Positions 1 through 64,000 of a DNA stretch of 64,000 nt are shown one piece after another (the stretch's first letter is position 1; the number at the start of each line of letters is the position of its first letter). The DNA is from Ligustrum vulgare (lineage: Eukaryota; Streptophyta; Magnoliopsida; Lamiales; Oleaceae): positions 44,779,026-44,843,025 of the forward strand of contig OY743176.1 of the NCBI GenBank assembly GCA_963555705.1, given 5' to 3'. Position numbers and translations under genes: made by a program. Under the pieces are notes generated by a model. It was given only the letters and a program-made list of their open reading frames with translations. It was not told the DNA's origin and made no database searches.

Positions 1-1326
1 ATATTTATTTTGCTAGGTATTTGAAGATACAGAGTTTTGAACATGATGTCAAAATTTTACTACGATCGAATAATGGATCGTTAAGATATCAATGTTTGAT
101 CACAAATGTGCATGTTGCCCAGATTTTGCAAATTTCTACACTCTTGGTTCCAAAATAATAATATAAGTCTTCCACGCTATATAGAATTACCCATTCTTCG
201 CCAATATTAATTCATTATTCTTCCAGATATTGATCATTTAAGAAGTAACATAGGATGTATTAAGGTTTATATTTCTTCATGAGTATTAACACAATATGCT
301 ATTAGAATTATACAGATAAAGTCATGTTTCACTAAAAACATTGACATGAAATTTGTAAATATTATTATTGCGTGAATTTGTACTTTTTCAAGAGCAACAA
401 AATAATTCAAATGAAACATTTATTTTGGAAATATATTACAATATATTTTTGGAATATTAATTTAATTTTTTTTTCAAGATTAATAATATATTATTGTTTT
501 GAAATATTATACTAAAAAACTCAAATAGCACATTCATTTTAGAATAAAGCTACAATATTCTTCTTGAATATTGATTTAGATTTTTTTATAATAATGATAC
601 GATATTCTTCTAGAAATTATACTAGATTATTGACCGAAAATATTACATTCAAACAAATGTTTATTGTAAATTGGTATAGGCAAAATGATATGATCAGATT
701 GAATAACTTAGTTATGGACAAAATTAAGTGAATACTAACATTTACTTTAAGTAGAAAAAGAAACTCTTATTTATAAACTCTATTGCCTAGAAGTTCTTGT
801 CTTTTCTTTCTTGTTATAACTTGCTTGAGATTAGTGAAAAAAAGAAAATAATTTTTACTAATTCAAGTAATATTCTTTTAGAATATTAATTATAATGTTA
901 TGCTATTTCAAGAGCAACAATGTATTATTTATATTAGACATCTATAATTAATATTCTTCTGGAATATTAATTATATTGTTGTGCTACTTCAGGTGCAATA
1001 ATATGATGATTAGTAGTCAATGTCAACATTGACTTGCGATCCCAACCCTTGTTGTAGTCCAAGGAGAGACTTCAAAAGCTGCTGAAAGAGGGAAAAATGG
1101 AGAGTTTGAAGTCGAGATTTTGGCAGCACATTAAGTTGCAATCCTAGCGCTTGCTCCTCTCCCTCCATCGCCATGTGCAAACGGTTTGAGAAAAGCCTTG
1201 AAGAGATTACATGTTAGGGAAAATTGAAAAGAAGATATTGCAGATAGGAATGATGATGAGGATGAGGATGAATTAGCTAGCTAGTGGAGAAAGCGATGAA
1301 ATTAACGATTAAGATAGTGAGAGAAA
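1..1326. other. AT-rich flank of element T2, no gene recognised
   Basis: No open frame of note and no recognisable protein. The stretch holds degenerate dispersed repeats built around phrases such as 'ttctggaatattaatt' followed by 'caagagcaacaa' (near 380-560 and 890-1010), which look like worn copies of one short repeat. From about 1040 the composition becomes more balanced and includes a short GATGAG repeat near 1252-1272, but I could not assign it. It ends in gggtt, the 5-bp target site of element T2. Confidence 0.4.
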
Positions 1327-1331
1327 GGGTT

Positions 1332-1999
1332 TGTTTCGCGCGAAGCTAACAAATTAAAAAGGATTCAGACGATGTGTAAGAACAATAACCTCTCAAGACA
1401 AAGTCCCAACAAGGTATGCTTTATTTACGAAGATTACTACGAAAGCGAAGCAAGGCCTCCAAGGAGTGCAAGCACACGAACTAGACTAAGATTTGACAGG
1501 AAAAGTAAAGATAAAAGAAAATTACATATCTCTGTTTGAGAGTTGATTGATTGGTGCTTGTAAAAGCCTAAGTTTCTACTATAAATACAAAGCTATCTAC
1601 ATCTGCTTCCTAGCATTTGAATTCTTGATTTGTTACTTGGATTTGGAACTTGTAAGGAATAACTGCAGCCCGTCATGTTGCATAACCATTGCCCACTTCC
1701 TTGTATAACTGATGTCCAGTATCTTGCTTCAAGTAACTTCTACATCCTTTCCAACTGCCCAGAACGTAGAAACTGCTGCTTAATAACCAGATGAATCTTG
1801 GGATGAACCCCCAAAATCGCTTCTTCAACCTTACCTAGCTTGGTCACCCAATTTCCCTTGCATTCGTCCTATCCCCAAGCACTCTAGTGATCGCCTAGCC
1901 GCCCAGCTCCCTTCACATCACCATTCCATCTATAATGGGCAATCATGTTTTGGGCCTTTTATGCTGGGCCTCTGACTTGGTATTTTTTAGGTGTCAACA
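1332..1999 (-). repeat. 3' LTR of T2
   Basis: A 668-bp LTR that on the minus strand opens with TGTTGACACC and closes in CA. It matches the interrupted copy at 22892-27051: both contain the phrases 'caaattaaaaaggattcag' at one end and 'ttttttaggtgtcaaca' at the other. A TATTTATA-like minus-strand core lies at 1580-1587. It contains two adjacent 8-mers, cgcctagc and cgcccagc (1892-1907), that correspond to the MITE site of the other LTR. Confidence 0.88.
1892..1907. other. Candidate hAT-MITE excision footprint in T2 3' LTR
   Basis: The two back-to-back octamers cgcctagc|cgcccagc occupy the place where the 5' LTR carries a 204-bp hAT-type MITE between cgcccagc (26738-26745) and cgccctagc (26950-26958). 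Flanks match on both sides (gtgat on the left, tcccttcacatc on the right). A double TSD with nothing between is what hAT excision leaves behind. Confidence 0.55.
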
Positions 2000-2010
2000 A
2001 TTACTCCCCA
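2000..2010 (-). other. T2 polypurine tract
   Basis: On the minus strand the sequence TGGGGAGTAAT directly precedes the TGTTGACACC start of the 3' LTR. It is the expected plus-strand primer site for reverse transcription of T2 and confirms the element's orientation. Confidence 0.65.
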
Positions 2011-2301
2011 ATATGGCTGAATTAGCGTGTAACTATTAATTCTTCCATATTCAAGCATGTTCATTTTCTATAGGACATTTGACATTCTGACTTCTCTCTT
2101 TTCCAAGATTTAGATCTTCAAGTCTGCCATGCATGTACCTATCTGTTCACATTCAGTTCCTTTGCCTTCTGCCCTTCTATAAAATTGCAGATTCTGTTAT
2201 ACATTCGCATCTCCTATCTCCTATTCTCCACCGATCTCACATGTCACCATCATCTAGCATACAGATGATTGATCTATCATGTTCAACATATCAATTGTTA
2301 C
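2011..2301 (-). other. T2 3' untranslated region, distal part
   Basis: Sequence between the T2 polypurine tract and the T1 insertion; it continues at 14413 on the other side of T1. No credible coding frame is seen. It ends in gttac, the left copy of the imperfect T1 target duplication. Confidence 0.6.
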
Positions 2302-2985
2302 TGTTGAGATCGTACCCAAAATATGACACGTTGAGCCACCAGCGAAGGCCCAATGAGGGCCCATGGACTTTAGCCCATGATTAGAAGTTCAGGATATCTC
2401 CTTGGGCCAATGGCCGAGGTGGAAAGGCACACGAGCCCCCCTGGCCGAACTGGTTTGTGTCTAGCAGAGGCGCTTTACGCTTAGCCGAGGTGTTTACGGT
2501 AGCGCCTCGGATGTAAGGATGGGACCAGGGATGAAGTCAGAGATGTGACACTGCTTTTACCAAGATGTGACGGCGCCCATCCCCTACGAAATGTAGCAAT
2601 GATTACGGTAAAAAAGCAAGGTTGTCCCATTCAAGAGCTAGGGTGAATACACGTGTAAAAGTTCGCCATGTATCATAATCCAGGGCAACGAATCCTTCTA
2701 TAAATAGAGCACACTTGCCTCCAAGGAAAGGGTTAGTAATTACATACTCTTAACTAAATATATTTCTCTCACTCCATTTTCTCTCTTTTACGCACTTATA
2801 TTTCCCGCACTCAAATTATATTTGCTAAACATGGCCGCTGACTTTGGAATTGGAGTGCAAATGGGAGCCACCTCCGCCCCCTTTGCAAACTGATAGTTTT
2901 TCACAGTGCGCAGGAGATTCACGTGTTCAAGAGGGAGGAGCTGAGGCATGTTGGTCCAAGGTCCAGCCGGATTTTGTGGTCAACA
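2302..2985 (+). repeat. 5' LTR of T1
   Basis: 684 bp, TGTTGA...TCAACA, nearly identical to 13729-14412 with scattered substitutions (for example gacggcgccc here against gatagatgccc in the 3' copy). The scatter implies some age since insertion. The ORF that overlaps its left edge (2133-2384) is not a gene. Confidence 0.94.
2699..2706 (+). promoter_or_regulatory. TATA box of the T1 LTR promoter
   Basis: TATAAATA in the context cttctataaatagagc, the best core promoter in the LTR. It would drive the genomic RNA of T1. The same site is conserved at 14126-14133 in the 3' LTR. Confidence 0.7.
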
Positions 2986-3009
2986 TTTTGGCGCCGTCTG
3001 TGGGAAACC
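2986..3009 (+). other. T1 primer binding site
   Basis: TTTTGGCGCCGTCTGTGGGA follows directly after the 5' LTR. A TGGCGCC... start placed one to a few bases after the LTR is the usual minus-strand primer site of plant Ty3/gypsy elements. I did not assign the tRNA. Confidence 0.65.
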
Positions 3010-3113
3010 ATACTGCTAACCACGAAAGCGCATGGTGAAAAAGCCCCACACAGAAAGGAAGTTTTAGAAAAAGGACGATTAACCTCTTGCAAAAAGAGCG
3101 GAGAACTGCAAGA

Positions 3114-3330
3114 ACTTTGAAATATAAGTTTATTAACCTTGAAAAAGGCTTAAAACTTTGAAACACAAGTTTAGTACCCTTGAAAAATGCATAAAGCTTT
3201 GAAGTATAAGTTTATTGACCTTGAAAAAGGCTTAAAACTTTGAAATACAAGTTTGCTCACCTTGAAAAAGGCTTCGAACTTTGAAACACAAGTCTGTTCA
3301 CCTTGAAAAAGTCTCGGAGCATTGAGATAA
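3114..3330 (+). repeat. Leader tandem repeat of T1, about 41-bp unit, 5 copies
   Basis: Units starting near 3114, 3155, 3197, 3238 and 3279 follow the pattern ctttgaaatayaagttt...ccttgaaaaaggctt. They lie between the primer binding site and the gag start. The last unit is degenerate. Confidence 0.85.
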
Positions 3331-3381
3331 AGGTCTATCCATCCTTGAAAGATAAACTAAAACCAAGAAATTTCTCTGAAC

Positions 3382-4850
3382 ATGAACGAAAGCGAAGGTG
3401 ATGTTAACCCCCGTAGGGGTAGAAATGACCAGCACAGCGAGGAGGAGGCTCCTCAAGGACCTCATGAGAATGCCAATGAGGGAGTGACACAACCTAACCC
3501 TCCACATCGGCCCCGTAATCGCCGCATGTTACGAGACATGACTCACATGGCGGCCCAAATGCTAGAAATGCAGAAACAACATATAGAACAGACTGCTGCG
3601 ATGAATGCCTACATGGCTAGAGGGTATGTTGTGAACGAGCCCATGATGCCTTCGCAATGCTCACAGCCACATTACTCACCACCTGATGAGGCCACTGCCT
3701 CCTATTATTTTCAAGATCCATAGGCGTATGCCGAGGTGGAATCCAAGCCCCTCTACGAGGAAGGCCCGAAGCATGAAGCACATGAAGAACAAGACCAACT
3801 CCCAGCTAGACACAGGGAGGCTTCACCCGCAAAGTCCGACAGTGTCTTCAGCCGAATAGGAGGGTTATTCAGAGGAAAGCGAGGGGGTCGAACTGATCAA
3901 GGTCGGCATAATGCAGCTGAGCCTAGAAATAGGCGGGAGCGACGCGCTGAAGAAGCCCTATCGCGAAGCGAAGTGCATAGGAGCCAGGATGGCGTAGGGG
4001 CAGAAAAATTAGCCCCCACCCATGAGCCTAGGAATAGGCAGGAAAGGAGAGCAGAAGCAGCCCTGACCAAATCTCGTAATGATCTTCCGACCTTCAAAAG
4101 GCCAAACTATGGGCGAGTTTTGCCACCACAAAGACAGGAGTACGCTCCTCCGCCCTACGACCAACACCATGGCCAGATATATTCTGGTCATGATGAGAAC
4201 AGTGAGTTGCCGTCATACGAGCTAGATGACGAAGAGGAAATAAGCCCCTTCACGGAGGGCATCCATAGGTGCCCACTGCCTCACGACTTTGAAACACAGG
4301 AAATAGTAAAGTATTTTGTCCGAGGTGACCCTGACGACCACCTACTAAACTACCGTGCTAGCATGGAAATAGCCGGAGCCACTCCGGCACTGAAGTGTAA
4401 GGCTTTTGCTTTGACACTGGAGGGAAGCGCGATACGATGGTACAAAAAGCTCCCTCCAGGTAGCATCCACAGTTGGAGAGATTTGAAAACAGCCTTTAAA
4501 AATGGCTTTGTTTCCTCCAGGCCTGGCCAGCTCCAACTCCAACGCCTTCAAGATCTAAGGCAAGGAAGGGTCGAATCTCTGAAAAGTTACCTAGCACGGT
4601 TTACCGAAGAGATGCACATCTGTGAAAACATCACCGAGGCAGAGATGTTTTCCGCTTTGAAAGGAGGGCTACATATGACGAGCATGTTTTGGAGAGATGT
4701 CCAAAGCCAGAAACCAAGGGATTACAACGCCCTAGTAGACCTGATCTAGGAGGAGATCGTGTCAGAGGAGATGGCTAGAGCCAGAGACAACCACCCTCAA
4801 GGGAGATACAATCTTGGATATTCCAATGAAGCAAGCCTCAAGAAAGGGGG
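3382..4850 (+). pseudogene. T1 gag (capsid/nucleocapsid) with two amber stops
   Basis: One frame runs from the ATG at 3382 through about 4850 and is interrupted only by TAG at 3721-3723 and 4747-4749. The N-terminal part is hydrophilic and Arg/Glu-rich with a repeated phrase (EPRNRRERRAEEAL, then EPRNRQERRAEAAL). The capsid part near 4250-4745 shows the retrotransposon gag signature: YFVRGDPDDHLLNYRASM, then ALTLEGSAIRWYKKLPPGSI, LQRLQDLRQGRVESLKSYLA, FSALKGGL. Both stops replace a likely Gln codon (CAG to TAG). After about 4850 the frame shifts. The product would have formed the virus-like particle. Confidence 0.88.
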
Positions 4851-5432
4851 TAACAAGGACCGGTTCGGCAGTAACGAGGTGGGGCGCTGTGTCCATTTCC
4901 GGGGACAGGGTCTAGCTATGCTGCAGAAATCACGTAAGCTATTCCCCACTTGCACTCTAACACTCCTTCCCAGAATCCTCCTACAACTCAAGGAAGGATG
5001 GAAAGTAGCCGAGGTGGAAAGCAGCCCATGATTGGGGTTTATTGCGCCTAACACAGGTATTACGATCACGCGACAGAAGATTGCAGGGAAATCCACATGT
5101 TGGCAGACCAAAAGGCGCACGGAAGAAGGGGAAACGATTTCTCCCCTGATACGGGGAGAACTCAAAAATCAGGTGGCCAGAAATTCAACCGATCTGATAG
5201 GAGAGCTCCGTGGAAGAACTCAACTAAAGAGAGGGTTGACAATCGTCAAAGAGACAGGAACAAGGGCCAGGATACCGCCTCGGCGCATGCTAAAGATGCG
5301 TGGGAACCACCTATGCCTGTGGCCGACCTACCTATTCTTGAAATCGATACAATACTGTGAGGCCCCCACCCAGGTAGGAGCACAAACAACTCCCAAAAGA
5401 GATATATCAGAGAAGCTAAGCAGCCCGCCAAC
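4850..5432 (+). pseudogene. T1 gag C-terminus and gag-protease linker, frameshifted
   Basis: Coding traces jump between frames. Near 5040-5090 the translation CAYHRYYDHATEDC gives a Cys/His finger-like motif typical of the end of Tat gag. It is followed by a basic linker (positions 5097-5360) and then the protease frame. Several indels are needed to connect it with gag upstream and protease downstream. Confidence 0.6.
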
Positions 5433-5968
5433 GTGAATTACCATATCCATTCACATCCTGTTGGGATGCCTCAGATAGAATCTATCATATTCACCCAAGA
5501 TGATGTCATTGGAGTACACTTTCCACACAATGATGCATTAGTTATCAGGGTGGTAGTGGCCCGTAATGGGTTGTCACGAATGATGGTGGATGATGGCGCC
5601 TCAGTAAATGTGATTTACGGGGTAACTTTTGATAAGATGGGGATCAGCACCCCACTCATTCCAGTTCTGGACCCAATATATGGGTTTACTGGGGACAACA
5701 TAATCCCAGAGGATCCATAACCCTGATGACTGAAGTAGAGCAAGCGCCAACTTTTTCCAGAATTCCCATGGAATTCTTGGTTGTGGACAAAACTTCCTCC
5801 TATCATGGCTCAATTGGCAGGCCATGTCTCATTGACTTGGGAGTTGCAACTCATACAAAATACATTTGCATGAAGTTCCCCATAGAGCATGGTGTTACAA
5901 CTGTAAGGGGGAGCCAAACTGAATCGCGGGCCTGTTACACAAACGCAATCCGGAAATTTCAGGACTGA
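5433..5968 (+). pseudogene. T1 aspartic protease, frameshifted
   Basis: The frame at 5433-5720 contains the retropepsin active-site region MMVDDGASVNVIY with the D-x-G-A core, preceded by the strand VIRVVVARNGLSRM. A frameshift near 5720 moves the C-terminal part into another frame (5726-5968: FLVVDKTSSYHGSIGRPCL, a well-conserved Tat protease tail). The enzyme would cleave the polyprotein. It is broken by the shift and a stop. Confidence 0.8.
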
Positions 5969-5971
5969 AGC

Positions 5972-7238
5972 TTGAACATGATCAGCAATGTGGCAATGAC
6001 CGAAGCCCCTCCAGACCCTGAAAAACTGGGTGGAAGACCCTCAGAAATTGGGGATGTTACAATGACGCCGGAAGAAGATCTGGCAGATCTGAACCCAAGA
6101 ATGGAAGGAAGCAGTTGCTCCACTCCAGCTGAAAAGTTGGAATGCTTCGGTGTAGATCCAAGTGACCCAATCAAGGAATTGCAGATTGGGTTGGACTCAC
6201 CGGTTGAATACAAAGATCGGTTGAAAAGCTTCTTACTTGAGAACCTCAATGTATTCGCATGGAAACATGATGACATGGTTGGGATCGATCCTAAGGTGGC
6301 ATGTCACAGACTTCAACTTGATCCTAGAAGCCCTTGGCACAGGCAAAAGATAAGGCATATGAGTTCTGATAAGTATGAAGCCTTGAAAGAAGAGGTTACG
6401 AGGCTATTGAAAAATGACTTTATTAGAGTCCTGTTATCTGAAGTGGGTATCAAACCGTGTCTTGGTACCAAAACATAATGGGAAGCTAAGAGTATGTGTT
6501 GATTTCTCAAATTTGAACCAGGCATGTCCCAAAGACAGTTTTCCACTGCCTCGGATCGAGCAGTTGGTTGACTTCACAGCAGGACATGAGTTGCTGAGCT
6601 TTATGGATGCCTACTCCGGGTACAATCAAATCCCTATGTGTGAATCAGACGATGAGCATACTTCGTTTATTACAGATAGAGGACTCTATTGTTACAAAGC
6701 TATGCCATTTGGCTTGAAAAATGTTGGAGCTACCTATCAGAGGTTGGTAAATTGCATGTTTTCAGAACAATTAGGAAGCACCATGGAGGTATATGTTGAT
6801 GACATGCTGGTCAAAAGCATGGTCGCCACGGATCATATCCGCCATTTGTCAGAGGCCTTCGATGTTTTGAGGAAATATCGAATGAAGCTCAACCCAACGA
6901 AGTGCGCTTTTGGGGTAGCGTCTGGAAAATTTCTTGGATTCATGGTGAATAAGAGGGGGATCGAAGCTAATCCCGATAAAATCAACGCTTTGTTAAGCAT
7001 GCAATCACCTCGAAATCCAAAAGAACTGCAAAGCTTAACGGGGAGAATTGTGGCCTTGAATCGATTCATTTCCAAATCCACTGACAAATGCTTACCATTC
7101 TTTAAGGTCTTGAAGGGGGGAAAGCGATTTCAATGGACACCGGAATGTGAGAAGGCGTTTTTCGACCTGAAAGCATTTTTGAGACAACCCCCATTGCTAT
7201 CAAAACCGAAGGCGGCGAGCCTCTTTACTTGTATTTAG
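5972..7238 (+). pseudogene. T1 reverse transcriptase, frameshifted
   Basis: The first frame (5972-6478) holds the connecting region and RT start (KSFLLENLNVFAWKHDDM...CHRLQLDP). A shift near 6425 moves to the frame at 6414-7238, which carries VLVPKHNGKLRVCVDFSNLN, the catalytic FMDAYSGYNQI, MPFGLKNVGATYQRLVN and VYVDDMLVKS with the YVDD box. Thumb sequences follow (KCAFGVASGKFLGFMV). A further one-base shift near 7210 leads into RNase H. The catalytic aspartates are still encoded, but the gene cannot make a full protein. Confidence 0.92.
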
Positions 7239-8215
7239 CCGTATCAAAAGAGGCTGTTAGCTCGGTATTGGTTAGAGAGGAGGATGTGAATCAGTTCCTA
7301 GTATATTATGTAAGCAAAGCCATGCTGGATGCCGAGACACGTTACCCAGATATGGAGAAACTTGCTCTCTCATTGATCACAGCCTCTCGCAAACCTCGTC
7401 CGTACTTTCAGTCACACTCCATACGTGTGCTCACCAACTTTCCCATGAGACAGGTGTTGCAAAAACCAGATGTATCTGGGAGGTTAATGAAGTGGGCGAT
7501 TGAAATCAGCCAGTTTGACCTACATTATGAGCCTCGGACCGCTGTAAAGGGTCAAGCGTTGGTGGATTTCATAGTCGAATTCACACATCCACCGAAGGTC
7601 GAGATGATTGATAACACGGATGACAGCCGAGAATGGAAATTGTTCGTTGATGGGTCCTCGACTGAGGGACGATCCGGTGCGGGAATATTGCTAATAAGCC
7701 CAGAGGGATTCAAACTACATAGTGCGATCCGCTTTGACTTTAAAGCCTCAAACAATGTTGCTGAATACGAGGCGTTATTAGCCGGGCTAAGACTTGCGAA
7801 AGCTTTGAAGATTAAGTCCATAGTGGTGAATAGTGACTCGCAGCTCGTTGTGAGTCAATTTAATGGGTAATTTTCTGCCAAAGAACTTGCTATGGTCGCT
7901 TACTTGAAGAAAGTAAGAGACTTGGCTGTGCACTTCAGAAAAATGGAGTTATAGCACATTCCCAGAACTGAGAATTCCAACGTCGATGCTTTGTCCAAAT
8001 TAGCAAGCAACAGTGATTTAGAGCTCCATAATCTGATCCCAGTTGAGCACATGTTGACTTCTTCTATTGAGCCAGGGCCGGAGATTTTGTCAATAGAAGA
8101 AGAAGGATCCTGGATGAATCCCATGATAGAATATTTGAAGCATCAGATAGTACCAAGCGAGCCGGAGGCAGCTCAGAAGTTGCAAAAATACACTGCGAAT
8201 TTCATACTCTAAGAT
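7229..8215 (+). pseudogene. T1 RNase H plus archaeal-type RNase H
   Basis: The 7229-7870 frame begins with the remains of the ordinary gypsy RNase H (AVSKEAVSSVLVREE..., ARYPDMEKLAL-like segment, LMKWAIEISQFDLHYEPR). It then runs into a second RNase H: WKLFVDGSSTEGRSGAGIL (first Asp), NNVAEYEALLAGLRLA (Glu) and VNSDSQLVVSQ (Asp). This second, archaeal-type RNase H is diagnostic of the Tat lineage. A TAA at 7868 ends the frame. The remainder, with the final Asp region SNVDALSKLAS, is in other frames up to a TAA at 8210-8212. Confidence 0.88.
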
Positions 8216-8248
8216 GTCCTGCTTTATAAACGGAGTTACACCTCCCCT

Positions 8249-9346
8249 TTGCTGAGATGTGTGGGGCCAGAGGAAGGACGGTATGTAATGAGAGAAATCC
8301 ATGAGGGCATATGTGGAAACCACGCCGGGGCGTTATCACTAGCTCGAAAAGCCCTTAAACAGGGATATTTTTGGCCTACTATGCGAAAGGGCTCCCATGA
8401 CTTCATGCGCAAGTGCGATAAATGCCAAAGACATGTAACCATACCACATCAGCCGCATCACAAGCTAACTGTGGTGACTAGCCCTTGGCCTTTTGCGAAG
8501 TGGGGGGTTGATATTATTGGTCCTATGCCTAGGGGTGCTGGTAATAATTGCTTTGCGATAGTGTCAATTGACTACTTTACCAAGTGGGTCGAGGCGGAAC
8601 CTCTGATGAGAATCACCGAGGCCAACACCACCAAGTTCATTTGGAAGAATGTCATATGCCAGTTTGGAATACCGCACTCGCTGGTTAGTGATAATGCAAA
8701 ATAGTTCAAAAACAGAAGCATAGATGAGTTGTGTGACGATTTGAGAATTAAGAAACTGTTTTCATCTCCACATCACCCACAGGCTAACGGACAGGTCGAA
8801 GCTGTGAACAAGACCATAAAAAATACCTTGAAAAGGAAGTTGGAGTCCAAAAAGGGCTCATGGGTAGATGAACTCCCACAAGTACTATGGGCCCTTCGGA
8901 CCACCTCCCACACTGCTACTGGTGAAACACCTTTCTCATTGGCATATGGAGCCGAGGCGGTATGTCCAGTTGAAATTGGGATCCCTTCTCTTTGTCAAAT
9001 TCATTATGAAGAAGTGAGAAACGAAGAAGCACAATGAGCTAGTTTGGATTTCCTCATGGAAAAACGAAATGATTCCCAAGTGGTGATGGCCAGATACCAG
9101 AAAAAGATGGCTCGATACTACAACAAGAGGGTAAAAAGTCGACACTTTAATGTTGGGGACTTAGTCCTCAAAAAGGTTCTTCCTTCAACTCAAGAACCAG
9201 GAGTAGGGACTTTAGGTCCTAACTGGGAAGGCCCTTTCAAAGTCTTTTCCGAGGTGGTGCCCGGAACGTACATGATCGAGGACTTATCTGGGGTACCTTT
9301 ATGTAATCCTTGGAACACGGACCACCTTTGTCACTATTATCAATAA
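8249..9346 (+). pseudogene. T1 integrase with two in-frame stops
   Basis: An HHCC-type zinc-binding N-terminus is visible (HEGICGNHAG...CDKCQRH). The catalytic core includes PWPFAKWGVDIIGPMPRG, DYFTKWVEAEPL, FGIPHSLVSDNAK and HHPQANGQVEAVNKTIKNTL, that is D, D and E in the usual spacing. The C-terminal part (9044-9346) has MARYYNKRVKSRHFNVGDLVL and GPNWEGPFKV. TAG at 8702-8704 and TGA at 9035-9037 interrupt it; both are explained by C-to-T changes. The product would insert element cDNA into the genome. Confidence 0.9.
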
Positions 9347-10156
9347 ATTAAATTCCTCTTCAGTGGTTACAGCATTACCATATGATTATATAAAATCATA
9401 GGTGAGTTACATTGAGAATTATACCAATTACTAATTAGATGAACATAATGGATAAACACAAATTCCAAGATTATTTTGGTTATAACACCATACGTCTGCG
9501 CCATGCATGAAGTTTGTTAAAAACAAGAGACTCTTATAAGCCTACACTGCGATCACTGCGTAAGGGTTGAGTGTGTTAGCACCATCAAAGGGAGTTCATA
9601 CAAATTTGTTTGCATAGGTCTTACAAAGGGTGATTTAGATATGTTCAAATGTTTGTCAAAATCAGATCTAACTGGTAAACATGAACGCCTCAAACCACAC
9701 ATATCTGAGGGACTATCTTCATATAACCGTGCAATACGTTTAAAAGACATCTGCGTTTGGAAGCATTCAAACTTACTCAAATGTTGTCGTATAAACCAAA
9801 ACTTGTGGTCAGAGTCAGACCTAACCAGAAAACGTGAATGCCTTGAGCTACGTAGATCTGAGGAACTATACACTTAATATCTTCGTATGGCGTTTGCAAG
9901 ACATTTGTGTTTGGAAGCGTCCACACTTAAACAAATAAGGTCATACAAACTAAGGCATTAAACTAAATACGAACAATCATCACATTCATAAAGTCAAAGT
10001 ATATACAATTTGAATGATTGTTACATTTAAAATCAAAATATATACAATTTGAATGATTGTTACATTTATAATGTCAGGTGCCATTGCACTTACAAAAAAA
10101 AAAAAAAAGGAAAGAAAGAGATATTACAACAGAAAGGCAGATACGAACTAGGATCA
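9347..10156 (+). other. T1 spacer between pol and the antisense gene, with tandem duplication
   Basis: Non-coding. Between about 9640 and 9950 there are two degenerate copies of a unit of roughly 150 bp, each with a 'cagatctaac...' or 'cagacctaac...' phrase, then 'catctg' or 'gatctgag', and ending 'catctgcgtttggaagc' or 'catttgtgtttggaagc'. An A-run lies at 10096-10109. The short ORFs on both strands here are by-products of the repeat. Confidence 0.6.
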
Positions 10157-13100
10157 CTACGGAGGGACATCCTCTGAAGAGCCCTTGTCTTGAGGTTCGG
10201 GATACAGGGCTTCGATAGAGGACATATCCAGGGTTGGGAAAGCTTCTTTCATGTCACCCAAAGCCATCCTGGCCCCTATGTTCCCAAAAACCCTCTGCAT
10301 GGCCTCGTATTCTGGGGTCTCTTCAAAAAAGTCTTTAAAGTTCTGGATAGCCTCGGACACTTTGGCACTTAGAGCATTCTCCACCCGTATCATAACGGTC
10401 TGCTCCAGAACCTCCGTAATCCTTGTTTGAATGTGTCGTTCTAAAGAGGCAAGGTCCTCCTCCGCCTTTGCCTTAGCCTCCAGCTCCCTCCCCAATTTTT
10501 TGTTTGCTGCTGCCACCTCAGCCTCCAGCTTGGACTTGGCTGCGTTAGCGGAGGTCAGAGCCTCAGATGTGATAGACTGTACATGGTTGGAGTCATCTAG
10601 TTTCTTGCACAAAGCCGCCACGTCTGACTCAGAGGCCTGAAGGTCGTGTTTCAACTTATTATTATCCTCCTAGAGGCGCTTAGCGTTGGCCCTCTCCTCG
10701 GAGGAAGATTTACGGGCTATAGACAACTGAGTTTTGAGGTCGTTAATTTCCTTCAGCATGTTGTCTGCATGCCGGAGAGCAGTCTCAGTATCTTTCTTGT
10801 CCCGCTGCGCCTCCTCCAAGGAAGACTCCACCTCGTCAATAAGGGCCAGTTCCCTGGCGTTCATGGCTTTGGCGGCGAGCAGCTTCCGGGACGGACTGGA
10901 ACTGGAAGAAAAGGCAGACCAGCCCTCCGTCCAAATTATTCAGTAATTAGCGCGGCCCAGGCAGGAGGAGAACTAGGAGAGTCAAACAGTGAAGGACTGA
11001 AGGTGATATCTCTGGGAGAACACTGGTTTTGATGCACTTGAGCTCTTCTTCCCCCTCAGGTGTCACTTCATAAGCCAAGTTTGGAATGGGCACAGACAGC
11101 TCGTCCTCCAAGTCCTCAATCACTGGTGGCAGAGGTGCGGAGGTGGATTCCTTGCCCTTACCCCTTTTTAGCCTCTTCAAGGGAGCGGGATCCTCCTTGG
11201 ATACACGCTCAGGAATATCCTTGGAGAAGGAGTATGGCGCAGAAGCATCCTTAGCCTCCCTCTCCCTCTTAGAGCCCCCTCTATCGGACCTCTTCCCTTT
11301 CCCCTTTGTGGTGACTCCTTTAAGATCAGCCTCCTTTTCTATGCTGGGCTGCTGGGGACCCACTGGCAGCAGAATGGGTGGTGACAATAAGGCTGGAAGA
11401 GGACCCTGAAGTTGGGCTGTAGACGCCTCGGATACCTCCTTTGCCACCCCAACTTGCAGGTTGGCCAGTACCGTTTTCTGCCTCTTTTCAATTTCACTGC
11501 CATGGCGAAGGGCAGGAGGGATTTTCTTAGCCATGAGACCCTTTAAAGATTTTTTTGGGAATTCCTTGGAACCTAGCAAGAAAAGAAGGAAAATGGGGTT
11601 ATGAACAGAAAAAGCACAAGATATAAAAGCAATAGGGAAACGAACTTGCTCATGGCTCGCATAAGACCATGCTTAACAAATAATTTATTCTGTTGGATGA
11701 CCCCCTAGAAAGTGCCCTTGTAAGCAAACAAGCGCCTTACTGCCGCTAGGTCTACGTCAGGGAGGAGGCGGGCAAAAGTGTCCCCTGCCATAAACTAATA
11801 ACATGTTAGGAAACAGTCAAGAAAATGGAATAGAAACTAAAAAGCAAAAGACGAGTGACACTTAAAGACACTAAAACAAGTACAAGACTTACTAGGTAGG
11901 GAAAGAGTTTGGAAAACTGTAATTTCTGGACTAGGGTCCACGGAGAGCTCTGCCACTCCCCAGCAGCCCAGAACCACTGGTTCCTCCAGTTCTTTATTGA
12001 GGTTGGGTGACCGGTGATAACAGGAGGATATGAGCCCCTGGGAGACAAGTAATACCAATCTTTGACGTCCGACCTCACATCTCTTTCCCTTCTAACTGAT
12101 TTCTTCAAAGTATAGAGGGTATGAACGACAGTGAGATGGGATAGTCAGGGTTGACCTCTTGCCACACTAACCAAGTACCCACAGCCTATGTCCAGAAGTT
12201 GGGGGCCAGCTGGTAGGGGCACAGGTTATAGATCCTAAGCAACGCCCTGAAGAAGGGGTGCATGGGTAGCCTCATCCCACAAGATAGAGCATCGTAGCAT
12301 ATGGCCGCTTGACCTGGAGGAGGGCTACAAGGTCGGCAAGAAGATGTAGGGTGCACCAATTGAACCCCTTCTGGCATTCTGAATCTTTCCGAAGCCCCAG
12401 CCAAGTCAACCCTTCAAATTTCAGTGGCAATCTCACTGCTCTCCCATGACTCTGGGTTTGGATCAGGATCAATGTGATAGCCGGAAACTTTGTTAACCTG
12501 ACCGACCCAATCCTCCACTTGGGCAATCTCCTCTACAGTCATGCCGGCCTCTTCCCTATGTGCCCTAAATGGGACCCTAACGATTAAACCAAGGTCCTAG
12601 TGACCGGAAGAAGAGCCTACTGCCTCTTCTCTTCCCAAATCCCTGTCCCTCTTGCTTCGAAGCTCCCTCAAAGATGCCTCTTCCTCGGATGAGAGATGAG
12701 CCATGTAGTTTTCATATTTTTCTCCTTCGCCGTCAGAATCACTCAAACAAATTATGCCATTGATTTTCCTATTCCTCCTCTTAATCTGCTCCCTAAAGAA
12801 GCGGGAACTAAAAATCGATAAAGATATGGGGCAAAAACCTCTGACAGAAATCGTCATTGCTAACATTTCCTGTGAACCCGTTCCTCCAACTCTTTTCATT
12901 TTTTTTTCTTTTGTTTTTTTTTTAAAGATGGGTCGACTCATCAAAAGAGAAACAAAATGCAGAGCGAAATTTTCAAACCCACGATGAAAGACTAGAAATA
13001 GAAAAGTCTTGCACATACAAAAACAAAGAGATTTACCTTCAAAGAACAGACGCTTGAGATTGTATACTTGAAATGAGGAACTCGCCAATGAGAGCTGTTG

Positions 13101-13223
13101 AACGTTAAGGACGGGTGCTGGGTAGAAAAACCTTGAAGAGAAGACGCGAGACTTGCAGGAAAGGAAAAAACGATACGATCTTTCGTGAGAGCGTTGCTGC
13201 AAAAATTCTGAGAAAATGGTAAA
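10157..13223 (-). pseudogene. Antisense gene of T1 (plant gypsy-type transposon protein, coiled-coil C-terminus)
   Basis: Minus-strand gene between pol and the 3' LTR. Exon 1 appears untranslated and ends at a donor (TTTGAAG|GTAAAT near 13037). A good acceptor (TTCTTTAG|GGAG) lies near 12795, and the first usable ATG is at 12704. The middle part has CGMRLPMHPFFRALLRIYNLCPYQLAPNFW and DWYYLSPRG...SIKNWRNQWFW, which resemble the plant 'putative gypsy-type transposon' (Transposase_28) family. Further donor GTAAGT (near 11892) and acceptors TTATGGCAG (near 11787) and TTTCTTGCTAG (near 11573) indicate introns. The C-terminus (10157-10864) is a long Ala/Glu/Lys-rich coiled coil with one TAG at 10667-10669. 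Stops and shifts make it a pseudogene. The role of such proteins is unknown. Confidence 0.75.
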
Positions 13224-13247
13224 GGGAAAATAATGAAACAAAGGATG

Positions 13248-13254
13248 ATTTATA
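13248..13254 (-). promoter_or_regulatory. TATA box of the T1 antisense gene
   Basis: On the minus strand the sequence ccCTATAAATcatcc gives TATAAAT, about 30 bp upstream of a transcript start that would precede the inferred exon 1. It lies close to the 3' LTR and points inward, so the antisense gene has its own promoter. Confidence 0.55.
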
Positions 13255-13716
13255 GGGATCCTAATGATCTAGAACCCTTGGTCTTCGAGCCGCATGATTA
13301 ATGCGGGTAACCCATGCCTCTTGGGGAATGGGCTAATCAAAGCGCCAGCGTCGGAAGAAGGGATGAAACTGTTCAGCTACCACGGTGAGTGCCACGCGCG
13401 GCAAAAATATCATTCCCATCGCCTTTTATATTTCTTGGGAACCAATATCAGTAGCCCCTTTTTATTAAATGCGCCGCCTAAGAAACGCGCTAGTAGGTAA
13501 AATCCGAAGTAAGAGGTCGGCTATAATATGGATCCCAACTTTTCATAAGGAATGTCATACCTGATCATAAAAATTGCCGTGCTGCATAGTGATTCCCAGC
13601 GAGCGAATGGCGGAACAACTACAAAATATTGGATATAACAAATGATTAAATTTGAACAGAATTATTGCTGCGAAACTATGGAAAATTCGATCCGACCATG
13701 AATGACCACATCGGAT
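13255..13716. other. T1 region between the antisense promoter and the polypurine tract
   Basis: No coding signal on either strand. Moderately GC-rich stretches (for example gtgccacgcgcggc near 13388) may be upstream sequence of the antisense promoter. Confidence 0.4.
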
Positions 13717-13728
13717 TTGAGGGACTAG
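13717..13728 (+). other. T1 polypurine tract
   Basis: Purine-rich TTGAGGGACTAG sits immediately before the TGTTGA start of the 3' LTR, where plus-strand DNA synthesis would be primed. Confidence 0.6.
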
Positions 13729-14412
13729 TGTTGAGATTGTACCCAAAATATGACACGTTGGGCCACCAGCGAAGGCCCAATGAGGGCCTATGGACTTTAG
13801 CCCATGATTAGAAGTTCAGGATATCTCCTTGGGCCAATGGCAGAGGTGGAAAGGCACACGAACCCCCTGGCCGAACTGGTTTGTGTCTAACAGAGGCGCT
13901 TTACGCTTAGCCGAGGTGTTTACGGTAGCGCTTCGGATGTAAGGATGGGACCAGGGATGAAGTCAGAGATGTGACACTGCCTTTACCAAGATGTGATAGA
14001 TGCCCATCCCCTACGAAATGTAGCAATGGTTACGGTAAAAAAGCAAGGTTGTCCCATTCAAGAGCTAGGGTGAATACACGTGTAAAAGTTCGCCATGTAT
14101 CATAATCCAGGGCAACGAATCCTTCTATAAATAGAGCACACTTGCCTCCAAGGAAAGGGTTAGTAATTACATACTCTTAACTAAATATATTTCTCTCACT
14201 CCATTTTCTCTCTTTTACGTACTTATATTTCCCGCACTCAAATTATATTTGCTAAACATGGCCGCTGACTTTGGCATCGGAGTGCAAACGGGAGCCACCT
14301 CGGCCCCCTTTGCAAACTGATAGTTTGTCATAGTGCGCAGAAGATTCACGTGTTCAAGAGGGAGGAGCTGAGACGTGTTGGTCCAAGGTCCAGCTGGATT
14401 TTGTGGTCAACA
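13729..14412 (+). repeat. 3' LTR of T1
   Basis: 684 bp, the same length as the 5' LTR, TGTTGA...TCAACA. It is followed by attac (14413-14417), the right copy of the target duplication. Confidence 0.94.
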
Positions 14413-15089
14413 ATTACCCTTCTTCGCAAAAAAAAATAATCCTTTAACCTTTTTACAATTTCACCGTCTGTCTTGATTCTTTCTTTAATATGGGAGATAT
14501 AGGAAATGTTTTTTTGCCGATGAATGTCTTCTCAGTGCCTCTTTCCCTTGTGCCTAATAGGGGTCATTAATGTAGAGGAATTACCTGTTGAGAGTGCTTC
14601 ACCTGCCATTCTTGGCTCTTTGGTCAATAAAGGTCTTCTCAGCGCCCCTTCCATTTATGATCTCCAGTGGGAGTTCTTGATGTGACGGGACGGTTCGCTG
14701 AGAGTGCTTCTTTGACCACTTGCCTGTTGGGAGTGCCTCTAAGGCTTTCCTTTGCAGCGATGCCTTTAAGAAGGTGATGGCGGAAGCTTGCTAGAGATGC
14801 TTCTTAGGTCGTTCTCCTATCTTTACAGCGAGTTTTTTGAGAAGGCGATGAAAACTTACTTCCTCCCTCTATAATAGTTGATAGGGGAACGAGAGTATCT
14901 TGCTTCCAGTTGCAACTACTAGAATTTTCGTATTTGTATCCCCTGACTTGTAAAAACATTTGATAATAATAAAGACTTTATTTGGGCATATTTTGTTCTT
15001 TGCTTTTATCTCGAACATGATTGTCCAAGTTTGCTCTAACATCATGGGGCATGCCCAACATCTTTATTTTATATAGGCATAGTATTTCT
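14413..15089 (-). other. T2 3' untranslated region, proximal part
   Basis: Minus-strand sequence downstream of the T2 integrase, continuing beyond T1 at 2301. It contains several copies of a phrase like gagagtgcttc or gggagtgcctct, a weak internal repeat. No coding frame was found. Confidence 0.55.
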
Positions 15090-16951
15090 TTATATTTGTT
15101 CGTTCTCCCATATGGAAGGAATATATTTCTTTAAATACGTGCCATTAATAGACCTCACGTGTTTTGTGCTATTCAAATCTTCCAAATGATAAGCTCCATT
15201 AGGTAACACGTTGTTTACCCTATATGGTCCTTCCCAGTTGGGTGACCACTTCCCGTATTTCGGATCTTCGCTATCTAAGGGGAGTATAGTTTTCCAAACT
15301 AAATCGCCCACACTAAAGAACTTGGCTATAACTCTTTTGTTATAGTACTTAGCCATTTTTTGCTTTTGATTTTGCAGCCTATCTAGGATGTCCAACCTCA
15401 ATTCGTCCAACTCTAATAAATTTTGTACCAAAGATTTTGCATATTCATCATTACTTAAATTATTTCGTAATCTCACTCTGATTGACTGCACATTAATTTC
15501 CATAGGAAATACTGCCTCTTGACCATAAGCAAGTTGGAAAGGAGTTTCTTTGGTACTTGATCATGGTGACATCTAGAGATGGCAATGGGTTGGGTATGGG
15601 TCGGGTTTTCCAAACCCATACCTTACCCACTAAATATTTACAACCTCCATACCCTACCCATATACCCATTTAAGAATGACGGGTTGGGTGGGGGTCGGGC
15701 GCGGGTCGGAGGCTGGTATGCTTCTATACCCATTTGAAACTCATTACTAATTATTTTTTTATTTTTTTTAGGGTTGTAAATAGGTTATAGGTGCTCCAAA
15801 TTCACTTGAAGTAGTTAAATATTGGGCTTTACTTGAATTTAGCTTGAAAAAAGCTTGTTCTAGGTTGAAACTAAACAAGCGAATTTGGAATTTTTTTTAG
15901 ACGTTAACAAAGTCAATTGTTTGAACATATTAAGGTTTAGACGTTAAAAATGTCAATAGATATTTGGGTTCTATTTTTTTATTATTTTTATTTTTTTACA
16001 CAATCACTTTTGTTTTCAGTTTTATAATTTTTTAAGAAAATTAATGGGTATGCGGGTCGGGTATGTGTATTGTTTAAAACCCACACCCGACCCATGCCCA
16101 TGTCGGATTTTAAAGTTTGCCTCCATACCCTACCCACAAACCCATTTAGTAGGGTAATCCCCACCCATTTACGTCGGGTCTCCAACGGGTATTGGGTTCG
16201 TGGGTATTACTGCTATCCCTAGTGACATCCTATAAGCCCATAAAGCCTTATTCAAACACTCGTACCAATTTTTGGCATTTTCATCTATCATTTTTCTAAT
16301 GATATTTTTCAGGATCTTATTAGAAGATTCTTCTTGTCCATTAGATTGAGCGTAATAGGGTGTGGAGTTCACTAGTTTGACTCCAAATTCACTCAGGAAT
16401 TCCTTCACCTAAACTCCGTTCAAAGAAGTTACATGATCCACCTTTAATGTTTGTTGTATGCCAAATCTATAAATGATATGATCACGAACAAATTCTATAA
16501 TATTATTTTGAGAGATCTCTTTTAAGGGTACAACTTTCACCCATTTAGTGAAGAAATCTGTTGCAACTACTATGAATGTATGCTGTTTGGACGATGGGGG
16601 ATAAATCTTCCCAACGAGATTTATCGCCCAACTTTTAAATGGCCAAGGTTTAATGATATGTGTCATCTCCCTTGCTGGTACTCTTTGGATTGGGCCATGT
16701 TTCTGACACACTAGACAACTTTTAGCATACTGAACACATGACTCGCCCATTTTGGGCCAAAAGTAACCGCTTCTAATAATCAACCATCTCATTCTTTGGT
16801 CTGCCTGATGAGCCCCACATATTCCTTCATGTGCTTCAACCATTACCGTTTTAGCTTCTTGCAGACTTATGCATTTTAATAGTACTTCATCTAAGCGTTT
16901 CTTGTGTAATTCTTCATCTATCAATGCATAATTTAGGGAACGCGACTTCAT
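15090..16951 (-). pseudogene. T2 integrase, split by a MITE
   Basis: The minus-strand frame 16951-16409 has the zinc-binding part (HEGICGAHQADQ...CLVCQKHG) and the core PWPFKSWAINLVGKIYPPSS...ATDFFTKWVKVVPL. The first catalytic Asp appears changed to Asn (WAINLVG, where WAMDLIG-like is usual). The frame 16408-16230 continues with STPYYAQSNGQEESSNKILKNI, carrying the Glu region. A 648-bp MITE then interrupts. The C-terminal part (15503-15090) has MAKYYNKRVIAKFFSVGDLVW and SPNWEGPYRV. Stops and the MITE make it non-functional. Confidence 0.85.
15574..16221. mobile_element. hAT-type MITE 1 in the T2 integrase
   Basis: 648 bp bounded by TAGAGATGGCAAT and, inverted at the other end, TAGGGATAGCAGT. 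It is flanked by a perfect 8-bp duplication gtgacatc at 15566-15573 and 16222-16229. An 8-bp TSD and a TAG-GATGGCA terminus fit non-autonomous hAT elements. Its subterminal parts are rich in acccatacccgaccc-like phrases. It encodes nothing. MITE 2 at 26746 is a shorter relative. Confidence 0.9.
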
Positions 16952-16966
16952 TTTCTTATTAGTCCC

Positions 16967-17533
16967 CTATGCAGGTTTCTTCAAAAACCTTTTTATTTCT
17001 TCTCTCCAATATATTGCATCTCCATTTTCCATGCAAGAAATGTTGATCTTTCTTTCCCTTCTATGAATCACATGTAATATCACACCATATTTGCAAATAG
17101 AATCTAAGTTTACTATTTTTGAATAGCCCGAGGCCATTTGGGCCAATTCGTTTGCTAGGTCGTTATACATCTTATTGATGTATTGAAGTTTTACTTGATC
17201 AAATTCCTCCAACAACTCTTGGGCAATTTCGTATCGGTTTATCACATAATTACTCTGGCATTTAAAATCGCCAATCAGTTCATAAATTACCAATTGGAAA
17301 TCGCCCCTAACTATTACATTCTTTACTTCCGACTCTACTAGTAACTCCAAACCCACAATCAATTCTTCGTATTTGGCTTGATTGTTGGTACATATTCTAT
17401 CCAGAGTGAAAGAAAATTTATAACAAATCCCCAATGGGTTTATCAAAACTATTCCCACCCCTGCACCCCCAGATGTTTTTGATCCATCAAAGTATAAAAA
17501 CCAAGGTTTTAACTCAAAGGAATCGGCTTCCAA
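16967..17533 (-). pseudogene. T2 archaeal-type RNase H
   Basis: Open frame of 188 codons with WFLYFDGSKTSGGAGVGIVL (Asp), TNNQAKYEELIVGLELL (Glu) and VIVRGDFQLVIYEL (Asp), then NDLANELAQMASGY carrying the last Asp region. It is the second RNase H of the Tat/Ogre lineage. The frame is itself open, but neighbouring frames are broken, so it is a pol remnant. Confidence 0.85.
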
Positions 17534-17539
17534 TTCAAC

Positions 17540-18750
17540 TTATTTAGGTACATCGAGGCGTGGGTGATTGGCCAAAAAGTTGGCCAATGCTTGATTTTTA
17601 ACTTCCTTTTGAGGTACATATTGGATTTCAAATTTTGACAATGCCAAAGTCCAAAGACCTATCCTTTGATGTAAGATAGGGCAAGAAAACATATATTTGA
17701 CCAAATTTACTTTAGAAATTGAGTAAACAGTTATGGGCCTCAAATAAACCCTCAATTTCGTACATGTGAAATATAAAGCCAAGCAAAGTTTTTCAATGGT
17801 AGAATAATTACATTCACACTTTGTTAACTGTTTACTTAAATAATAAATCGCCCTTTCTTCACCAAACTAGTCTTCTTGTGCGACCATTCCAGTGATGGAT
17901 TCTTGTTCAGCTGATATACATACTTTCATTGGCTATCCTTGGATAGTGATATAGCACATGAGGATTTGACAAGTATATCTTCGGGCTATCAAAATCCTTT
18001 TGATGTTCTTCTTTTCAGACAAATTTGATTTTTCAGCTTTAATAGAGGCGAAAAAGTTTTCGTTATCTCTGCACAATTAGAAATGAAACGCCTCAAAAAG
18101 TTAATTTGGCCAAGAAATCTTTGCCATTCTTTCTTATTACCCGGTGGTTTGGCCTCTAAAATGGCCTTTGCTTTATTCTTATCGAGTTTGATCTCTCTTT
18201 TGTGCACTAAAAACCCAAGGAAATTTCCTGCATTTACTTCAAACGCACATTTCAAGGGATTCAACTATAGCTTGTATTACCTCATTCGCTCACAGGAACG
18301 CTTGAACTGTTCAAAATGGTCCTCTTCTTTAGGAGACTTGACCACTATATCATCTACAAAGACTTCAACAAATTTTCCTATCATATCATGAAAAGTCAAG
18401 TTCGTTGCCCTTTGATAAGTAGCCCGTACGTTCTTCAGGCCGAAAGGCATAACTACACATTCAAAACATCCCAAGGCTCCAGGGCACCTAAAGGCAGTTT
18501 TATGTATATCTTTTTCAGCTATGTAGATTTGGTTATAACCTAAATATCCATCCATAAAGGAATACATTACATATCCAGCGGTTGAATCTACTAAAGAGTC
18601 TACCGTAGGCATTGGATATTCATTTTTAGGTGTGGCTAAGTTCAAGTCCCTAAAATCTATGCACACCCTGACCCTACCATTCTTTTTTAAAACAAACATT
18701 ATATTTGATAGGCTATTCAACATACCTAGTTGTTCTAATAAAATTAGCCT
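17540..18750 (-). pseudogene. T2 reverse transcriptase and RNase H remnant
   Basis: 18723-18277 contains MFVLKKNGRVRVCIDFRDLN, YSFMDGYLGYNQI, MPFGLKNVRATYQRA and VEVFVDDIVVKS (an FVDD form of the YVDD box). 18264-17989 is the thumb and connection (KCAFEVNAGNFLGFLVHKR). 17782-17540 is the end of the first RNase H (WTLALSKFEIQYVPQKEVKNQALANFLANH). Several frameshifts separate the pieces. Confidence 0.88.
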
Positions 18751-18757
18751 TTAACAG

Positions 18758-19288
18758 TCATTCTATCTCTTTCTTTACTTCAGGCAATACATTAGGGACT
18801 AAACGCCTAGGAGGTTGCTTATGAGGTTTAAAATTTGGCTTAATTGGTAATCTATGTTCTACCAAACTTCTATCCAAACCAAGCATGTGCTCATACTCCC
18901 AAGAAAAACAATCTTTGTACTCTTTTAGCAAAGCGATTAATTTATCACTTACCTCTTGACCAAACGTTTGGCTGACAAAGGTTGGGCGGTCTTCCCCTTC
19001 GTCGCCAATGTTCACCCTCCTCAAAGGGTCTTGTGCTTGAGCAGGTCCAGGCTTTGAGATCCCTATTACCTCATTGTTCAAGTAATTTACCAGCATTTCC
19101 TCTTCCAAGCAATCCACCTTGTTGATCTCTCGACCAACACTCTTTTCCATTTTGAAAACTGCTAATTTGTTCTTTAGCGACTTCAATAGTATTGCTTCTT
19201 CTGCTTCTGCACATTCCTTATTGAAAGTCATCAATTTGACTTTGAAGGCCTGGATTTTGGTCAGGGCTTTATGCTGTAAACAACTCAT
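18758..19288 (-). pseudogene. T2 pre-RT connector
   Basis: 176-codon frame ending in CFSWEYEHMLGLDRSLVEHRLPIKPNFKPHKQPPRRL, the typical start of the RT region in Ogre-like elements (polyprotein link between protease and RT). The N-terminal half is acidic and less conserved. A shift near 18750 separates it from the RT core. Confidence 0.75.
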
Positions 19289-19603
19289 TTAAAGTTCTTT
19301 GATTGCCTTTTTTCCAATCACTGGCTCTTTGAGTGCCACTATGTTTTGCCTCATCTGATTGAGCATTTCAGTAAGTGCATCTATTGAAAATGGTTCTTCG
19401 CTTCATGTAATGATTTGAGTTTCTTTTCCATCTTGCACTATCCTAACAGGTCCATAATATCCTTCGTACATGAACCTTTCCATTGAATTTGCTTCTGCGA
19501 CAAAGGGTCTGGGATATGCCTGCACTACCTCTACTTCCCCTTTATCATTCTAGAAAACTAGGCACTGGTGGAGCGAAAAAGGTATGCAACGACTCCCTTG
19601 GAT

Positions 19604-20196
19604 CTAGTCTCTTCCTAGTAGTACGTTGTAGCTGGTAGGACCATTTATTACAAAGAAAACTGTGGTTCTAGTAGTTGTCCGCAGAGTTATATCTAGTGGC
19701 ATTTCTCCCTTAGCTGAAGTTGCCCCTCCATTGAAACTTGTAAGTATAACCTCTGTTGGAATCATGCCGCTTTCTATTTTCTCAAACTTCCTTAACATCC
19801 TAGAAGAGATGGTATTTATGGCTGCCCCATTGTCAATGAGCACATTTGACATGGGTATACCACTGACTAAGGCCTTCACATACAATGACCTTAAGTGCTT
19901 TGTTAACTTCGCAGATGGCTTTCTAAAAATGACTTTTTCAGCTGCATCTATCTCTACTTCCTGCTTATCTTCCACTGAACCAACTTCGTGCAATAACCCA
20001 CCTTGATCTTCTGCAATCTGTACCTTTTTGCTTTCTCCTTGCAATTCCTCATCTGACAACCAACCAGTAGGGGGAGGCAGTATTCTAGGAAGTGATCCAT
20101 ATTTTTCAAAATGAGGCACCTCACTCTTCTCTCGGGTGTCCCATACAACACGTAATAATCAAAGGAACGTCTTGATGGTTCGCCCAAAAGATCCAC
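19604..20196 (-). pseudogene. T2 aspartic protease
   Basis: The frame 20119-19604 carries VSGIPMSNVLIDNGAAINTI, a retropepsin active site in the D-N-G form seen in Ogre-like elements. FVINGPTSYNVLLGRD, the conserved protease tail, follows. A partly overlapping frame (20196-19954) begins DLLGEPSRRSFDYYVLYGT. It would process the Gag-Pol polyprotein. The link to RT is broken by a stretch without an open frame (19289-19603). Confidence 0.82.
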
Positions 20197-22706
20197 CTCA
20201 CAGACACCTTGTATAATTGTTTCAATAAGGTGTTGCTCGATACTCCCCTTTTCCTTATTTCTACTTCTAAGTCAATTTATTCCTCCATGTCAGTCATGCC
20301 AACGTCCTCATCATATACTTCTTAGGACGTTTGACCTTCAAATTCCAGCACACATGCTTCCTCCTCCTCATCTTCTCTGGCTTCTTCTCCTCCCTATTTA
20401 CTCCTGAATTCATTAGCTAATAAGTATTTATTAGACATAATAGGAGGCAATGTCCCAAATTGAATGGTGAGAGATTGTCCTAGGTCTTCCTCATCTTCGT
20501 CCTTCTAGCTACGCTCAGATTTTGACTTTCCGGAATCCTTCTCATTGACTCTCCTGTCCTGGTATCCTTACTGTCGTTGAGAACGTTTTTATTTACCACT
20601 TTAATCAATTTAGGTGGTTTAAGATGTAGAGAATCCTGCTTCTGTCTCATCATTCTCCCATAGTTTGTAAACGTCTCTGCTGTGTTCTAGTCATCTCATT
20701 AAATGTAACAACTTTCCTTGCATTGTACTAGAAAGAATGCCATACATTTGGCTGACCAGGTTGTGGTCTGAATGTTCTTCTACTGTTCATCAGCCTAAAC
20801 TGCCTTTCAAAGGGTGGTTTTCTATGGTATGGCCTACTCCGTCCTCTATCGGGCTGGAGATTAGGAACATCATCAGAATGATTGTAATGTCCTTATGTCT
20901 CCACATGCTTACTTATTTCTCCCTTGCATTTAGCACACAAAATGCCTTCGTCCTTTCTGGGTTCCTTTCTTGTGAGTTACTCACAAACACTGTGATGTGG
21001 TTCGAGACCCTCGTCTCCATCATCTATGACTAACTTGAATTTTGGAAATCTGCCTTTGAAGTCGTCAACATCATATTCACCCCAAGTGGCTGTGGGAAAG
21101 GATTTTCATCCACTGCCATCTTCTTTTCGGCCTCGAACGTGATTCACCCAGACTTAATGGCATCCTGTAACACATGACGGAAAATGAGGCAATTGTTAGT
21201 CATATGGGACCATGCATTGTGCCATTTACAATATTTCTTACCCTGATTTGTTCAGGATTTGGCAACTTATGCTTATCGCTCAACTTTATTTGCTTATCCT
21301 TATATAGTTTATCAAATATAAGGTCAGCTTTGGTCACATCAAAATAGAACACTGTAGCTTTTTTGTTTTTATATCCAAAAGGGAAGGTATATGTATCTCC
21401 CTTAACCAATTCGGTCAAACATACTTTGGTTTGATCATAATAGTCATCATCGACCAGGTAAACGTTAAAATTTGGGTCTTTATAGTAAGTCCCTTTACTA
21501 GAATTCTTCATTTGTTCTTCTTCTCTAATCAAACGTTCATACCTGACTACATCAGCACTCAATTGGAAAAGGTCAGAAAACTCCATGTCCTGGAATTTCT
21601 TTTTAGATCAAAACTGAGGCAACTTTAAACGATCTTAACGAATTCTTTTTCAGGCAAAGGTACAAACACTTGCATCTGGCTGTTTTGAATCCCTGAAGTA
21701 AACTTTCTGCCCATTTGTTTGGCATTTGGCATAAATTCACCAAATCAACCAAAGTAACCTCAAATTTAGATTTGTAAAATTGAGCGTGGAACAATTGTTC
21801 TAGTTGTTGCCATATCTGAACAAAATTTGCTGGAAAGTTAATGAACCAAGAGAAAGATACCCTTGTTAGGGAACTAGGGAATAGTCTCATCTTATGGTAG
21901 TCATTTACCTTGCTACATTGCAACATGAAACACCCTATATGTTCTAGAGTAGAAACTTCCCCAAGGCTAGTGAACAATGAGAACTCTGGTACTTTGTACC
22001 CCCTAGGTCATGGATATGCTTGATCTACCCAATCAAGATATGACTTTGGGTAAGTAGGCCTAATACAAGGACGTATTCCCACAGCCATTTGATCCTGCAC
22101 TATCTCACTGATTTGATCTCTCAACAAGACATTAGGATCATAAGGGACACCCATGGGTTGGTTTCCTGGTGGTATCGCCTGAGGCCTGATGTTTGGTAAC
22201 GGGTTAGCAACAAAGGCGACATTTTTTAGACCATTGTTACCATTAGCTTGGATATTCCCCCCCCCCCCCCATCAATGACACGTGGGGTGTTCTGTCTGTT
22301 ATTTTGGACATTATCTCTTGTACTTGGGGTTACCCCCCAAGTTTGGCATCTCACTACTATTATTCAAGTTAGCCATACTACTACCCCCTAGGTTGGAAGT
22401 AGAATGTCCAAAAGGTAGTTCTATTCCCTTTTTTGGACTTACAATCGTGGGATTATGTCCCACAATTGTTCTGGCTTGGAAGTGATTTCCAATATTTGGA
22501 AAAGTTGACTGGAAAATTTGGCCTATTAGCCTATTCATAGTATCATCTAAGGTTCTTAGTTGCTTAGCCATGTTGTCATAATATTCTCTTTCACTTTGAA
22601 TAAACATTTTCATATTATGAACATATTGTAAGTTTACCTGTTCAACCACATCTTGGGTGAGTTCACCAAGTAGCGAGTGCATAATCCAAGGACTTAGTTC
22701 CGCCAT
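20197..22706 (-). pseudogene. T2 gag, heavily decayed
   Basis: 22706-22311 encodes the N-terminal part (starts MAELSPWIMHSLLGELTQ, Asn/Gln-rich end). 21977-21603 is the capsid part (MLQCSKVNDYHKMRLFPSSL, WFINFPANFVQIWQQLEQLF). 21586-21200 is the Ogre-type second gag domain (FSDLFQLSADVVRYERLIREEEQ). A CAKCKGEISKHV segment near 20930 is a degraded zinc-knuckle region. Many stops and shifts are present. A run of 12 C near 22259-22270 is a simple-sequence interruption. Confidence 0.8.
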
Positions 22707-22905
22707 TGGTTCATAGCAGCTCTGACTTTGTCCATCTATCTATGGAGTGCTTTGCTGCTCCTCATATCTCTCGATCACAGACTGGAATCGGTGGCTTGTT
22801 GGTTCCTTATTGGAATTTTTATGAGGCATATTGCTTCACCTTTGTATCTTCGAACACAAAAGTTATCCCACTGGGCATGCCAAGTTTTTTTTGTGCGAAG
22901 CCAAC

Positions 22906-25900
22906 TATAGCGACCCAGAATTTTTATGCAATAAATAATTATTTTAATATTTAGAAAATTGTGTCGCTACTATTTCATTTATTATTTTGAAATTAATGCC
23001 GCGACGGATTCGTCTAGCCAAGTCAAGAAATATCGAATTTGTTCGATTTTAAATTTAATATTCGAATTTCTAAAATTATATTATTTTAATTATTTATTCA
23101 AAGTATTATTTTCAAAAATCTTTCTAAAATCCAAAATTTTCCCACATGTCTTCTTCTTTACACCAAGACAACAATTCTTTATACAAAAACATCATCATTT
23201 TTATACAAATAAATATTACACCTAATTCTACACTATCATATTCTATAGTACCAACTCAATACATATTCTTCCCCATCACAACTCACGTTCCCCACCTTGT
23301 TTCCTTCTTAATTATTCTTTCCATCTCATTGTGTACAATCAACAAGCATCTCCACACATGAACAATTGGAACACCTCAAAGCATCATCATTATCATCACT
23401 TACACTACTCTTTCCAGCAAGGTAAAATGCTTTCTTCTCCTTTATCACCAACTCCACATACCACAATTTCGGACCCATCCATTTTCAGATTTCCACAATT
23501 CAATATATATAAACATCATCATCATCACTACCACAATTATCAGTTGCAGCCCAAACCATAACCACGAAACTTATGAATCATCAGCATCATCACCTCATTC
23601 CAACTGCAGTTCCTTTTCTGCAGCTAGACAACCAAGCATCATCAGTCCTCCTCCACCACCAGCAGCTCTAATGTCAAGCAACAATACTTCAATCCCCAAT
23701 TTTTGCAATCACCATAACAACCTGAATCATATTACTTCACTGCAGCCAACCCAACTCAAATCCCAATCTGCAACCATTTCAGCTCCACAGTCACGGCCAC
23801 CAAGCTGCCAAATTCCACTATCTGCTTCAGCCCTCCTTCATCACAATTCACACTGTCACTGCATCACCACATTTCATCATCACCAATCATCATCACAACC
23901 AAGAATTTCCCCCCAATACCAGAACCTCCACCGGAAGCAATCACCACAATCAAATCAATCCACCACCAATGAATCACTGCCGATCCAACCCGATCGAAAC
24001 AAGCTGCAAATTCCAACAAACACCACCACTGCCCTATTCTAATCAAACTTAGACATCAATTTAATCATCTTCATCATCACCAAACACCACAGCCATAGAC
24101 GACATCACCACCTCCGACCACCACTACTCAACTCTAAATCACCAAATGAACACCACCACAGCCCACAATCGCCAACCACCGGAGCCACTTCCACTGCCAA
24201 TCTCAAAATCCCCATCAATCGAACCTCAAATCAAACCAAAAACCAAGAAATAAACCAAGCCCAAGACTTACCTTCGAACGCCGTTTCTCCGACCGGAGTA
24301 TCATCGCGAACCCAGTTTCGTTTTTAACCACGGTTTTGCACCCAACCTCGCATATGAACCCCAAATCAGAACTCCCACACTTTGCCCGTCCTTCGCCTCA
24401 CCTAGCGCCGGCGAATCGCCGGTTAGAAACCGGATTTCCCTCTCTTCCTCAGCTCACGAACCTCTTTCGCCTGTCTCTCTCTAATGCCCTGATTAGCGAA
24501 GAATGAGAGAGAGAGGAGTAAAGAAAAGATAAAGTCTGATATTATATTTTAACTTTCGAAAATTTCAGTTTGGTCCCTAAAGTTTTGAAATGTTTCAAAT
24601 CAGTCCCTGAAGTTTTAATTTGTTTCAATTCAGTCCTGTTAGTTTTAAAATGATCATTTCAGCCCTTTCATTTTCAAAATATATTATTTCAGCCCTATAA
24701 TAATATTTATTTGAGCTTCGACCCAACTTTTGAAAATATTCATTTAAGTCCCTCAACTTTTAAAAGTATTCATTTTAGTCCCTCAACTTTCAAAACATCA
24801 ATTTTAGTCCTCAAATTATAATTTATCATTTTGAGTTATATATTCGATAAACTAAAGTGACTTATTGGCTAAGACGAAGCGTACGGAGAATTTAAAGAAA
24901 TTGAAGTCATTCCCGCTCAACTTTGCACTCGTCGGATTTGAGGTAGATTCGCACTTATTAATTAATTTAAATTATGATTTCATATAAATGTCATGTGACT
25001 TGTGAAAGTCAATTTTTAAGAAAAACAAGTATGTTTTTATGAAAGGTAAATATACCTTATGTTTTTATGAAAAGTAAGTATACCCTATGTTTTTACGATA
25101 ATGTTTTATATGTTTTGGATCATTGCTATGCACATAAGAATTCTTACCACCTAAGTTCGGTAGAATTCTGTGTCTCCATAAGTTTATGAGGATTTACCAC
25201 CTAAGTTCGGTAAAATTCCTGTCTTTCCATATGTTTATGAGGATTTACCACCTAAGTTCGGTAAAATTCCTGTCGCGTATGTTTATGAGGATTTCGATCC
25301 TATCTTATGTTATGATGGAAATGATCCCTATGAATTTCATGAATTATGTTTTGGTATACTTACTGTTATTATGATCTTACTGTTATTATGACTTACTACA
25401 TAAGAATTCTTACCACCTAAGTTCGGTAAAATTCTTATGTTTATGAGGATTTCGATTTTATCCTATGTTATGATGAAAACTTACTGTTATTATGATTTTA
25501 CTACATAAGAATTCTTACCACCTAAGTTCGGTAAAATTCTTATGTTTATGAGGATTTCAATCCTATCTTATGTTATGCTTTCAAAAGAAATTATGCTTGG
25601 CATAATTAAAATGTTTTATAAGTATATGGTTTTCAAAGAACTGTTTTCAAAGAGATGTTTTCAAAGAGCATATGATTTGCAAAATATGTCCCGTGCTGTA
25701 ATGCACAATATGAGTTTTATCAAGAACAGTTTTATAAAGAAGCTCTATCAATGCCCGTTTTATAAAGAGCCGGGATTTATGTGTTTAATCATCTTATAAA
25801 TTAAATTAATTTGCGATGAGTCTACTGAGTATTTCCCCCATGAAATACTCACCCTACTTTTAACAGTTTTGCAGATTTCGGAGACGGTGGCGAGCGATGA

Positions 25901-26213
25901 ATGATGGTGGCAATAATCGTTGAACGGTTGAAAGTTTGACGTTAATGATTTCCGTATTTTCCAAACAATCGAATAATTTAGAGAAGTTCATTTATTTGTG
26001 AAATTATGATATTGGCAATTTCTTTACAATATTAATGGTTCGATATACTATTTCAAATGGTTTCATAAATGTTTTCAATTTTAGCGGCCATTACAGTTTA
26101 TTTAATGTTGCCAAAAATGAATTTCAATTATTTCTTCCGCAAAAATATTATTCGAAAAAATTTAGACAGAAAATGACGTAGTGAATCGGGTATACGGAAC
26201 TCGGGGCGCTACA
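22906..26213 (+). mobile_element. Solo LTR A of the element-E family
   Basis: 3,308 bp from TATAGCGAC to GGGGCGCTACA, with duplicated flanks ccaac (22901-22905) and ctaac (26214-26218), one mismatch. It shares its first 250 bp and its whole right half with the LTRs of element E, including the AATTCTTACC...GGTAAAATTC hairpin repeats (25137-25540) and the 30-bp 'tttagtccctcaactttcaaaa' repeats (about 24560-24820). The part at about 23120-24300 is a CCA/CAT-rich tract that does not align with the other copies. No internal region remains. Confidence 0.88.
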
Positions 26214-26745
26214 CTAACAAATTAAAAAGGATTCAGAAGATGTGTAAGGAACAACAACCTCTCGAGACAAAGTCCCAATGAGGGGTGCTTCATTTACGAA
26301 GATTACAACGAAAGCGAAGAAAGGCCTCCAAGGGGTGCAAGCACACGAAATAGACTAAGATTTGACATGAAAAGTAAAGATAAAAGAAAATTACATATCT
26401 CTGTTTGAGAGTTAATTGATTGGTGCTTGTAAATGCCTAAGTTTCTACGATATATACAAAGCTATGTACAACTGCTTCCTAGCATTTGAATTCTTGATTT
26501 ACAACATGAATTTGTAACTTGTATGGAATGACTGATGCCCGTCATGTTGCATAATTGACGTCCAGGACCTTTCTTCAAGTAACTTTATGGTCCTTTCCAA
26601 CTACCTAAAATGTGGAAATTGCTGCTTAATGACCAGATGAATTGTGGGATGAACCCCCAAAACCACTTCTTCAACGTTACCTAGCTTGGTCACCCAATTG
26701 CCCTTGCATTCTTCCTGTACCCAAAAACTCTAGTGATCGCCCAGC

Positions 26746-26949
26746 TAGAGATGGCAATGGGTTCAGGTTTGGAAAACTCATACCCTACCATTTATAATAC
26801 ACATACCCTACCCATATACCCATACCCATGTCGGGTTTCTAAATATACACCCATACCCTACCCACAAATCCATTGGGTCGGGTAATTTTCACCCATTTGT
26901 GTCGGGTACCCAACTGGTTTTGGGTTCGTGGGTATTATTGCAATCCTTA
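26746..26949. mobile_element. hAT-type MITE 2 in the T2 5' LTR
   Basis: 204 bp beginning TAGAGATGGCAAT and ending, in inverted form, TAAGGATTGCAAT. The flanks cgcccagc and cgccctagc are an 8-bp TSD with a one-base indel. The interior shares the accc-ata-ccc repeats of MITE 1. The allelic position in the other LTR (1892-1907) is empty apart from two octamers. Confidence 0.82.
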
Positions 26950-27056
26950 CGCCCTAGCTCCCTTCACATCGCCCCTCCATCTGTAATGTGCTAGCATGTT
27001 TTGGGCCTTTTATGTTGGGCCTCTGACTTGGGTATTTTTTAGGTGTCAACAGGGTT

Positions 27057-27595
27057 TGATTAAATTACATAATGAATAGTAACCAATACTATTGTGTGAA
27101 TAGTAACTTCAAGACGACAATAAGATTTTTAATATTATCGTTCCATTGGAAAAAAATTTCTTCAAAACACATACATTTTCAAAGTGATTCTTAGAATAAT
27201 ATTGTCAATTTATGGCGTTACTTAAGGATAGTGATATTTTATTATCATCCTTATGTCATCTCCAATATGTTTTCTTGATATGGTTCCTTCGAAATTTAGG
27301 AGGTGTGCGACTCAACGAGCCCTCGAGATCGAGTGATTCCTCCTTTGTAGCATCGTCGTCCTAAGATACAAAAATATATAAATTTGCCAAATTTTTGCAT
27401 TTTCCATATTTGGACATGGGAGGAATTGTAAAAGATTAAGAGGCTTTGGTTTCAGTTGGCTACAGTACCATGAGTTTATCAGATAGTCACTTTCCATTTC
27501 GTTAAACTTTAATCCACCAAAACGTTTCCAAACTGCCCTTATTCTCTCTACGCCCTTTGTAGTTTCTATTTTAGATTATGTGTTAGCATGCCTTA
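27057..27595. other. Intervening sequence between T2 and copia element C1
   Basis: About 540 bp without a supported gene. One minus-strand ORF (27312-27497, 61 codons) has no recognisable features. The T2 target site (gggtt) marks the left border. It could be host intergenic DNA or an unrecognised older repeat. Confidence 0.4.
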
Positions 27596-28282
27596 TGTTG
27601 GAGAGTTTGTATAGTAATAGAGATTTTGGATGTTTTTTAGTCCCACATAGGATAGAAATAAAAAGAAATACTTTTTTATAAATGTGAAAATAATACACTT
27701 AATAAATTGGACAAAAGACCACTCAATTGGGCTTTGGGCCTAAACCATATGATTTGGGCTTGATTGGTCTCCTTGATAGGCTATATATACAAATATATTA
27801 TATAGTCAAAAGATGGGCCTTGGGGGTCTTGGGTCTTGTGATTTCCAAATTCTAGTTTTAGCATTTATATTTCTTTTTTCGGTTTTGTATGAATGGATGT
27901 GTCTAATCAACAAAACTTACCAGAAATAACCGAAGCCATGGATAAGATTGTTCATTTTCTATAAAAAGGAACATAAAACTTCATTTTACATACACAAAAA
28001 ATCCTGACATTTCAATCCTTCGAAAATTCTGTCTGAGAGAAAAATACACCAAGTAAATTCTCCAGACCTAGGAATATGATGCTAGATTCTTTGGGAAAAG
28101 ATTGTTGAATCTTGGTAGCAGATGCTCGTTGAACTGCAAACACATGAGTAGGGACGAAATTCTACTATAGGACATAGCAACACGCTAGCCTCAATCTGCA
28201 TTCAAGTCGGTCAATTATTTATATTCATTTGTTGAATTTTATTTTATTTTGTTTCGTATATTTTTACAGATTGTTTCCAACA
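27596..28282 (+). repeat. 5' LTR of C1
   Basis: 687 bp, TGTTGG...CCAACA. A TATAAAAA core at 27960-27967 (ctataaaaaggaac) corresponds to TATAAATA at 61450-61457 in the 3' LTR. I did not recognise a standard initiator-Met primer site after the LTR. Confidence 0.9.
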
Positions 28283-28362
28283 ATCTATAGCAGAATTTTT
28301 CTATCGTTCATTTTATTAATTTTTATTATTCAAGTATAGAACAATCTGGGACTAGTGGGAAA

Positions 28363-28950
28363 GTGAAACCCCTTGTTGAGAAGCCAGACAAGTTCAAGGG
28401 TCTGGGTTTAAAACGATGGAAACAGAAGATGTTTTATTTAACAACATTAAATCTTGCTCATGTTGTCAAGGAAGAATGTCCTAAGGCAGAAGTAGATAAT
28501 ATTTCTGCAGAACAACTCAGTGCTGTCGATGCATGGAAACACAGTGAGTTTTCATGCAGATATTATATTCTGAACAATCTTGATGACACACGATATGATG
28601 TGTATAGATCTTATTAAATTGCAAAGGAACTCTGGGATTCACTAGAGAATAAATATAAGATTGAAGACGCTGGTTTGAGGAAATCAACATTGGGAAATTC
28701 TTGAAGTATCAATTGGTGGATTCAAAGGCTGTTATCAATCAAGTTGAAGAGTTCCAAATTATTATCCATGAACTTGCTGCAGAAGGAATGGACTTAGCAA
28801 AATCATTCGATGTCGGATCTATAATAGAGAAATTACCTTAATCTTGGAATGATTTCAAGATTCATCTAAAGCATAAGAAAACTAATATGTCTATGGAGGA
28901 TCTAGTTCTTAAACGAAGGGTTCAAGAAGATCACTGAAAAAGTGAAGGGT
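28363..28950 (+). pseudogene. C1 gag N-terminal and capsid part, many stops
   Basis: 28363-28617 reads KPDKFKGLGLKRWKQKMFYL, the usual copia gag opening, then AVDAWKHSEFSCRYYILNNL. A TAA at 28615-28617 interrupts. The rest (LWDSLENKYKIED...) is recognisable up to about 28930 but contains stops and shifts. It would have formed the particle. Confidence 0.82.
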
Positions 28951-29561
28951 TGAATGCTTCAGCGTTCGAAGCCAAAGCCAACGTCATTGAGGACGCAGAA
29001 TCATCCAAGCCTAAGCCTAAATTCCAAAAGAACAAAATGTTCAACAAAAAAGGCAAAGGTCCAAGTGTTCTTGCTCCAAAAGGAAAGAATTTCAAGGCAA
29101 TTAAGGGTGCTTGCTGGGTATGTGGAAAAACTAGACACAAAGCACAAAATTGCCACCACAAGAAAGCAAATCCTGCTACCAACAACAACAACCTAGCCAA
29201 TGTGGCTAAAGAATTCGTTGGTGTTATATCTGAAGTTAACATGGTGATTGACAGCAAAGATTGGTGGGTGGATACCGATACAACAAGGTACATCTGTGGA
29301 AACAGAAATATGTTTAACATCTACACTCCTAACAATGGCGATGAGAAGATGTTTATGGGAAATGCATCAACTGCTAATTTCCCTGGAAAAGGAAAAGTGG
29401 TTATACAATTAACTTCTGAAAAAGAACTTACTCTTATGGATGTACTGCATGTTCCTACTATTACTAAAAACCTTATATATGGTCCGGTGTTGAGGAAAAG
29501 GGGATTTAAACTTGTATTTGAATCTGACAAGTTTGTTCTTACTAAGGGGGAACTTTTGTAG
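28950..29561 (+). pseudogene. C1 gag zinc knuckle and protease
   Basis: Open frame of 203 codons. The zinc knuckle CWVCGKTRHKAQNC (CX2CX4HX4C) is followed by the protease region WWVDTDTTRYICGNRNMF (a D-T-D form of the usual D-S-G/A active site, so probably altered) and MGNASTANFPGKGKVVIQL, VLHVPTITKNLI. A TAG at 29559 precedes the integrase frame, which starts shortly after. Confidence 0.85.
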
Positions 29562-29572
29562 AAAAGGGCTAC

Positions 29573-30254
29573 TTGGCTGAAGGGCTCTTTAAACTTAATG
29601 TACTTGACTATGATGTTATTAATAATATAAATAAGGCTTCCATCTGCTTGATTGAATCTTCTACATTATGGCATGCTAGATTAGGACACATTAATTTTAA
29701 ATCATTGCATAGAATGGTTAATCTTGGTTTATTGCCTAGTTGTAAAATGGATAACATGCAGAAATGCGACACATGTATTGAATCAAAGTTTTCTAGCAAG
29801 TCATATAAATCTGTTGTTAATAGATCGAACGAATTATTGGGATTAGTTCATACAGATTTTGGTGATTTAAAATCAATGCCAAGTCATGGAGGAAAGAATT
29901 ATTATATTACTTTCATAGATGATAGTAGCAGATATTGTTACATATATTTGCTACACACTAAAGATGAAGCTTTGAATATATTTAAGACATATAAATTAGA
30001 AGTGGAAAATCAGTTAGATAAGAAGATCAAAATACTGCGTTCGGATAGAGTAGGAGAATTTGAGTCGAATCTCTTTGCAAAACTTTGTACTTCTCATGAA
30101 ATAGTACAACAAACAGTGGCACCATACACTCCTCAAAAAAACCGAGTGGCTGAACATAAGAATAGAACATTGAAAAATATGGTGAATTCCATGCTTAATA
30201 ATTCTGGTTTACCACCTAATATGTGGGGTGAAGCTAAACTAACTGCAAATACTA
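29573..30254 (+). pseudogene. C1 integrase, N-terminal and core part
   Basis: The HHCC finger (WHARLGHINFKSLHRM...CDTCIESK) and core (LVHTDFGDLKSMPSHGGKNYYITFIDDSSRYCYIYLL, LRSDRVGEFESNLF, TVAPYTPQKNRVAEHKNRTL) are visible. The frame is open until the G4 insertion after ..TANTI. It continues at 57047-57143 and again at 58512. Confidence 0.9.
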
Positions 30255-30775
30255 TTATGTGATCCCACAACGGGAATCACGACAAAAAAGATGAATAAAC
30301 GAAACAACAAACGGAAAGATCTAAATTCAGCTAAACACAAGAAAACAAGACTTGAGAAATGATAAGAACGATAAATGAAAGATAGGATTGACGATAAGAC
30401 CTTAACCCAACAATCAAGACGCGAGGATTTGACGATGCGGATTGAAGAACCAAAGTTTTCGAAACGCCATTTGCTTGTTGATAAGTTTCTAATTGGAACG
30501 TCACAAATATTTCACAATATTTGATAAGTTCGGATTTGTTCTTGAAGAACACATAAGGGACTCCTCAACCTTTTAATTTGGAGAAAACTCTCTCAAACAA
30601 TATCAATAATCTCAAAACTAATGTTCAATAATGAAAAAACAACAATTTAAAGTAAAACTGACCTAAACTAGCCATAGCCACTAATTAGGGTTCAAATTAT
30701 GGAAAGAAATAATTAAAAACGGAAAAACAACTAAAATCGCGAAAATTCGAAATAAAATAGTTACGGCCGTGAAAG
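30255..30775 (-). repeat. G4 3' LTR, first part
   Basis: Matches 56128-56660 closely (gatctaaattca..., caatatttgataagttcgg, gaaaactctctcaaacaat). It is cut at gttacggccgtgaaag by element F and resumes at 49961 with catgaaagtgatac. Confidence 0.88.
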
Positions 30776-31825
30776 CAATGTTATCAAACCCGGATCAGAC
30801 CGACTGGTGGGGACTAGAAACCTGCAACCTGGTTCAAAAATCGAGTCACAAATTGTTAAAAAACCGGATTTAAAAAACCTGGTTAAAACTCGGTCGAACC
30901 GACCGGTTTTGAAAAAATCGGCAACCCGGTTCCGGGTTTCCTGGATTCAACGGGTCAAGCTAAAGAGTTAATTTTTTTTTTTTTTTTAATATTAAACTCA
31001 ATAGTTTATAGTCTAAACGCAACCTATTCAATTGAGAATTTTCTCCCAAACAACCTATTTTTGAGCCTACAGATTCTTTGTCTCAACATATGCTTCCGAT
31101 GTGGATTCAGACATTGATCCTTTTCTTTTTTTCCTCCCTCCCCTCATTACTATTTCGGTGCTTCCAGCTTCCACATTCCACTGTAATTAATTGTAAAGGT
31201 CACTAGTAAATAGCAAATAAATACTAATAGTATATTCGACATATAATATAAATACCAAATATCATATGCCTTTTTTTTTTAATTAAAAAAAATCCCTCAA
31301 TTATGAGATTTTAATTTTCTTTTTATTCTCTTATATTTATTCAATTCTTCAACTATTTTTATTTCATTATTAGTATAATAATTTAAGAATCTTTTTTTAT
31401 GGGTTAAAATAAATTTAATATTAAAGTTTTGAAATAAATTATACTAATAATTAATAAATATAATTAACAACAACTAATCTATGTTTCCTTTGAATTAATA
31501 ATTCTAAAATTAAAAAATATTATTGCCATAATGTTTTATATCTTGTGTAGATTTAATTTTTATATAAAAGATTATTTATGTAATAAAATAATTAAAATAA
31601 TATTAGAAATCTAAAATTAATTATTGCTCTCAATTCCTGTTGTCTGTACTTCAATTTTTTTTATAATTTTATTTAATGTATTGGGTCGACTGATAAGTGC
31701 TTTATTAATATTTATTTTATGCACTTATAACCTTGGACTAGCAATAATTTGATTCTATCTGAGTATTATTAATGCATTTTATATTTTATGTTGTATCTTA
31801 CTTAATATTAAAGGAGGAGAGTTTC

Positions 31826-33135
31826 TCGCCAATTTGACACAACTTTTTGTGATCTTTTTTTTATACAATATTATATATTATATATTTCATTTATTTTCAC
31901 ACTCAACTTTTATTGCTTTCACACTCCAAATACCAAAACTTAACTTTTATTGTGTTCATACTACTACTTCCACTTAAATATTTTTATGGAGATTTTTTTT
32001 GTACTTATTTATATTTGATTATTTGTGTTTAAACCTCTCTTTTCATAATTTTTATTTTTATTTTTTTATTTTTTTTATTTTTTATTTTTTTTATCTTTTA
32101 ATGTTTTGAATTTTGCAAATAAGTATTTATGTGCAGTAATACAAATTCAATGCAAAATTTTCAGTTCAAAATTATATCGAAGTTGTGTCACGTATCTAAT
32201 ACTAAATAAATCTTATTATATAAAACTTTTTATAAATAATCTTATTTTTTTAGTTATTTAGTACATCTAAAAATTTGAGCTCCTTTGTATTGTGTTCTAT
32301 TAATTTAATTAGTATTTTTATAGAAAGTTACATTTAATACGTAAATAATTTTTTTCAATAATTGTAATATTTTATTGGTATCAATCTTATGGATGAATAA
32401 TTTCGTTTTGTTATACAAATCTAATATCAACTCCTCCCGCCAATTTGACACAACTTTTTGTGATTTTTTTTATACAATATTATATATTATATATTTCATT
32501 TATTTTCACACTCAAATTTTATTGCTTTCACAATCCAAATACCAAAACTCAACTTTTATTGTGTTCATACTGCTACTTCCACTTAAATATTTTTATGGAG
32601 ATTTTTTTTTACTTATTTATATTTGATTATTTGTGTTTAAACCTCTCTTTTCATAATTTTTTTTATCTTTCAATGTTTTGAATTTTGCAAATAAGTATTT
32701 GTGTGCAGTCATACAAATTCAATGCAAAATTTTCTGTTCAAAATTATATCGAAGTTGTATCACGCATCTAATACTAAATAAATCTTATTGTATAAAACTT
32801 TTTATAAATAATCTTATTTTTTAGTTATTTAGTACATCTAAAAATTTGATATCCTTTGTATTGTGTTCTATTAACTTAATTAGTATTTTTATAGAAAGTT
32901 ACATTTAATACGTAAATATTTTTTTTCAATAATTGTGATGTTTTATTGGCATCAATCTTATGGATGAATAATTTCGTTCTGTCATACAAATCTAATATCG
33001 ACTCCTCCCGCCAATTTGACACAACTTTTTGTGATTACATTTAATACGTAAATAATTTCTTTCAATAATTGTGATATTTTATTGGTATCAATCTTATGGA
33101 TGAATAATTTCGTTCTGTCATACAAATCTAATATC
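31826..33135 (+). repeat. Tandem repeat in the Helitron 5' arm (570-610 bp unit, 2.2 copies)
   Basis: Three units each open with cgccaatttgacacaactttttgtgat, at about 31827, 32437 and 33008. The third is truncated to its start and end portion. Units share ttttatacaatattatatattat and the close attggtatcaatcttatggatg. The short ORFs here are by-products. Confidence 0.88.
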
Positions 33136-33525
33136 GAATTTTCATTTATATTTATATCGAATATTTAATCAATTTGTATTAAATTTTGGTTTAAACAATC
33201 ATACTTTTAATTCAATATTTATGATTCTTAAATTTTTACAACAATAAGTAAATTGTCTCCCAATTTACTTAACTGATAATTGAGATGATCAATATTATAT
33301 TATAATTTTCATCAAAAAATAATTACGTTGTATAAAAATTGCAAAAACTTATAATACCATGAATTTGATGCGTCTTTGTCAATCACAATTTTAGTTTTTT
33401 TTTTTTTTTTTTTTTTTTATGATTATCGAATTCGTTTCTTATACGTGTTGTTTTTCATTGTAAATGGTCAAAACAATAATTCTTATCTTTTATAGCATGA
33501 TCTATATTATTAAAATTTTCATCTA

Positions 33526-35460
33526 TTGTTTGATTGTTCAGATTACACGGACATTGGAGATCCTATATTTAAATATTTATTTTGCAAAGCAAATTTTTGG
33601 TGCGAGGAGAGAGTGAATAAGCATTATAAAACATGTCATAATTCGAAGTTCTCATTTTGTTGTGGGGTGAACACGATTTTTAATAATATTTCAAACCAAA
33701 CCATTTAAAACGGTTTGGAATTTTTCCAAGTCAAACTAAACCATTTCATTTTCCAAGCCAAACTAAACCATTTTATTTTTTAAACAAAATAAAATCGAAC
33801 TATTTTTTGCGATTTGGTGCGGTTTGAAACCACGGATTGCCGATGAATAAATTAATATATTTCAAAGCGAGCTCAAAGACACATATTCATCTAAAATTTA
33901 GTATTAAGTTTCTAATTGAGTGCTTTGTTGTGAATCAATCCATGTTGACAAACAAACTAATTATATAGAAGTAAACTATCGTTAGCTCTTATATTAAAAA
34001 TTCTATTTTAAGAAAATATCTTGGATGATGATAATGAATTGTAGAAGGAAAAATTATTTTCAAATGATTGTGGATTTGAACAAATTAATCTATTTCTCCT
34101 CAATTTTGATTTGTTGACAATAAAAAGTATATTGCTTTTTTTTTTTTTTTTTTTTTAAATTGAACATTTGTCTTTATTTTTATTTTTTAGAATTCGGCGG
34201 GTTGGCTGTTTGAAATCGCGATTTTGACAATTGAAACCTAAACCAAATTGTTTAAGGTGGTTTGGATTTTTTACAAACCAAACCATTTGTTGAGTTTAAT
34301 TCGATTTTGCGGTTTATTTGTTCACCTCTACTTTGTTGTATACAAGAGAAAGTGAATATTTCTCTTATGGAAGATCATCCTCTAATTTTGAAAGATTTTT
34401 TATATGACAGGGAGACAAGATTAAAAATTCCATTGAGAACATTCGGACATATAATATGATGTTTTCATTCACAGTTATGGGGGAATAGATAATGAGCTAA
34501 ATGATGGTAGATGGCCTCCCCTCTTCAGATTACACGATCAAAATTTTCATAAGATTGAGAGTCTATTGCCTGATGACGGTTCAGCTCTGCAATTTGCTCG
34601 CTTTACATTGTTGACAATGTGAATGAGGTTGAAAGCAGAAAAAGGGTCGTGAGGTACGTATTATGTATTTATTGCTTTTATAGTTATATTGTTTATGGAT
34701 AATTTTGTTGTGATATTCTAAAATTTAATTTATGTCTTTTAATGTCCCTGGGTAGGAGTGAATCATGCGATTCTATGTTGCATGATTTAATATTTTCTGA
34801 TTCGAAGGATATGCTAGACAAATACAACAAATTGTTAAGGCAATTTAGGTCGGTTTGAGAAAAGATGATTGAGGAAACACTTAAAATTTAAGACTTATAC
34901 TTATTGGTTGGTGGGCGACCAATGATGGCCAATATGATTTTTCTATTGTCGATGAAATTGCTGAATTGATTGTCGGTGAATTTTGACACACTACCTAGAC
35001 ACATGGATATCACTATTGCGCCACGTGGTGGACCTTTGCAACAGATAAGTGAGGACACAAGTTCTTTCTGAGAAATATTGATCATGCACAGGGATTGAGT
35101 AACGGAACAATGTTGATAGTTACAAAACTTGGCGACCATGTTTTAGAAGGTCAAATTTTTTCTGGCATCAATGCAAGACACAAGTTCTTTATTCCAATGT
35201 TATCGTTGAACCCTTCTGATTCTAGGATACTTATTAGATTTCAAAGAAGACAATTTCTATTGATGGTGTCATATGTCATGACTATCAATAAGAGTCAGGG
35301 ACAATCATTCTTGGATGTGGAACTTCTTCTTAAACGGCTGGTGCTTACACATGGATAACTTTATGTTGCGATTTCTAGGGTGACAAATCGTTCCAAATTA
35401 AATATATTTATTTGTGATAAGAAAGGAAGAACAACAAAATCAACAAACAACATTGTGTAC
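33526..35460 (+). pseudogene. Helitron RepHel remnants
   Basis: 33526-33662 gives DIGDPIFKYLFCKANFWCEERVNK...KFSFCC, the N-terminal Rep region. After a MITE the frame resumes at 34339 with IQEKVNISLMEDHPLILKDFLYDRE and RTYNMMFSFTVMG. 35095-35460 gives the helicase C-terminus: NGTMLIVTKLGDHVLEGQI, FQRRQFLLMVSYVMTINKSQGQS, then LYVAISRVTNRSKLNIFI after a TAA at 35356. The rolling-circle catalytic region and helicase N-terminus are not recognisable. The protein would have nicked and unwound DNA for transposition. Confidence 0.8.
33663..34330. mobile_element. hAT-type MITE 3 inside the Helitron Rep gene
   Basis: Starts TGGGGTGAACA and ends TGTTCACCTCTA. The flanks ttttgttg (33655-33662) and ctttgttg (34331-34338) are an 8-bp TSD with one mismatch. 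Removing it and one TSD copy rejoins the Rep reading frame. The interior has many aaaccaaaccattt-type phrases in both directions. Confidence 0.78.
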
Positions 35461-35596
35461 AAAAAAGTATTCCAGAATTTGTAGTCATGTGAAATCAATA
35501 AATGATGATATTATCTCTTATTTGCGAAATTTATTTATTTTATGAAAAGGATTTATCTAATTTCATATTGAATTATCTTTATCCAAACGTTTCTTC

Positions 35597-35623
35597 CCGT
35601 GCATCGCACGGGTGATTAACTAG
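35597..35623 (+). other. Helitron 3' terminus: hairpin plus CTAG
   Basis: A 7-bp perfect stem, CCCGTGC and GCACGGG with the loop ATC between them, followed by tgatta and CTAG. This is the canonical Helitron terminator of replication and strand transfer. Confidence 0.88.
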
Positions 35624-35639
35624 TAGCAGGGGCGGAACT

Positions 35640-36599
35640 GTTCATGGGCTGCAGTTGGCTGCAGCCCACTAAGAAATTTTGAAAATTTTGAAGATCATTT
35701 GGGTACCCAATCACTTTATCATACTTAGCCCACTAGATTTCTCATCCAACTTGAGCCCACTACTACAAATTCACAACCCAATCCATATAAAAATTTCAGA
35801 GCAAACAGCCCCCAGACCCCAGTGCGTGCGCGTAACTCGTAAGGAAGGAAAGGAGTTCAAGGGATTCAAGCTGCTGACCTGACTTGCAGTTGCTGTTCCG
35901 CTCCGCCGACACCTGCGGCCTGCCTCTGCCTGTTCGGACTGCCTTGCTGAGCCAGAGACGCTGGCACGCTGCCTGCTGCTCAGCTGCTGGCTGCCTGGCT
36001 TGCTTTGCCTTTGCTGCTGCTGCTGCTGACGCCTTCCGGTCTGCTTTCAGTCGTCTGTCGTCGGCGAGTTACCAACGGGCAACGGGTATGTGACTGGCGA
36101 CTGCAATTGCAAGGTAAGTCAAGTATAATTAGTAAAAATCTGAAAGTTGAATTTGTTGTTTGTCTTGAAATTAGTAACAGTAGTTGACTAGTTGTTTGTC
36201 TTGAAATTTGAAAGTTGAATTTGTTGATTAATTTAACTTAATTCTAAGTCTGATTTATCAATATAATTGTGTAACTTGTGTTAATTTAATTATTGATTGT
36301 TGATTGTTTTGAGTATTGAATTTATTGATTAATTCATTTTAGTTATTTAGGGCTTATTTAGAATTAGGGATTTTTGTGATAATTAATTTATTTATTATAG
36401 AAAGGATTTATCTTCTTGTGGTATATTGACATACTAGTAGTTAGTTTTTTTATTAATAAAATGGCTTAGTTTTTTTTTATTTGTTTTGGTGAATTGTGAT
36501 GTTTTATAGTTACTTTATTGATTTATTTATTTTATCACTTGATTATACTATTGTGATGAGAATTTTTGGATTGAATTTAGACAATACATATTCTTGCAG
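35640..36599 (+). other. hAT 5' region: leader exon and intron
   Basis: After the left TIR comes a stretch with GC-rich, CTG-repeat sequence (35880-36070) that ends in a splice donor CAAG|GTAAGT (36114). An AT-rich intron follows with acceptor TTCTTGCAG at 36599. The exon is probably untranslated, because the first good ATG is at 36610. Short ORFs here are not supported. Confidence 0.55.
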
Positions 36600-36609
36600 A
36601 TTAAATAGA

Positions 36610-39021
36610 ATGCTAAGAAGAAATATCTTTCATTACTTTAATAAGAAAGATGATGTTGGATCATCAAACACTCCAAATATTCCACAAGAAACTCTTATTT
36701 CAAACAAAAGATCAATGCCTGAGAATGAGTGTACTGTTGAGACATTGCAAAGTGATACTCCATATTATGAACGAGATCCTGGAAAACGCACCCCAATATC
36801 TCAGAATCCAGTTCAAAAACAAGATGAGATACGAAGAGCATATGTCGAAATGGGACCATTTCAACCTATATATGATTATCCTTTTATTCGATTTGGGACT
36901 CAAAATCGTCGATTCCAATCATCTTGGTTCAAAAAATGGCCTTGGGTTGAGTTTTCCATAGAGAAGGAAAGTGCATTCTGTTTCCCGTGTTATGTGTTTG
37001 AAAGTGCTACCACTCAACAGGATACATTTACAGTATTGGGGTTTAGGGACTGGAAGAGAGTCAACTCTAAAACTTGTGCATTTAAAAGGCATGAAGGGGA
37101 TGGGAATTCAGTACATGCGTTTGCTATGCAAAAGTTGGATAACTTGAAAAACCTACCTCAACATATTGACAGAATGCTAGAACAACGGAGTTCAAAAGAA
37201 GCTAAGGATCATCGCCTGTGCGTACAAACTGCTGTAGAAACTGTGAAGTTGCTAGCATTGCAACAATTGGCTTTTAGAGGTCATGATGAATCGGTCGACT
37301 CTTTAAATCGTGGAAATTATATTGAAATAATCAAGTTGCAAGGAAGAGCAAATAGAGAAATTGATGCAGTTGTTCTGGAAAATGCAGCTAAGAATGCCAA
37401 CTACACATCACCAAAAATTCAGAAGGAAATATTACAAATTATTGCTGATTGTGTGCGACTCAAGATCCGTGATGAAATTGGGGATGCGAAATTTTGTATT
37501 CTTGTTGATGAAGCAGTGGATGAATCCCACAAAGAACAAATGGCTATTATTTTGAGATATGTTGATGGTGGTGGATTTGTTAGAGAAAGGTTTTTTGAAG
37601 TTGTGAACGTTGTAGACACCAATGCATTGACCTTGAAAAAAGAGATTTGTAATGTATTAGACCAATACAATCTCTTATTAAAAGATCTACGCGGCCAAGG
37701 ATATGATGGTGCTAGCAACATGAGAGGTGAGTGGAATGGATTACAAGCTTTATTTCTTAAAGAATGCCCATATGCTTATTATGTTCACTGCTTTGCTCAC
37801 CGACTACAACTTGCTTTAGTTGCTGTGGCGAAAGAGGTACAAGATGTGTATCTATTTTTTCAAACTTTAAGTTCCATTGTTAACTTTGTTAGTGCTTCCT
37901 CTAAGCGTCATTCCCAATTAAAATCAATTCGATTGGATGAAATCGATGATTTGATAGCATCAGGAGAAGTAGTGACTGGTACCGGGGTTAATCAAGTTTG
38001 TACTTTGCAACGAGCTGGAGCTACTCGGTGGAGTTCACATTTTTTCTCTGTGAAGATATTGATTGAGATGTTTGGTTCAACTTGTACACTTCTTGAAGAT
38101 CTGATTGTAAGTGGATCAACCAGCAATATACGAGGAGAGGCTAAAGGGTTGCGTAATGCTATGAGAAGGTTTGATTTTACATTTATTCTGTTGTTGATGC
38201 ATGATGTTTTGGGAAAGACTGATTTATTATGTCAAGCGTTGCAAATGAAAGATCAATATGTTTTGAATGCAATACATTTAGTTTCATCTACAAAGATGCT
38301 TCTTAACAATATGCGAAATCAGCATTGGGAGGATTTTCTTTAGAGGGTGGTGGATTTTTGTGCAAGTAATGATATTGTTGTGCCTCAGTTAGATGATCGT
38401 TATTTGGAAGGTACATGACGTTCTTGTCAACAAAAAAATAATATCACAGTTGAAGAGTATTATCACTTTCAAATATTCAATGCCGTGATAGATTTTCAGT
38501 TGACAGAATTAAATTGTAGATTTACGGAGAGGACCATTGAACTTCTTCAGTTGTGCGAGGCTTTGAATCCTATCGATGGATTTAAATCTTTCTCTATAGA
38601 TGATATTTGTTCTTTAGCTGAGAGATTTTACCCTCTGGATTTTACTGTAGAGGAGAGGGATGATTTGAGGAGGCAATTAGATCATTACAAGTTTGATGTA
38701 CTTCTTCATCCGAAGTTCCAGAATGTTGATTCTCTTCCTAAGTTATGTCAGATGTTGGTTGAAACGAAGAAGTCTCGTCATTATTTTCTGATTGATAGAT
38801 TGATTCGTTTGGTGTTGACTCTTCCAGTTTCTACAGCAACAACAGAACGAGCTTTTTCAGCAATGAAACTTATCAAGACCTCCCTACGCAATAAAATGGA
38901 GAATGAATTTCTTTCAAATTCCATGGTCATCTATATTGAGAGGGAAATTGCCCTTGGAATTGATACGAATGTCATTGTTGATAAATTTTATCGTGTGGGG
39001 AGTAGGAGAATGCGTCACTAG
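36610..39021 (+). pseudogene. hAT transposase (TTF zinc finger, ZMYM1-like type), two premature stops
   Basis: One frame of 803 codons is interrupted by TAG at 38341-38343 and TGA at 38416-38418. It starts at MLRRNIFHYFNKKDD, just after the acceptor at 36599; the upstream ATG at 36496 lies in the intron. The TTF-type finger region is FQSSWFKKWPWVEFSIEKESAFCFPCYVF. The catalytic domain has FCILVDEAVDES (Asp), GQGYDGASNMRG (Asp) and HCFAHRLQLAL (the hAT CxxH). After the stops comes the hAT dimerisation region (LVLTLPVSTATTERAFSAMKLIKTSLRNKM). Both stops are explained by C-to-T changes at CAG and CGA codons. Family members normally bind the TIRs and cut and paste the element. Confidence 0.92.
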
Positions 39022-39207
39022 TAACATATCAAGATATTTTGTATTTGCACATTTATGGTGCTTTTTTTAGCAGTTACATATTGACATTTAAGCAAATTTA
39101 TTTTGTTATATTTACGAATTCGAACTCTAAATTATTCTAATTTTTGGCTTAAAAAAAAAAAAAATTTCGGGGGATCCGCCCCCGAACCCCCGGGAGGGGG
39201 GTCACCC
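39022..39207 (+). other. hAT 3' region left of element E
   Basis: A/T-rich tail after the transposase, then a GC-rich block with a perfect inverted repeat TTCGGGGG...CCCCCGAA (39166-39186). It ends in caccc, the left TSD of element E. The hAT continues at 48500. Confidence 0.6.
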
Positions 39208-42175
39208 TATAGCGACTCAGAATTTTTATACAATAAATAATTATTTTAATATTTAGAAAATTGTGTCGCTACTATTTCATTTATTATTTTGAAGTTAACG
39301 TCGCGACGGATTCGTCTAGCCAAGTCAAGAAATATCGAATTCGTTCGATTTTAAATTAAAATCCGAATTTCTAAAATTATATTATTTTAACTATTTATTC
39401 AAAGTATTATTTTCAAAATGTATTTTTCAGTCAAAAATATATCTGTTTTAAAAACGTTTCTTGATCAAAGATAGTTAAATTTTTAGTTGATTTCATCCCC
39501 CATGTTTTCTCCTCCTTTCTTTTCTCTTTACACCAAATCCATATCATATTAAACCAAATTATAATTATTCCATTCAATGATTTTATTCCCCACTAACTCC
39601 ACCACCCGTATGTATTCATTATGTTGCAAGAACATAATGATTATATTCTCCATTATCATCTATTTCACCACCACTCCATTATACATGACACCACTCCATT
39701 ATACATGATGAAAGCTGCAACCACCAGCCTGCCTTTCCAATTCGCCATCCTCAAATCCGCCATAGCCGAATCTCCAAACCAGTCTCTGAATCATCATCTT
39801 CATCACCATTCGAAATCATCAAAACCAACCACCTGCCACAGATTAAATCACCATCATCTCCATCAATTTAACCCCAATATGCAAACCATGAGCACAGATC
39901 CATCATCACCAGTTAGCCAAACCAGCCATGCCAAGCCACCACCACCACTGCAGTATTACCACAACCGGCACCATTTCAACCACCAAACCATTCTCAGTAA
40001 AAGCACCACAGCCACTGCAGTCCCCTTCCGCAGCCAGAACCGAACAACCACCAACACCGAGCTTCAAATCGCCACTGCCCATTTCACCTTCACCCAAATC
40101 AAACTCCCCAAAACCCAAAATATTACCAAGAACTCTAACCCAGTTACCTACCTCTACCGTCGACCATTTATGGTCGGATTCTCCACCGGAAGTCCCGACC
40201 TGCAGCCCCGGTTTCACCTCGAATCAGCACCCAAGCCCTAAAATCAGAAACCTTGCTTTGGCCACCACTTACCGCAACCTGCGCCGGCTACTTCGCCGGC
40301 GAATCACCGGCAGTGTCACTCGTTCGTTCCTCGCCTGATTTCACTGATGAAATCGCAGAGAGAGTGCTGAGTGAAGAGAGAGTGAGAACGAGAGAAAGAG
40401 AAGTGAGAATGGTAGAGAGAGAGAGTAAATCTGAGTATATAATTAATTTCGGAAATTTGCATTTTGGTCCCTGAAGTTTTAAAGTTATTTCAAATCAGTC
40501 CCTATGTTTTAAAAAGGTTTTATTTCAGTCCTTTCATCTTTTAAACTTATCAATTTCAGCCCTTAAGTTTTAAATGATTTTATTCAGCCTTCATTTTTAA
40601 AATATATTATTTCAACCCTATTGTTTTGAGTTTCCGACTCAACTATCAAAAGTATTCATTTTAATCCCTCAACTTTCAAAATATCTATTTTAGTCCATGA
40701 ACTTTCAAAAGTATTCATTTTAGTCCCTCAACTTTCAAAACATCAATTTTAGTCCTCAAAATTATAATTTATCATTTTGAACTATATATTCGATAGACTA
40801 AAGTGACTTATTGGCTAAGACGAAGCGTACGGAGAATTTAAAGAAATTGAAGTCATTCCCGCTCAACTTTGCACTCGTCGGATTTGAGGTAGACTCGCAC
40901 TTATTAATTGATTTAAATTATGATTTCATATAAATGTCATGTGACTTGTGAAAGTCAATTTTCAAGAAAATTAAGTATATTTTATGAAAGGTAAATATAC
41001 CTTATGTTTTTATGAAAAGTAAGTATACCCTATGTTTTTACGATAATGTTTTATATGTTTTGGATCATTGCTACGCATAAGAATTCTTACCACCTAAGTT
41101 CGGTAGAATTCTGTGTCTCCATAAGTTTATGAGGATTTACCACCTAAGTTCGGTAAAATTCCTGCCTTTCCATATGTTTATGAGGATTTACCACCTAAGT
41201 TCGGTAAAATTCCTGTCGCGTATGTTTATGAGGATTTCGATCCTATCTTATGTTATGATGGAAATGATCCCTATGAATTTCATGAATTATGTTTTGGTAT
41301 ACTTACTGTTATTATGATCTTACTGTTATTATGATCTTACTGTTATTATGATCTTACTACATAAGAATTCTTACCACCTAAGTTCGGTAAAATTCTTATG
41401 TTTATGAGGATTTCGATTTTATCCTATGTTATGATGAAAACTTACTGTTATTATGATTTTACTACATAAGAATTCTTACCACCTAAGTTCGGTAAAATTC
41501 TTATGTTTATGAGGATTTCAATCCTATCTTATGTTATGCTTTCAAAAGAAATTATGCTTGGCATAATTAAAATGTTTTTATAAGTATATGGTTTTCAAAG
41601 AACTGTTTTCAAAGAGAGGTTTTCAAAGAGCATATGATTTGCAAAATATGTCCCGTGCTGTAATGCACATTATGAGTTTTATCAAGAGCTGTTTTATAAA
41701 GAAGCTCTATCAATGCCCGTTTTATAAAGAGCCGGGATTTATGTGTTTAATCATCTTATAAATTAAATTAATTTGCGATGAGTCTACTGAGTATTTCCCC
41801 CATGAAATACTCACCCTACTTTTTAACAGTTTTGCAGATTTCGGAGACGGTGGCGAGCGATGAATGATGGTGGCAATAATCGTTGAACGGTTGAAAGTTT
41901 GACGTTAATGATTTCCGTATTTTCCAAACAATCGAATAATTTAGAGAAGTTCATTTATTTGAGAAATTATGATATTGGCAATTTCTTTACAATATTAATG
42001 GTTCGATTTACTATTTCAAATGGTTTCATAAATGTTTTCAATTTTAGCGGCCATTACAGTTTATTTAACGTTGCCAAAAATGAATTTCAATTATTTCTTC
42101 CGCAAAAATATTATTCGAAAAATTTAGACAGAAAATAACGTAGTGAATCGGGTATACGGAACTCGGGGCGCTACA
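39208..42175 (+). repeat. 5' LTR of E
   Basis: 2,968 bp. From left to right: a conserved 5' block (tatagcgactcagaattt); a CCA/CAT-rich low-complexity tract (39600-40250) with spurious His/Pro-rich ORFs; a minus-strand splice donor (GCG|GTAAGT, 40267-40272) and GA-repeat (40370-40430); about ten 30-bp 'tttagtccctcaactttcaaaa' repeats (40460-40760); five AATTCTTACC...GGTAAAATTC hairpin repeats (41085-41500); a conserved 3' block ending ggggcgctaca. Confidence 0.92.
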
Positions 42176-42960
42176 AGTTGGTATCAGAGCTAGTCTGCGT
42201 TTCTGTAGACTGGAAAAAATTTTCAAAAAGAATTTTCAAGAAATATTTTCCATTATAAAATTTTATTGATGAAGATTGCCACTGCCATCATTCGTTCCAC
42301 CAACTCCGAGGTAAAGAAGTTTATGATGTTTAAAGTTATTTCAGTATTTCGAATACTCATTTTACTAATTTATGAGAAAGAATGAAGAGTATTTCGGATA
42401 CTTATGATTTATGAGAAATAAGAATGTATTTCTTCGAAAATAATGATGTTGTTATGCTTTGTCATAACTTATATGCTTTAATGTATGAGTATGAGAAATT
42501 TTTTTTAAAGAAAACGAGTGTTGAGCATAATGGGAATAATATGATTTTATTGAGAATTAAGTAATGGATATTATGTTGAGTTAATTTATTATGCCTCTAT
42601 GTTGAAGAGAAATTTATTATGAAGTTTGACTTTGTGAATAAATTTTGGGAATATGATTTATGGCATATATTTATAAGTATGAGTAACTTTTGAGCCAATT
42701 AAGGTATGGAAGGAAGTGATATTGTGATATTGAAAAATATGATTTGAAATTGTTATGTTGAGGAATTATGAATTGAATTATGAGATATTTTTGATGATAT
42801 TGAAGTGTTGGAATCATTTTCAATATTTTTAGATCGTTGTGATCAAATGTAGAGTTATTTTTTTATTGTGAGTTATGAAGTATGCTTATGGTTTGGGATA
42901 AGTCCAAATTACAAGGGAGACTCTGTCCAGAATTTTATCATTTGGAATTAAGAGCATAAT
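42176..42960 (+). other. E primer binding site and leader
   Basis: AGTTGGTATCAGAGCTAG at 42176-42193 matches the initiator-Met tRNA primer site of plant retrotransposons. It is followed by AT-rich, non-coding leader ending in acaagggagactctgtccag (42910-42932), a phrase I associate with Del/Tekay-type gypsy elements. No ORF. The leader and 3' edge are what E shares with its presumed autonomous partner. Confidence 0.7.
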
Positions 42961-43137
42961 ATGATAAGCATCTACTAAAGGAATTAAGTTTAGACATGCA
43001 AGTTCATTTACATCAAACGAGATTTAGTAGATGATAACAGAGATTTTATTATTTTCTCATAAGGAGAACACACAAGAGTCACACTGGAAAGGAAATACAT
43101 GAAACACATGAAAGCATAAGAGAAAAACATGGAAGGA

Positions 43138-43371
43138 TCCTCAGAATGAGAGATGTGTTTCCGGAGTAGCCGTATCCTACCACCTCTGATCTTTTGAGGA
43201 AATAAAGAAACCTTCAAAGAGGTGTGTTTCGAGAGTAAGAATACTCCGTAATCTACCACCTGGAATCTTTGAAGTACACACAAGATTTAAACATTAAGGA
43301 AATCCTAGTAAATGGAGGGGTGTCTCGAGAGTGAGAATACTCCGTACTCTACCCCCACCTATTCTAAGATT
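43138..43371 (-). repeat. Three tandem hairpin repeats downstream of LOG
   Basis: Units at 43138-43200, 43212-43274 and about 43301-43371. Each has a core like gtttcgagagtaagaatactccgt followed by ctaccacct. Outer stems differ in sequence yet pair within each unit: tcctca with tgagga, cttcaaag with ctttgaag, and aatcctag with ctaagatt (one G-U on the minus strand). The middle unit pairs perfectly in three nested helices (outer stem, aggtg with cacct, gagta with tactc). The third overlaps the LOG stop. They may act in the 3' untranslated region of LOG RNA. Confidence 0.65.
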
Positions 43372-44024
43372 CAAAGAGTTAAATTTACATTAACCGGACT
43401 CCATTTTCGCTTGATTCCCCTTCCTTGCGACCAATCTATCTTAACTCCTGCTGGATCTTGTATTGAGATATATGACTGCAGCTTATCCAGTAGTTCATCA
43501 ATAGTAGGAGCAGAAATAAGAAGCCTTCTGGAAAATGGAGAGATGAATCCCTGTTCCACAGCATAATCAAGAAAGGTTAACAAACCATCAAAGAAATTGT
43601 TAACATTCAGAAGCCCAATAGGCTTAGTATGGAGATCTAGTTGAGCCCACGAGGTAATGTTAAAGATTTCTTCTAAGGTACCAAAACCTCCGGGCAGGGC
43701 TATAAAGGCATCAGAACCATATAGCATACAAGTTATGCGTTCATGGATGGATAAGGTTTGAACTTCATGCCCTCGTGTTTTGCCTGCAACATCTACCAAA
43801 GGGACAGGTATAACACCGATTACTTTTGATTTCTCTGCAAGAGCAGATTGGGAAACACAACCCATTAGACCACTGCTACCACCCCCATACACAAGAGTGA
43901 TACCTTTTTCCCCCAGTTTCTTTCCAAGATCTACAGCCGCTTCTAGATAACCGAAGCCTTTCCCTACTTTTGATCCACAAAATACACAAATAGTTTTGAT
44001 CTGTCGAAGTTTTGGTGCTTCCAT
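43371..44024 (-). CDS. LOG-type cytokinin riboside 5'-monophosphate phosphoribohydrolase, captured in element E
   Basis: 217 codons, uninterrupted. Members of this family release active cytokinin bases from cytokinin riboside monophosphates in the cytosol. The Rossmann-like fold motifs are in place: ICVFCGS (residues 12-18), LVYGGGSSGLMG (44-55), HERI (94-97) and the signature LPGGFGTLEEIF (110-121), the PGGxGTxxE motif with F where plant LOGs usually have Y. SWAQLDLHTKPIGLLN (125-140) is also LOG-typical. Length equals that of ordinary plant LOGs. The C-terminus (WSQGRGIKRKWSP...) is basic and unusual. Plant LOG genes normally have several introns and this copy has none. It runs antisense to element E, with a TATA-like TTTAAATAG 75 bp upstream. 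Activity is inferred, not shown. Confidence 0.9.
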   Translation of the reverse strand: MEAPKLRQIKTICVFCGSKVGKGFGYLEAAVDLGKKLGEKGITLVYGGGSSGLMGCVSQSALAEKSKVIGVIPVPLVDVAGKTRGHEVQTLSIHERITCMLYGSDAFIALPGGFGTLEEIFNITSWAQLDLHTKPIGLLNVNNFFDGLLTFLDYAVEQGFISPFSRRLLISAPTIDELLDKLQSYISIQDPAGVKIDWSQGRGIKRKWSPVNVNLTL

Positions 44025-44098
44025 CTTTGATAGTAAAGAAGGGAAAACTTACGAAGAAGATGTGATTTTGGGATGCCTGAACTATGAAATATGTTTGG

Positions 44099-44107
44099 CT
44101 ATTTAAA
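44099..44107 (-). promoter_or_regulatory. TATA-like core upstream of LOG
   Basis: Minus-strand TTTAAATAG in ggctttaaatagcc, 75 bp before the LOG ATG. The same nine bases occur upstream of the second ORF (44974-44982). A 20-plus-base A-run (T-run on the coding strand) lies directly upstream at 44113-44137. Confidence 0.5.
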
Positions 44108-44137
44108 GCCGGAAAAAAAAAAAAAAAAAAAAAAAAA

Positions 44138-44389
44138 TTTACTGTTTTTGATTGATTCTGAAAAAGTAAAGATTTACTTTTGACAAAATCAGCCCACTTT
44201 TGAATATTTTTATCGTATCGAGGCTGTCACCTTTCGGCGATTTAATATTTATTTCCAGCTTTATCAAACCTCGAGAAAGGAAAATATATTTATTTCCAGC
44301 TTTATCAAACCTCGAGAAAAGAAATATATATTTTATTTCCAAAACGCGTGAAAGAAAGCAGCAAAATATTTTAAAAAAAAAGATTTACC
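44138..44389 (-). other. Spacer between the two captured ORFs, with a 40-bp tandem duplication
   Basis: Contains two near-identical copies of a unit reading atatttatttccagctttatcaaacctcgagaaa (about 44246-44282 and 44286-44323), plus a partial third. On the minus strand this would be 3' untranslated sequence of the Cys4 gene or promoter-distal sequence of LOG. No ORF is supported. Confidence 0.55.
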
Positions 44390-44941
44390 TTATATCATTG
44401 CTGAACTGCCAGAAGCCTCATTTTGTAAAACAGACTGGCAAACAGGATCTTTCGATATTATATTTTGGAGACTATAACGATTTTTGTCCTCGTTAAACTG
44501 AGCGTATAAGGAGAGAAGTTCACGTTGTACATAACCACTTGGGTGCGTCTCAAGAGTCAGTCGAATATCATCCAAAGACTCCTTACTCAGTCCACCCTTT
44601 ATGAATTCGATTTTATCATCCCGATTAGTAGAAGAATATCCTACTGATTTGCAACGTGTATTACAGTTCCAACGAGCACATTTGTAGCAACCACCCAGTC
44701 TTTTTGCTCTTCGTTTCTTTGCGAACGTGCTTTTGCCTAAACCAGGCATATGTTTTGGAAATGTTGATGGTAATTCACCAGATAGTCGAACCTTTGCTTC
44801 TATCAACCAGCGAACATCTTCTGGAATATCATGAGCCATTAGCAACCTCAATCTTTCGAGCCTTATTTTATAGATCTTTCTCAGATCATTCATAGGAAGA
44901 CTGGAATAATACTTGCGAATGTTAGAAAGAATGATATCCAT
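44390..44941 (-). CDS. 183-aa basic Cys4 protein, virus CRP-like, captured in element E
   Basis: Start chosen at ATG 44941 (aacaATGG context); five upstream codons in frame begin with TTG only. The protein is basic and helical at the N-terminus (residues 18-50). It then has KKRRAKR (75-81) directly before C85-x2-C88-x4-C93-x3-C97, followed by FIKGG (113-117) and an acidic, helix-prone C-terminus. A basic stretch leading into a C-x2-C finger and a trailing FI-x-x-G resembles the cysteine-rich nucleic-acid-binding proteins of carlaviruses and relatives (Carla_C4 family), which suppress silencing or act on transcription. This match is by pattern only. Alternatives are a host zinc-finger protein or a family restricted to these elements. 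A TATA-like TTTAAATAG lies 33 bp upstream. No intron. Confidence 0.65.
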   Translation of the reverse strand: MDIILSNIRKYYSSLPMNDLRKIYKIRLERLRLLMAHDIPEDVRWLIEAKVRLSGELPSTFPKHMPGLGKSTFAKKRRAKRLGGCYKCARWNCNTRCKSVGYSSTNRDDKIEFIKGGLSKESLDDIRLTLETHPSGYVQRELLSLYAQFNEDKNRYSLQNIISKDPVCQSVLQNEASGSSAMI

Positions 44942-44973
44942 TGTTTGATGATTCAACCTCTTCCCAGCATGAA

Positions 44974-44982
44974 CTATTTAAA
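44974..44982 (-). promoter_or_regulatory. TATA-like core upstream of the Cys4 ORF
   Basis: Minus-strand TTTAAATAG in gcttttaaatagttc, 33 bp from the ATG at 44941. The leader would be very short if this is the TATA box. It is identical in core to the one before LOG. Confidence 0.45.
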
Positions 44983-45526
44983 AGCGCAAAGGATCTGAGT
45001 GAATCCGCGTGATGTTGTGACCAGCAAGAAAGCGCAGGATTATTTTAATGAAAAGAGGAGACAAGAAGTAATGCGCTGTTAAATTTTATCGATAAAGGAG
45101 ATTTGATTGGAGATTTGGAATATTTTCTTGGATTATGGGTACTGATATTTTGTTTTAATAATGATAATCTTGGTATAGTGTGATGATACGTGAAAAGTAA
45201 AATGAGTACCGTATTGAATCAGAATTCATACGTATATACAAGTGAAAGAAATACTTTGCAGGAAATGTGGTGACATTTAAGTGTAGAATCTTAGTTTTGG
45301 GAGATATTTATTTACTGAATTTTGAGTTACAAATGTTGGAAAGATAAGTTGATGATTTTATGTTGATATGTTTGGGTATATTACGTAGAGAAAATATTCA
45401 GGTAATTCTTTGATTATTTTGAGAATATTCGATAATAAGAAGAAGAGATTTTGATTAAGTATTCAGAAATTATAAGATCAAGTAAGTTTAATTTCGAGGA
45501 CGAAATTATTTTTAAGGAGGTAAGAT
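44983..45526 (+). other. E 3' interior and polypurine tract
   Basis: AT-rich, non-coding. The end, tttcgaggacgaaattatttttaaggagg (45493-45521), is the typical close of chromovirus-like pol plus polypurine tract (AAGGAGGTAAGA), directly before the 3' LTR. So the element kept its replication signals while losing its genes. Confidence 0.65.
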
Positions 45527-48494
45527 TATAGCGACTCAGAATTTTTATACAATAAATAATTATTTTAATATTTAGAAAATTGTGTCGCTACTATTTCATT
45601 TATTATTTTGAAGTTAACGTCGCGACGGATTCGTCTAGCCAAGTCAAGAAATATCGAATTCGTTCGATTTTAAATTAAAATCCGAATTTCTAAAATTATA
45701 TTATTTTAACTATTTATTCAAAGTATTATTTTCAAAATGTATTTTTCAGTCAAAAATATATCTGTTTTAAAAACGTTTCTTGATCAAAGATAGTTAAATT
45801 TTTAGTTGATTTCATCCCCCATGTTTTCTCCTCCTTTCTTTTCTCTTTACACCAAATCCATATCATATTAAACCAAATTATAATTATTCCATTCAATGAT
45901 TTTATTCCCCACTAACTCCACCACCCGTATGTATTCATTATGTTGCAAGAACATAATGATTATATTCTCCATTATCATCTATTTCACCACCACTCCATTA
46001 TACATGACACCACTCCATTATACATGATGAAAGCTGCAACCACCAGCCTGCCTTTCCAATTCGCCATCCTCAAATCCGCCATAGCCGAATCTCCAAACCA
46101 GTCTCTGAATCATCATCTTCATCACCATTCGAAATCATCAAAACCAACCACCTGCCACAGATTAAATCACCATCATCTCCATCAATTTAACCCCAATATG
46201 CAAACCATGAGCACAGATCCATCATCACCAGTTAGCCAAACCAGCCATGCCAAGCCACCACCACCACTGCAGTATTACCACAACCGGCACCATTTCAACC
46301 ACCAAACCATTCTCAGTAAAAGCACCACAGCCACTGCAGTCCCCTTCCGCAGCCAGAACCGAACAACCACCAACACCGAGCTTCAAATCGCCACTGCCCA
46401 TTTCACCTTCACCCAAATCAAACTCCCCAAAACCCAAAATATTACCAAGAACTCTAACCCAGTTACCTACCTCTACCGTCGACCATTTATGGTCGGATTC
46501 TCCACCGGAAGTCCCGACCTGCAGCCCCGGTTTCACCTCGAATCAGCACCCAAGCCCTAAAATCAGAAACCTTGCTTTGGCCACCACTTACCGCAACCTG
46601 CGCCGGCTACTTCGCCGGCGAATCACCGGCAGTGTCACTCGTTCGTTCCTCGCCTGATTTCACTGATGAAATCGCAGAGAGAGTGCTGAGTGAAGAGAGA
46701 GTGAGAACGAGAGAAAGAGAAGTGAGAATGGTAGAGAGAGAGAGTAAATCTGAGTATATAATTAATTTCGGAAATTTGCATTTTGGTCCCTGAAGTTTTA
46801 AAGTTATTTCAAATCAGTCCCTATGTTTTAAAAAGGTTTTATTTCAGTCCTTTCATCTTTTAAACTTATCAATTTCAGCCCTTAAGTTTTAAATGATTTT
46901 ATTCAGCCTTCATTTTTAAAATATATTATTTCAACCCTATTGTTTTGAGTTTCCGACTCAACTATCAAAAGTATTCATTTTAATCCCTCAACTTTCAAAA
47001 TATCTATTTTAGTCCATGAACTTTCAAAAGTATTCATTTTAGTCCCTCAACTTTCAAAACATCAATTTTAGTCCTCAAAATTATAATTTATCATTTTGAA
47101 CTATATATTCGATAGACTAAAGTGACTTATTGGCTAAGACGAAGCGTACGGAGAATTTAAAGAAATTGAAGTCATTCCCGCTCAACTTTGCACTCGTCGG
47201 ATTTGAGGTAGACTCGCACTTATTAATTGATTTAAATTATGATTTCATATAAATGTCATGTGACTTGTGAAAGTCAATTTTCAAGAAAATTAAGTATATT
47301 TTATGAAAGGTAAATATACCTTATGTTTTTATGAAAAGTAAGTATACCCTATGTTTTTACGATAATGTTTTATATGTTTTGGATCATTGCTACGCATAAG
47401 AATTCTTACCACCTAAGTTCGGTAGAATTCTGTGTCTCCATAAGTTTATGAGGATTTACCACCTAAGTTCGGTAAAATTCCTGCCTTTCCATATGTTTAT
47501 GAGGATTTACCACCTAAGTTCGGTAAAATTCCTGTCGCGTATGTTTATGAGGATTTCGATCCTATCTTATGTTATGATGGAAATGATCCCTATGAATTTC
47601 ATGAATTATGTTTTGGTATACTTACTGTTATTATGATCTTACTGTTATTATGATCTTACTGTTATTATGATCTTACTACATAAGAATTCTTACCACCTAA
47701 GTTCGGTAAAATTCTTATGTTTATGAGGATTTCGATTTTATCCTATGTTATGATGAAAACTTACTGTTATTATGATTTTACTACATAAGAATTCTTACCA
47801 CCTAAGTTCGGTAAAATTCTTATGTTTATGAGGATTTCAATCCTATCTTATGTTATGCTTTCAAAAGAAATTATGCTTGGCATAATTAAAATGTTTTTAT
47901 AAGTATATGGTTTTCAAAGAACTGTTTTCAAAGAGAGGTTTTCAAAGAGCATATGATTTGCAAAATATGTCCCGTGCTGTAATGCACATTATGAGTTTTA
48001 TCAAGAGCTGTTTTATAAAGAAGCTCTATCAATGCCCGTTTTATAAAGAGCCGGGATTTATGTGTTTAATCATCTTATAAATTAAATTAATTTGCGATGA
48101 GTCTACTGAGTATTTCCCCCATGAAATACTCACCCTACTTTTTAACAGTTTTGCAGATTTCGGAGACGGTGGCGAGCGATGAATGATGGTGGCAATAATC
48201 GTTGAACGGTTGAAAGTTTGACGTTAATGATTTCCGTATTTTCCAAACAATCGAATAATTTAGAGAAGTTCATTTATTTGAGAAATTATGATATTGGCAA
48301 TTTCTTTACAATATTAATGGTTCGATTTACTATTTCAAATGGTTTCATAAATGTTTTCAATTTTAGCGGCCATTACAGTTTATTTAACGTTGCCAAAAAT
48401 GAATTTCAATTATTTCTTCCGCAAAAATATTATTCGAAAAATTTAGACAGAAAATAACGTAGTGAATCGGGTATACGGAACTCGGGGCGCTACA
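45527..48494 (+). repeat. 3' LTR of E
   Basis: 2,968 bp, same sequence as 39208-42175 at an offset of 6,319 in every part compared. The ORFs in it (206, 136, 103, 79, 73 and 62 aa) have the same translations as in the 5' copy and are not genes. It is followed by the TSD caccc. Confidence 0.92.
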
Positions 48495-48640
48495 CACCCC
48501 CCATTTTTTTCTCTAGCATACTATGTTTGTATATCCTAGTTCCGCCCCTGACTAGTAGGATCATAAAGGAAGAGAAAAGAAGGAAAAAGGACCAAAATGC
48601 GCTTAAAACTGAAGATTGGGGGACCTTGGGTGAAATTTAA

Positions 48641-48875
48641 TTACGGCCGCAATGCAAAAAAATTACGGCCGTAAAAGTGTTCGTCGAATTAAGAAAAAAA
48701 GAGCAGAACATGAGTTATAGCCATAAACAAAGAGTTACGGCCGTAACCTTCAATGGTGAAAAATCAGCAGAACCCACATTACGGTCGTAAACAAAAAGTT
48801 ACGGCCGTAACTTCAAATCATGAAAATTATGCAAAAACCAAGTTACGGCCGTAAAGGATTTGTCACGGCCGTAAC
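48641..48875. repeat. Array of TTACGGCCGTAA palindromes in LTR H
   Basis: Exact 12-mers at 48663, 48735, 48799 and 48843, with one-base variants at 48641, 48779 and 48863. That is seven in about 235 bp. It lies just upstream of the TATA box at 48960. Related palindromes occur in the G4 LTRs. Confidence 0.85.
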
Positions 48876-48959
48876 TTGCCCGTCAAGAATTTCCTTATTT
48901 TGAATCCTTCCATAATTTTGGTATGTCTTGAGCCCAAAACTAGGGCATGAATTTGAGGC

Positions 48960-48967
48960 TATAAAAA
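48960..48967 (+). promoter_or_regulatory. TATA box of LTR H
   Basis: TATAAAAA in ggctataaaaaggg, downstream of the palindrome array. It is the expected core promoter of the LTR. Confidence 0.55.
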
Positions 48968-49968
48968 GGGAATTTCATGACAGAAAAAGGGTGAAAAAAT
49001 TGTTAAAATGAGGAGCGGCTTGCTTGGAGTTTGGAAGAGAAATTAAGCGACTCGAGAAGGTGAATCAAGAGAGAAAAATCTCGAAATTCTTCATGACTAT
49101 GCTCGGCTAAGCTTACATACCTAGTTCGAAGGGGAAGTTGTATTTCATATCAATTTGTTTATTGCTTTTCCAAACTAGTAACGTAGATTCAATTTCCTGA
49201 CTTTGATTGTTGGAATTTTATGCGTTTTTAATTCAATCAATGCAATTCTTTATTTGATTTAGGCCTTATCTTATAATTTGTTGTATTGAGATTTGCTATA
49301 TTGATTGATTGGATCCGTAATTGTCTTCTTGTTCAATTCATAGTAGTAATTGGGAATTTGGTGTTTCCATAGAAAAACCCAACTTAGGTTAATCGTCACG
49401 AGCTTGTGTGATTGATAATCTAATTCTCCCTAATTCTTCTTGGAATCATTTAGTTGTTGCATTAAACCTAAAGAGCTTGTTTTAGGTTGTCCAATAGCTA
49501 CATACTCGATTAGAGAGTTTATTCTAGTTGAGTACAATTAAGGAAGAATTGGAATAGTTAGAGCTTATTAACTATTTACGGGTGATAAATCAAAGAAGAA
49601 ATTGAACTCACGTTACTTGGAAAGTGATAAAATTGTGATAGAATACAACTGAACTTGAGAACTAGGATTTGTCAATAATTGATTTATATCCTATCCAATT
49701 TGTTTTTTTATTTTATTTTCAAGTCATTTACAATATTTGAACTCAAAACACCCCCCATCTATTCTGATTGACATAGCACTAAATTAGTTCCCGTTCCTTG
49801 TGGGATCGACTCTTACTTCCGCTATTACAATTAAATTTAATGATTTGCAAGTAAGATATTTAATTAAACTTTGATGCGTAACGACGCGCATCATCTACCC
49901 ACTAACCCTTGACCCTTTCATTTTTCCGAGTCGATGTCCATGCCAATTTTTAAAACATTGCATGAAAG

Positions 49969-50348
49969 TGATACTTACGGCGAAGTAGTCTCCATTTTGA
50001 TAGTTAAGGCCGTGACCTGCACTCTTACGGACGTAAGCTTTGCTTGATGGAAATTCTTGTTTCACCCTAGGATAGGTTACAGCCATGACTATCTTCGATT
50101 TACGGCCATAAGTATGGAAACTCCGCAATTCTTCATTTAAACCAGAGGATATGTTACGGCCGTTTCCTGCAAACCTTACAGTATTGACTTTGCTTCTGGT
50201 TGCCAAACTTTGACGCTTTGCTTCGGCTAGATCCTTTTGTCCTCCAGGCTCGACCCCAACACAGAATTTGCTCTGTTTCTCTAGTAGATCACTACTGTAT
50301 TGCCGATGGCTCGACTTCTCCCTTCGATGCCTGGTCCGGATCACTTCA
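49969..50348 (-). repeat. G4 3' LTR, second part
   Basis: Matches 56660-57041, for example cttgatggaaattcttgtttcaccc and tttgacgctttg. It ends ggatcacttca at 50348, next to the polypurine tract on the minus strand (AAGTAAGGGGGGA, 50349-50361). Confidence 0.87.
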
Positions 50349-50881
50349 TCCCCCCTTACTTGAAAAGGATTCGACCTCGAATCTAGAAATTGTCCAATCC
50401 TCTTGCAACTCCTATGTCTGTGGGCTATTAGTTCATGCCTATTTTTGCCTTTGCAAGATTGTTGTTCATGCTTGGGCTTTGTGTACTCCTTGGGATTTAG
50501 GGGCTGTCTCTTCTTGTAATTACATTCAGTCCCAACTTGAGTTTTGGAGTTGGATTTGGATTTGGGTACCTACAAAACAAATTTAGCAGAACTGGGGAGG
50601 GATTTGTTAGATTGGTTAAGTGAAAGGCATGAATCTTTGTACATCAACCTTTGTGCGAAAAAACTCTTTTTAAAGGTGGACTCTCTTTTCCTTTTCTTTT
50701 TAAACTCAAGCTCTCCTTTTTCTGAGGTCGTGACCTCAACTCTTTTGTTTTCAGTTTTCTCACCCTCTTATTTTTCTGAGGTCGTGGCCTCAACACTCTT
50801 ATTTTTCCCTTCAAGCTCACATTTGATTTTCAACTGATCCTCTTGAACTTCTTTAGGAGATAAAGGAACGAGAGTGGTCTT
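50349..50881 (-). pseudogene. G4 protease-RT linker and terminal pol tail; RT and integrase deleted
   Basis: The minus-strand translation shows a Lys/Glu-rich linker with two copies of VEATTSEK and VEVTTSEK (from two gaggtcgtgacctc-type inverted repeats at about 50726 and 50778). Next to the polypurine tract is a terminal SRSNPFQVRGDEV, typical of the end of a gypsy pol. The roughly 3 kb for RT, RNase H and integrase is absent. Confidence 0.6.
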
Positions 50882-51386
50882 TCACCCACCTTTCACAAAC
50901 GAATATTGGTTCTTAAAACCATTATGCACCACCCTCCTATCATGTTGCCAAAGCCTTCCTAATAAAATATGCCCAACATGCATATGCACCACATCGCAAA
51001 CAACCTCGTCTCTATAACCCCCAATGATAAACTTTATATTAACCTGCCGATTCACTTTAAGTTCCCCCGAATCTATTAGCCATTGCAATTTATATGGATT
51101 CGGATATTTTAACTTCGGCAAACCCAATTTCTCAACCAATAGTGTAGTAACTATATTAGTACAACTACCCCCATCAATCACGATCCCACATACTTTCTTA
51201 CCCACAAAACACCTAGTGTGGAAAAGATTATCCCGCTATTCATCAATTTCAACCATCTTAGCCTGAGAACTTAGGACCCGCCTATTCACAAGTGACCCCT
51301 TCACCGCATAAGTTAACCCCTCTTCATCGCTACTACTAGCCCAAGCATCATGTAGCCTAGGCATCCCTTTAAATTCATCCTCCAAA
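50882..51386 (-). pseudogene. G4 aspartic protease
   Basis: 51205-50882 reads CGIVIDGGSCTNIVTTLLVEKLGLP, with an active site in the D-G-G-S form common in this lineage, then VHMHVGHILLGRLWQHDRRVVHNGF. The upstream part (to 51386) is in frame apart from a stop (near 51237) and resembles the usual acidic linker. It would process gag. Confidence 0.82.
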
Positions 51387-51766
51387 CTAATGTCCCCATT
51401 CACGCAAGATCATAACACGTTTATTAGGACAATTTGAAGCAATGTGCCCTGAACCTAAGCATTTAAAATACTTGATATTTCTATCCCTAGTAGGTTGGGG
51501 TTCAGCAATATTTTTAACTCTAGGTATTAGCTCCTCCTTCACTTTTGGGACATAATCATCATTTACCTCTCGTTTTGGGTAAGATCCTAGAGAATGTCGT
51601 GCTGCTTCCTTCCACTTCAACTGTCTTTCCACCTTCATGGCCATGTGGACCATTTCATCTAGTTCCACGTAGTGTTGCAGCTCAATAATGTTGGTAATGT
51701 CCTTGTTCAACCCACTCAAAAACCTTTCCATTGTAGCCTCCCGATCTTATACCACGTTGGCCTTAG
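51387..51766 (-). pseudogene. G4 gag C-terminus with zinc knuckle
   Basis: ERFLSGLNKDITNIIELQHYVELDEMVHMAMKVERQL is the end of capsid, and KYFKCLGSGHIASNCPNK a CCHC knuckle with the first Cys apparently changed to Tyr or Phe. It is cut off from the N-terminal gag by solo LTR D. Confidence 0.82.
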
Positions 51767-54700
51767 TATAGCGACTCAGAATTTTTATGCAATAAATAAT
51801 TATTTTAATATTTAGAAAATTGTGTCGCTACTATTTCATTTATTATTTTGAAGTTAACGCCGCGACGAATTCGTCTAGCCAAGTCAAGAAATATCGAATT
51901 TGTTCGATTTTAAATTTAATGTCCGAATTTCTAAAAATTATATTATTTTAAAGTATTATTTTCAAAATCATTTTTTTTTTTTAAATTCCAAATTTAGTAA
52001 AAATATCTCAATTTTCCTGATTTAATTATTTTAAGTCCAAAATACGTAATTCAATTTTATATCAAAATTTATTTATTCTCAGATTTATTTTCAGTCCAAA
52101 ATATATCAGTTTTAAATACAATTCTTAATCAAAGATTCCTCCAATTCTGATGTATTCCACTATACTTTATTATAATTCCTAAATCAATACAATAATCCCA
52201 GCATCTAACCTATTGAAGCACCATCATTACCATTCAACCACTCGAGACCACAAACCAGCTGCCAAGATTCCCTCACTTCACCTTTACAGCTCCATTCTCG
52301 TCTCAGCCATTCTTTCCAGCAAATGTTTTCTTTCTCCATGTTCAACCATAATCACCACACCTCCATCACTATATCATCACCTGCAGAACCTTCATCACAC
52401 AACTTGAATGATAGCCTGCAACCAATATTTCCAACACACAACCAGCAGCAACCACAAGCCAACTGCTAATCCCAAATTCACACACTGATTCACAGAAAAA
52501 CATTTTTCGTCCAAGCCACAAAACTTTGATCTTCAATTTGCAGCCAACCACTACCATTTTCGAATCAACCTAATCATCAACAATCTCAACTATTTTCATG
52601 AAGCCACACAATCACAGTCCAACCACAATACCAAAGCAGTCACCATAACTACCAACCTTCAATCCGTTTTCCCAACTCAATGCCAATCAAAACATCAATC
52701 TGAAACCAATCTACACCTCTGCTACCTAATCACCTCCATTCACAATCGGCCAAACCACCAAATAAATTCAAGCAACTCAAATTCAAACCCCTGCACCCAA
52801 ATCCGAAAACTCGCACACCATAATCCCCGATCCCAACTCGATATAAACCCAAAACCAAGAAATAAACCAAGCCCCAAGACTTACCTTCGAACGCCGTTTC
52901 TTCAATCTATGTTTCATTTGCGAACCCAGACTTGTTTCACCTTCGTTTTCTCACCAAATCAACCCAAAGAGTTTCTGTTCTCGCAATCCTATACTCACCT
53001 CCGTCGCTGCCATGTGATGGCCGTACTATCACTGGCAGCGCACCGTCAGTCTGGACCGGCGAGAGGCCGTTCACCGTCGCCAGCCTTCGTCTCCTTCTCT
53101 CGCCCTTTTTCTCTGTCTTCGTTCTCTCTCTCTCTCTAAGCGTCCTGAGATAAGAAAATTAAAGAAAGAAAAGGTTTTTAAATTATTTGTGACTTTTCAG
53201 AATTTGCAAATCAGTCCTCAAGTTTGAAAAGATTTTATTTCAGTCCTTTCAGCTTTTAAACTTATCAATTTCAGCCCTTAAGTTTTAAATGAGTTTTAAT
53301 CAGTCCCTGATGTTTTAAATTGTTTTAATTCAGTCCCTACTGTTTTAAACTCATCCATTTCAGCCTCAAAGCTTTAAAATGATTTACTTCAGCCCTTTAA
53401 CTTTAAACTCTTTTATTTCAGTACCTGCTGATTTACTTTTAAGCCCAAGTTTTAAAAGTATTCATTTTAGTCCCTTAACTTTCAAAATATCTATTTTAGT
53501 CCCTGAACTTTCAAAAGTATTCATTTTAGTCCCTCAACTTTCAAAACATCAATTTTAGTCTTCAAATTATAATTTATCATTTTGAACTATATATTCGATA
53601 GACTAAAGTGACTTATTGGCTAAGACGAAGCGTACGGAGAATTTAAAGAAATTGAAGTCATTCCCGCTCAACTTTGCACTCGTCGGATTTGAGGTAGACT
53701 CGCACTTATTAATTGATTTAAATTATGATTTCATATAAATGTCATGTGACTTGTGAAAGTCAATTTTCAAGAAAATTAAGTATGTTTTATGAAAAGTAAG
53801 TATACCCTATGTTTTTACGATAATGTTTTATATGTTTTGGATCATTGCTACGCATAAGAATTCTTACCACCTAAGTTCGGTAGAATTCTGTGTCTCCATA
53901 AGTTTATGAGGATTTACCACCTAAGTTCGGTAAAATTCCTGTCTTTCCATATGTTTATGAGGATTTACCACCTAAGTTCGGTAAAATTCCTGTCGCGTAT
54001 GTTTATGAGGATTTCGATCCTATCTTATGTTATGATGGAAATGATCCCTATGAATTTCATGAATTATGTTTTGGTATACTTACTGTTATTATGATCTTAC
54101 TACATAAGAATTCTTACCACCTAAGTTCGGTAAAATTCTTATATTTATGAGGATTTCGATCTTATCCTATGTTATGATGAAAACTTACTGTTATTATGAT
54201 TTTACTGCATAAGAATTCTTGCCACCTAAGTTCGGTAAAGTTCTTGTGTCTATTTATGTTTATGAGGATTTCAATCATATCTTATGTTATGCTTTCAAAA
54301 GAAATTATGCTTGGCATAATTAAAATATTTTTATAAGTATATGGTTTTCAAAGAGCTGTTTTCAAAGAGCCTATGATTTGCAAAATATGTCCCGTGCTGT
54401 AATGCACAATATGAGTTTTATCAAGAGCTGTTTTATAAAGAAGCTCTATCAATGCCCGTTTTATAAAGAGCCGGGATTTATGTGTTTAATCATCTTATAA
54501 ATTAAATTAATTTGCGATGAGTCTACTGAGTATTTCCCCCATGAAATACTCACCCTACTTTTTAACAGTTTTGCAGATTTCGGAGACGGTGGCGAGCGAT
54601 GAATGATGGTGGCAATAATCGTTGAACGGTTGAAAGTTTGACGTTAATGATTTCCGTATTTTCCAAACAATCGAATAATTTAGAGAAGTTCATTTATTTG

Positions 54701-54915
54701 AGAAATTATGATATTGGCAATTTCTTTACAATATTAATGGTTCGATTTACTATTTCAAATGGTTTCATAAATGTTTTCAATTTTAGCGGCCATTACAGTT
54801 TATTTAATGTTGCCAAAAAATGAATTTCAATTATTTCTTCCGCAAAAATATTATTCGAAAAATTTAGACAGAAAATGACGTAGTGAATCGGGTATACGGA
54901 ACTCGGGGCGCTACA
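51767..54915 (+). mobile_element. Solo LTR D of the element-E family, inside G4 gag
   Basis: 3,149 bp, TATAGCGAC...GGGGCGCTACA, with a perfect TSD cttag at 51762-51766 and 54916-54920. The right half is nearly identical to the LTRs of E, including the hairpin repeats (53856-54245) and 30-bp repeats (about 53195-53570). The CCA-rich tract (about 52200-52860) differs in sequence from A and E. A minus-strand donor AAG|GTAAGT (52879-52884) is shared with A. Confidence 0.92.
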
Positions 54916-55609
54916 CTTAGTCATTGCCACCTCCATGTCCTTATGATAATCCTCCAAGCTCCTTGACCCTGAGTCAAACCCTGCAACCTTTGATATATAT
55001 CCCTATAGTAATGAGTTGGCACAAATCGCTTCCTCATTATATTTTTTAGTTCACCCCAAGTCTCCACCGGATCCTCAAGGTTCCTCCTCCTACTCGTCAA
55101 CAATTAGTCCCACCAGCTGATTGCATAATCCGTGAATTCAACCACCGCCAATTTCACCGTCTTCTTTTCAGAATAATGATGACAATCAAAAAGTAGCTCC
55201 ACTTTAGTCTCCAAATCCAAATAGGCTTCCGGATCACTCCTACCTTGGAACGCGGGTATTTTCATTTTGATGTTCCCAAGGTCTCCATCCTCAACATCTC
55301 TATCCTCATGCCTCCTTCTATGCCCCCTTTCACACCTATCACCTCGCTCTCTTCTCCTACCTAAGCTGGCCATAGACACATCCCCGCTATCACCATCACT
55401 ATCAACCCTTCCGTCATCAAAACCATATCCGACCCGATGAATATCTTCCCTCCTATGCTCCCTCTCTTCGCCCCTGCGAACCGTATGAGTTCGCTCCTAC
55501 GTAATTGATTAATAGTCTCCTCCTGCCTATCCATTCTAGTCATCAACTTCTCAAAGTGCTCATTTAAAGTAGCCATTACTCCTACATCATTCTTACCCAC
55601 CTTATTCAT
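54916..55609 (-). pseudogene. G4 gag N-terminal and capsid part
   Basis: 55609-55361 gives LNEHFEKLMTRMDRQEETINQLR. 55379-55104 gives GNIKMKIPAFQGRSDPEAYLDLETKVELLFDCHHYSEKKTVKLAVVEFTDYAISWWD, a clear retrotransposon gag. 55103-54921 gives ETWGELKNIMRKRFVPTHYYRDIYQRLQGLTQG. Short shifts separate the three frames. Confidence 0.87.
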
Positions 55610-56106
55610 ACCTCTGGGTCATTTGTTGTGGTTCATTGTTGAAGTTGCTGGCTCCCTCCGTTCATTCCCTTGTTGTCACCAACAGATGAAGAAGATGATC
55701 CTCGACCGCCAAACATTGTTAGGGATCAAAGACACAAATGGAATAACCTCATGTGTTTAATTTTCTCTCGTGTATCACTCAATTCCATTTTAAGACCTCC
55801 AAGAAACAATCCAAGAACTCAATCAAGGGTTGGGAAAGATAAGACACGAATAAGAAAAAGGAAATTTGGAAACTGAGAAAATTTGGAATATTTGGGGGTA
55901 AATATGGATTTTTTGAACCATTTTTTTTAATCTGCCAGAAAATTTGACTACGAGTAGGCAGGAAAAACAGAATTGGATTTGGACAAAAGACGAACAAGAA
56001 AAACACTTTTGGAATTTTTGGACTAATATTTATGGATTAAAACTAGAAAAATTATGACTGACATGAATAACATGAAAAATCAAGAAAATACCAAGAACTG
56101 AATTTA
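55610..56106 (-). other. G4 leader between the primer site and gag
   Basis: Non-coding leader on the minus strand. Small ORFs on either strand have no features. Confidence 0.5.
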
Positions 56107-56127
56107 GATCCAAGCTCTGATGCCACC
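56107..56127 (-). other. G4 primer binding site
   Basis: Minus-strand GGTGGCATCAGAGCTTGG follows the 5' LTR. TGGCATCAGAGC differs from the initiator-Met primer site TGGTATCAGAGC by one base. Confidence 0.65.
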
Positions 56128-57041
56128 TGATGTGATCCTACCACGGGAATCACGACAAAAACGCGGAATAAACGAAACAACAAACAGAAAGATCTAAATT
56201 CAACTGAACAAAAGAAAAATAAGACTCGAGAAATTATAAGAACGATAAATAAAATATAGGATTGACGATAAGACCTTAACCCAACAATCACGACGCGAGG
56301 ATTCGAAGATCCGGATTGAAGAACCAAAGTTTTCGAAACGCCACAAGGACTTGTCAATTTCCTTGATAAGTTTCTGATTGGAATGCCATAAATATTTCAC
56401 AATATTTGATAAGTTCGGATTTGTTCTTGAAGAACACAAAAGAGACTCGGCAACCTTTTAATTTGGGGAAAACTCTCTCAAACAATATTAATCATCTCAA
56501 AACTAATGTTCAATAATGAAAAACAACAATATAAAGCAAAACTGACATAAACTAGCCCTAGCCGCTAATTAGGGTTCAAATTATGGGAAGAAATAATTAA
56601 AAATCAAAAAGCAACTAGAATCGAGAAAATTTGGAATAAAATAGTTACAGCCATGAAAGTGATACTTACGACCGTAAGTAGTCTCCAGTTTGATAGTTAC
56701 GGCCGTGACCTACACTCTTACGGCTGTAAACTTTGCTTGATGGAAATTCTTGTTTCACCCGAGGATAGGTTATGGCCATGACTCTCTTTGATTTACGGCC
56801 GTAACTATGGAAACTCAGCAATTCTTCATTTCAACCCGAGGATATGTTACGGTCGTATCTTGCAAACCTTACGGTCGTCACTTTTCTTTTGGTTACCAAA
56901 CTTTGACGCTTTGATTCGGCTCGATCCTTTTGTTCTCTCGGCTCGACCCCAACACGGAACTTGCTCCGTTTCTCTCGTAGATCACTGTCGTATTGTCGAT
57001 GGTTCGACTTCTCCCATCGATGTCTGGTCCAAATCACATCA
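56128..57041 (-). repeat. G4 5' LTR
   Basis: 914 bp from TGATGTGATCC to ATCACATCA, with complementary ends. It contains about eight degenerate TTACGGCCGTAA-like sites between 56644 and 56880. It is followed by the TSD tacta and the resumed C1 integrase frame. Confidence 0.9.
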
Positions 57042-57046
57042 TACTA

Positions 57047-57143
57047 TCTTAAATCGAATCCCACCTAAGAAAATTGATCAGTCTCCATATGAAAAATGGA
57101 ACAAGAAGCTACCAAGTTACAAAATCATGAAAGTGTGGGGTTT
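57047..57143 (+). pseudogene. C1 integrase, middle fragment
   Basis: Reads LNRIPPKKIDQSPYEKWNKKLPSYKIMKVWGFL, the copia integrase tail before the conserved LAKV. It joins 30254 upstream and 58512 downstream once G4 and solo LTR G are removed. Confidence 0.88.
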
Positions 57144-57148
57144 CTTAG

Positions 57149-58506
57149 TGATAAGTGCATTTTATACAGTTATTTATATGTCTAAATTATATTATTTTAT
57201 TTTTAGTCTTGTGAAGCTTAAAGGAGCAAAATCGATGATGGAATCGTCAATCAGAATTTTCAAGGAAAGCTAAGTGAAAGAATCAAGGTTCGAGAGCTTA
57301 AATTGAAGATATATTGAAGTTTGGAAAAAGATTTGAAGAGTCTTGAAAGTTTAGGGGATAACTTAAACGTACCAGAAAAGTTAGAAATCGCACTACAGAT
57401 TTTGAACTATGCGACCACGGGCCCTAGATTTAGTGGCCGCGCTAAAATCTTCATATTAACAGAACCAGTTTTCAGTATATTACACGGCCACCACAAGTTA
57501 GCCTGCGCGGCCGCGCAGTAGTCCGGCTCAGGGAGAGAAAAAGCTCATGCGTGGATTTCAACTTTCTTTGACCTAGGTTTTGTGGGGAATCTATTTAAGC
57601 AACATATTATGCACGTAAAAGGGACCTTTGCGCACATACTCTAGAGGCAGGATTCACCATCAAAGCTTGGAGTTTTTGGATGCTCAATTGGAGGCAAAGG
57701 GCTAGAAGATTTGGAGATCAATTTGTAGAAGACAATTCTTGGTGCAAGAATTCTTTTACTTTCTCTTCAAATTACTCATAATATGTAGTTTAGGTTATTA
57801 TTGCGTTCTTATTGTTTTTGTTATGAATAACTAAACTATTTTGTTGGGATTAAACGATGTAGCGTAGTTTTACGCTTTTAATTTCATTACTCAAGTTTTA
57901 CGGTTTGATTGCATGTGTATGGTTTTATTTTGTGATCAATGCGTGAATTAACTGGCCACTAATTCATTGTTTAATTGAATCGTTTTCATAATTCGAGATG
58001 TGAGCTAATGATCTAGACCTAGGAATAAAATCCGGTAATTAAATGAGCGATAGAGATATACATTCATTATTATTGCGGTCTTATTTGAGTTCTTGTATTC
58101 CATGCACCTAATCATTACAACCAGTTGTTCGTTAACACGATGGACTAATTAGGTAGAGTTGATTTAAACCAGAGAGAGGAATTTCATGTGCATAAGTGAG
58201 ATCGACCGATCACATTAGTAGATTAAAACTTGAGTGGTGTGATTAAAGGTATTGACTACGTGATATCCTGAAATCCCAACTTTACATCTATTGATTTAAA
58301 AACACATTTTTATTTCTTGTTTATTGTTCTTTTAGTTTAATCTTTAAAATAATCATAACTTCAATTATTTGTCATTCAAATAAAGTGAGAAATAAAATAA
58401 CTTTGATAATTAATCCAAATTCTCGTGAGTACGATAACTCGGACTCTAAAAGTCTACTATATTACTTGTCACGACCCGTACACTTGCGGTATTATTTTTG
58501 TGAACA
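57149..58506 (+). mobile_element. Solo LTR G in C1 integrase
   Basis: 1,358 bp, TGATAAGTGC...GTGAACA, with a perfect TSD cttag at 57144-57148 and 58507-58511. It contains ggccgcgc-type palindromes (57412-57530). The closing phrase ttacttgtcacgacccgtacacttgcgg is typical of plant retrotransposon LTR ends. The start is shared with LTR H (TGATAAGTGC) but the two diverge afterwards. Confidence 0.9.
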
Positions 58507-58511
58507 CTTAG

Positions 58512-58865
58512 CAAAGGTTCAAGTTCCTTTACCTAAGAGAGTAAAACTTAGTCCTAAAGCTATTGATTGTGCATTTATTGGACATGCCAATAATAGTGCA
58601 GCTTATCGATTTCTAGTTATTAAATTTGGAATTACGAAAATTCAAGCAAATATCATTATTGAGTCTAATGAGGCGAATGGTTCGAGCATATTTTCCCATA
58701 TAAAGAAAGACTAGATCAAAATAAAAGAAAGCTACATGATTTAAGTCATGAAATTGATGATGTTTCATCAATTGCTGTTCGAGAAAATGACTTTGAGCCA
58801 AATAAAGACACGTCACTTGTCCAAAGGGAAGAAATAGAACCTAGAAGGGGGAAAAAGAACTAATG
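58512..58865 (+). pseudogene. C1 integrase C-terminus
   Basis: AKVQVPLPKRVKLSPKAIDCAFIGHANNSAAYRFLV is a classic copia integrase tail. It continues with decayed linker to about 58862, where the sequence jumps past the RT core. Confidence 0.85.
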
Positions 58866-59674
58866 ATGGGTATATACTTAGCCAATCGCATTTCTTGGAA
58901 ACAATACTTAAAAAGTTTGGACACTTTGATAGCAAACCGCCTAGTTCTTCATTTGATCCCAAGAGTTTCTTGAAGAAAAATGTTGGAGATAGTGTATCTC
59001 AACTAGAATATGCACGGATTACTGGTACACTACAGTACATTACAAATTGAATTAGACTGGATATCGCTTATTCTATGAATAGAATAGCAAGATATACAAG
59101 CAATCCATCAAAGACTCATTGGGAAGCTTTAATTAGAGTATTAAGATATTTAAGATATACAATGAACTATGGATTGCATTATACAAAATATCCTCTAGTT
59201 TTGGAAGGATATAGTGATGCAAATTGGATTTCAAATGATAAGGAAAAAGTTACAAGTGGTTATGTTTTTACATTTGGAGGGGTTGCAATATCATGGAAAT
59301 CACAAAAGCAAACGTGTATAGAACGTTTTACAATGGAATCAGAATTCATAGCATTAGATAAGACCGCCGAAGAAGCAGAATGGCCTAAAAACTTCTTAGA
59401 GGATATCCCATTATAGCCTCAACCTATGACAACCATATGTTTGCATTGTGATTGCATGACAGCTATTGGTAGAGCGAAAAATCATATATGTATTGGCAAG
59501 TCAAGGCATATAAGACGTCTACATAACACTATAAAACATATGCTCACAAGTGGCATTATTTCCATTGATTATGTGAAATCAAAGCAGAATATTGCAGATC
59601 AACTTACAAAGGGTATATCAAAGGAGCAAGAGTTATATTTATCGAGAGGAATGTGCTTAAAGCCAATAGAATGA
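58866..59674 (+). pseudogene. C1 RT tail and RNase H
   Basis: The RT catalytic part with YxDD is deleted. The sequence restarts with DGYILSQSHFLETILKKFGHF and then SVSQLEYARITGTLQYIT. RNase H has [12 protein letters not shown] (Asp), [17 protein letters not shown] (Glu) and HCDCMTAIGRAKN (Asp), ending SIDYVKSKQNIADQLTKGIS. TAGs at about 59051 and 59414 interrupt it. Confidence 0.87.
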
Positions 59675-60231
59675 GGATCAACTTGGCGGAAACCAAACCT
59701 AGCATTTTTGGTTATCTAATTCTAAGTTCAAAGAGGAAAACTAGTTGAGTGAAACTCAAAAGAATAGAGCATACAATATTGTTAATTCCTATGATAAGAA
59801 TTGTACGCTACCTGTGACGATAAAGGTGAATGATCAATCATTCTTAATGACTCAAATAAAATATTAAAAGAATATTGTGGGGTATTTATAATTATCAATA
59901 TGGGAGTAATGTGGGGTCGCATTTATGGGAATGACATGGCTAAATTCTCTAAAGCTCCTATGAATCCAAGATTGTTCAAGACCAAAATAAACACAATCGT
60001 ATGAATCAAAAGGCGTCAAGATTCGATATGTGTGATACTTGTTGTCTCGATTTACTAAACATGGTGAAAATTTCTCCTATATGTACTGATTCACTAGTAT
60101 CTCTGATAAGTATTCACTAAGGAAGATTCAAGTCCAAAAGACACCTATCCTGATGCAAATCGAATATAGTTTTTCTCCAGATCATCCAAAACACTGTGAC
60201 TGACACTATTTGCTATACAAACGTGGGGTAT
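59675..60231 (+). other. C1 3' untranslated region and polypurine tract
   Basis: Non-coding. It ends aacgtggggtat just before the 3' LTR, the expected polypurine tract (60220-60231). Confidence 0.65.
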
Positions 60232-61773
60232 TGTTGGAGAGTTTGTATAGAAATTGGGATTTTGGATGTTGTTTAGTCTCACATAGGATAGGATAGAAAT
60301 AGAAAGAAATACTTGTTTATAAGTGTGAAAATAATACACTTAATAAATTGGATAAAAGACCACTCAAACGGGATTTGGGTCTGAGCCATGTGATTTGTGC
60401 TTGATTGAGCTCCTTGATAGGCTACATATATAAATATATTATTGGGTTAATTGCACTCTATAATACATTTTTAGTGTTAATTGCACAAATTACCGTGTTG
60501 AGAAAAAACTGAAGAATACGTCTTCTTCTTCTTCCCGAAGCCATTAGCCCATCATCGCTGCTATATCACCACTTCACCCCACTCGATTGCAACTCACCTG
60601 TAAGAGCTCTCGAGTGACCGGCTCCGATGAAGTCAAATTAAGATTCTTCTCAACTGGGCTACTTCTACTTAGGATGTCGAAGTTGAATGTGTACGAGGTT
60701 TCGAGGGAACACGTGTTGGAGCCTTCTTCCCCATTTAAAACCGATGAAGTTGACATTAAGGGGATTCATCTTCCTCAAAATTCTCTTTCCCATTCGAATC
60801 AATGTTCAGATTAAGATCAAACATCTCTTCCACTATGTCTCTCTTTCTCTCTGCTCGACACCAATTAACTTATAGGACCACTGTTAAAAAGCTGATCAGA
60901 GCTAATGGGTATTCAAGGCTAAGTGTGTCTGATGGTGGAGATTGTGGTCTATAATTGTGCACGAGAAGTGATTGATCTAATGTCTTAGTCAAAGTATCAT
61001 AACTATTTTGTAATGTATCAAAGTGTAATACCAAGATTCCACCTTAAGTATCATAAAAAATTGAAAAAGTTTCAGAATATGATACTAAAAATTTCAAAGT
61101 ATCACAAGTATCATGTTGTGATACTTTAAAAGTATCACAAAATAATTTAAAGTATCACAATATGATACTTGTATGAGAACATTATTTTTTCCCCAAAAAA
61201 AAAAGAAGTATTTTTCAGTAACTTTTTAAAATGAAGTAAGTTTCAATTATGATATTAAAAGCAGGGTATTTGTGCAAACACCCTATATTATATAGTCAAA
61301 ATATGGGCCTTGGGGGTCATGGGTCTTGTGATTTCCAAATTTCAGTTTTAGCACTTATATTTCTTTTTTCGGTTTTGTCTGAATGGATGTGTCTGATCAA
61401 CACAACTTACTAGAAATAACTTACTCCATGGATAAAACTGTTCATTTTCTATAAATAGGAACAGAAAACTTCATTTTACATACACAAAAAAATCCTAACA
61501 TTTCAATCCTTCATACATTCTGTCTGAGAGAAAAATACACTAAGTAAATTCGCCAGACCTAGGAATCTAATCCTAGATTCTTTGAGAAAAGATTGTTGAA
61601 TCCTGGTAGTAGAAGCTCATTGAATTGCAAGCACACGAGTAGAGGCGAAATTATGCTATAGGTTATAGCAACACTCTAACCTCAATCTGCATTCAAGTCA
61701 GTCAATTATTTATATTCATTTGTTGAATTTTATTTTACTTTGTTCCGTATATTTTTACATATTGTTTCCAACA
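60232..61773 (+). repeat. 3' LTR of C1, split by a MULE-like element
   Basis: TGTTGG...CCAACA. Without the insertion it is about 693 bp and aligns with 27596-28282. TATAAATA core at 61450-61457. Confidence 0.88.
60444..61283. mobile_element. MULE-like non-autonomous element (candidate Pack-MULE)
   Basis: 840 bp with ends GGGTTAATTGCAC and, inverted, GGGTGTTTGCAC. The flanks tatattatt (60435-60443) and tatattata (61284-61292) are a 9-bp TSD with one mismatch, which is the Mutator hallmark. Positions 60530-60830 have host-gene-like composition and an ORF (60587-60814) I do not recognise, possibly a captured gene fragment. 60990-61165 is packed with agtatca and tgatact motifs. Confidence 0.7.
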
Positions 61774-62207
61774 ACTTCTTGGTATTGAGAATTCAAATAT
61801 TTTTTTTAAATGTCATGTCAAACTCATGAACCTGGTTAAATATTAGTTGTGAATCACCTTTTACTTCAATTCTTTGGGCAGTGACGAATTCAGGAATTTT
61901 GTTCAGTTAGGGCAGCCATTCAAGAAGTTTGTTCAGTTATGGCAGACATCGATTAAATAACTATATTTTTCGGGTTTCAGCCCAAAAAATGTCAAAAAAT
62001 CTAACAATTTTTTCTCTCTCGAGATAGTCAACATGGGTGAGCATGTTGGCTCGACGTGCTATGGGGACATCCGTGTCTTTGGGCATGCATTTCTTTAGCC
62101 AAACAAATGCCAGCTAGTACACCCTAATATTTTGTATTGTTGTTCAACGATTTGAACGTAAACCTCATCGCACAATTTAACTTATGTCCTTCGGGTACTA
62201 GTTAAGA
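61774..62207. other. Sequence right of C1, with a possible hAT end fragment
   Basis: No gene. At about 61879 'cagtgacgaattcaggaattt' resembles the first bases of plant hAT elements, and a partly repeated phrase follows (agggcagccattcaagaag), but I found no partner end. Confidence 0.35.
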
Positions 62208-62965
62208 TTATCCCAGCCATAACACCACTTTTTCTTGATGAACCATCGAATAAAATTTCAAAACATCTTCTTGTCCAGGTTCATTCTCAAGAATGGGAGC
62301 TTCTGAAAGCTTGTTGATGAAATCGGTCAATGCTTGTGCTTTGATTTCATGTCGCCATTTATAATTTATCTCAAACTGTCCTAACTCCATTGTCTAATTC
62401 ATCAATCTTCCTAATGGATCAAACTTTTGTAATACTTGAATGGGAAAGCGGTGGCTAATTTTTCCACATAAGGTTATCTAGCTTCGACATCCTGTACAAC
62501 CTTACATAATATATTGGCAATTGTTGTTGCCCTTTCTCACTTGCTAGCTCACAACTATCTTGGAGACTGCTTAAATGAGCAATATTTTTCATCAGCTAGT
62601 GATTTAGCAGCTAATAGCGAGGCATTTTTTAGATGTCCTTTCAAGGCTTTGAAAGCTTGTTCACATTCTTCGTTCCATTCAAACATTTTCCCTCCTTTAT
62701 GAAAAACTTCATATCCTTGCATTGCATCCCCTAGTAGATCAATTCTGGGTAGTGAAAAATTGTCTTCGGTTCATGTTTCGTTTAAATCTGTAAAATCTTG
62801 GAAAGTCCGCCACTTTTCTATTTACTTTTGGGAACTAAAACTGAGTTGCAAACCTATACTAGATACTGCAATTCGCAAATCGTTTTTCAATAGTTTATCA
62901 GGTTTGCTTTTTGGATCTTTATATTTTTTTTGGAGCTCATTGGTCGCCTATTTTGCATTTTAGGT
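62208..62965 (-). pseudogene. Degraded Tat-type RT/RNase H fragment
   Basis: Minus-strand reading gives WRTFQDFTDLN (from RVCVDFTDLN-like RT), then after a deletion HKGGKMFEWNEECEQAFKAFKGHL (RT to RNase H), and ELGQFEINYKWRHEIKAQALTDFI (end of RNase H). Several stops and internal deletions are present. No LTRs in the window. Confidence 0.72.
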
Positions 62966-63460
62966 TTTTACTTATGATCGATTTTCATTACATGACACGT
63001 CACCATTTGATCTATTCCCACCATGTCAACATTTAATCATATTTCTTGATAGCGAGTCCCTAACTTAAGTTGACTAAGTACGGTGAGGATTTGGGGGGGA
63101 GGGGGGTAAACCATGAAACCAACGAAATAGAGAAGATTATGGCCATTCTCTTTGTGTTTCGATTTTTGATTTTGAGTTTTGAGTTTTGTTTTAAATTTTG
63201 GTTATTTGTTTTGGGATTGTTGAAAACATCTTCTCTTTGTGATTTTGAAAAACTGTTTTCAAAAATAGAAAACTGAAAAATGCGTTTACTTTGTAATTTT
63301 TTGATATATTTATTTTGTAATATTTTATATGTAAAAAATAATTAATTTGTTGAATTACATTAATTTTAATATTAATAAATCAGTTAGTTCTCTATGTCAA
63401 TAAATTCATCATTAATATTGTTTCAGCTAAACAAAAATTTAACCTTATACCAACAAAATC
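62966..63460. other. AT-rich stretch, nothing recognised
   Basis: Low-complexity T/A-rich sequence. It contains a G-rich run gggggggaggggggg (about 63093-63107) and no convincing ORF or repeat. Confidence 0.4.
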
Positions 63461-63532
63461 TTAACATGTATCTATAGATAATGACAAAATAATATAAAAA
63501 TTTCAAGTGAAGGAAGTGTCTCAAATTTACAA

Positions 63533-63595
<63 letters not shown>

Positions 63596-63855
63596 CCTTA
63601 ACATGGATCTATTTAATAGCAAAATAACATAAGAACTTCAAGTGAAGAAAGTGTTTCACTTTTACAAAATTAAAAAAAATATAAAAAAATAATAATCTTA
63701 AAATGGATCTATATATAATGGCAAAATAATATAAGAACTTCAAGTGATGAAGTATCTCACTTTTACAAAAAAAAAAAAAAAAATCGTAATATGGATCTAT
63801 ATATAATAACAAAATAATATAAGAACTTCAAGTGAAGGAAGTGTCTCACTTTTAC

Positions 63856-63906
<51 letters not shown>

Positions 63907-64000
63907 TTACAAAAAAAAAAAAAAAAAAAAAATCTTAACATGGATCTATGTATAATGACAAAATAACATAAAAACTTCAAGTGAATGAAGTGTCTTATAT
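63461..64000. repeat. Minisatellite with AAT microsatellites
   Basis: About five units share 'taacatggatctatatataatggcaaaataatataagaacttcaagtgaaggaagtgtctcactttta' in variants (starting near 63461, 63597, 63695, 63785 and 63935). They are separated by A-runs or (AAT)n tracts of up to about 60 bp (63534-63592, 63857-63903). The repeat runs off the end of the window. Confidence 0.85.

What the first reader, a model, noticed from the sequence alone, without database searches (positions are those of the whole stretch)
42176..45526. LTR retrotransposon whose interior is a captured two-gene cassette (LOG plus Cys4 protein) instead of gag-pol
Seen: equal-length LTRs, TSD caccc, primer binding site and polypurine tract enclose 3.35 kb with no retroviral domains but two intact ORFs on the opposite strand. 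Known: LARDs usually have non-coding interiors, and gene capture by LTR elements (for example Bs1 in maize) is rare. Inference: a recently mobile LARD is carrying a cytokinin-activating gene and a partner gene around the genome.
Basis: partly seen in the sequence, partly recalled or inferred. Interest (0 to 1): 0.92.

Follow-up and report, generated by a model that had tools for sequence, protein, structure and literature searches.

The report
Jumping gene carrying virus-like gene pair
A plant's 'jumping gene' that cannot move by itself carries, in place of movement genes, one gene resembling an RNA virus's silencing-blocking protein and one resembling a hormone-activating enzyme, and thousands of copies of this gene pair, many of them still readable, lie scattered through the genome in at least two unrelated kinds of element.

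Summary
Identical 2,968-bp LTRs (39208-42175, 45527-48494; TSD CACCC) enclose a 3.35-kb interior without detectable gag-pol but with two intact antisense ORFs. It belongs to a large, young family: 40 of 40 scored genome hits span the interior at 95-100% identity; 20 fetched copies have 99.4-100% identical LTR pairs and both ORFs intact. The 'Cys4 ORF' matches Pfam Viral_NABP and Carla_C4, cysteine-rich silencing suppressors of carla- and related viruses. The LOG is no recent host retrocopy: intronless, 49% identical to Arabidopsis LOG3, outside the plant LOG clade. The same cassette lies, again antisense, in an unrelated (Bianca-like) LTR family. Motifs occur at 5,952 NABP and 5,926 LOG places; 83 of 100 listed LOG places are paired. 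dN/dS between families is 0.06 (LOG) and 0.16 (NABP). I read it as a mobile accessory module of non-autonomous retrotransposons; its function (less silencing, more cytokinin) is inferred. LOG domains in LTR elements were in print; a viral-type partner was not found in nine answered paper searches.

The parts
39203..39207 (.). Target-site duplication CACCC, left copy
39208..42175 (+). 5' LTR, 2,968 bp, TATAGCGA...GCTACA
   Evidence: 100.000% identical to the 3' LTR
42179..42190 (+). Primer binding site TGGTATCAGAGC (initiator tRNA-Met type; motif recalled)
   Evidence: read
42176..43037 (+). Left non-coding part of the interior, shared with the cassette-less sibling L116 (41353-43007 at 95%; weaker resemblance, judged by eye, to about 43037)
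43038..45046 (-). NABP-LOG cassette (about 2.0 kb, antisense to the element); absent from L116, present and antisense in the unrelated element L029
   Evidence: ends, approximate; homology to L029
43165..43356 (-). Repeats downstream of LOG (GGTGGTAGA.TACGGAGTATTCT.ACTCTCGA.ACAC type), present in both element families
43371..44024 (-). Intronless LOG-like gene, 217 aa, PF03641, PGGxGTxxE motif kept
   Evidence: intact in 20 of 20 copies
44099..44108 (-). TATA-like CTTTAAATAG 75-84 nt upstream of the LOG ATG; kept in L029, changed in L030
44112..44138 (+). Poly-A/T tract upstream of LOG, very variable in length between copies
44245..44324 (-). Two 39-bp tandem units upstream of LOG; gap patterns of 42-43 and 83-84 columns suggest that their number varies between copies
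44390..44941 (-). Gene for a viral-type nucleic-acid-binding (cysteine-rich) protein, 183 aa, with KKRRAKR basic stretch and CX2CX4CX3C
   Evidence: Pfam PF05515 3.4e-7 and PF01623 5.1e-6, both above cut-off; intact in 20 of 20 copies
44974..44983 (-). TATA-like TTTTAAATAG 33-42 nt upstream of the NABP ATG; TTTAAATAG kept in L029 and L030
45047..45526 (+). Right non-coding part of the interior, shared with L116, ending in the polypurine tract (AAGGAGG 45514-45520)
45527..48494 (+). 3' LTR
48495..48499 (.). Target-site duplication CACCC, right copy

Best explanation
The element is a young non-autonomous LTR retrotransposon (LARD-like, ends of Tekay/Del chromovirus type) whose transposition proteins must come in trans from an autonomous relative. 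Its payload is a compact antisense two-gene module with its own TATA-like boxes: a virus-type nucleic-acid-binding/cysteine-rich protein (NABP) and an intronless LOG-type cytokinin-activating enzyme. Shown by sequence: structure, copy number, recent mobility of 20 copies, sharing of the module between two unrelated LTR families, and purifying selection on both proteins. Inferred: the NABP acts like its viral relatives (suppressing RNA silencing and/or acting in the nucleus as a transcription factor), the LOG releases active cytokinin, and together they make cells less able to silence the element and more prone to divide, so that more copies reach the germ line. It would thus work like the accessory genes of viruses, carried by a retrotransposon.
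For: LTR/TSD anatomy. Genome-wide: NABP finger motif of the window type 1859+1984=3,843 places, of the L029 type 1044+1065=2,109, LOG motif 2904+3022=5,926, backward-pattern controls 0 in these three searches. 83 of the first 100 listed LOG places (all on C1) have one of the two NABP motifs on the same strand 779-952 nt upstream. Pfam Viral_NABP/Carla_C4 above cut-off in the window protein (3.4e-7; 5.1e-6) and in L029 (3.9e-9; 2.4e-5). dN/dS between the two families 0.064 (LOG, 94.5% aa identity, dS 0.48) and 0.157 (NABP, 80%, dS 0.80); within 20 copies pN/pS 0.11 and 0.31. Distinct indel patterns: 0 in 1,206 coding versus 17 in 1,780 flanking non-coding positions, Fisher p = 2e-4 (the intergenic stretch with 29 patterns, mostly its poly-A tract, was left out of the test). 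TATA-like boxes and 3' repeats shared between the families. Viral CRPs act as silencing suppressors, and chrysanthemum virus B p12 also as a transcription factor inducing hyperplasia (PMC12172455, passages).
Against: No expression, protein or phenotype data. NABP membership rests on two Pfam models; its structure model was useless (mean pLDDT 42), and scans of IMG/VR with NABP and LOG found no relative. No autonomous partner was identified (only one candidate, L116, was read). In a non-autonomous element, proteins acting in trans should be only weakly selected in cis, so selection might act on a master element. Older copies decay (L030: LOG frame broken, NABP frame shortened). At least one sibling with the same ends (L116) does without the cassette. 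The within-family tests rest on few variable sites (20 in LOG, 19 in NABP); in NABP non-synonymous variants (10) outnumber synonymous ones (9), though not per site.
Confidence: 0.4

Rival explanations
1. Passive hitch-hiking: a LARD picked up a cassette by chance and a recent burst made many copies; the ORFs are intact only because the copies are young.
For: Very young LTR pairs (23 mismatches in 60,642 aligned LTR positions over 20 copies); L030 is decayed; a cassette-less sibling with the same ends exists.
Against: Between the two LTR families, whose cassettes differ at dS 0.48-0.80, both proteins are conserved at dN/dS 0.06 and 0.16 (one sequence per family), which a recent burst cannot give; two unrelated LTR families carry the same gene order and TATA-like boxes.
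Confidence: 0.2
2. The antisense genes matter mainly as antisense transcripts: they make double-stranded RNA with the element's genomic RNA and so tune its copy number, the proteins being secondary.
For: The cassette is antisense in both families; such a role has been proposed for antisense ORFs of plant LTR elements (PMC7264820, passages).
Against: Protein-level constraint is strong; an RNA role would not keep reading frames or amino acids; the cassette is only about 2.0 kb of the 9.3-kb element.
Confidence: 0.12
3. The 183-aa protein is a plant or transposon zinc-finger protein that only resembles viral NABPs; the pair is an old retroelement accessory module of cellular origin.
For: Only parts of the protein match the Pfam models (about 105 and 33 residues in the window protein); no viral relative was found by direct scan; LOG itself groups with plant LOGs (96/91) on a long branch; LOG-family domains in LTR elements of Citrus and poplar were reported.
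Against: Two viral Pfam families hit above curated cut-offs in two copies that are 80% identical; a nuclear localisation signal and a zinc finger are named for viral CRPs too (that the basic stretch stands before the cysteines there is recalled).
Confidence: 0.2

Closest known systems
LTR retrotransposons with a YgdH/LOG domain (Citrus sinensis, C. clementina, Populus trichocarpa; PMC9289625 section 12, citing Steinbauerova et al. 2011; recalled abstract of the latter: Athila-like elements with similarity to LOGL4)
   Same: A LOG-family ORF inside an LTR retrotransposon
   Different: Those were found in consensuses selected by reverse transcriptase, so in pol-bearing elements; here the carriers show no gag-pol, have a viral-type partner gene, thousands of copies, and span two LTR families. 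Whether the Citrus elements also have an NABP was not testable here
Antisense additional ORFs (aORFs) of Retand, Grande, RIRE2 (PMC11963269, PMC7264820, passages)
   Same: Antisense extra genes in the interior of plant LTR elements, kept over long times, suspected to regulate the element
   Different: Those lie next to gag-pol and mostly encode a TRP28 domain; the terms LOGL, lysine decarboxylase and silencing suppressor do not occur in PMC11963269, nor LOG and cytokinin as whole words in PMC7264820
Orchid Ty3/gypsy elements with an AlkB/2-ODD RNA demethylase (PMC9289625, abstract and section 12)
   Same: LTR element with an accessory enzyme proposed to counter host surveillance (AlkB domains also occur in flexiviruses: recalled)
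   Different: 25-kb elements with gag-pol, one enzyme, biochemically tested
Large retrotransposon derivatives (LARDs; description recalled)
   Same: Long LTRs, PBS, PPT, no gag-pol, moved in trans
   Different: LARD interiors are as a rule non-coding; this one has two conserved genes. L116 is the ordinary form
Cysteine-rich proteins / NABPs of carla-, viti-, allexi- and mandariviruses (PMC12172455, passages)
   Same: Pfam families PF05515 and PF01623; basic stretch and cysteines
   Different: In mandariviruses the CRP is the 3'-terminal ORF of an RNA virus genome; here a DNA gene with its own TATA-like box, paired with LOG

Membership tests
LTR retrotransposon, non-autonomous (LARD-like) | Two LTRs, PBS, PPT, 5-bp TSD | tested here: met
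   9 of 11 copies in which the outer 5' end was seen show the TSD
LTR retrotransposon, non-autonomous (LARD-like) | No gag-pol in the interior | tested here: met
   all 8 open frames of 75 aa or more: only LOG and NABP match Pfam; shorter remnants not excluded
LTR retrotransposon, non-autonomous (LARD-like) | Non-coding interior (classical LARD) | tested here: not met
   two genes under purifying selection; the sibling L116 has a non-coding interior
Ty3/gypsy Tekay (Del) chromovirus as source of the backbone | RT/INT/chromodomain phylogeny | not testable with these tools
   no pol in the element; assignment rests on recalled PBS and PPT motifs only
Ty1/copia Bianca as the lineage of L029 | PBS complementary to half tRNA-Ile | tested here: inconclusive
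   the - strand shows CGTTATCAGCACGAG next to the LTR; tRNA letters recalled; the Bianca rule from PMC6317226 (passage); no pol among 9 further frames
LOG cytokinin phosphoribohydrolase family | PF03641 match and PGGxGTxxE motif with the conserved Arg (residue roles recalled) | tested here: met
LOG cytokinin phosphoribohydrolase family | Activity on iPRMP | not testable with these tools
   bench assay needed
Retrocopy of a present host LOG gene | Close similarity to one of the host's LOG genes | tested here: not met
   8 host places by motif (backward control 3), 5 fetched, all 5 with LOG exons; exon pieces 34-59% identical to the element's LOG (the 34% piece runs over an intron); element LOG outside the plant LOG clade. 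Three places were not read
Viral NABP/CRP family | Pfam PF05515/PF01623 above curated cut-off | tested here: met
   window and L029 both; L030 piece PF05515 only just (23.3 against 23), PF01623 below (18.1 against 20.9)
Viral NABP/CRP family | Phylogenetic place inside viral CRPs; silencing suppression | not testable with these tools
   no viral CRP sequences at hand; structure model too weak
Endogenous viral element | Adjacent viral genes such as CP or replicase | tested here: not met
   no further Pfam match above cut-off in 6 frames of the window interior, 9 of L029 and 9 of L030 (one sub-threshold 15-residue hit in L030)

The most novel reading that the evidence does not exclude
A mobile, virus-like accessory module (silencing suppressor or transcription factor plus cytokinin-activating enzyme) has been adopted by parasitic, non-autonomous LTR retrotransposons of two superfamilies and amplified to about 6,000 gene pairs, so that a retrotransposon manipulates host silencing and the hormone state of its cells to reach the germ line.
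Probability: 0.3. Interest if true: 0.92.

Novelty: new variant of a known kind. Interest (0 to 1): 0.74.

Why it matters
Plant LTR elements are usually seen as targets of silencing with few means of their own against it. A conserved pair of a viral-type suppressor-like gene and a hormone-activating gene, spread by elements that lack their own replication genes, would show how accessory genes pass between RNA viruses and retrotransposons and would make testable whether retrotransposons steer host development. In practice, thousands of such ORFs could also inflate LOG gene counts in genome annotations.

Tried and rejected
Unique capture or assembly chimera: rejected. Recent host LOG retrocopy: rejected. 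LOG-only second family: first suspected, rejected once L029 and L030 were read and the second NABP motif counted. A giant palindrome in L029 was my error: the file held two records; redone per record. Viral relatives in IMG/VR: none by NABP or LOG. NABP structure: mean pLDDT 42, so no fold search was made. Papers naming PF01623 in plants: both use the number for another domain, HAGH_C. Autonomous partner: not found, but little was searched: of two junction places without the NABP motif one (L116) was read and is another non-coding LARD. The PBS-junction count and a genome search with the whole L029 element did not complete. Steinbauerova 2011 and Lukhovitskaya 2013 are not held; what I say of them beyond the citing passages is recalled.
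Full report
WHAT IS THERE. The window lies in a 1.385-Gb genome of 51 contigs, at G000:C9:44779026-44843025; it is a plant by its LOG genes and elements, and the species was not identified. Element E has LTRs 39208-42175 and 45527-48494, 2,968 bp, identical without gaps, TSD CACCC, PBS TGGTATCAGAGC at 42179 and polypurine AAGGAGG at 45514. E begins 190 bp after two ORFs with DUF4371 and hAT dimerisation domains. Between the LTRs are two genes on the - strand: LOG 43371-44024 and NABP 44390-44941. The 6 other open frames of 75 aa or more have no Pfam match. In 1,000 shuffles of the interior the longest ORF averaged 74 aa; 2 reached 183 and none 217.

WHAT THE GENES ARE. The LOG matches PF03641 (1.3e-33) and the solved chain 2a33, At2g37210 (LOG3 by recall; 1.6e-57), with the PGGxGTxxE motif kept. 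It is intronless. A host LOG motif gave 8 places (the backward control gave 3); I fetched 5, and all 5 hold LOG exons, up to seven pieces each, 50-100% identical to LOG3. The element's LOG is 49% identical to LOG3 and 43% to LOG8 (1ydh), which are 71% identical to each other. In a tree of 84 rows (2 element, 5 plant, 77 of 80 bacterial loci) the element LOGs join the plant LOGs (96/91) on a branch of 1.25, outside the LOG3/LOG8 split; long-branch effects cannot be excluded, the bacterial rows were picked by similarity and no algal or moss LOG was at hand. The 183-aa protein matches Viral_NABP (3.4e-7) and Carla_C4 (5.1e-6), both above cut-off; its relative in L029 gives 3.9e-9 and 2.4e-5, the decayed L030 piece 6.9e-5 and a sub-threshold 0.0027. 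It has a basic stretch (KKRRAKR) before its cysteines. A structure model from two sequences was useless.

COPIES. 40 of 40 scored DNA hits (5,518 candidates) cover the interior at 95-100%. 150 of 150 scored NABP protein hits (8,795 candidates) are 100% identical and open; both lists are best-first, hence biased to young and intact copies. In the 20, LTR pairs are 99.4-100% identical over the parts aligned (one LTR of L022 ends early and 9 copies have their outer ends outside the stretch), 23 mismatches in 60,642 positions, about 15,000 years at a recalled rate of 1.3e-8. LOG and NABP are intact in 20 of 20. Interiors are 97.4-99.6% identical to E's, while the 5' end of the LTR is replaced or diverged in many copies, which suggests recombination between LTR variants. 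Tandem LTR-interior arrays also occur.

A MODULE SHARED BY TWO FAMILIES. L029 and L030 belong to another LTR family: in L029 the LTRs are 208 bp, 99.5% identical, TGTTATAA...TTATAACA. Read on the - strand L029 has CGTTATCAGCACGAG next to one LTR and AAGGGGGAG next to the other; half tRNA-Ile priming is given as the mark of Ty1/copia Bianca (PMC6317226, passage; tRNA letters recalled). Nine further frames in each of L029 and L030 gave no Pfam match above cut-off. Apart from one 38-bp match, only the cassette of L029 aligns with E: LOG region 87%, NABP region 82% nucleotide identity, in the same order, antisense to the element, with TATA-like TTTAAATAG before both ATGs (in L030 the LOG box is changed) and the same repeats after LOG. 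Conversely L116 has E's LTR end and both interior flanks, but about 0.85-0.9 kb of DNA without long ORF instead of the cassette. This puts the cassette at about 43038-45046.

NUMBERS. NABP finger of the window type 3,843 places, of the L029 type 2,109, LOG motif 5,926, controls 0. These are exact motif counts, not counts of intact genes. Of the first 100 listed LOG places, all on C1, 52 have the first and 31 the second NABP motif on the same strand 779-952 nt upstream; 17 have neither exact motif, among them L030, whose NABP has a changed finger. Seen from the NABP side, 52 of 56 window-type and 31 of 44 L029-type places in that span are paired. E's 3' junction pattern occurs 1,086 times (control 0); of 18 in the first 45.5 Mb of C1, 16 have the window-type NABP motif 0.65-1.05 kb inside, antisense. 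The other 84 of the 100 NABP places listed in that span have no such junction; the one inspected (L117) is the same family with a changed LTR start.

SELECTION. Between E's copy L009 and L029: LOG dS 0.48, dN 0.031; NABP dS 0.80, dN 0.126. Within 20 copies: LOG 15 synonymous and 5 non-synonymous variants, NABP 9 and 10, pN/pS 0.11 and 0.31. No indel in 1,206 coding positions against 17 distinct gap patterns in 1,780 flanking non-coding ones (some in homopolymers, so not all independent; the intergenic stretch with 29 was left out). Nucleotide diversity is 0.0056 (LOG) and 0.0037 (NABP) against 0.0085 and 0.0172 in the outer flanks and 0.0065 between the genes, though one 314-bp stretch next to LOG is lowest at 0.0018. 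So the proteins, not only the DNA, have been kept; where selection acts in a non-autonomous element is open.

HOW IT MAY WORK. Viral CRPs suppress silencing, and one (CVB p12) is also a transcription factor inducing hyperplasia (PMC12172455, passages). LOG enzymes release active cytokinin (established knowledge). Both point to less silencing and more cell division; this is inference.

KNOWN OR NEW. Nine paper searches were answered; three failed. LOG-family (YgdH) domains in LTR elements of Citrus and poplar are in print (PMC9289625, abstract and section 12 read), as are antisense extra ORFs (passages) and a betaflexivirus replicase piece in cucumber DNA (PMC3136472, passages). A viral-type NABP in an LTR element, or its pairing with LOG, was not found in these searches, which cover only openly licensed papers. 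Hence: new variant of a known kind.

Noticed in passing
window 51767-54915: Solo LTR of the same family with perfect TSD CTTAG.
   Followed up: partly
window 22906-26213: Another LTR of the family without interior, flanked by CCAAC/CTAAC (imperfect TSD).
   Followed up: no
window 39621-40241 and 45940-46560: A 206-aa ATG-ORF lies inside each LTR, His/Ser/Pro-rich; not tested for coding.
   Followed up: no
G000:C14:29531754-29569309: Six interiors spaced exactly 6,855 bp: a tandem LTR-interior array; smaller arrays on C10 and C12.
   Followed up: no
G000:C1:55460204-55466751: Five NABP motifs of the L029 type spaced 1,629 bp: a tandem array with a unit shorter than the cassette.
   Followed up: no
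L116:3051-3932: About 0.9 kb without long ORF in place of the cassette; among the loci compared only a 52-bp match to L117 and simple-repeat-like scraps; insert or ancestral interior unknown.
   Followed up: partly
L009-L028, 5' end of the LTRs: The 5' part of the LTR (U3) differs or is replaced between copies while interior and LTR 3' end stay nearly identical, as if promoters were exchanged by recombination.
   Followed up: partly
G000:C1:963451 and 965968: A LOG motif and a NABP motif 2.5 kb apart on opposite strands, unlike the usual cassette.
   Followed up: no
window 36493-39018: ORFs with DUF4371 and hAT dimerisation domains directly upstream of the element.
   Followed up: no
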